Source: Nitrosotalea sp. (GTDB lineage Archaea > Thermoproteota > Nitrososphaeria > Nitrososphaerales > Nitrosopumilaceae). From it: a DNA stretch of 30,590 nt. Below, piece by piece: positions 1 to 30,590 of the stretch. Under the pieces are notes generated by a model that was not told the DNA's origin, did not search any database, and worked only from the letters and a program-made list of their open reading frames with translations. The stretch's first letter is position 1. Each line of letters starts with the position of its first letter. Where the stretch lies: assembly GCA_022545805.1 (NCBI GenBank), contig JAKEIJ010000095.1:1-30590 (forward strand). The letters are read 5' to 3'. A program made the position numbers and the translations under genes.

Positions 1-1
1 A

Positions 2-346
2 GCTTTAATGAATAACATGTTTGCAATAAACATCTTGTACATAAACGGAAAACCCACTCATTCTGGCCTAGAATGTATTTGTCAAGCAAAGGGAGCAAAG
101 AAACGAATTCTTGTAAGAGTAGGCGATATAGTATCCGCAAAGATAATCAATCTTCTCAATGGGGTAGTACATGCAACAATTGGCGAACCTGAACTAGGAG
201 TTTTATTTACCCAGTGTAACAAATGTGGAGCAAAAGTTGTCGCAATGGGTAGTAACATAAAATGTGTAGATTGCGGATACATAGAAGAGAGAAAGTTATC
301 AACCAGATTTGGAAACAGCGATTTTATAAAATTCAACTCCAACTAA
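2..346 (+). CDS. csl4: Exosome RNA-binding subunit Csl4, 3' part (start outside window)
   Basis: Csl4 is a cap subunit of the archaeal RNA exosome and helps recruit RNA and DnaG to the Rrp41/Rrp42 ring. The visible part is the second half of the S1 domain (RVGDIVSAKI, then the strand leading to ELGVLFTQC) and a C-terminal zinc ribbon with CxxC pairs (CNKCGAK and CVDCGY) ending in the typical EERKLS stretch. Family members are about 180 residues; here only about 114 codons are visible and the frame stays open to the window edge. The ATG at 8 is therefore probably internal, and the N-terminal domain lies upstream. The next gene, pheA, starts four bases after the stop, so the two are probably co-transcribed. 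The identification rests on the S1/zinc-ribbon order and the conserved LGV...C..CG block. Confidence 0.8.
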   Translation, partial: ALMNNMFAINILYINGKPTHSGLECICQAKGAKKRILVRVGDIVSAKIINLLNGVVHATIGEPELGVLFTQCNKCGAKVVAMGSNIKCVDCGYIEERKLSTRFGNSDFIKFNSN

Positions 347-350
347 GAAC

Positions 351-1166
351 ATGTTAAAAGTAGCATTCCAAGGAGAGTCTGGAGCATATAGTCAAGCTGC
401 GGCAGTTAGTTTTTTCAAAGATCCAATTGATACCATACCACATCCTACATTTTATGATGCATTAGATTCTACAGAGAATGGAAGATCAGACTATACTATA
501 CTCCCTGTAGAAAATTCGCTTGAGGGAAGTGTAGGAGAAAGCTATGATTTACTACTTACCACAAAGCTCGGCGCTGTAGGCGAGATGTATCACAGAATAT
601 CTCATTGCCTTATTGGTTTACAAGATTTGAAAAAAATTGATACAGTTTATTCACACCCACAGGCACTTGGTCAATGCAGAAAATTCATCCAAGAGAATCA
701 CTTGAAGCCTATACCAACTTATGATACTGCTGGCAGTGTAAAGATTCTCTTAGAATTAAACAAGAATAACATTGCATGCATAGCTAGTAGAAAGGCTGCA
801 GAGATATACAATGTTCCAATAATAAGAGAAGGCATAGAAGACAACTCAAATAATTATACCAGATTTCTCATCTTGGCAAACAAGAAAAAAGAAAGAACTT
901 CCAAAGACAAGACATCAATAATTTTTGCAATAAAACATGTTCCAGGTGCATTGTATAGCATTCTTGAAAAATTCAATGCTAATAGTATCAATTTAACAAA
1001 AATTGAATCCCGTCCTACAAAGAGCACCCCTTGGGAATACAATTTCTATGTAGATTTTGAAGGCCACCAAGATGACAAAAACATTCAAGATACTCTTGAG
1101 AAGATCAAGGGAAACACAACATTTCTGAAGATATTAGGTTCCTATCCACGAGCTGAACTAATCTAG
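351..1166 (+). CDS. pheA: Prephenate dehydratase
   Basis: Converts prephenate to phenylpyruvate in phenylalanine synthesis. The 271-residue protein is the monofunctional form, with no chorismate mutase domain. It begins with the typical VAFQGESGAYSQ. It has ENSLEGSV (about 54-61), SHPQALGQC (101-109) and the catalytic-region TRF motif (170-172). A C-terminal ACT domain runs from about residue 188. The ESRP motif at 219-222 is the phenylalanine-binding hallmark, so feedback inhibition by phenylalanine is likely (family knowledge). The ATG lies four bases after the csl4 stop, and the length is normal. The 3' end overlaps the stop of the convergent membrane-protein gene by four bases. Confidence 0.95.
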   Translation: MLKVAFQGESGAYSQAAAVSFFKDPIDTIPHPTFYDALDSTENGRSDYTILPVENSLEGSVGESYDLLLTTKLGAVGEMYHRISHCLIGLQDLKKIDTVYSHPQALGQCRKFIQENHLKPIPTYDTAGSVKILLELNKNNIACIASRKAAEIYNVPIIREGIEDNSNNYTRFLILANKKKERTSKDKTSIIFAIKHVPGALYSILEKFNANSINLTKIESRPTKSTPWEYNFYVDFEGHQDDKNIQDTLEKIKGNTTFLKILGSYPRAELI

Positions 1167-1627
1167 AACCCTTTTGGTCTTCGAATAGAAAATGCTGCGC
1201 TGATTCCAATTATCAGAACTCCTGAAGATATCACTATTAGGTGTGATGTGAATATTATTGGATTTGTAACTGCTTCTAGTTTTCCAGTTACATGAAGCAC
1301 GGACCCTCCAGCATTTGTTATGTTTATGAAATGTTTTCCATTCTCAAGACTGAACCAGTCAAAACTGACTTGCTTTTGAAAATCTTTGTCAACTTGCAGA
1401 CCTGTACCGGGGGTCTTCATATGTACGTGAAATGAACTTCCAGTAACATTAAGAAATTCATGATAATGTTTTTCTGCATCAAACTGAAAGACATCACTTT
1501 TTCCAATATCTACAGTGTCATTAACGTCGTGTGCATTACTTATTATCGTCTGTAACAGGAAAAATGTTCCCAATACAACTGCAACTAGACCGATTCCAAT
1601 TCCAGCTGCAGATTTTTTTGTAAGCAT
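1163..1627 (-). CDS. Small membrane protein with two TM segments, unknown function
   Basis: I do not recognise a family. The 154 residues have a short basic N-terminus (MLTKKS), a hydrophobic segment at about 8-28, a polar domain of about 95 residues predicted to lie outside the membrane, a second hydrophobic segment at about 124-147 and a basic tail (RRPKGF). The polar domain looks beta-rich, with alternating hydrophobics and several His residues (KHYHEF, HVHM). The positive-inside rule puts both termini in the cytoplasm. A good TATA-like box centred 27 bases before the ATG supports this start and a leaderless transcript. The stop overlaps the end of pheA. Thaumarchaeal genomes carry many small membrane proteins of this type; the function stays open. 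Confidence 0.75.
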   Translation of the reverse strand: MLTKKSAAGIGIGLVAVVLGTFFLLQTIISNAHDVNDTVDIGKSDVFQFDAEKHYHEFLNVTGSSFHVHMKTPGTGLQVDKDFQKQVSFDWFSLENGKHFINITNAGGSVLHVTGKLEAVTNPIIFTSHLIVISSGVLIIGISAAFSIRRPKGF

Positions 1628-1650
1628 TGTGAAAAATTAATTCATGATTA

Positions 1651-1658
1651 TATTTAAA
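1651..1658 (-). promoter_or_regulatory. TATA-like box for the small membrane protein gene
   Basis: The minus strand reads TTTAAATA, centred about 27 bases upstream of the ATG at 1627. That is the spacing expected when transcription begins at or next to the start codon. It sits just past the guaB stop, so this gene has its own promoter. Confidence 0.6.
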
Positions 1659-1663
1659 GTAAA

Positions 1664-3103
1664 TTACATTAATTCGACATCATGTGGTTGACTTTCTGCA
1701 TATCCAGCAGTTGACATTTTGATAAATTCTGCATTCTGTTGCATTTGTGGAATATTATTTGCTCCACAATAGCTCAAGCCAGAACGAATTCCTCCCGTTA
1801 GTTGTTTTATTATATCAGTGACACTTCCTTTGTATGGAACCATTGCCTCAACACCTTCTGCCACATAATCATTGAGATCTTCTACCAATGAAGCGTTACT
1901 GGTTTCTTTATTTTTCCTTCCAAGAGCGGCATAAAATGACGCCATACCTCTGTAAATCTTGTATCGTTTGCCATTTTTCATCATAAATGAGCCTGGGCTC
2001 TCATCGGTTCCACCCAACAAGCTTCCAACCATCACAGTTGATGCTCCTGCTGCAAGTGCTTTTGTTGCATCACCTGATGTCCTTACACCGCCATCAGATA
2101 TTATTGGAATATCATATTTTTTGCCAACTTGTGCACAATCCATTACAGCAGTTAGTTGTGGTACTCCAGAACCAGTGATTACTCGGGTAATACATATCGA
2201 ACCAGAACCTACTCCTACCTTTACTGCATCCACACCAGCCTTGATGAGATCTTCTGTACCTTGAGCAGTTGCTACATTTCCTGCAATTAGTTCACAGTTT
2301 GGAAATGCTTTTTTTATCAAGCGAACAGTATTGATTGCGTTTTCACTGTGCCCGTGTGCAATATCGACTACTATAACATCAGCACCAGCATCAAGCAATG
2401 CTTCTGTTCTTTCCATGAAATCACCTTTTACACCAACTGCGGCACCAACCAAAGGTCTTCCTTTTTTGTCCTTGGATGCCTGCGGATAATTATCAGCGTT
2501 AATGATATCTTTACTAGTTATCAATCCCTTGACATATCCTCTTGCATCTAAAAGCGGTAATTTTTCAATACAATTTTTCCGTAGTATGTCTTTGGCTTCA
2601 CCTATATCCACTCCAAATTTTGCGGTAATGACATCATTTGTCATTACTTCGGTGACCTTTTTACTTTCATCTTTAGATTCCAACATAACAATATCTCGTC
2701 TTGTCAGTATGCCAACAAGCTGACCTTGGCCATCTGTTACAAGTAGTCCTGATGCTCCTTTTTCTCTCATGGATTCTATGGCTTCACGCACAGTCTGGTC
2801 TGGATTTATTGTATATGGATTTTCAATTATTATACTGCCTGAGCGTTTTGTTTTGAGTACTTCGTTTACCTGTTCTGAAATAGTGAGAAATCTATGTATG
2901 ATTCCAATTCCGCCTTCCCTTGCTATTGCTACTGCCATAGCAGATTCAGTAACAGTATCCATATTTGCACTGATGATCGGTATGTTAAGAGAAATATTTT
3001 TTGAAAGTTTTGTCTGTAGGTTTGTTTGAGATCTAGTAACAATTCCTGATCGTTTAGGAACAAGGAGTACATCATCAAATGTTAATCCTTCCCTTATTTC
3101 CAA
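1664..3103 (-). CDS. guaB: Inosine-5'-monophosphate dehydrogenase
   Basis: Oxidises IMP to XMP with NAD+, the committed step to GMP; guaA, the next enzyme, lies 2.3 kb away at 5377. At 479 residues it has the usual length. The N-terminus REGLTFDDVLLVP is typical. A pair of CBS domains is inserted at about 95-205. The catalytic loop GSGSICITRVITG contains the active-site Cys304. The phosphate-binding SDGGVRTSGD (336-345) and YRGMAS (384-389) are present. All catalytic blocks look intact. It begins about 30 bases after the dihydropteroate synthase stop on the same strand, so the two may share a transcript. Confidence 0.96.
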   Translation of the reverse strand: MEIREGLTFDDVLLVPKRSGIVTRSQTNLQTKLSKNISLNIPIISANMDTVTESAMAVAIAREGGIGIIHRFLTISEQVNEVLKTKRSGSIIIENPYTINPDQTVREAIESMREKGASGLLVTDGQGQLVGILTRRDIVMLESKDESKKVTEVMTNDVITAKFGVDIGEAKDILRKNCIEKLPLLDARGYVKGLITSKDIINADNYPQASKDKKGRPLVGAAVGVKGDFMERTEALLDAGADVIVVDIAHGHSENAINTVRLIKKAFPNCELIAGNVATAQGTEDLIKAGVDAVKVGVGSGSICITRVITGSGVPQLTAVMDCAQVGKKYDIPIISDGGVRTSGDATKALAAGASTVMVGSLLGGTDESPGSFMMKNGKRYKIYRGMASFYAALGRKNKETSNASLVEDLNDYVAEGVEAMVPYKGSVTDIIKQLTGGIRSGLSYCGANNIPQMQQNAEFIKMSTAGYAESQPHDVELM

Positions 3104-3133
3104 CGAAACCTTCTTGATTAGAATGAAAATCTG

Positions 3134-4000
3134 TTATAAGCCTTTCTTGAGACTTTTCAAGTTTTTTACGATCTTGACAATATCATTTGTAGCCTTGACA
3201 TTATGAGTTCGTATTATATCAGCACAATTTAGAGCAGCAAAAGTTTCTGCTGCAAGAGATCCATAAAGTCTCTTATCAGGATCGGTCTCATCCAATAGTT
3301 CTCCTATGAAGGACTTTCTTGAAATAGAAACAAGAATTGGATGTTCTTGTTTTATGTGTTTTAGATTTTTCAATACCAGTATGTCTCTTTGTAGCCAATC
3401 AGAATTGATTTTTGTAAACAACACACCTTGTGCTTTTTTTCTAAAGAACCCAATAGCAGGATCTACTGTGATCTGACTTGCTGGAATTCCAGATCTTAGT
3501 GCAAGCGCAACACTTTGACTAATCAATTTTCTAGTCTGTATGACTTGATTTCCCTTAATCGATTCATTGCTAAATGCACATAACACAACAGATGGGCGGT
3601 GCTTCTCAAGTACATCAACCATATTTTTGTCATATTTTAGTCCTGAAACATCATTGACTATTTCCACACCTAATTGAAGAGCCACTTCTGCCACTTTTGC
3701 CCTACATGTATCAATTGAGACAGGTAATTTTGAAACTTTTTGGATGGCATTTATAGCAGTGGTAATTCTTTTGATCTCTTTATCTTCTGATATCAGGGTC
3801 TTGATATACGGAGCAGTAGACATGCCACCAACATCAATAAAATCTGCACCATCCTCTTCCATTAACTTGGCAGTTTTTTCTATCATTTTTTTATCAGTGA
3901 ATACTGATTTTTTATAAAATGATTCTGGACTGGTGTTAATTATTCCCATTACTCGTATTGGACTAGAATCGCCCACTCTTACTCTTGCTAGTCTATGCAT
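3134..4000 (-). CDS. folP: Dihydropteroate synthase family protein
   Basis: Joins a p-aminobenzoate-type substrate to hydroxymethyl-dihydropterin diphosphate. Visible motifs are GIINTSPESF near the N-terminus, DFIDVGGMSTAP, SIDTCRAKVAE, EIVNDVSGLK, DPAIGFF and the C-terminal SISRKSFIGE with its conserved lysine. I chose the ATG at 4000 (288 residues), which starts just before the conserved core and leaves a 36-base gap to the divergent pterin kinase. The frame is open to an ATG at 4057 (307 residues), but that would overlap the start of the neighbour by 21 bases. The pairing with an MptE-like kinase places it in pterin cofactor synthesis. Whether the acceptor is free pABA (folate) or a ribosylated form (methanopterin-like) cannot be read from the sequence. 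Confidence 0.88.
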   Translation of the reverse strand: MHRLARVRVGDSSPIRVMGIINTSPESFYKKSVFTDKKMIEKTAKLMEEDGADFIDVGGMSTAPYIKTLISEDKEIKRITTAINAIQKVSKLPVSIDTCRAKVAEVALQLGVEIVNDVSGLKYDKNMVDVLEKHRPSVVLCAFSNESIKGNQVIQTRKLISQSVALALRSGIPASQITVDPAIGFFRKKAQGVLFTKINSDWLQRDILVLKNLKHIKQEHPILVSISRKSFIGELLDETDPDKRLYGSLAAETFAALNCADIIRTHNVKATNDIVKIVKNLKSLKKGL

Positions 4001-4036
4001 ATGGTTTATGATTAACCCAGATACATTTAGACTTAC

Positions 4037-4774
4037 ATGACTTTGGATGGCTGGCATGAAAAATATCTAGAAATTCTAAAAGAATTCAACTACGATAGAT
4101 TAAGTGAAATAAAGTCAGCAAAGATCCTTGATTCTATTCTAAAGAATAAATTTGATGTAGACATTTTAGAGAAAAAAATTAAAAATAAAACTGTCTTTGT
4201 CATAGGAGCAGGCCCATCTTTGATTGCATCCATATCATATCTTAAAAAATTCAAAAACATCACAAAGATTGTTGCAGATGGTGCTACACAAGCAATGCTT
4301 GAAAATGGAATGGTACCAGATATCATAGTAACAGATCTTGATGGAAACATGGAGTCACTCAAAAAGGCATCAGAAACTGGATCAATAATGATCGTACATG
4401 CACATGGAGACAATATCAGAAAATTACCATATGCAATTTCATTCAGATACTGTATAGGTACCACAGAGGATAGACCATTTGGAAAAATTAGAAACTTTGG
4501 TGGATTCACAGACGGTGACAGATGCGTATTTCTTGCTAATCATTTTGGTGCATCCAAAATAATCATGATTGGAATGGATTTTGGAATTCACATAGGAAAA
4601 TATTCCAAAATAGGAATATACAATAAACCAATAAAGATAAAAAAGCTAAGAAAGGGGAAATCGCTCTTAGAATGGCTTGCTTCAAAGAGCAACAATCTCT
4701 ATACAACATCCCAACCAATATCAGGATTCAAAAATGTGAAATTAGTAGATCTTCAAAGGCGAGTCAGACAATAG
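4037..4774 (+). CDS. mptE: 6-hydroxymethyl-7,8-dihydropterin pyrophosphokinase, MptE-like (DUF115)
   Basis: Predicted to transfer pyrophosphate from ATP to 6-hydroxymethyl-7,8-dihydropterin, giving the substrate of the divergent dihydropteroate synthase. It belongs to the archaeal MptE/DUF115 type, unrelated to bacterial FolK. Landmarks are a Rossmann-like VIGAGPSL at 55-62, DGATQAML (81-88), VTDLDG (98-103), HAHGDN (121-126), GGFTDGDR (155-162) and IGMDFG (178-183). Length (245 aa) fits the family. The ATG at 4037 gives MTLDGWHEKY, a short N-terminal helix before the core. No strong promoter box is visible, because the upstream DNA also codes for the divergent gene. Confidence 0.88.
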   Translation: MTLDGWHEKYLEILKEFNYDRLSEIKSAKILDSILKNKFDVDILEKKIKNKTVFVIGAGPSLIASISYLKKFKNITKIVADGATQAMLENGMVPDIIVTDLDGNMESLKKASETGSIMIVHAHGDNIRKLPYAISFRYCIGTTEDRPFGKIRNFGGFTDGDRCVFLANHFGASKIIMIGMDFGIHIGKYSKIGIYNKPIKIKKLRKGKSLLEWLASKSNNLYTTSQPISGFKNVKLVDLQRRVRQ

Positions 4775-4783
4775 CACATGTTT

Positions 4784-4797
4784 GAATATTTATTATC
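4784..4797 (+). promoter_or_regulatory. TATA-like box for the coiled-coil gene and guaA
   Basis: An AT-rich box (TATTTATT, 4787-4794) is centred about 28 bases before the ATG at 4818. It supports a leaderless start there and argues against the upstream TTG at 4782, which would lie inside the promoter. Confidence 0.55.
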
Positions 4798-4817
4798 CAT
4801 TTGGCAATAGAAAAAAC

Positions 4818-5372
4818 ATGAGTTATTCGGAGGAGAATCTACGTGACATTTTAGAACTAAGAGAATGGATCTCCGAAGAGATTGAAAAAAGAGAAAAAGA
4901 GATAGACAAATTTAGGCAGAATCTCCGAATTCTTGATTCCCTTGTAAAGCAATCAAGTTTTAGTAAAGCATCTTCTCTGGTATCCAATAAACAGATTATA
5001 CAACAAAGCCAACAAACATCTTCTGTCATCCCCATCAAGACATCAGATAATAAAATTTTAGCAAACGCACATGTTACTTCTGATGAGCTAGTGATCATTC
5101 CATCAGAGGATGTCATGTTAGATATTGAAATGCATCCATTCAAGTCATTTTTCTTGGGCAGAATAATTGGAGGAATGGAAAATCAAGATAAAGTAGATGT
5201 GCAGAATGGCAAGATTCCACAGAACACGGCAATATCATGTCTAGTGAATAAAGATGGTAATAGAATCAGAGAAATTCTCATTAAAAATTATCGTCAGAAG
5301 GAAAGAGTAAACGAGATAATAAATACAGTAACATGGTCATTTTCCAGAATGATTGAGAATTCTCAAAAGTGA
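4818..5372 (+). CDS. Coiled-coil protein of unknown function upstream of guaA
   Basis: I do not recognise this 184-residue protein. Residues 1-45 (MSYSEENLRDILELREWI...) are strongly helical and charged with heptad-like spacing, so a coiled coil is likely. A Ser/Gln-rich linker follows (about 55-75). The C-terminal half (about 85-175) looks like a compact alpha/beta domain: LDIEMHPFKSFFLGRIIGGM, then NRIREILIKNY and a helix at the end. Dimerisation through the N-terminus is a reasonable inference. The frame opens at a TTG at 4782, but the ATG at 4818 with its TATA box is preferred. Its stop lies four bases before guaA, so the two are almost certainly co-transcribed. That suggests, but does not prove, a link to purine metabolism. 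Confidence 0.75.
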   Translation: MSYSEENLRDILELREWISEEIEKREKEIDKFRQNLRILDSLVKQSSFSKASSLVSNKQIIQQSQQTSSVIPIKTSDNKILANAHVTSDELVIIPSEDVMLDIEMHPFKSFFLGRIIGGMENQDKVDVQNGKIPQNTAISCLVNKDGNRIREILIKNYRQKERVNEIINTVTWSFSRMIENSQK

Positions 5373-5376
5373 TATA

Positions 5377-6900
5377 ATGGACAAGATAATTGTATTAGAT
5401 TTTGGTTCGCAGTATAGCCATCTCATTTGTAGAAGAATTAGAGAATTTTCAGTCTACTCTGAACTTGTTCCATATAACATCTCATTAGAAGAGTTAAAGA
5501 AAATGAATCCAACGGGAATCGTATTCAGTGGAGGACCTGCAAGTGTATACAACAAGGATTCACCACAACCAACAAACGGAATATTTGAGATAGGACTTCC
5601 CGTGCTTGGTATTTGTTATGGTCATCAACTAATTGTGAACAAATTTGGAGGCAAGGTTAGGCGTTCTCACAAAGAATATGGGTCTTCGTTGCTCAGTATA
5701 GATAATAATTCTGACCTGCTTGCAGGTATGGGTCAATCAACAAGAGCATGGATGAGTCATGGTGATGCTGCAGAAAGTTTGCCTGAAGGATTCAAAGTAA
5801 TAGGGCATACAGAAAATTCTTTTGCAGCGGCGATTGCAAATAAGCAAAAAATGGTATATGGAATTCAATTTCATCCAGAAGTAGTTCATACCGAAAATGG
5901 AGTTCAAGTTCTCAAGAATTTTGTTCTAGACATATGTAAAGCAAAACAAGATTGGACCTTGGAGAATTTTATAGAATCAACAGTGTCAGATATTTCAAAA
6001 ATTGATGGTGATGTGTTATGTGGAATAAGTGGGGGTGTTGATTCTACAGTAGCTGCAGTGCTGATTCAAAAGGCGATAGGAAACAGACTCAAGTGTGTTT
6101 TTGTAGACAATGGTCTTTTACGAATGAATGAAGAAGTAGAAGTAGAAAACATGTTTGAGAATAATTTTGGAATGAATTTTACGGCAATAAATGCCAAAGA
6201 GAGATTTCTTACAAGACTCAAAGGAATAACAGACCCCGAACAGAAACGAATGATTGTTGGAGAGGAATTTGTCAAAGTGTTTACAGAATTTGCTGAAAAG
6301 AATGGCCCGTTCAAATGGCTGGGACAAGGTACGCTCTATCCAGATGTAATAGAAAGTGGAGTTTCAAAAGGCCCAGCGGCTGTAATTAAAACTCATCACA
6401 ATGTTGGCGGATTACCATCATGGCTTAACCTACAAGTATTGGAACCTCTCAGGTTTCTTTACAAAGATGAGGTAAGAAAAGTAGGTAAAATTCTAGGGGT
6501 TCCGGATAAACTTCTTAACCGCCATCCATTTCCAGGACCTGGTCTTGCAGTAAGAATAATGGGAGAAGTAACTCCAGAAAAATTACAAATTGCAAAACAG
6601 GCCAGCAAAATTGTTGAAAGTGAGCTTGAGTCATCAGGATGGTATCATAAGGTTTGGCAGGCTTATGCAGCAGTAGGAGATGATAGAGCAGTAGGGGTAG
6701 TGGGCGATGAACGAAAATACGGCCATGTAGTTCTTGTCAGAATAGTTGATTCTATCGACGCCATGACTGCAGATTGGACAAGATTACCCTCAGAGATACT
6801 TGAAAGAATCAGTAATAGAATTACAAACGAAGTAGAAGATGTAGCTTGGGTTAGCTATGTGATTTCAAGCAAGCCACCAGCAACAATAGAGCCTCAATAA
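5377..6900 (+). CDS. guaA: GMP synthase (glutamine-hydrolysing), single chain
   Basis: Aminates XMP to GMP using glutamine and ATP. The 507-residue protein is the fused two-domain form, not the split GuaAA/GuaAB pair found in many euryarchaea. The class I amidotransferase domain (about 1-190) has nucleophile Cys80 in LGICYGHQ and His166/Glu168 in FHPEV. The ATP pyrophosphatase domain has the P-loop SGGVDST at 218-224. The C-terminal dimerisation domain includes HPFPGPGLAVRI and ends in KPPATIEPQ, the usual GuaA terminus (xPPxTIEWE-like). The frame is open to a TTG at 5353, but the ATG at 5377 gives the standard MDKIIVLDFGSQY start. It lies four bases after the preceding gene. Confidence 0.97.
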   Translation: MDKIIVLDFGSQYSHLICRRIREFSVYSELVPYNISLEELKKMNPTGIVFSGGPASVYNKDSPQPTNGIFEIGLPVLGICYGHQLIVNKFGGKVRRSHKEYGSSLLSIDNNSDLLAGMGQSTRAWMSHGDAAESLPEGFKVIGHTENSFAAAIANKQKMVYGIQFHPEVVHTENGVQVLKNFVLDICKAKQDWTLENFIESTVSDISKIDGDVLCGISGGVDSTVAAVLIQKAIGNRLKCVFVDNGLLRMNEEVEVENMFENNFGMNFTAINAKERFLTRLKGITDPEQKRMIVGEEFVKVFTEFAEKNGPFKWLGQGTLYPDVIESGVSKGPAAVIKTHHNVGGLPSWLNLQVLEPLRFLYKDEVRKVGKILGVPDKLLNRHPFPGPGLAVRIMGEVTPEKLQIAKQASKIVESELESSGWYHKVWQAYAAVGDDRAVGVVGDERKYGHVVLVRIVDSIDAMTADWTRLPSEILERISNRITNEVEDVAWVSYVISSKPPATIEPQ

Positions 6901-6957
6901 AAAAGCAACTTAGTTTAGAAAAATCTATTTTAAAAGAAATTTTTTAAAAATTAGAGT
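6901..6957. terminator. Convergent intergenic region, probable termination zone
   Basis: These 57 bases separate the stops of guaA (plus) and the PKD protein (minus). They are almost purely A/T, with a T6 run on the plus strand and A/T runs that read as T-runs on the minus strand. Archaeal termination often occurs at such U-rich tracts; no strong hairpin is needed or seen. Confidence 0.4.
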
Positions 6958-8361
6958 TTATGGGACCACGTTTATTCTGGCGGTCGGTGGGTTCTGATCC
7001 TGAATTACAGTAACCTTCACTGTGCTGCTATCGGAACCAAATTGGTTGGTTACTGTAAGTTTGAATTCTAGCACCTTTTGTTGACCATAGTCAACAGATG
7101 GGGAGTAGAATGCTGGATGAGCAGTGCCACTCAATATGATAGTGACTGGGTCACCACTAATTTGTACCCATTTGAATTTGATATGGTCACCAGTACTGGC
7201 GCTTCCATCTAATACAACTCTGCTGTTTGGTGAGACTGTTTGATCTGGACCTGCATTAGCAACTGGTGGTTGTCCAGCTACTGGGAGGTTATTGACCTTG
7301 ACAGTAACAGAACATGATGGAATGTCAACCATGTTATCAGATACATCTAGTGTGAATTGTAGTGTACTACTTGAGCCAGTTGGAGTTGGTGCCACAAATG
7401 TTGGGCTCATATCAGTGCTGGAAGATAGTTTTACTGGTTGTCCAGAAACCTGTCTCCAGTAGTAAGAGATAGTATCACCGCTTGGATTTGCAACTGATAT
7501 TGGCAATCTTACTAGAGAATTAGAATTAACAGAAACATCTTGACATGCTACGGTTGGATCTTGATGAGTGCTCTTAACTGTGACTTTGGTCATGGCAGCG
7601 GCTTTTCCTCCATGTCCATCATCAGCAGTAAATACAAACAACATGGTGGTAGTTTTGCCTGGTGCTACTGCTGGTGCAGTAAATGATGTAGCATCAGTAT
7701 TAGTTGAAGATAATTGTATACTTGGACCAGAATATTGGCCCCATGCTAATGTCAATGGATCATTGTCTTGATCTGTTGCAACACCCTTGAGAGATACCAT
7801 AGAACCTTCATCAACAACTTGATCTGGATTTACTGAAACAACCGGAGGATGATTAACGTGTAAGACTACGACATTAAATGTAGTAGTATCCTTTAGTCCA
7901 TATCCATCATCTACAGTTAATGATAACTTCAATGATTTGACTTCATTTGCAGGAACTGGAGGAGAAACAAACGATATTACAGGAGCAGTAGAGGTTGGAG
8001 AAAATGTTATTGCATCACCGGAAACTTGACCCCATTGGTATGTTAGTTTCTTGCCAACATCAGGAGTTGTTGACTTGAGACCAGAAAGTGTGACTTTTGT
8101 ATTTTCGTATACTACGATGCTATTTGCAAGTGAACCTTGCAGGAAATATTGGTTCAGTGTACCTGATCTTGCAACATCAGTGGTATAGAATTTAGCACAG
8201 TAAATGTGATCTGTACCTTGAAATTGTTGAATACATTGTTGAAGGAATTGTGCTGCACTGCCACTGTTTGGTGAACTAGTTTGGGCATTTGCAGATATTG
8301 TTGGTAATACTGCAGCGAAGATCATTGCAGCTAGTATAGCAACAAAAAATTTGTAATTCAA
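6958..8361 (-). CDS. Secreted protein with four Ig/PKD (K319-like) repeats
   Basis: A 467-residue exported protein. A signal peptide is clear: MNYKFFVAIL, then a hydrophobic stretch to about residue 20 and ANAQ at 24-27 as a likely cleavage site. After an N-terminal region with two Cys (43, 55) come four beta-sandwich repeats of about 95 residues, each with a core W-x-Q-x-S-G. The core tryptophans are at 110, 207, 302 and 398. Repeat 3 has Cys273 and Cys350, which could form a disulfide. There is no C-terminal membrane anchor. The start is a TTG with a TATA-like box 26 bases upstream; the next Met (13) would destroy the signal peptide. The likely role is cell-surface or extracellular adhesion or structure (inference). 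The protein stops just as a fifth repeat would begin. Confidence 0.82.
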   Translation of the reverse strand: MNYKFFVAILAAMIFAAVLPTISANAQTSSPNSGSAAQFLQQCIQQFQGTDHIYCAKFYTTDVARSGTLNQYFLQGSLANSIVVYENTKVTLSGLKSTTPDVGKKLTYQWGQVSGDAITFSPTSTAPVISFVSPPVPANEVKSLKLSLTVDDGYGLKDTTTFNVVVLHVNHPPVVSVNPDQVVDEGSMVSLKGVATDQDNDPLTLAWGQYSGPSIQLSSTNTDATSFTAPAVAPGKTTTMLFVFTADDGHGGKAAAMTKVTVKSTHQDPTVACQDVSVNSNSLVRLPISVANPSGDTISYYWRQVSGQPVKLSSSTDMSPTFVAPTPTGSSSTLQFTLDVSDNMVDIPSCSVTVKVNNLPVAGQPPVANAGPDQTVSPNSRVVLDGSASTGDHIKFKWVQISGDPVTIILSGTAHPAFYSPSVDYGQQKVLEFKLTVTNQFGSDSSTVKVTVIQDQNPPTARINVVP

Positions 8362-8381
8362 CTTGTCAGTTCTAAATTTTA

Positions 8382-8392
8382 GATTATTAAAA
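8382..8392 (-). promoter_or_regulatory. TATA-like box for the secreted repeat protein
   Basis: The minus strand reads TTTTAATAATC, centred about 26 bases before the TTG at 8361. This supports a leaderless TTG start. The rest of the 132-base gap up to the pfkB stop holds nothing else I can identify. Confidence 0.45.
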
Positions 8393-8493
8393 AACCTTTC
8401 TCTTAATTTGTTGTATTATCCAGATCAGTTTTTTGATCTAAAAACACTGTTTGATATGATATTTTCATCAATTTTACACAAATAATTGAAGGC

Positions 8494-9504
8494 TCATCTG
8501 CTACTAGTCCTAACAAACGACATAACTTGGTCCATTGTTGGTGGAACTCCAATAGAGTTTCCAACATAGAGAGATGCCGCCGCATTTGCAAACTTTAGCC
8601 TTTCAAGGGAATCAAGATTTGCAAGATATCCAAGCATATTTGCAGCATCCCAGGCATCCCCAGCACCTGTTACAAATTTGGGTCGAACTTGGAAAGATTT
8701 GACATATTCCACATCCTGTCCATTTGACCAGTATGATCCTGCAGAAGTATGAAGATCAATAGGTATCGAATATTTCCTGGATAGTTCAAGTACAAGATTC
8801 CTAGTCTCTTTTTCTCCAGAGATTGCCTCCAAGCCTGACTGCGCTAGAAGAAGATTGCATTCATTCTCATTCATACATAAGGAATCAAGATAATTTGCAA
8901 TTTTTGGTAGTGATTCTTTGAATTCTTCAGCCCTTGTCTGAATGTCAGCTGGATCTAAAAAATGAAAAGCCGATGGGGACTTTGAAAATACAAACTGTGC
9001 TAATTCTGTTCCTTTTTTATTGCTTGCCCAGTTTGTTACAATGACTGCATCAGCATTTGTTAACATATCTTGTTCTTGCATTCCAAGTTTTTCAGGTCCA
9101 AAGTCTTCATTATCACCTAAATCAGAAATCATCATGTTTACAATGTTACCAGCATTGTTGAATTCAAGCGATGTTGTTCTTCCTGGCTTTCCATCAATTA
9201 TGGATAGGGAGACTTTTTCAAATGTAGAAAAAGTTTCTTTGATTATCTGAGAGCTAGTCTTGTCTGCAATTGTTATCAATGAAACTGGACAGCCAAGTCT
9301 TGCTAGAGCATAAGCAACATTTGTTGCATTACCACCTTTTAGATCTGTTTGTGGTATTCCACGAATACTTCCACCCAATTTACTTTTTTCTAAAATTTGT
9401 TTGTAGAGTTCATCTAAATTTTGAATCTTGATTATACGATCAAGAAAAAAATCATTTAGAACAACAATTGAATTTAGTTTTAGATTTTCTAACTTTTCTA
9501 ACAT
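8494..9504 (-). CDS. PfkB-family carbohydrate/nucleoside kinase
   Basis: A ribokinase-fold sugar or nucleoside kinase of 336 residues. The N-terminal substrate-binding KGGNATNVAYALARLG (56-71) matches PfkB signature 1. The C-terminal catalytic signature is VTGAGDAWDAANMLG (278-292), with Asp283 or Asp286 as the catalytic base. The usual GAGDxFxxG carries Trp and Ala in place of Phe and Gly. A conserved NENECNLLL segment (212-220) fits the NxxE motif. The substrate cannot be deduced. The gene starts eight bases after the thermosome stop on the same strand, so it is probably read through from that promoter. A nucleoside or ribose-phosphate substrate is possible but is only a guess. Confidence 0.85.
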   Translation of the reverse strand: MLEKLENLKLNSIVVLNDFFLDRIIKIQNLDELYKQILEKSKLGGSIRGIPQTDLKGGNATNVAYALARLGCPVSLITIADKTSSQIIKETFSTFEKVSLSIIDGKPGRTTSLEFNNAGNIVNMMISDLGDNEDFGPEKLGMQEQDMLTNADAVIVTNWASNKKGTELAQFVFSKSPSAFHFLDPADIQTRAEEFKESLPKIANYLDSLCMNENECNLLLAQSGLEAISGEKETRNLVLELSRKYSIPIDLHTSAGSYWSNGQDVEYVKSFQVRPKFVTGAGDAWDAANMLGYLANLDSLERLKFANAAASLYVGNSIGVPPTMDQVMSFVRTSSR

Positions 9505-9512
9505 GAAAAGGC

Positions 9513-11138
9513 TTAGCCCATTGGAGGACCTCTTCCGCCGCCACCTCGGCCGCCGGATGAGGCAATAACATCATCAATTCTGAGTATCATGCATGCTGCT
9601 TCAGTTGCTGATTTTATTATCTGCTCTTTTACTGCAACTGGTTCTATGATATCAATGGAGAACATGTCTGCGACTCTAGTGTTTCTTGCATCTATGCCTG
9701 TCCATTTCTTTCCTTGGCTATGTTTTGCACGAAGTGTGACCATAGTATTGATTGGATCCATTCCTGCATTCTCAGCAATGGTCAACGGGATGACTTCAAG
9801 TGCTTCAGCATATTTTTTAATTGCAAGTTGTTCTCTTCCTTCAAATTTATCTGCCCATTCCTTTAGGTGCGAAGCTATGAATTCTTCTGGGGCTCCACCT
9901 CCAGCCACGACTGCTGGCTTTTCTATTACATCTTTTACAACCATCAAGGAATCGTGCATTGATCTGTCAACTTCGTCGACTACTCTTTGAGATCCTCCTC
10001 TGAGCAATAATGTAATGGCCTTTGGATTTTTACAACCTTCAATGAAGACCCACTTGTCTGTCTCCACTTTTCTCTGCTCTACGAGTTCTGCTGCACCCAA
10101 GTCCTTTGGAACCATATCATCGATATTACTACTAATTCTGCCTCCTGTTGCTTTGGCAAGTTTTGTCATATCGCTTTCTTTTACTCTTCGAACTGAAAGT
10201 ATGCCTTGTTTAGCTAGATAATGCTGTGCAATGTCGTCTATACCTTTTTGGCAGATTAGCACATTTGCGCCAATTTGATGAATCTTGTCTACCATAGATT
10301 TGAGCATTCTATTTTCTTCTTCAAGGAACATCTGCATTTGAGTAGGGTCACTGATTCTGATTTCTGCACTCATCTCTGTTTTTTCAATTTCCAGAGCTGA
10401 ATTCAATAATGCAATCTTTGCCTTTTCTATTTTAGTAGGCATGCCGCTGTGGACAACTTCCTTATCAAGAACTATACCTTTGATAAACTGAGTACCTCTA
10501 ATAGAGCCGCCTGCTTTCTTTTCCACTTTGATATTATCAAGATCCACTCTATGTCCTTCTGCTTCTTTTTCTACAACCTGCAATATTGAATCAACTACAA
10601 GTTTGGATAACATGTCACTGTCTTCTGAGATAAGTTTTGACTGCATGCTTGTTTTTGCAATTTTTAGCAGGATTTCTTTCTCATTTGGACTTACTTGCTT
10701 TGCCATTTCTGTGAGAAGTGAAAGTGCTTTTTCTGCTGCTGCTTGATATCCTTCAATTATTACTGTAGCATGAACATCTTTTTCCAAAAGCTCTTCGGCT
10801 TTAGCTAACAGAGCACCGCCAAATACTACAGAAGATGTTGTACCATCACCTACTTCATTATCTACAGTCTTCGAGATCTCAACCATCATTTTTGCGGCTG
10901 GATGTTGAACATCAATTTCTTTTAGTATAGTCGCACCGTCATTTGTAATTGTAACATCGCCTAGAGAATCAACAAGCATTTTATCCATGCCTCTTGGGCC
11001 AAGACTTGTTCTTACAAGTTCTGCAACCAATTTTGCTGCAGCAATGTTATTCTTTTGTGCATCTCGTCCCTTTTGTTGTAATGCACTTTCCTTTAATACC
11101 AACACAGGTCCTTGTGGTGTTTGTTGAATAGACGCCAA
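9513..11138 (-). CDS. thsA: Thermosome (group II chaperonin) subunit
   Basis: Subunit of the double-ring ATP-driven protein-folding chamber. At 541 residues it has the family length. Visible blocks are [29 protein letters not shown] and GDGTTS (nucleotide binding, equatorial domain), [10 protein letters not shown], and the C-terminal equatorial GIDARN...D. The C-terminus is the flexible [13 protein letters not shown] tail that fills the ring cavity. The start codon is a TTG giving [11 protein letters not shown], the expected N-terminus, and no ATG lies nearby. A TATA-like TATTAAAAGG lies about 38 bases upstream, so a short leader is likely. Whether the organism has further subunits cannot be seen here. 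Confidence 0.96.
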
Positions 11139-11182
11139 AATTAATCCCTTAACTCGTGTAACTAATTGCCCCTTTTAATACC

Positions 11183-12955
11183 TTATCGGTTCAAGATCTT
11201 CAAATATCTTCTATTTTTAACGTCCACAACACCAGTGTATAAGATTCTGATCTCAGGTAAAGCAAGAAATGGCAGGAAAAGAGGTATGAGATGAGGGTTT
11301 TTGAATTTGCATCCAGTCTCAACTAATTTAGAATCAATACTAGAATATTCATCGAGGGTTCTTTCAAAAGACAGTGAAGATATCAAGCCAGCAAGCGGTA
11401 ACGAGAATTTACTTAGGACATTATGGTTTTTAGCTACTAGCATACCGCCTTGCATCTTGGTCAAACTATTTGCAACAAAGGCCATGTCCTTTTCATTTGA
11501 ACCTATAACTATCATGTCATTTTCGTGAAAGCTCTGAGTACATCCAAATGCCCCGATATCAGCACCAAAATTTCTCAAAAATGCTACAGTTTTTTTTCCA
11601 GTGCCATATGTCCTATCAATAGCTGCTACCTTCCACACATCTTTATCAGGTGATGCCATTACATTGCTATCTTTTACTTGAAGCTCTTCTTGATCTACTT
11701 TTGTTATTATTTCAGTATCCAGTCGGATAACCAATGCTTGTGCGGTGTTCTCTTTACTTCGTACAACAAAGTCTTTTTCTTCAAACTTTGTTCCTGTTTT
11801 GACAGTTTTTTTCATCCAAGATGGAATTATGGTCTTTGGAGTGTTTACTACAAGGCTACTGTGAGCTACTACCAATTTTCCTCCTACAAAGACCTTGTTT
11901 GGTTTTATCTTTTCCAAATCGTCAAAGACTAGAATATCAGCTAATTTGCCAGGTGCTATTGCACCAAGATCCTTGCCCATTCCGTAATACTCAAAAGAAT
12001 TTCTTGATGCAATGGTTATAGCATCTATTGGATCCATGCCCATGGAGATTGATTTTCTGATACAATGATCAATTATGCCATACTCTGCTATGTCTTTGGG
12101 ATTAACCCCGTCAGTACAAAACATCAATCTATCAAGATATGTTTTATGAGACAATACGTTAGGCAGAATTTTATCCAAATCTCGTCTTATGGAACCCTCT
12201 CTCATCATTACCCACATCCCAAGTCTGAGTCTTTCTAAGACTTGATCATAATCAATCGGTTCGTGACATGAGAAAATTCCAGAGGCTATGTAGGCATTTA
12301 GTTTTTTATCACTTGCACCAGCAGTATGACCATTTACAATACCGCCATTTTTTAGAACATTTGATATGCTTTGAATTGTATCAGAATCCCTAGTAGTGAC
12401 TTTGGTCCAAGAAAAAACTTCCCCCAGACCAACTACGTTTTCAATATCTAGTCCTTTGACTTCTTCTTTTTTTGTCAGTGTCCTTGCATGGCTAAATTTT
12501 CTATCAACTGGTAGTCCCCCAGGAATTACATGATAAACCCTAATTGGAAGGCTCTGTGTCATTTTAATAAATTCCTTGAATCCCTTGTAGCCACAGACAC
12601 TTACAACATCAATTGGATCTGCAAACAAAGTGGTAGTTCCTGACAAGAGCGATTTTTTTGCAAGTTCTGATGGAAGAACATACTGGTCGATATGGATATG
12701 CGGATCTACAAATCCTGGTGTGATGTATCTATCCTGCAAATCAATGACACCGGTATTTTCTCCAACCGTATGAGATGCATCCTTTCCCACATAGGCAATT
12801 CTATCTTTTTTTATTGCCACATGAATTTGAGGTATGACTTCCCTTGAAAATACATTAACCAGCCTGCAATTTTTCAAGACAACATCTGCCTTGCTATCAC
12901 CCATAGCTACTGCATTGAGTGATAGAATCATGGAGGCAAGTGAACTGGCCTTCAT
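11183..12955 (-). CDS. adeC: Adenine deaminase
   Basis: Deaminates adenine to hypoxanthine for purine salvage, feeding IMP and thus guaB/guaA. The 590-residue protein belongs to the amidohydrolase superfamily. It has an N-terminal composite domain (KADVVLKNCRLVNVFSREV), metal ligands in PHIHID (85-90), a GHTAGASDKKLNAY segment, CHEPIDYDQV, MFCTDGVNP with the catalytic Asp, and the C-terminal adenine-deaminase domain. Length fits bacterial and archaeal Ade proteins (about 550-600). The ATG at 12955 is preferred because a TATA-like box lies 26 bases upstream; Met9 and Met18 are alternatives. It is divergent from rpl44e with 66 bases between. Confidence 0.92.
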   Translation of the reverse strand: MKASSLASMILSLNAVAMGDSKADVVLKNCRLVNVFSREVIPQIHVAIKKDRIAYVGKDASHTVGENTGVIDLQDRYITPGFVDPHIHIDQYVLPSELAKKSLLSGTTTLFADPIDVVSVCGYKGFKEFIKMTQSLPIRVYHVIPGGLPVDRKFSHARTLTKKEEVKGLDIENVVGLGEVFSWTKVTTRDSDTIQSISNVLKNGGIVNGHTAGASDKKLNAYIASGIFSCHEPIDYDQVLERLRLGMWVMMREGSIRRDLDKILPNVLSHKTYLDRLMFCTDGVNPKDIAEYGIIDHCIRKSISMGMDPIDAITIASRNSFEYYGMGKDLGAIAPGKLADILVFDDLEKIKPNKVFVGGKLVVAHSSLVVNTPKTIIPSWMKKTVKTGTKFEEKDFVVRSKENTAQALVIRLDTEIITKVDQEELQVKDSNVMASPDKDVWKVAAIDRTYGTGKKTVAFLRNFGADIGAFGCTQSFHENDMIVIGSNEKDMAFVANSLTKMQGGMLVAKNHNVLSKFSLPLAGLISSLSFERTLDEYSSIDSKLVETGCKFKNPHLIPLFLPFLALPEIRILYTGVVDVKNRRYLKILNR

Positions 12956-12976
12956 AGTGGTGATTAATTCATTATA

Positions 12977-12999
12977 CTATTAAAGCGATGTTTAAATTA
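12977..12999. promoter_or_regulatory. Divergent promoter region, adeC / rpl44e
   Basis: Two TATA-like boxes lie back to back. On the minus strand CTTTAATAG (12977-12985) is about 26 bases before the adeC ATG. On the plus strand GTTTAAATTA (12990-12999) is about 27 bases before the rpl44e ATG. Both predict leaderless or nearly leaderless transcripts. Confidence 0.55.
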
Positions 13000-13021
13000 C
13001 GGTCAACGCAGCTCATTTTTT

Positions 13022-13300
13022 ATGAATATGCCAAAGGAGATCAATAGGTATTGCCCTAAGTGTAAGAAACATACGTTACACAAGGTCTCCATATACAAGG
13101 CAGGAAAGAGAAGAGGTTCTGCTATCGGTGAAAGAAGACACGCTGAAGACAAGAAAGGCTACGGCGGTCAAAAGTTCCCAAAGTTAGCAAAGCCAGCAAA
13201 GACTACTAAGAAGATCACCCCTATCATGACATGTCCAGAATGCAAAAAGAAATGGAATGTATCCGGAATAAGACTTAGAAAATTGGAGCTAGTTGCATAA
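13022..13300 (+). CDS. rpl44e: Large ribosomal subunit protein eL42 (L44e)
   Basis: Small zinc-binding protein of the archaeal/eukaryotic 50S/60S subunit, near the E site. The 92-residue sequence starts MNMPKEINRYCPKCKKHTLH and has the basic GKRRGSAIGERR and GYGGQKFPK stretches. A second CxxC pair (TCPECKKKW) completes the zinc ribbon, followed by the typical GIRLRKLELV tail. Length matches archaeal L44e (about 92-95). The stop TAA shares its last base with the ATG of rps27e, so the two are translationally coupled. Confidence 0.97.
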   Translation: MNMPKEINRYCPKCKKHTLHKVSIYKAGKRRGSAIGERRHAEDKKGYGGQKFPKLAKPAKTTKKITPIMTCPECKKKWNVSGIRLRKLELVA

Positions 13301-13497
13301 TGAAAAGAGCCCATATTTGGATACCAAAACCAGGAAGTAAATTCCAAAAGGTACAGTGTAAAGAATGCGGAGAAGAGAGTGTTGTTTATTCACATGTTTC
13401 TTCAATAGTAACATGTAAGGCATGCGGTAATACACTAGCAGAACCAACTGGTTCCATTGCAAAAACAAATGGAAAAATTTTAGGTAGCGCAGATTAA
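13300..13497 (+). CDS. rps27e: Small ribosomal subunit protein eS27 (S27e)
   Basis: Zinc-finger protein of the small subunit, 65 residues. CKECG and CKACG form the four-cysteine zinc site, and SIVTCKACGNTLAEPTG is the usual C-terminal block. It starts on the last base of the rpl44e stop (TAATG). Its last 18 bases overlap the 3' end of the convergent cobY gene. The L44e-S27e pair is common in archaea. Confidence 0.96.
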   Translation: MKRAHIWIPKPGSKFQKVQCKECGEESVVYSHVSSIVTCKACGNTLAEPTGSIAKTNGKILGSAD

Positions 13498-14064
13498 ATC
13501 ATAATCTTTCTTTGTGTTCAGATTAACAGCAATCCTTTTGTCATCAAGAACAACATAAGATTCCTTTACGGTTTCCATGTTTTTTATCCGTTGAGGATCA
13601 ACTATAGAGATTCCAGTATAAGCACATTCTTCATTATTATAATTAACAAAAAATTCTGCGTCCAATCCAAGAGACAAGAGAAAAGTTTTTCGCACCAGTA
13701 TACTTGTCCACGCATTTTCTTCATTTACCAGGCCTATAATTTTTTTAATTATTTCAGAATCAAAAAGTGGCATGTCGCCAGAAACCACAAAAATTATTTC
13801 TTCAAACTTAGAAAGAGATTCTCCCAGATCAGTAGAATATCCAGCACCCCTTGTTTCAAGTATGTCAACACCCAGACTAGAAATAAACTCACGTGTTTTT
13901 GGTGCGTTATTACTTGTAACACACACTATATTTGAAAATATTTTTGAATTTTGCAAAGCATTTAGAACATGTTCTATCAGCGGTTTTTTGTATCGTAGGA
14001 GTAGTTTTTCCTCGGAGGATCTCATCCTAGTACCCTTACCTCCACACATGACTAGCCCCATCAT
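13480..14064 (-). CDS. cobY: GTP:adenosylcobinamide-phosphate guanylyltransferase
   Basis: Activates adenosylcobinamide phosphate with GTP, the step before CobS. It is the archaeal CobY type, replacing bacterial CobU. The 194-residue protein has the nucleotidyltransferase loop MCGGKGTRM (6-14), a lysine in KKPLIEHVL and the metal-binding SGDMPLFD (95-102). The family is about 195-200 residues. It is the last gene of the cobalamin operon, and its ATGATG start overlaps the cobS stop by four bases. The 3' end runs into the convergent rps27e gene. Confidence 0.9.
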   Translation of the reverse strand: MMGLVMCGGKGTRMRSSEEKLLLRYKKPLIEHVLNALQNSKIFSNIVCVTSNNAPKTREFISSLGVDILETRGAGYSTDLGESLSKFEEIIFVVSGDMPLFDSEIIKKIIGLVNEENAWTSILVRKTFLLSLGLDAEFFVNYNNEECAYTGISIVDPQRIKNMETVKESYVVLDDKRIAVNLNTKKDYDLICAT

Positions 14065-14786
14065 ATCGATACAAAAATCAATAAAGACGCTAGTCTTACC
14101 AATTCATTGCTTGCACCAAATACATCGCCAGAAATTCCTCCAAAGTTCTTGTTTGCAACTATAAGCAATAGAAAAGACAATCCTACACATGATATTATTA
14201 CAAACACGCCTGTCATTCCTGCCAAAATCACAGTGGGTACTATTGCTAGTAGTATAGCTATGGTAAATTTTCTCGGATCTTTCATGGATTGAGTAAAAGG
14301 AGAACTTAGTCCTTCCCAAGCAGAAAGACCGCGATTTGCCTGTATTACCATGGACAGTTTAGCCATGAGTTCACTTAGAAGTATTGCCTCAAACAGTGCA
14401 AAACCTTTGGTCATGGAAATAGCCAATATCATACCTGCAGCATATAGAACAACTGTCATTACTCCGGCAGAACCGACTGCTGGATCTCTCATTGCCTGGA
14501 GTTTTTTTTCTCTTGTCCCCTTTGCCATTATTCCATCTGCAAAATCACATAATGCATCAGTATGATGCATTCCGGTTATCATAGCAAGTGCTCCGGTCAA
14601 GATAAGACCAGTAATAAGAGGTTGAAGAAAAAAAGATAAACCGTAACCTGCAGCACCAATAATTATTCCTATAAGAGCTCCTGCAATTGGAAAAAGATAC
14701 ATGTTCTTTGCTACAGTTTCCAGTTCACTATTCTTAGAAGGAATGATTGTTAGAAATGACACTACAGATGATATTCCCTTAAACAT
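14061..14786 (-). CDS. cobS: Adenosylcobinamide-GDP ribazoletransferase (cobalamin-5'-phosphate synthase)
   Basis: Membrane enzyme that joins AdoCbi-GDP with alpha-ribazole (or its phosphate) to make adenosylcobalamin. The 241-residue protein has about six hydrophobic segments. It has the catalytic Asp-rich motif HHTDALCDFADGIMAKG (74-90), then KLQAMRDPAVGSAGV (95-109) and the C-terminal FGGISGDVFGASNEL. I chose the ATG at 14786 (MFKGISSVVSFLTIIP), which matches CobS N-termini; the frame extends to a TTG at 14801. The start overlaps the cbiB stop by eight bases, so translation is coupled. Confidence 0.93.
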   Translation of the reverse strand: MFKGISSVVSFLTIIPSKNSELETVAKNMYLFPIAGALIGIIIGAAGYGLSFFLQPLITGLILTGALAMITGMHHTDALCDFADGIMAKGTREKKLQAMRDPAVGSAGVMTVVLYAAGMILAISMTKGFALFEAILLSELMAKLSMVIQANRGLSAWEGLSSPFTQSMKDPRKFTIAILLAIVPTVILAGMTGVFVIISCVGLSFLLLIVANKNFGGISGDVFGASNELVRLASLLIFVSI

Positions 14787-15768
14787 TAAACCACCAACCA
14801 AGATATGACAATGATAAAATCATAGGAATTGTAAAAAATAAAACAAATAATATCGTAGTCATTTTCATTATAGATATTGCAGATCGGAAATGTTTTTCAG
14901 TTATTTCAGAATTTCCATCCCCTAAAACATAGTGTTCCATCTTTTCAAATTTTATTCCAAGCGCACCAGCCAGAGTAGCCATTGGATAACCGGCATTTGG
15001 GCTTTCAGTCTTTGGACCATCTCTTTTCATGATATGAATCGAATTCTTCCAGTCCTCTCGTAGTATAATGCATGAAAATACCATAACAAAGCTAGTGAGT
15101 CTAGATGGAATAAAGTTGAGCACTTTATCGCAATTGGCTGCAAACCAGCCTATGTTTCGAAATATTTCTGTTTTATATCCAATCATTGAGTCAGCCGTGT
15201 TTACAGTTCGATACACAAATGCTCCAGCCAGGCCAAAAATTGAGAAATAGAATAGCGGACCTGTTATGCCGTCAACAATGTTTTCGCTGATGCTTTCAAG
15301 AGTTGCAGAAATTACGTGTTGTTTATCTAAATTTTTGGTGTCTCGTTTTACTATCATAGAAAGTTGTGTCCTTGCACCATCTAGGTCATTTTTTGCTATA
15401 GAACTCATGATTTTTGATGCATGCCCTTCCATTCCCTTTATCGCGATGGTGGTCTTTAGTAAAATTCCGACTAGAATTATACTTACACCCATGAATAGAA
15501 TTTTGTAAAGTTCATTGAGATCAAAACTTTCCACGTATTTCAAAGAAGACGAGAATGAAAGAATCAAAAAAGATACTAATGATACAACTAAAACAAGCAG
15601 AATGATACCGTTAATTTTTTCGGCAATCAGATTGGTAGATTTTGCATATGGTACTGACTTGCCAATCAATTTACCCATCCAAACGGTTGGATGATATCTA
15701 TTTTTTGGATCTCCAAAAATAAGATCAAGTCCAAGTGCAAATACAACTGCAATTATTGGTATCAGAAT
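14779..15768 (-). CDS. cbiB: Adenosylcobinamide-phosphate synthase with probable ATT start
   Basis: Membrane enzyme that attaches aminopropanol phosphate (or a related amino alcohol, made by CobD) to adenosylcobyric acid. The first ATG in frame, at 15678, is internal. Upstream of it the same frame encodes the conserved CbiB N-terminus: a hydrophobic helix, then LDLIFGDPKNRYHPTVWMGKL with the family's GDP...HP...W-G-LI pattern. No ATG, GTG or TTG lies between 15678 and the in-frame stop at 15801-15799. The best start is ATT at 15768, overlapping the cobQ stop by one base (TGATT, resembling TGATG). CTG at 15771 or 15765 and ATA at 15762 are alternatives. This gives 329 residues, near the family's usual 310-330. 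The remaining sequence has several TM helices and GYPMATLAGALGIKFEK. The family call is strong; the start codon is inferred. Confidence 0.88.
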   Translation of the reverse strand: MLIPIIAVVFALGLDLIFGDPKNRYHPTVWMGKLIGKSVPYAKSTNLIAEKINGIILLVLVVSLVSFLILSFSSSLKYVESFDLNELYKILFMGVSIILVGILLKTTIAIKGMEGHASKIMSSIAKNDLDGARTQLSMIVKRDTKNLDKQHVISATLESISENIVDGITGPLFYFSIFGLAGAFVYRTVNTADSMIGYKTEIFRNIGWFAANCDKVLNFIPSRLTSFVMVFSCIILREDWKNSIHIMKRDGPKTESPNAGYPMATLAGALGIKFEKMEHYVLGDGNSEITEKHFRSAISIMKMTTILFVLFFTIPMILSLSYLGWWFNV

Positions 15769-16613
15769 CAGTTTAACATACCTCGTATCATTTTCATATC
15801 AAGATTTTTTTTCACAATTAGAGCCAAATGATCTATTTCTTTGTCTAGTGTTGTAAGATATTTTTTTGTCCACGATACTTGTTTCGGGTTTGCATGTAAA
15901 GTATCTTCATCTGGTATGTCAAACTCAATTAAAGGAATTGTTCCAATTACTGGCTTCAGAGTTTTCTTTTTTAATATAGAATAGCTTGGATACAATATAG
16001 TCACATCTCCTCTAAACTTGTTTATGACAAACCCTTTGACAAGTTTTTGATGTTTTTTATCAAGAAGCGACAATGTCCCTACAATACTTGCAAAGCTTCC
16101 GCCCTTATCTATGTCAGTTATCAAGATTACAGGGGATTTACAATATTCTGCCATTCTCATATTTGCAATGTCATACCGTTGCAGGTTTATCTCTGATGGA
16201 GACCCAGCCCCCTCTAGTATCACAATGTCGTTTGTTTTCAGTAATTTGTCAAGTGCATTCTTTGATTCTTCGAGCCCTTTTGAGAGAGCAAATTTTTTGT
16301 AATAATCTCTAGCATGCATTTTACCATGGAATATACCATTTACAAAAATTTCACTTTTGTAATTTCCAAGGGGTTTTAATAAAATTGGATTCATTATGGG
16401 CATTATCTCGGTTCTTGCCGCAATTGCTTGAATGGCCTGAGCCCTTGAGATCTCAAATTCTCTGTCAACATAGGAATAAGAGGACATGTTCTGCGACTTG
16501 AACGGTGCCACTTTGTATCCAGCATCAGAGAAGATCCTGCAAAGAGCTGTAACTAGAGTCGTTTTTCCAGCACCTGAAGAAGTACCCTGAATCATCAAAG
16601 TTTTTGCAGTCAT
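15768..16613 (-). CDS. cobQ: Cobyric acid synthase lacking the glutamine amidotransferase domain
   Basis: CobQ/CbiP amidates the b, d, e and g side chains of adenosylcobyrinic a,c-diamide. The ATP-binding half is complete: P-loop GTSSGAGKTTL (10-20), FKSQNMSSYS, LEGAGSPSEINL, ITDIDKGGSFASIVGT, FVINKFRGDV and GTIPLIEFDIPDEDTL. Normal CobQ is about 480-500 residues, with a class I amidotransferase domain following that point. Here there are only 281 residues, and no cysteine nucleophile motif or PGSKNT-like motif is present. The last stretch, EIDHLALIVKKNLDMKMI, resembles the extreme C-terminus of full-length CbiP rather than the linker. The amidotransferase domain therefore appears to be missing from the middle, in frame. 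The ATG overlaps the cobD stop (ATGA). Confidence 0.88.
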   Translation of the reverse strand: MTAKTLMIQGTSSGAGKTTLVTALCRIFSDAGYKVAPFKSQNMSSYSYVDREFEISRAQAIQAIAARTEIMPIMNPILLKPLGNYKSEIFVNGIFHGKMHARDYYKKFALSKGLEESKNALDKLLKTNDIVILEGAGSPSEINLQRYDIANMRMAEYCKSPVILITDIDKGGSFASIVGTLSLLDKKHQKLVKGFVINKFRGDVTILYPSYSILKKKTLKPVIGTIPLIEFDIPDEDTLHANPKQVSWTKKYLTTLDKEIDHLALIVKKNLDMKMIRGMLN

Positions 16614-17686
16614 GATTTTCGTAATGCCTCGACCAGTTTTAGATTTTCTTTGTGGGTTCTAACTGCAATTCTTATGTAATTGTCATTTAATCCTCGAAAT
16701 GTACTACAGTCCCGTATGAGGATATTGTTTTGTAGTAACCTATTTTGAATTTGACGGGATTTTATTTTTGAGTTTATTAAAATAAAATTTGTATCAGAAT
16801 TATAACAAGTAAATCCCTTTATTTTTGATATGGAATTTGCAAGAAATTTCGACTCTTTTCTTATTACTTTTAATGTCTTTGACAAATGAGATTTGTCAGA
16901 TAATGCCCTGATAGATGATTGTTGTGCAATTCCACTAACATTCCACGGGATCTTTATCTTTTGTAGAATTTCAATCATCTTTTTATTGCCAAGTCCATAT
17001 CCAATCCTCAATCCTGCCAACCCAAATGACTTGGTCAAGGATCGAAGGATGAATAGGTTATCAAATTCTTTGAGATATGAGACAACGCTTTCGTCACCAC
17101 TAGGAACCAATTCAATGAAACATTCATCAAGAAACACCATTGCCGATTTTTTGTGTGCGGATTCAAGAATCTTTAACATGTTTTTTTTCTTTATGAGAAC
17201 TCCTGTAGGATTATTGGGGTTACATAGAAAGACAAAGCTTTTCATTGGAATTGCATCGTAGAATTCTGACAAGTTTTGGTTCAGATTCATTGTCTTGAAA
17301 AAATAGACCATTGCTCCGTTTAATTTTGCAGCAGACTCATATTCACTAAATGTAGGAATGGGAATCAACACTTTTTGTTTTCGTAGAAATGCAGCGCAAT
17401 AATTGTAGATGATTTCTGTGGCTCCATTTCCAACTATAATCTGATTTTTTGAGATTCCGGTGTATTTTTGAAGATGAGTTCTTAAGTCATTTGAATTAGG
17501 ATCTGGATAGATTGAAATCTGTGAATCATTTTTGAAAACATCTCTTACTTTGGTTGGAAATCCAAGAGGATTGACATTTGAGCTAAAATCTAACAGTTTC
17601 AAGTTATGTTCAAGTCCGTTTGAAAATATACCTCCGTGAGCGGCCACCTTGTGATTTGTTATGGTCTTTTCTACTCTAAGCCGCAT
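16610..17686 (-). CDS. cobD: L-threonine-O-3-phosphate decarboxylase (CobD)
   Basis: PLP enzyme that makes aminopropanol phosphate for the cobalamin nucleotide loop; it is the first gene of the operon. The 358-residue protein is of the histidinol-phosphate-aminotransferase fold. It has the CobD N-terminus AAHGGIF and LLDFSSNVNPLGFP (31-44), CNPNNPTG (155-162), Asp187 in FLDECF, and the PLP lysine Lys219 in RSLTKSFGLAGLRIGY. The C-terminal IRDCSTFRGL is also CobD-like. The open frame extends far upstream to 18097, but that part lies antisense to the asd gene and has no family similarity. The ATG at 17686 has a TATA-like box 26 bases upstream. HisC is the main alternative; context and the N-terminus favour CobD. 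Confidence 0.88.
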   Translation of the reverse strand: MRLRVEKTITNHKVAAHGGIFSNGLEHNLKLLDFSSNVNPLGFPTKVRDVFKNDSQISIYPDPNSNDLRTHLQKYTGISKNQIIVGNGATEIIYNYCAAFLRKQKVLIPIPTFSEYESAAKLNGAMVYFFKTMNLNQNLSEFYDAIPMKSFVFLCNPNNPTGVLIKKKNMLKILESAHKKSAMVFLDECFIELVPSGDESVVSYLKEFDNLFILRSLTKSFGLAGLRIGYGLGNKKMIEILQKIKIPWNVSGIAQQSSIRALSDKSHLSKTLKVIRKESKFLANSISKIKGFTCYNSDTNFILINSKIKSRQIQNRLLQNNILIRDCSTFRGLNDNYIRIAVRTHKENLKLVEALRKS

Positions 17687-17708
17687 ATTTTTCAAATAAC
17701 CATAACGG

Positions 17709-17750
17709 TATTTAGTTGTGTTTTGCTTTGCTTCTAAAAGAATATTAATT
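17709..17750. promoter_or_regulatory. Divergent promoters, cobalamin operon / asd
   Basis: On the minus strand CTAAATA (17709-17715) is centred 26 bases before the cobD ATG. On the plus strand AATATTAATT (17741-17750) is centred about 27 bases before the asd ATG. Both fit leaderless transcripts. The 85-base region shows no obvious riboswitch. Confidence 0.55.
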
Positions 17751-17771
17751 GTATAACGGGCTATTTTCATT

Positions 17772-18848
17772 ATGAAACGTGTAGCCATAATTGGAGTTAC
17801 TGGCGCAGTAGGCCAGGAATTTGTTCTAGCATTGAACAAGCATCCATGGTTTGAGGTAAAACAGATAGCTGCCTCTGAACGATCAGCCAACAAAAAGTTT
17901 GTAGATGCTATAAGAGATCCAAACAGTGGCATTTTGAAATGGCATTTGCGAGAGCCCATTCCAGAATACGTAAAAAATATGACAATTGATGCTGTAGACG
18001 ATATCAATCCAGAAAATTTTGATTTAATTTTTAGTTCAGTAGAAAGTGAAGCTGCAAGAGACATTGAAACAAAATTTGCAAAACATGTTCCAGTCATCAG
18101 TACATCTGCAGCATACAGATACGAAGCAGACGTTCCAATTCTAATTCCAGGAATAAATGATGACCATATTGGATTACTAGATATTCAGAGAAAGAACAGA
18201 GGTTGGAAGGGATTTGTAGCACCATTGCCAAACTGTACAACAACAGGACTTGCAATAACTATGAAGCCACTCTTAGACAAGTTTGGGGCTCAGAAGATAA
18301 TCATGACATCCATGCAAGCAATGTCAGGTGCAGGCAGATCACCTGGTGTTTCTGCACTAGACATAACAGACAACATAATTCCATTCATACCAAAGGAAGA
18401 GGATAAGGTAAGGCTAGAAACCGGAAAGATACTTGGCAAGTTTACAGATGGAAAAATTGATCCAGCAAAGATGAAAGTTAGTTGCACATGTACAAGAGTT
18501 CCAGTACTAGACGGTCATACTGAAACTGTATTTGTTGAAACTGCCACTCATGTTGACCCAGACAGTGTAAAAAAAGCCATGCAAGATTTCTCAAACAGTG
18601 TAAGCGTTACTGGATTGCCCTCTGCACCAAAAGAATATCTCATGGTTAATGAGGATCCTACAAGACCACAACCAAGACTAGATAGAGAGATCAATGAAGG
18701 AATGACTACAGTAGTTGGAAGATTAAGAGAAGATACAGTGTTTGATAACGGTATCAAGTATGTGCTTTTCTCACATAATGAGAAAATGGGTTCTGCAAAG
18801 GGTGCTGTATTGTTAGCAGAGATGCTATACAAAAAAGCCTACATCTAG
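17772..18848 (+). CDS. asd: Aspartate-semialdehyde dehydrogenase family protein
   Basis: Reduces aspartyl phosphate to the semialdehyde on the way to threonine, methionine and lysine. The 358-residue sequence is the archaeal/fungal-type Asd. It has the NADP-binding GVTGAVGQEF (8-17), catalytic Cys155 in PLPNCTTTGLA, the substrate/acid-base block TRVPVLDGHTE with His249, and GRLREDTVFDNGIKYVLFSHN near the end. The ATG at 17772 starts the standard KRVAIIGVTGAVG and has a well-spaced TATA-like box. Crenarchaeal malonyl-CoA reductases evolved from this same subfamily and share the active site, so an acyl-CoA reductase role cannot be excluded by motifs alone. Divergence from cobD fits Asd, since threonine is the CobD precursor. 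Confidence 0.88.
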   Translation: MKRVAIIGVTGAVGQEFVLALNKHPWFEVKQIAASERSANKKFVDAIRDPNSGILKWHLREPIPEYVKNMTIDAVDDINPENFDLIFSSVESEAARDIETKFAKHVPVISTSAAYRYEADVPILIPGINDDHIGLLDIQRKNRGWKGFVAPLPNCTTTGLAITMKPLLDKFGAQKIIMTSMQAMSGAGRSPGVSALDITDNIIPFIPKEEDKVRLETGKILGKFTDGKIDPAKMKVSCTCTRVPVLDGHTETVFVETATHVDPDSVKKAMQDFSNSVSVTGLPSAPKEYLMVNEDPTRPQPRLDREINEGMTTVVGRLREDTVFDNGIKYVLFSHNEKMGSAKGAVLLAEMLYKKAYI

Positions 18849-18923
18849 TAAATTATAAAATTATAGAAATTTTATACTAACAACTTTAATAAGATCCATT
18901 TATTCACAATAATCTGTGTTTTG

Positions 18924-19382
18924 ATGACAAAAGTTGATGATTTAGATATGATAATTTTATCAGAATTATCACAGGATGCAAACATATCCGTTCCAAGAAT
19001 TTCAAAGAAGATCAATGTAAATTCGTCTGTAGTATACAGCCGCATCAAGAGATTAATTAAGAGAAAACTCATCGAGCGTTTTACAATAGTAGTAAATGAC
19101 AGGGAATTAGGCTATACAGTAAAGGCACTCACTGGAATAAACATGGATTCTAAGATGAGAGACAATGTTATTGAAGAGTTGATGAAGATTCCAGAGGTAA
19201 GAGAGATCTCAGAGGTAACTGGGAGATTTGATATCATTGTAACCATGTATGCCAAAAACCTAGATGAGATGCACCGATTGATATCAGAAAGACTGGGAAG
19301 AATTCAGGGAGTTCAACGTTCTGAGAGTTTCATCGAAATGAAAAGGACAACAAAGCCTATGCCCTACAAGCCAGCCAAATAG
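18924..19382 (+). CDS. Lrp/AsnC-family transcriptional regulator
   Basis: A 152-residue protein with an N-terminal winged helix-turn-helix (DLDMIILSELSQDANISVPRI, then SSVVYSRIKRLIKRKLIERF) and a C-terminal RAM/ActR domain. The RAM domain is seen in EVREISEVTGRFDIIVTMYA and GVQRSESFIEMKR. This is the standard Lrp/AsnC layout, usually sensing an amino acid and forming dimers or octamers. The ATG at 18924 is preferred to the TTG immediately before it. The 75-base gap before it is AT-rich with a box at about 18884-18892. It follows asd, so amino-acid control of that gene is possible, but the target cannot be seen. Confidence 0.9.
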   Translation: MTKVDDLDMIILSELSQDANISVPRISKKINVNSSVVYSRIKRLIKRKLIERFTIVVNDRELGYTVKALTGINMDSKMRDNVIEELMKIPEVREISEVTGRFDIIVTMYAKNLDEMHRLISERLGRIQGVQRSESFIEMKRTTKPMPYKPAK

Positions 19383-19402
19383 TCGTTTTGGTCTTTTCAA
19401 CC

Positions 19403-19410
19403 TATAAATA
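19403..19410 (+). promoter_or_regulatory. TATA box for heme O synthase gene
   Basis: The sequence TATAAATA is centred about 32 bases before the GTG at 19439, consistent with a very short or absent leader and supporting that GTG as the start. Confidence 0.6.
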
Positions 19411-19438
19411 AGTAATAAGATCCAAATGGAGTAAGAGT

Positions 19439-20344
19439 GTGCTAACAACAAAAGCCAGTTCAAGAATTAAGGTATACTATGAAGTTACCAAGCCAAAGAT
19501 ATGGTATCTCCTTGTTTTTACTGCAATAGGAGCAGCCTTGACTGCATCAAATTTGTATCATATCGCAGTATCTCCGTTAACATGGTGTCTTGTAATAGGC
19601 GGCGTAATAGCTGGTTCTGCTTCTGCAAATACGCTGACAAACTATAACGACAGAGACATTGATGCAATAATGGAAAGAACAAAGGATAGGCCCATTCCAA
19701 GTAGGAGAATTTTTCCTGCTGAAAAGGCATTATATTTTGGACTAATTCTGGGAGCAATATCCCTAGTAAGCGCTTTTGCCATAAACATGTGGGCAGGCAT
19801 CTTCATGGCATTTGGGCTTGCTGATAACATTCTAGTTTATAGTAAATTTCTAAAGAGAAGAAGTAGAACAAATATCGTTTTAGGAGGATTCTCAGGAGGA
19901 GCACCTGCAATGATTGGCTATGTTGCAGTAACAACCACTGGCCTATGGGACTTGGGATTGGTGATGGCAGGACTTGTCTTTGTTTGGATTCCAATGCACA
20001 TATGGAGTCTTACACTTCATGTCAAGGACGATTATAACAAAGTAAATGTTCCAATGTTGACAGCAGTTGAATCAGAAAAGACATCAGTTAGAGTCATTGC
20101 AGGGACCACTCTGATGATGGTTCTTTTCAGCATTCTTCCCTTTTTCATGACAGGTATGTCTGGAAAACATTTGTTTCATGAAGTGTACCTGTATACAGCT
20201 ATAGTTTCAGGTGCAATAATGATTGCGCTAAGTGTCTGGCTACTTGTGAAACCATCTGAAAAAGCATCGTGGACGTTATTCAAGTTTTCAAGTCCATATC
20301 TTGCAATATTATTTATTGCGCTAATGATAGATTCTGCACTCTAA
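19439..20344 (+). CDS. ctaB: Protoheme IX farnesyltransferase (heme O synthase)
   Basis: Transfers a farnesyl (or longer isoprenoid) group to heme b, giving heme O for the terminal oxidase. This UbiA-superfamily membrane protein of 301 residues has about nine hydrophobic segments. The first Asp-rich motif NYNDRDIDAIMERTKDRP (68-85) and the loop YSKFLKRRSRTNIVLGGFSGGAPAMIGY identify the CtaB/CyoE group within the superfamily. WIPMHIWSLTLHVKDDY contains the second conserved region. The start is GTG with a TATA box upstream; no ATG is available near the N-terminus. The gene stands alone, convergent with the UbiD gene. Confidence 0.93.
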   Translation: MLTTKASSRIKVYYEVTKPKIWYLLVFTAIGAALTASNLYHIAVSPLTWCLVIGGVIAGSASANTLTNYNDRDIDAIMERTKDRPIPSRRIFPAEKALYFGLILGAISLVSAFAINMWAGIFMAFGLADNILVYSKFLKRRSRTNIVLGGFSGGAPAMIGYVAVTTTGLWDLGLVMAGLVFVWIPMHIWSLTLHVKDDYNKVNVPMLTAVESEKTSVRVIAGTTLMMVLFSILPFFMTGMSGKHLFHEVYLYTAIVSGAIMIALSVWLLVKPSEKASWTLFKFSSPYLAILFIALMIDSAL

Positions 20345-20347
20345 GTA

Positions 20348-21682
20348 TTATTTGAGATATTTTTTTAGGGATAAATTTTCTGCGCCTGGAATCTTGGCAA
20401 TTTCAAACCCTTCTGCCCTTTTTGAAAAAGACTTGGTCGCATCTACTCCCATCTTTGCAGTAAGAAGATTTTTTTGATCACTGGAAGGGTCAAGACTAGA
20501 ACCCCGTACTTTTGGCACTATTATCAGGTCCTTGTCTGCTTGAAATCTAGTGGCCATGGCATATTCTACTGCTACAGGATCTGATGGATCAATATCATCA
20601 TCCACCACTACCACATTCTTAAGAGAACGATGGGCAGAAAATGCAGCCTCGATTGCTTTTTTTGGATCTGACTCTTGTTTTTTGGAGATCTGGACCACTG
20701 CGTGCAACCACTTACAACCGCCCTCAGTGAGTACAACATTTTTGGTTTGGGGCAAGGCCTGTTTTAGTTCCTTGTTTATCTTTGCCTCAATTGGCATTCC
20801 CATTAGTAACTGGTGTTCACCAAAACCAGCTAGTATATCATGAAAGATGGGGTTATTTCTAAAGTATATTCTATCAAGCTCAAAAACAGGCTGGGCTCTT
20901 TTGAAATCATATGTGCGAAGCATTTCTACCATCCATTCTTTGTGGGTCTTGTCCTTGAGAATTCTTCCCTCTATGATTATTTCTGATTCTGATGGAACAA
21001 GCATCTGTGAATAAGGAGATTTGGAAAGTGTGAGTTTTTTTCCCAACAATTCATTTGCAATTTCAAGTTCATCTTTTCCCCAATCAGCTTGATACGCACC
21101 TGCAATGGAAACAGCAGGATGAACACCTACCGAAATGGCAACTTTGAGATCCTCACCGTGTTCTTTTGCATAAACAAAAGTCCTGTGAAGATGCCTCCCC
21201 TCCACCATTCTAATTGAGAAGTGTTTTTCATCGATTCTCAGCAACCTGTTAAATGATGAGTTTTGTGTACCCATCTCCTGATTTTTTGTATATATGATTG
21301 AGGATGTGATGAATGGGCCAGGTTCTTTGTCAAAATGAGTGACCATTGGCAGAGTAAAAAGATCTCGTGACTGGTTTTCTAGAAATTTTGCTTTTGTGGT
21401 TGTTTTTGGTTTTGATGCATGCTTTATGGCAGAAATTACTTTTTCATGTATTTTATCTTCACTTGCACCAACAGCATAAGCAAATCTTTTTCGTGTCCCT
21501 ACCAGATTTGAAACAACTCTAAATTTGCTATCTTTGACATTTTCAAACAATAGCGCTTTTGAGCCATCCATCTTGGCCGTCACTGCAGCAATCTCAAATT
21601 TTGTAGAAATTTTCTTTTTTACTACAGCCAACTCGCCTTTTTTTGCAATAAGATCCAGATAGCCCCGCATATCAGAAGTCAT
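20348..21682 (-). CDS. UbiD-family decarboxylase (possibly anhydromevalonate phosphate decarboxylase)
   Basis: Member of the prenylated-FMN-dependent UbiD decarboxylases, 444 residues. Family blocks include SNLVGTRKRFAYA, NSSFNRLLRI, GVHPAVSIAGAYQADWGKDELEIANELLG, VPSESEIIIEGRI and VVVDDDIDPSDPVAVEYAMATRFQADKDL. The last is the usual C-terminal VVDDDIDVxDxxxVxWAxxTR region. Many archaea use a UbiD homologue to decarboxylate trans-anhydromevalonate 5-phosphate in the modified mevalonate pathway. That is the most plausible role here, but it is inferred from lineage, not read from residues. The start ATG overlaps the stop of the small upstream gene (ATGA), so the two are coupled. The prenyl-FMN maker UbiX is not in the window. 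Confidence 0.85.
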   Translation of the reverse strand: MTSDMRGYLDLIAKKGELAVVKKKISTKFEIAAVTAKMDGSKALLFENVKDSKFRVVSNLVGTRKRFAYAVGASEDKIHEKVISAIKHASKPKTTTKAKFLENQSRDLFTLPMVTHFDKEPGPFITSSIIYTKNQEMGTQNSSFNRLLRIDEKHFSIRMVEGRHLHRTFVYAKEHGEDLKVAISVGVHPAVSIAGAYQADWGKDELEIANELLGKKLTLSKSPYSQMLVPSESEIIIEGRILKDKTHKEWMVEMLRTYDFKRAQPVFELDRIYFRNNPIFHDILAGFGEHQLLMGMPIEAKINKELKQALPQTKNVVLTEGGCKWLHAVVQISKKQESDPKKAIEAAFSAHRSLKNVVVVDDDIDPSDPVAVEYAMATRFQADKDLIIVPKVRGSSLDPSSDQKNLLTAKMGVDATKSFSKRAEGFEIAKIPGAENLSLKKYLK

Positions 21683-22017
21683 TGTTTTACAATCTCCATT
21701 AATTCATTCATTAGTACTTTCATACTATCAAGATCCAGGTCTTTTTCAATGTTTAATGAAAAGATGCAGATTCCATTTATTGTAGAAGCCACACGTTCTG
21801 ATACCATCTTAAGAAAAAGTGTATCTGATTTTGATGGTATAACAGCAGCTGTACTTACACGACCACCTGAACTAATAGAAACAACAAGTGTTCCTATCCT
21901 TTCCTTGCCCTCTGAAATGGAAATATAATCTCCATTGTCATATGGAACAATCTGTACCAGAAAGTCTCGATGATTCACCGTGACGGTTTTCTTCGTATAA
22001 CCGACTTGTGATATCAA
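21679..22017 (-). CDS. Small conserved-looking protein coupled to the UbiD gene, unknown function
   Basis: I do not recognise this 112-residue protein with confidence. It looks like a single alpha/beta domain: strands in KKTVTVNHRDFLVQIVPYDN and GDYISISEGKERIGTLVVSI, a third in VSTAAVIPSK, and two helices (FLKMVSERVASTING and a C-terminal helix). The strand-strand-strand-helix order and the RIGTLV motif recall PAC3/PAC4-type proteasome assembly chaperones, but this is weak. The ATG at 22017 is the only good start. Its stop overlaps the start of the UbiD gene by four bases and its start lies 24 bases after the zinc-ribbon gene, so all three may be one transcript. Confidence 0.7.
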   Translation of the reverse strand: MISQVGYTKKTVTVNHRDFLVQIVPYDNGDYISISEGKERIGTLVVSISSGGRVSTAAVIPSKSDTLFLKMVSERVASTINGICIFSLNIEKDLDLDSMKVLMNELMEIVKQ

Positions 22018-22041
22018 CAGTTTACTTCAGCTTACTAGTGC

Positions 22042-22413
22042 CTATATTGCTACCGGCGTAACTGCTACCTTCTTTGTAGCCTTTATCGTCTTAGCTTTAG
22101 TAGTCTTTGCCTTTGCAGTTTTAGCCCTTTTTGGTGTCTTTACTGCTATTGGCTCTAGCTCTATCTCTTCTACTTCTGCAGCCTTTACAGCGACAGCTTC
22201 TAATTGATCAGCTTCGACTCTTGCTCGTAGTTTTGCTTTGTACTTGAGGTTTCGTGGTTTAGTTCTTAGTCTGTATCCACAGCAAGGACACCAAAGACCC
22301 TCCCATTTTATGAAAATTTCACAAATTTGGCATCTTTTCTGTCCTGATGCGTAACGACCAGTTCCGACTGGCTTCTGTGCCTTGTATCTTGTGCAGATTC
22401 CTTTACATGTCAT
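22042..22413 (-). CDS. Zinc-ribbon protein with basic Lys/Ala/Thr-rich tail
   Basis: Residues 1-60 form a cysteine-rich module: C3 and C7, then CQIC (28-31) and WCPCCGYRLRTKPRN (41-55). Four of these Cys could hold zinc as a ribbon. The basic GYRLRTKPRNLKYKAKLRAR stretch suggests nucleic-acid binding. After an acidic linker (about 68-90) comes a low-complexity tail (about 92-116) built of repeated TKAK/TAKAKT/TIKATKK units, resembling histone H1 or other chromatin-protein tails. The function is unknown to me; a DNA- or RNA-binding protein is a reasonable inference. It has its own AT-rich promoter region upstream (boxes at about 22431-22457). Confidence 0.75.
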   Translation of the reverse strand: MTCKGICTRYKAQKPVGTGRYASGQKRCQICEIFIKWEGLWCPCCGYRLRTKPRNLKYKAKLRARVEADQLEAVAVKAAEVEEIELEPIAVKTPKRAKTAKAKTTKAKTIKATKKVAVTPVAI

Positions 22414-22430
22414 ATGTTGTTACCTGAATT

Positions 22431-22457
22431 CCATATAGTTATAGTAAATATTTAAGG
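22431..22457 (-). promoter_or_regulatory. AT-rich promoter region of the zinc-ribbon gene
   Basis: On the minus strand two TATA-like stretches precede the ATG at 22413. CTATAACTATATGG is centred about 24 bases upstream and CCTTAAATATTT about 38 bases upstream. Either could set the start of transcription. They lie in the longest gap of the window (22414-22647). Confidence 0.4.
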
Positions 22458-22587
22458 ATGGATCTAAAATTCTTATAATTTTACAGCATTTTTTATGAAA
22501 TTATTATTTTAAATTTAGGTTCTCAAGCGGACAGTTTTCAAGAAAAAAATGAAAAACGCTATAAATATCTACCGTTCTTTTACATTC

Positions 22588-22650
22588 AACTCAAAAGATC
22601 AACCTTAAATGAAACCTCGAGAGTTTTTTCGAACTATTTTGAGTTTTTTA
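22588..22650 (+). ncRNA. Candidate small structured RNA or micro-ORF transcript
   Basis: On the plus strand, between two minus-strand genes, a TATA-like CTATAAATAT (22559-22568) predicts a transcription start near 22588-22590. Exactly there begins AACTCAAAA (22588-22596), which is perfectly complementary to TTTTGAGTT at 22637-22645. The latter ends in a run of six T (22644-22649). This would give a 9-bp terminal stem, a 40-base loop and a U-tract end. The loop contains an ATG at 22609 opening a 17-codon frame. It overlaps the last bases of the RuvC-like gene in antisense. In AT-rich DNA this could be chance, so confidence is low. Confidence 0.3.
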
Positions 22651-23316
22651 TCCGGTTCTTGAAAGAGGGAGAACAAGATGCCTGTAACCTTCTCTCTGTG
22701 TGATATATCTTGCAGACATTTTATCGCACTTTCCTCGCCTATTGAAATTTTTTATTTTCAAGGATGTTTTACGCTCGTCTACAAATTCTAGTTCAAAATG
22801 TGAACAGAATCTGAGATTGAGTGAGTTTACTATGTGTAAAGCAATCTTCATGTTACCATTCCCTACCTTGACAATTTTTCGCTGAGCGTTTATCCCTACC
22901 AAAATTCTGACAATGTGCGATACCAAGTCATCAGTTGATGTATAGATTGAACTCTCGATTTCTTTTTCATAGTAAAAAACGGATAATCCAGTTCTGCTGC
23001 CAGGATCAATTCCAATTACCAGAGAATTATTGTTAATTCCAGAGTGTAGTTTTTCAACTATTTTTGCTCGTATAATTGTAGGATGATAATTGAATTCGTC
23101 TTCTAAAAGTACCAGATTAGTAGGTATTTTAGAAGACTCCCGCATGGTGGTTAGAATCAGCCTCTTGTCTGAACTTGTTATTTCTTCAGGCAGTATGGAA
23201 TCGTAATTTAGCTCAAGCCGTCTTAAGATATTTATGAATTTAAAATATGATCTTCCGGATACCGTTGCCACTGCAATATTGTTTTGTGGTGGGTATGATA
23301 TGGTTAACATTACCAT
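22648..23316 (-). CDS. RNase H-fold protein of the RuvC/YqgF type
   Basis: A 222-residue protein with a RuvC-like C-terminal half. SLVIGIDPGSRTGLSVFYY (98-116) is the first RNase H strand with Asp104. FELEFVDERKTS (174-185) resembles the DER-T motif of YqgF and supplies acidic residues (Glu175, Asp180, Glu181). CDKMSARYIT (197-206) gives the late Asp198 and helix. The N-terminal 90 residues form a separate alpha/beta region of unknown type. Acidic residues at three expected places suggest an active metal-dependent nuclease or resolvase. Archaea normally resolve Holliday junctions with Hjc, so the substrate is uncertain. The ATG at 23316 is followed by another at 23310. Confidence 0.72.
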   Translation of the reverse strand: MVMLTISYPPQNNIAVATVSGRSYFKFINILRRLELNYDSILPEEITSSDKRLILTTMRESSKIPTNLVLLEDEFNYHPTIIRAKIVEKLHSGINNNSLVIGIDPGSRTGLSVFYYEKEIESSIYTSTDDLVSHIVRILVGINAQRKIVKVGNGNMKIALHIVNSLNLRFCSHFELEFVDERKTSLKIKNFNRRGKCDKMSARYITQREGYRHLVLPLSRTG

Positions 23317-23363
23317 CGAGAAAATTTAAAGATTGTTTATGTGTTGTTTTTGATCAACAAATT

Positions 23364-23705
23364 TCATTTAGTTGTCAATAGCAATATTGCTCTTGCAAGG
23401 TCTCCCTTTGCTTCAGTTAACGCCTGAGTTGCCTCATCAGGGGATACATTGGCCTGCTGTGCTACAAGCATTATATCCTCCTGACTGAAGATAGGCACTT
23501 CAAGTTCTCGTTCTTCATAACTTTCAGCAATTATTTGAAAAATGGAATTATCCTTTGCCTTCATTTCTGTGACTGATGGCTTTACAATTATGATCTCTTT
23601 TGTATCTGTCTTAATTATGACTTCTTGTACATTTTGGACATCCTTCATTTCAAGGCCCATCTTGTCCAACATTCTCCGCATTTCGCGGTTTCCTCCACGC
23701 ATCAT
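23364..23705 (-). CDS. nac: Nascent polypeptide-associated complex protein (archaeal alpha-NAC)
   Basis: Binds nascent chains at the ribosome exit; in archaea it is a homodimer. From the ATG at 23705 the protein has 113 residues. It starts MMRGGNREMRRMLDKMGLEM, the typical archaeal NAC N-terminus with its ribosome-binding basic stretch. The NAC domain spans about 20-75 (VQEVIIKTDTKEIIIVKPSVTEMKA). A C-terminal UBA domain (IMLVAQQANVSPDEATQALTE) follows. The frame opens at a GTG at 23732, but that would overlap the upstream PUA gene by 20 bases. A GGAG lies 12 bases before the ATG. The arrangement PUA gene-NAC is frequent in archaea. Confidence 0.92.
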   Translation of the reverse strand: MMRGGNREMRRMLDKMGLEMKDVQNVQEVIIKTDTKEIIIVKPSVTEMKAKDNSIFQIIAESYEERELEVPIFSQEDIMLVAQQANVSPDEATQALTEAKGDLARAILLLTTK

Positions 23706-23712
23706 GGTATAT

Positions 23713-24198
23713 TCATACTCCGCTGTTTGCACTTTTTAAACTATCTCTGATCTTTATTGCCACTCCTTTTTTAAACGACTTTATCATTCTTGTAGACAAA
23801 ACTGCTTTACCGACTGCAATTACTTTGCCACCATGTAATACTGATACGTCAGAGCCTATCAGTATGTTTTTTCCACACCAGGTTACATGCTTACAAAAGA
23901 CCGAGCTGCCTTCTTGAACAAATGCCTTGGATTCATCATCAATTTCAAGGCAATTTTCTCTGAATTTTTTACTTTTCAAAAGAATCTGGGCAAAATACGG
24001 AGTTATTGCAAGACCACCATCAGTTCGTAGAGTACAAAGTAGATGATCATTTTGATGTACGTGTTTTATTCTGCCTGTATTTTTCGAATAGGTGATAGTT
24101 GCATCCTTTGGTAGGTATTTTGACACACCTTGACCGAAAAGTGCATCCAGTGTATACTTGATTTTAAGAATCGAATCCACAGAATTATGGCGATTCAT
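23713..24198 (-). CDS. PUA-domain RNA-binding protein
   Basis: A 161-residue protein with an N-terminal region (about 1-75) of the kind found before PUA domains in archaeosine transglycosylase and related proteins. The C-terminal PUA domain (about 80-155) reads FVQEGSSVFCKHV, NILIGSDVSVLHGGKVIAVGKAVLS and MIKSFKKGVAIKIR. The GSDV...G.VIAVG pattern is the PUA core. It probably binds tRNA or rRNA. Its stop precedes the NAC ATG by seven bases, suggesting co-expression at the ribosome. The ATG at 24198 has a TATATAG box about 35 bases upstream. Confidence 0.85.
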   Translation of the reverse strand: MNRHNSVDSILKIKYTLDALFGQGVSKYLPKDATITYSKNTGRIKHVHQNDHLLCTLRTDGGLAITPYFAQILLKSKKFRENCLEIDDESKAFVQEGSSVFCKHVTWCGKNILIGSDVSVLHGGKVIAVGKAVLSTRMIKSFKKGVAIKIRDSLKSANSGV

Positions 24199-24229
24199 CC
24201 ATTTTAATTATTTTTGCAATAGAGGCGAC

Positions 24230-24258
24230 CTATATAGTAAGTCCTAACAACTATATAG
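24230..24258. promoter_or_regulatory. Divergent promoters with two CTATATAG palindromes
   Basis: The 82-base region between the PUA gene (minus) and the PhoU-like gene (plus) has the 8-base palindrome CTATATAG at 24230-24237 and again at 24251-24258, 21 bases apart. Each serves as a well-placed TATA box: about 35 bases from the minus-strand ATG at 24198 and 26 bases from the plus-strand ATG at 24281. Confidence 0.6.
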
Positions 24259-24280
24259 AATAATTCACAACCCGGGTAAC

Positions 24281-25324
24281 ATGGTAGTAAATGAAGAGAT
24301 GCGAAAAATACAGTTTACAGGCAAGTCATCATACATCGTTTCACTTCCAAAACAATGGATTATTGACATGGGTCTCAAGCAAGGAGACCAAGTAGCAGTG
24401 GTAAGACAAGGAATTTCCAATTTACAAATTGTTCCATTAAAACATCATAACAAATCTATAGGTACAGAAGAGGCAACGATTGAGATCAAACCAGAAGAAG
24501 AAGACTCGACAATTGTTAGAAAACTGATTTCACTTTATCTTCTTGGATTTACCATCATAAACGTAAGATCAAAGGTTGGAAGACTAAAACCGTCTCAGAG
24601 AAATTCCATCAAAGATGCAGTAAAAGGCATCTTGATGGGAACCGAGATTACTGCAGATTCTACTGAAGGCATCACTATCCAAGTACTCATCAATCTGTTT
24701 GAGCTTTCAGTTGATGGTGCGCTAAAAAGAATGCTGATAATAGCAAAATCAATGCAAAACGATGCATTACTTGCTCAAGAAGAAGGAAATATTGAACTTG
24801 CAAAAGAGGTCATAAACAGTGACGACGAAGTTGACAGATTCAGTTTTTACATAATGAGACAACTCAAGATAGCAATCCAAAATGAGCACATGTTAAATGA
24901 AATGGGAATAGAAAGCCCATACCATTGTTTGGGCTATAGACTAATAGTGAAAAATATCGAGCGTGTAGGAGATCATGCAACAGACATTGCAAGAGACTTG
25001 CTTGAATACAAAAAACCTATCAAGAAAAACATACTGGACCCAATACATGACATGAATACATTTACCTTGTCCGTATTAGATGAAGCCTGTTTATCTCTAT
25101 TCAAGAAGGATTCTAACGAGGCAGAACGAACAGTACAAAAAACTGCTGAAATTTCAAAATATGAAAAAAAGGTTCAGGATGGTCTGAAGACATTGAAAGA
25201 TACTGAAGAAGTCTATAGAGTTAGAAGAATGAGCGAGAACATACGAAGGATATCAGAGTATGCAAGTGACATTGCAGAGATAGTCCTAGATGTGACAATA
25301 GAAAAAAGTCTGCGAAAGCAATAA
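24281..25324 (+). CDS. PhoU-domain protein with N-terminal SpoVT/AbrB domain
   Basis: Residues 1-50 are an AbrB-type swapped-hairpin DNA-binding domain ([21 protein letters not shown], then [13 protein letters not shown]). Residues from about 110 to 340 are helical PhoU repeats, with the PhoU-typical [44 protein letters not shown] and a second [20 protein letters not shown]. The EDNA-like metal and helix signature [11 protein letters not shown] is clear. This fusion is common in archaea and is usually called a phosphate-uptake regulator, acting with Pst transporters; none is in the window. Length (347) is typical. It is followed 22 bases later by hflX. Confidence 0.9.
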
Positions 25325-25346
25325 GATATCGAGCGATGGCAGTAAG

Positions 25347-26477
25347 ATGTTGAAAGATTCTGCAATTTTGATTACATATGACAAGGAAGACTCTCTAAAA
25401 GAGGCACTAGGCCTGTGCGATGCTGCAGGATATGAGGTTCGCAAGATAATACAACACAGAATTCTAAACAAATCAAAATATGGACTAGGAGAAGGGAAGG
25501 TAGACGAATTAAAGGAGATGTTGTCTTCCATCAAACCCGATGTCATAATCTTTGATGAGATACTCAAGCCAAGTCAGAATTACAATTTGGCCTCTACTCT
25601 CAAAATGAACATACTTGACAGAGAAGCCCTAATTCTTCAGATATTTGAGCGAAGAGCAAAGAGTTCCGAATCCACACTGCAAGTCAAGATGGCCCAGCTA
25701 AGATACGAGATGTCAAGGGCCAAAGAAAAAGTCAGACTTGCAAAGATGGGAGAACAACCAGGATTTATGGGGATAGGAAAATTCGAAGTTGATGTTTACT
25801 TTAACGATATTAAAAATAGAATGAATGGTGTAAAATCAAAGTTAGCAAAATCATCAACGCAACGTGCGCTTCACAGACAAGCAAGAAAAAGATTTGGGTT
25901 TAAGACAATCTCTCTTGCTGGATATACATCAGCAGGAAAGACTACACTTTTCAATGTATTAACTGGCGAGGAAAAAGAAGAAAGCCCAAAACTTTTCACT
26001 ACACTTTCTACAACCACACGAAAGATCACTCTAAGAAATTCCGAGGTTTTGATTTCAGATACAGTAGGCTTCATAAGCAGACTGCCTGCATACATGGTCC
26101 AAGCGTTCAAGTCAACTCTGGAGGAGCTTGTCTATACAGACGTTGTAATAGTCGTTATTGATGTTAGTGATACGATACTGGAACTAAGAAAGAAATTCAA
26201 GAGTTGTATTTCTACCTTAGATGAGATCGGAGTAAGCAAAGACAAGATGATCTTTGTTCTAAACAAATCAGATTTGGTTTCAAAAGAAGAGGTTGCTGAG
26301 AGAGCAAATCAACTAGACTTGACAAATAATAGAAAATGGTTAGCAGTATCATCTTCAACGGGATTTAACATTACACAATTAAAGACTCTCATATACCAGG
26401 CATTAGACAATTCGCCAGTAACAGAGGAAAAAAAGGAAATACAAAGACCAGAAATTAAAATAAATTATGAAGATTGA
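25347..26477 (+). CDS. hflX: GTPase HflX
   Basis: Ribosome-associated GTPase that splits or rescues stalled ribosomes in bacteria; archaeal homologues bind the 50S subunit. The 376-residue protein has the N-terminal HflX domain with [12 protein letters not shown] (44-55), FDEILKPSQ and [11 protein letters not shown] (90-100). A coiled-coil subdomain runs from about 108 to 165. The G domain has the Walker [10 protein letters not shown] (192-200), switch [16 protein letters not shown] (238-243), NKSD (306-309) and SSSTG. Between the subdomains, [14 protein letters not shown] replaces the GPGE-type motif of bacteria, which I take as an archaeal variant. The gene's end overlaps trm56 by 11 bases. 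Confidence 0.95.
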
Positions 26478-26997
26478 AGTTTTACGCATAGGTACTAGAC
26501 TTGTTAGAGATGACAGAGTAACCACTCACGTAACTCTTGTATCAAGAGCATTTGGAGCATCAAAAATATACATGTACGATGCAAATCCAGAGATAAAAGA
26601 GACAATATCCAAGGTAAACAAAATGTGGGGCAGTGATTTCAAAGTAGAGATTATTGAAAATTGGAAGGATGTCATAAAATCAAAAAAGAAGGATCTATTC
26701 AAGATAGTCCATTTAACAATGTATGGTGAAAATATTAACGACATACAATATCAAGTAAAAGAAGAAGAAAAAATTTTGATTGTAGTTGGTGCAGAAAAGG
26801 TTCCAAGGGAAGTATATGACATGGCAGACTATAACATTGCAATTGGAAACCAACCACATTCAGAGATATCAGCACTTGCCATATTGCTTGATAGAATTTT
26901 ACAAGGACAATACCTTCAGAAAAAATATCCAGATGGAGAGCGTGAAATAATCCCAACAAAAAAAGGAAAAAATGTAATAGATAAAACTGCCAATTGA
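26467..26997 (+). CDS. trm56: tRNA (cytidine(56)-2'-O)-methyltransferase
   Basis: Archaea-specific SPOUT methyltransferase that methylates the ribose of C56 in the T-loop using SAM. The 176 residues match the family length. [22 protein letters not shown] is the conserved N-terminus with Arg residues for tRNA binding. The SAM-binding knot is seen in [40 protein letters not shown] (about 104-143), with GAEKVP and NQPHSE as the key motifs. It overlaps hflX by 11 bases, so the two are coupled. Confidence 0.95.
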
Positions 26998-27027
26998 ACT
27001 AATTATATAAAAACAGGTTAAAACCAT

Positions 27028-27040
27028 TTGATTAAATATA
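27028..27040 (+). promoter_or_regulatory. TATA-like box for tfe
   Basis: TTGATTAAATATA is centred about 25 bases before the ATG at 27060. A second AT-rich box (ATTATATAAAA) lies further up at 27002-27012. The proximal box would give a leaderless transcript. Confidence 0.45.
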
Positions 27041-27059
27041 GAGATTAAGAAAGAAGAGT

Positions 27060-27569
27060 ATGTCAGTTGAGCATGAAGATCCTTTTGTAAAAATTGCTGC
27101 CTTGATTGGCGGAGATGAATACCTCAAGGTTGCTCGTTCTCTTCTCAATACTGAAGATGCTACAGACGAAGAAATAGCAAGTTCGACTGGACTTAGAATT
27201 AACATAGTTAGAAAGGTACTGTATGATCTTTTTGGAAAAGCTCTGATAACAGGAATTAGGGTAAAGGACGAAAAGAAGGGATGGTTCGTTTACAGATGGA
27301 GAGCAAGAAAGGATGAGGTTGACAATTTTATTGAGAATCAAAAAAAGAAGATCGTGGAAAGACTACAACAAAGAGTAGACTATGAAAACTCGGCTGATTT
27401 TTACCATTGCGGAAATGAAGACTGTCAGAAATTGACCTTTGAAAAGGCTCTAGATTTATCCTTCAAATGTCCTACTTGTGGAAAATTGGTAAATCTTTCG
27501 AAAAATGAAAAACTCAAAAAAGCTTTGCAGGGAAAAATAGATCAGTTACGTGATGATCTAAAACACTAG
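27060..27569 (+). CDS. tfe: Transcription factor E (TFIIE alpha homologue)
   Basis: Assists TBP/TFB and RNA polymerase in opening promoters. The 169-residue protein has an N-terminal winged helix of the TFE type (about 8-85: ATDEEIASSTGLRINIVRKVLYDLFGKALI, then GWFVYRWRA). A short coiled coil follows (about 85-108), then a C-terminal zinc ribbon with Cys117, Cys122, Cys137 and Cys140. The winged helix, the coil and all four zinc ligands are present. Its last four bases overlap the 3' end of the convergent arfC gene. Confidence 0.95.
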   Translation: MSVEHEDPFVKIAALIGGDEYLKVARSLLNTEDATDEEIASSTGLRINIVRKVLYDLFGKALITGIRVKDEKKGWFVYRWRARKDEVDNFIENQKKKIVERLQQRVDYENSADFYHCGNEDCQKLTFEKALDLSFKCPTCGKLVNLSKNEKLKKALQGKIDQLRDDLKH

Positions 27570-28207
27570 GATATATAGTGTAAAACTAGTTCATTTTGTA
27601 TTTTCTTGATCTTTTTTAATTTAAAAGAGTTTGATATATTTTCAAATCCAATACCTTCAACAAGAGAAACTGCAGTACTTCCTCCTAGAATATACGGTGT
27701 AACAGTAATTATAATTTCATCTACTAGTTTTTCTTTGAAAAAATACCAGTTGGTTGTACCTCCACCTTCAACAACAATTCTTTTGATGCCCTTTTTGTCA
27801 AGTATTTGCAGTAGTTTCTTTATGTTGATTTTTTTCTTTCCACATGTAATTACTTGAGCTCCTTTTGTAACAAACTTTTTCACATTTTTAGCATTTTCTG
27901 ATACAACAAGTATGGTAGGCGTTTTTTTTGCTGTGCTAATCACTTTTGATTTTAGAGATAAACTACCGTTTGGATCAAGAATTATACGAATTGGGTTTTT
28001 TCCTTTTACATGCCTGACAGTAAGTGATGGATCGTCCACATTTACAGTGTTTTTTCCTATCAATATGGCATCAACACTTTTTCGCAGATTATGGACCCGT
28101 ACCAAGTCTTTTTTTGATGAGAGATTAGATCTTCCAGTACGTGTAGCTATCTTTCCATCAATGCTGATAGCAGCACTGAGGATGACATAGGGCCTAGATT
28201 TTTCCAT
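27566..28207 (-). CDS. arfC: 2,5-diamino-6-ribosylamino-pyrimidinone 5'-phosphate reductase
   Basis: Reduces the ribosyl side chain to ribityl in archaeal riboflavin synthesis, using NAD(P)H; it is homologous to the RibD C-terminal domain. The 213-residue protein has YVILSAAISIDGKIATRTG at the N-terminus, AILIGKNTVNVDDPSLTVR (about 48-66), NPIRIILDPNG and IVVEGGGTTNWYFF, all typical of the stand-alone archaeal reductase (MJ0671 type). Plain dihydrofolate reductase is unlikely given the motifs and operon. The ATG overlaps the amidohydrolase gene by 14 bases. It is the last gene of the riboflavin operon and converges on tfe. Confidence 0.92.
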   Translation of the reverse strand: MEKSRPYVILSAAISIDGKIATRTGRSNLSSKKDLVRVHNLRKSVDAILIGKNTVNVDDPSLTVRHVKGKNPIRIILDPNGSLSLKSKVISTAKKTPTILVVSENAKNVKKFVTKGAQVITCGKKKINIKKLLQILDKKGIKRIVVEGGGTTNWYFFKEKLVDEIIITVTPYILGGSTAVSLVEGIGFENISNSFKLKKIKKIQNELVLHYIS

Positions 28208-29384
28208 ACACTAGTTTTCCTTCGTACATCACTGCTTTTATGGTATTTTCTGAAGCCCTATGCACTATTGATGCATGAGGATTGTGCATTGGTTCTAGAT
28301 CAATTGCATGTTTTTCAATGAATACACAATCTGCCAGGTTGCCAGTTTGAATAATTCCAATTTTACCACCTAAAAGTTGTGAGGCGTTTGTTGTAGCCAT
28401 CTTGAGTATATCTTTTGGCGCCAATCTTTTCTTTTTCATGGCCATTGAAACTTTCCAAAGATAATCCATCTCTCGGAACATATCAGGAGAATTTATCATG
28501 ACATTATCAGTTCCAATAGCTATGTTACATCCAATTTCAAGCATGACATCTACATCAGGAATACCTTCTGCAAGAGATGCATTTGCTCGTGGACATACAA
28601 CTATACTTGCCCTATTTTTTATTGCAAGCACAAGATCTTTTTTTGAGGCATAAGTCATATGGACCAAGAAATTCGGTTTTACAAGTAGAGCTCGCTGAGT
28701 CTCAGTTTTTCCAGATATCTTTTTTGATATCTTGTTGCTTTCTTCAGTCTCTGCAGAGTGGATGGCACGAATTTTCCTAGCCTTTGCAAAGTATTGTAAT
28801 GCAGAATCACTAAACTCATTTGGACCACTAATGCCAAGCCCATCACAGTTCAGTAGAAAGTTTTGAAGTGATGATTTGTGAAATTGTGGAATTGGCGTGT
28901 TATTCTTTATGGCTCTTGAATCTTGATAATATTCAATTCTTCCCAGAATGATAGGCCTTATTGGAATACCCAATGTGGCATTTTTTAATAGATCAATTCC
29001 TTCACTGCCTCCTTCTCGAAAATCTATGAATGATGTTATTCCTTTCCTAATCATTGAGATGCAAGAATTTTTCACAAAACTTGTCAGGTGATATTTATCA
29101 GAATTTTTGAGAATTTTTTGTTTAAACCCACTAACTGGGTGTATCTTTTCTTCAACGCCTGAATCTATTCCTATGTCCTTGGCTATAGAATCCCCAATAT
29201 GTGTATGAGAATTGACTAGCCCAGGCATCATCAAGAGTCCCTCACCGTCAAGAGCAACCTCATTTTTTTGAGGAGAGAGTTTTGTCCCTATTTGCCCTAT
29301 GTGCTTTCCAGAAATTCTCACACTAGTGCTTGGGATATAATCTAGTTCTTTACCATAGAGCAGACTGATATTTCTTATCAGCAT
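28194..29384 (-). CDS. Amidohydrolase (aminohydrolase type) inside the riboflavin operon
   Basis: A 396-residue member of the amidohydrolase superfamily, closest in pattern to the cytosine/guanine/SAH deaminase group. Metal ligands are His60 and His62 (NSHTHIGD), His209 with Glu212 (HSAE), and Asp293 (IAIGTDNVMINSPD). His242 (LVHMTY) and VCPRANASL are also typical. The His-x-x-Glu pair is the catalytic arrangement of aminohydrolases, so deamination of a heterocycle is likely. It overlaps arfA by seven bases and arfC by 14, placing it firmly in riboflavin synthesis. The pathway needs a deaminase for the diaminopyrimidine and a hydrolase for the formamide made by ArfA; this protein could be either. 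The substrate is inferred, not seen. Confidence 0.85.
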   Translation of the reverse strand: MLIRNISLLYGKELDYIPSTSVRISGKHIGQIGTKLSPQKNEVALDGEGLLMMPGLVNSHTHIGDSIAKDIGIDSGVEEKIHPVSGFKQKILKNSDKYHLTSFVKNSCISMIRKGITSFIDFREGGSEGIDLLKNATLGIPIRPIILGRIEYYQDSRAIKNNTPIPQFHKSSLQNFLLNCDGLGISGPNEFSDSALQYFAKARKIRAIHSAETEESNKISKKISGKTETQRALLVKPNFLVHMTYASKKDLVLAIKNRASIVVCPRANASLAEGIPDVDVMLEIGCNIAIGTDNVMINSPDMFREMDYLWKVSMAMKKKRLAPKDILKMATTNASQLLGGKIGIIQTGNLADCVFIEKHAIDLEPMHNPHASIVHRASENTIKAVMYEGKLVYGKI

Positions 29385-30130
29385 GTTATCTCAAGAATTC
29401 TGGTATCTTTTTTTCCAGAGCCTCTAAGCTCACGGATCTTATCTAATGATTGAGTAGCCAATTTTGCTGCATCTCTTCCTGTTTTTGCAGTTCCAATTCC
29501 GCAGTTAAATGAGATATCATATTTTTGTTTTACAATTTCAAGAAACTTTGTTATTTCATCTTTGTTGGCATCGGAACTTAATATCATAAAGTTGTCTCCG
29601 CCCATGAAAAATGCAAGCGAATTTCTTTTGAGGAAAAACTCTGACATTTCAGAATATAACTGGATAATAAGCGAAGATACTTCGTAAGGTGATTTTTTTG
29701 CAGAAACTGATGTGGAACCATCTACATCCATGTGTATAATTTGAACTAAATCGGCATCTTTGCTTAATGGCAATCCAAAGATGTTATCATCCTTACTTAG
29801 GCTTGAGTTAGATCTTCTTGCCTTGTCAGCATTTGAGCTTGCCTCAAACGGGGTTTTGCCTTGTCCAATAGACATGGATAAACCCAATTCAAAGGATTTC
29901 ACTAGATGTTTTTGAATTTCAACGTGATCATCAACAGAGAGACCGTTAGTTATTACAAAGATTTCATCAAATCTATTAGGAAATGCAAGACAGTTTTTTT
30001 GTGAAAACAAGTCTTGTATTTCTTTGTACAATGATGCTTGAAGCATCTGAAGCCTATGTTCTCTATCGCTGCCCAGGGTCAGAGTCCATGGCCCATATCC
30101 GGTTATCTTGATTATGGTCAGTTGAATCAT
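29378..30130 (-). CDS. arfA: GTP cyclohydrolase III
   Basis: Opens the GTP imidazole ring without losing the formyl group, giving 2-amino-5-formylamino-6-ribosylamino-pyrimidinone phosphate. This is the archaeal first step to riboflavin (and F420). The 250-residue protein has the family N-terminus QLTIIKITGYGPWTLTLGSDREHRLQ and NRFDEIFVITNG. The second half has a GGDEF-like cyclase-fold repeat: VQIIHMDVDGSTS and FFMGGDNFMIL, with the metal-binding Asp in MDVDG. Length is typical (about 250-270). The ATG overlaps the ribH stop (ATGA), and the stop overlaps the amidohydrolase ATG by seven bases. Confidence 0.93.
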   Translation of the reverse strand: MIQLTIIKITGYGPWTLTLGSDREHRLQMLQASLYKEIQDLFSQKNCLAFPNRFDEIFVITNGLSVDDHVEIQKHLVKSFELGLSMSIGQGKTPFEASSNADKARRSNSSLSKDDNIFGLPLSKDADLVQIIHMDVDGSTSVSAKKSPYEVSSLIIQLYSEMSEFFLKRNSLAFFMGGDNFMILSSDANKDEITKFLEIVKQKYDISFNCGIGTAKTGRDAAKLATQSLDKIRELRGSGKKDTRILEITC

Positions 30131-30543
30131 TTTCTAATTTTTTCCAGTTCTTCAGATAGTTTCTTTACAGCCTCAATGGCTCTCTCAGCTACTGGTCGTA
30201 TTCGTTGATGTGCCTGCCTATCACTCATTCCAGGTCCTGTTATTCCCAGGGACACTGGTTTTTGGTACTTTATTGAGAGATCTGCTAATGCTTTTGCAGT
30301 TACATGAGAAATGAGTTCATCATGTTTTGTCTGGCCTTTGATTACTGCTCCAAGAGTCACTACAGCATCAACATCTTTTTTTTGCAACAAGGTATCAATC
30401 AATAGAGGCATATCAAATACGCCTGGAACTTTACTTGTGTATTTTACATTCATTTTTAGTGCTTTTGCTCGTTCTATAGCAAGGTCTAGCATTTTAAAAG
30501 TAATTTCACTATTAAATTCGGCAACAACGATTGCTATATTCAA
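30127..30543 (-). CDS. ribH: 6,7-dimethyl-8-ribityllumazine synthase
   Basis: Condenses 5-amino-6-ribitylaminouracil with dihydroxybutanone phosphate, the penultimate step to riboflavin, and assembles into pentamers or 60-mers. Motifs are NIAIVVAEFNSEIT, VPGVFDMPLLI, VTLGAVIKGQTKHDEL (with the catalytic-region His) and SLGITGPGMSDRQAHQR. Length (138 from 30543) matches archaeal RibH. There is no ATG start. A TTG at 30549 overlaps the stop of the preceding gene, and a second TTG at 30543 lies eight bases after an AAGGAG ribosome-binding site. I prefer the latter because the spacing is right, but either works. Confidence 0.93.
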   Translation of the reverse strand: MNIAIVVAEFNSEITFKMLDLAIERAKALKMNVKYTSKVPGVFDMPLLIDTLLQKKDVDAVVTLGAVIKGQTKHDELISHVTAKALADLSIKYQKPVSLGITGPGMSDRQAHQRIRPVAERAIEAVKKLSEELEKIRK

Positions 30544-30545
30544 GA

Positions 30546-30590
30546 TCAATGCTCCTTGGCAAATTTGACAAGCTCAGTACCATCAAAATA
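30546..30590 (-). CDS. ribB: C-terminus of upstream gene, probably 3,4-dihydroxy-2-butanone 4-phosphate synthase
   Basis: The last 14 residues of a minus-strand gene enter the window: YFDGTELVKFAKEH followed by TGA (30548-30546). The F-x-G-x-E-L-V/I-x-F pattern resembles the end of archaeal RibB proteins. RibB makes the other substrate of RibH, so the operon context fits. The fragment is too short for a firm call. Its stop overlaps the first possible ribH start, and its final codons contain the AAGGAG ribosome-binding site (30552-30557) for ribH. Confidence 0.45.
   Translation of the reverse strand, partial: YFDGTELVKFAKEH

Follow-up and report, generated by a model that had tools for sequence, protein, structure and literature searches.

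The window analysed here, a stretch of 30,590 nucleotides from a draft metagenome-assembled genome of Nitrosotalea sp. (208 contigs, 70.7% complete), carries a short form of cobQ/cbiP on its minus strand (15768..16613, ATG start, TGA stop), which encodes a cobyric acid synthase of 281 residues without a glutamine amidotransferase (GATase) domain. Upstream, on the same strand, lies a gene of the CobD/CobC type with an aminotransferase fold (16610..17686), a threonine-phosphate decarboxylase by its profile (TIGR01140, 291 bits, cut-off 290.55) that also passes TIGR01141 for hisC (278.7 bits, cut-off 276.55). Its reading frame opens at 18097 and the likely start is the ATG at 17686. Downstream, again on the minus strand, follow cbiB, for adenosylcobinamide-phosphate synthase (14779..15771; TIGR00380, 246.7 bits for the frame from an inner ATG, cut-off 165.9), cobS (14061..14801; TIGR00317, 161.2 bits, cut-off 110) and a gene for a cobY-like nucleotidyltransferase (13480..14064) that scored below both cut-offs (TIGR00454, 101.4 bits against 174.7; NF045495, 88.4 against 250). 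At both ends cobQ overlaps its neighbours, by its start with the stop codon of the upstream gene and by its stop with what appears to be a CTG start of cbiB (15771), so there is no room for a detached domain beside cobQ. The placement of cobQ between the cobD-like gene and cbiB is kept in relatives, two of which (L130 and L147) have ATG at the start of cbiB. An adenine-deaminase-like gene, for an ammonia-releasing enzyme, is found near the cob operon (11183-12955), with a ribosomal protein L44 gene between them on the opposite strand.

Residues 1-238 of the short protein (15900..16613, minus strand) form an ATP-dependent synthetase domain of the dethiobiotin-synthetase-like type with the P-loop GTSSGAGKT and the motifs EGAGSP and NKFRGD. 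This part matched NF001989, the 480-position profile for cobyric acid synthase, at 320.6 bits (cut-off 273), with residues 4-244 covering profile positions 1-241 only. TIGR00313, the other full-length family profile, gave 270 bits, under its cut-off of 309.9. Pfam returned PF01656/PF13500 and no match to the GATase family PF07685 at E 0.001. The synthetase ends with PDEDTL (residue 239), 19 residues follow, and then comes EIDHLALIVKKNLDMKMI, which aligns to the C-terminus of the full-length CobQ of relatives. Alignment to these relatives places a seam at residues 239-249 (15867..15899, minus strand), where full-length CobQ holds the GATase of about 200 residues; what is missing corresponds to residues 253-452, the GATase_3 region, of a 510-residue homolog (G042). 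The predicted product is thus confirmed as CobQ/CbiP with its synthetase half and tail and without the GATase, as the preliminary description had it, including its estimate of about 20 residues between the two retained parts.

Full-length CobQ/CbiP shares with the window protein the synthetase half, the C-terminal helix and the place in the operon, and a tree of synthetase halves agrees with this orthology; the window protein differs in having no GATase with a Cys-His dyad. Against TIGR00347, the family profile of the dethiobiotin synthetase BioD, the window protein scored 22.3 bits, far under the cut-off of 83.3. It was also well under the cut-offs for CbiA/CobB (NF002204, 38.9 against 254; TIGR00379, 33.0 against 261.4), which has the same two-domain plan, acts in the same pathway and is present in these archaea.

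An AlphaFold model of the window protein folds with high confidence, with lower values in the blocks at the seam (pLDDT 70-73). The retained tail (residues 250-281; 15771..15866, minus strand) makes up two helices, 250-270 and 273-280, that complete the synthetase fold, and the model of a full-length CobQ has the same tail as helices 478-496 and 499-506. When the window model was aligned on dethiobiotin synthetase, the alignment extended to the end of that chain. These models suggest that the synthetase fold ends with the tail as its last helix and that the GATase is inserted ahead of it, which would explain why the tail survives. Among solved structures, the long form brought up GatD entries and nothing else, and the short form had none.

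To follow the short form through related genomes we used the family and genus labels of the genome search tool (f1, f2, f3, f8, g1, g2, g25 and g48). Among 61 relatives examined, 36 of the 37 genomes of the window's genus carried a short CobQ; the remaining one, G008, is a draft of 63% completeness with only a weak cobQ match. One-contig genomes (G006, G035, G037 and G043) carry it as well, and in two closed genomes from the window's genus (G006 and G035) cobQ had a single match each and no full-length copy was found. Nor was a second cobQ found in the window genome, at its 70.7% completeness. A sample of 300 genomes from the order yielded 221 with a CobQ match, and the f1 and f8 matches listed had frames of 342 residues or less, apart from one of 613 (G271). 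In a second search of 80 chosen genomes, CobQ was short in 48 of 48 f8 genomes (frames of 283-342 residues), in all six f2 genomes of g2 (288-304) and in the eight f1 genomes that had been included as odd cases; among the latter it lay within a 487-residue frame in G276 and in pieces in G255 and G289. The 290-residue short CobQ of G128 comes from what we take to be the genome of N. maritimus SCM1.

AmoA was found in 45/48 of the f8 genomes, 7/7 of f2, 2/2 of f3 and 6/8 of the odd f1 cases, but in none of the 15 genomes from other families; in the window's genus it was found in 32 of 37, the five without it being drafts. The AmoA-negative genomes of the second search that had a CobQ (14/14) all had a long one, of 511-547 residues, with the catalytic Cys and His both kept; the AmoA-negative G126 gave no CobQ match at E 1e-25. 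A scan of 299 genomes of the phylum, at least 80% complete except for the window's own, gave 89 with a match, 56 in f1, f2 and f8 and 33 elsewhere. Long frames (462-634 residues, with domains read only in G408 and G490) accounted for 31 of these 33, and the remaining two genomes, G423 and G468, hold a distant paralog. The best 120 of 7544 matches in a protein search with the 281-residue CobQ were close relatives only. The short form is therefore nearly universal in the sampled AmoA-positive families f1 and f8 and in one genus (g2) of f2. The preliminary description had named two findings that would tell against it, a full-length cobQ elsewhere in the genome, and a GATase domain in all close relatives together with relaxed selection on this copy or an assembly deletion; the nearest relatives are also without the domain, and the incomplete window genome and the two closed genomes gave no full-length copy.

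Several loci departed from this pattern in other ways. The long frames of G271 (613 residues) and G276 (487) were considered as fusions and rejected, since their translations are a short CobQ that follows unrelated-looking sequence in an open frame. In G304 (L130:1647-2516) and G276 (L231:960-2396) the linker at the seam has apparently been duplicated or lengthened, which suggests that its length is tolerated. In four genomes cobQ is apparently frameshifted or interrupted by a stop, from sequencing error or recent loss (G255:C1:1142277-1143117, G248:C3:41747-42442, G036:C302 and G017:C8), and two of these, G017 and G036, are among the 36 of the window's genus. Three further loci (L248:453-1394, L249:1608-2549 and L250:366-1325) encode distant CobQ-like proteins of 313-319 residues that are also without a GATase, show EGTGPS or EGSGPS instead of EGAGSP, with no cob genes seen adjacent; by their sequences these belong to an amidoligase-like family that is uncharacterised. 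In G490, CobQ carries at its N-terminus a fused segment rich in Cys, CPYYPCHFEGQDCTWC (L251:1733-3625; compare PF04071 in P0048), and in G408 a segment of this type is a separate frame directly before cobQ (L252:998-1333).

Selection on the short gene was estimated from 23 genes taken from 30 loci of the window's genus, the other loci not fitting the extraction pattern. The median pairwise dN/dS was 0.082 (98 of 253 pairs, those with dS of 0.1-1.5), the synthetase by itself giving 0.074 (98 pairs) and the linker with the tail 0.156 (123 pairs), and the short cobQ of this genus is under purifying selection. At 67 synthetase positions that are at least 95% identical across 145 intact CobQ proteins, the window protein keeps 62; the changes are L45S, N46Y, G52E, Q88E and I133L. 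Two of them, L45 and Q88, also differ in the dead forms of CobQ and in those of f2, and the five positions may mark the former contact with the GATase. Together with the recurrence of the short form and the confident model fold, these results uphold the earlier reading of a functional domain loss, not a pseudogene, and the check that it proposed, whether the short form is conserved among relatives, came out positive in nearly all f1, f8 and f2-g2 genomes sampled. What did not stand was the treatment of the loss as a property of a single genome. Judged from the sequences, the state of CobQ is lineage-wide and includes inactive intermediates.

These intermediates fall into two groups. In f3 (G038 and G054) CobQ has 494-495 residues, the motif GTYIHG has become GCxLYG and YEIHMG is lost. 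A protein search with the G038 CobQ gave 28 such proteins (54-100% identity, one a 404-residue fragment), all 28 of which have Tyr at the catalytic His and three of which are also without the Cys. The second group consists of four CobQ of 435-449 residues in which the domain is shrunken and the Cys is replaced by Asp, Glu or Asn; one of the four no longer shows a GATase domain in the precomputed Pfam list. One of the group, P0049, carries the name Nitrosocaldaceae and has the same sequence as the CobQ of the f2 genome G083. AmoA was checked in three genomes with intermediates (G038, G054 and G083) and found in all three. None of the 32 intermediates keeps both Cys and His, compared to 145 of 145 in the intact set, which comprises proteins outside the intermediate groups, chosen before the full residue count with part of them seen earlier. 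By motif (Cys in GxCxG, His before Gly) this dyad is equivalent to C94 and H189 of GatD from S. aureus, in which C94A and H189A abolish glutaminase activity (PMC5871853). Relaxed evolution of the dead f3 domain was expected and was not seen: at equal synthetase divergence its identity was 0.527, against 0.493 for live domains. With conservation so close to that of live domains, the dead one may serve some purpose other than glutaminase, perhaps a structural one.

When 71 synthetase halves were placed in a tree (238 columns), the short, dead and shrunken forms of CobQ all grouped together (UFBoot 96). Within this group the short forms of f1 and f8 (99) stood opposite the dead f3 forms joined with a pair made up of the shrunken dead forms and the short f2 forms (84 and 88). 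A tree built from three genes, in which many data were missing (cbiB was recovered from 12 and the aminotransferase from 15 of the 21 genomes), joined G083 to two short f2 forms at 100 and, only weakly (44), f3 to f1 and f8; its other deep nodes stood at 58-80. AU tests did not reject trees in which all short forms were forced together, with p 0.13 in the three-gene analysis and p 0.32 in another. The tree of synthetase halves suggests that inactivation of the GATase preceded its deletion and that deletion occurred at least twice, two deletions being counted mainly because the f2 label of the search tool holds both g2 (short) and g48 (dead). The association of the loss with ammonia oxidation may come from one clade, i.e. 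from a single event.

Comparison of the sequences thus establishes the absence of the domain, its conservation and selection, the operon context and the presence, in related lineages, of intermediates with a GATase that is dead by its motifs. From this we consider it probable that the short protein is a working cobyric acid synthase that does without glutamine hydrolysis and is most likely fed by free ammonia. The standard reaction of cobyric acid synthase is glutamine-dependent, as stated in PMC7242693. In the mechanism that we propose, the short CobQ would use ATP and its synthetase alone to amidate (adenosyl)cobyrinic acid a,c-diamide at four carboxylates, drawing ammonia directly from the ammonium pool of the cell, and would still make cobyric acid.

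Free ammonia is the simplest nitrogen supply, and dependence on it is likely. Purified CobQ and CTP synthase can use ammonia in place of glutamine, which supports such a supply. That the pathway works is indicated by the reports that N. maritimus makes cobalamin de novo and exports it in cultures without a B12 supplement (PMC8281238), and that cultures are grown without vitamins (PMC4303638). The GATase motifs of CbiA, the enzyme of the first two amidations, are kept (AECGG and SY(M/T)H) in 14 of 14 f1, f2 and f8 genomes checked, so the loss is specific to CobQ. The same fact counts against free ammonia, since the other recognised GATases are kept, CbiA included, and ammonia would then not be generally sufficient. 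The habitats of many ammonia-oxidising archaea have very little ammonium or a low pH, which weakens the argument that they have ammonia to spare. A wider scenario, in which these archaea dropped glutamine for the last four amidations of B12 and use their ammonium pool, with the glutaminase switched off in a common ancestor, inactivation coming before deletion, and the dead domain then eroding and being deleted at least twice while intermediates stay alive, is put forward tentatively and falls somewhat short of an even chance.

The main rival to free ammonia is a GATase that acts in trans on the short CobQ, be it one of two orphans described below or one borrowed from another enzyme. A precedent exists in MurT/GatD, where a CobQ-type GATase with a Cys94/His189 dyad as its active site is a separate polypeptide (PMC5871853). 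Unlike in that system, there is no GATase gene beside the cobQ of the window, whose neighbours are the cobD-like gene and cbiB. PF07685 matched two frames in the incomplete window genome, PdxT-like and HisH-like (the latter below cut-off; both named by eye), and no further stand-alone PF07685 protein was found there. The closed genome G035 holds class I GATases that resemble, judged by eye from sequence, context and length, TrpG, CarA, GuaA, PyrG, PurQ, PdxT, HisH and CbiA, and in addition two orphans, oA and oB. The stand-alone oA, of 181-190 residues (L112:4420-4965, which is G035:C1:89422-89961; L133:1501-2055 in f3; L115:4485-5039 in f2; L116:4262-4831 in f8), has an intact Cys and HPE motif and is present at E 1e-30 or better in 125/132 f1, 58/70 f8, 7/7 f2 and 2/2 f3 genomes, the 19 without it being drafts. 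The distance between oA and cobQ is about 9 kb in both genomes of g25 and about 19 kb in five of the seven from f2; in g1, eight of the ten genomes compared have oA 12-14 kb from cbiA. However, oA also occurs in two AmoA-negative genomes in which CobQ was not found (G047 and G060) and in G056, where CobQ is intact, and as an exclusive partner of CobQ it was rejected for this reason. Its conserved neighbours are not cob genes: it is downstream of a large membrane protein, presumably UPF0182-like, in f1, f2 and f3 and upstream of a protein that looks C39/TPR-like by eye in f1 and f8. Long frames around oA in G276 and G208 showed no fusion partner recognisable by eye. The second orphan, oB (229 residues, L117:893-1582 in G035), has HLE replacing HPE and stands beside a gene that by eye is like that of an ADP-forming acyl-CoA synthetase; similar proteins occur in G006, G015, G037, G043 and G049, the last of which has an intact CobQ. 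Both orphans match PF00117, not PF07685, and their distribution and neighbours appear to give no tie to CobQ. The search for a stand-alone GATase that the preliminary description had proposed turned up class I orphans, none of them tied to CobQ. We regard supply in trans as less likely than free ammonia, but as a serious alternative.

Two other explanations would leave the gene without its original function. Fragmentation of the window genome and the apparent interruption of cobQ in G017, G036, G255 and G248 could point to a pseudogene or an assembly deletion, a reading so improbable that we reject it given the same form in one-contig genomes, the dN/dS of about 0.08 and the overlap with neighbours on both sides. 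It is also conceivable that the short protein has changed its job, to a partial amidation or a different amide-forming reaction, and that another enzyme makes cobyric acid; the five altered positions that are conserved in intact CobQ are in keeping with this. Against it, genomes of the same families gave no other strong match (E 6e-5 or worse, leaving aside second fragments of broken genes), cobQ still sits between the cobD-like gene and cbiB, and N. maritimus is reported to make cobalamin (PMC8281238). We consider a changed job very improbable, and a cobyric acid synthase fed by free ammonia remains our preferred reading.

In the open-licence literature, as far as its accessible text goes, no earlier report of a CobQ without a GATase was found. 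Passages of two papers have cobQ undetected in two of three genomes (PMC6964070) and present in five of six (PMC9530722), with no word on its length, and TIGR00313 served as a marker in PMC4303638. This profile scored the CobQ of G043 at 277.4 bits, again under the cut-off of 309.9, and its failure on this protein and on that of the window may explain missed annotations. A cobyric acid synthase free of glutaminase would change the nitrogen accounting of the B12 pathway, and the graded series of live, dead, shrunken and deleted domains is a readable record of an enzyme shedding a domain. According to a proposal in PMC4303638, ammonia-oxidising archaea rank with the most abundant producers of B12. 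If CobQ is indeed fed by ammonium, the B12 output of these major producers would depend directly on their intracellular ammonium.
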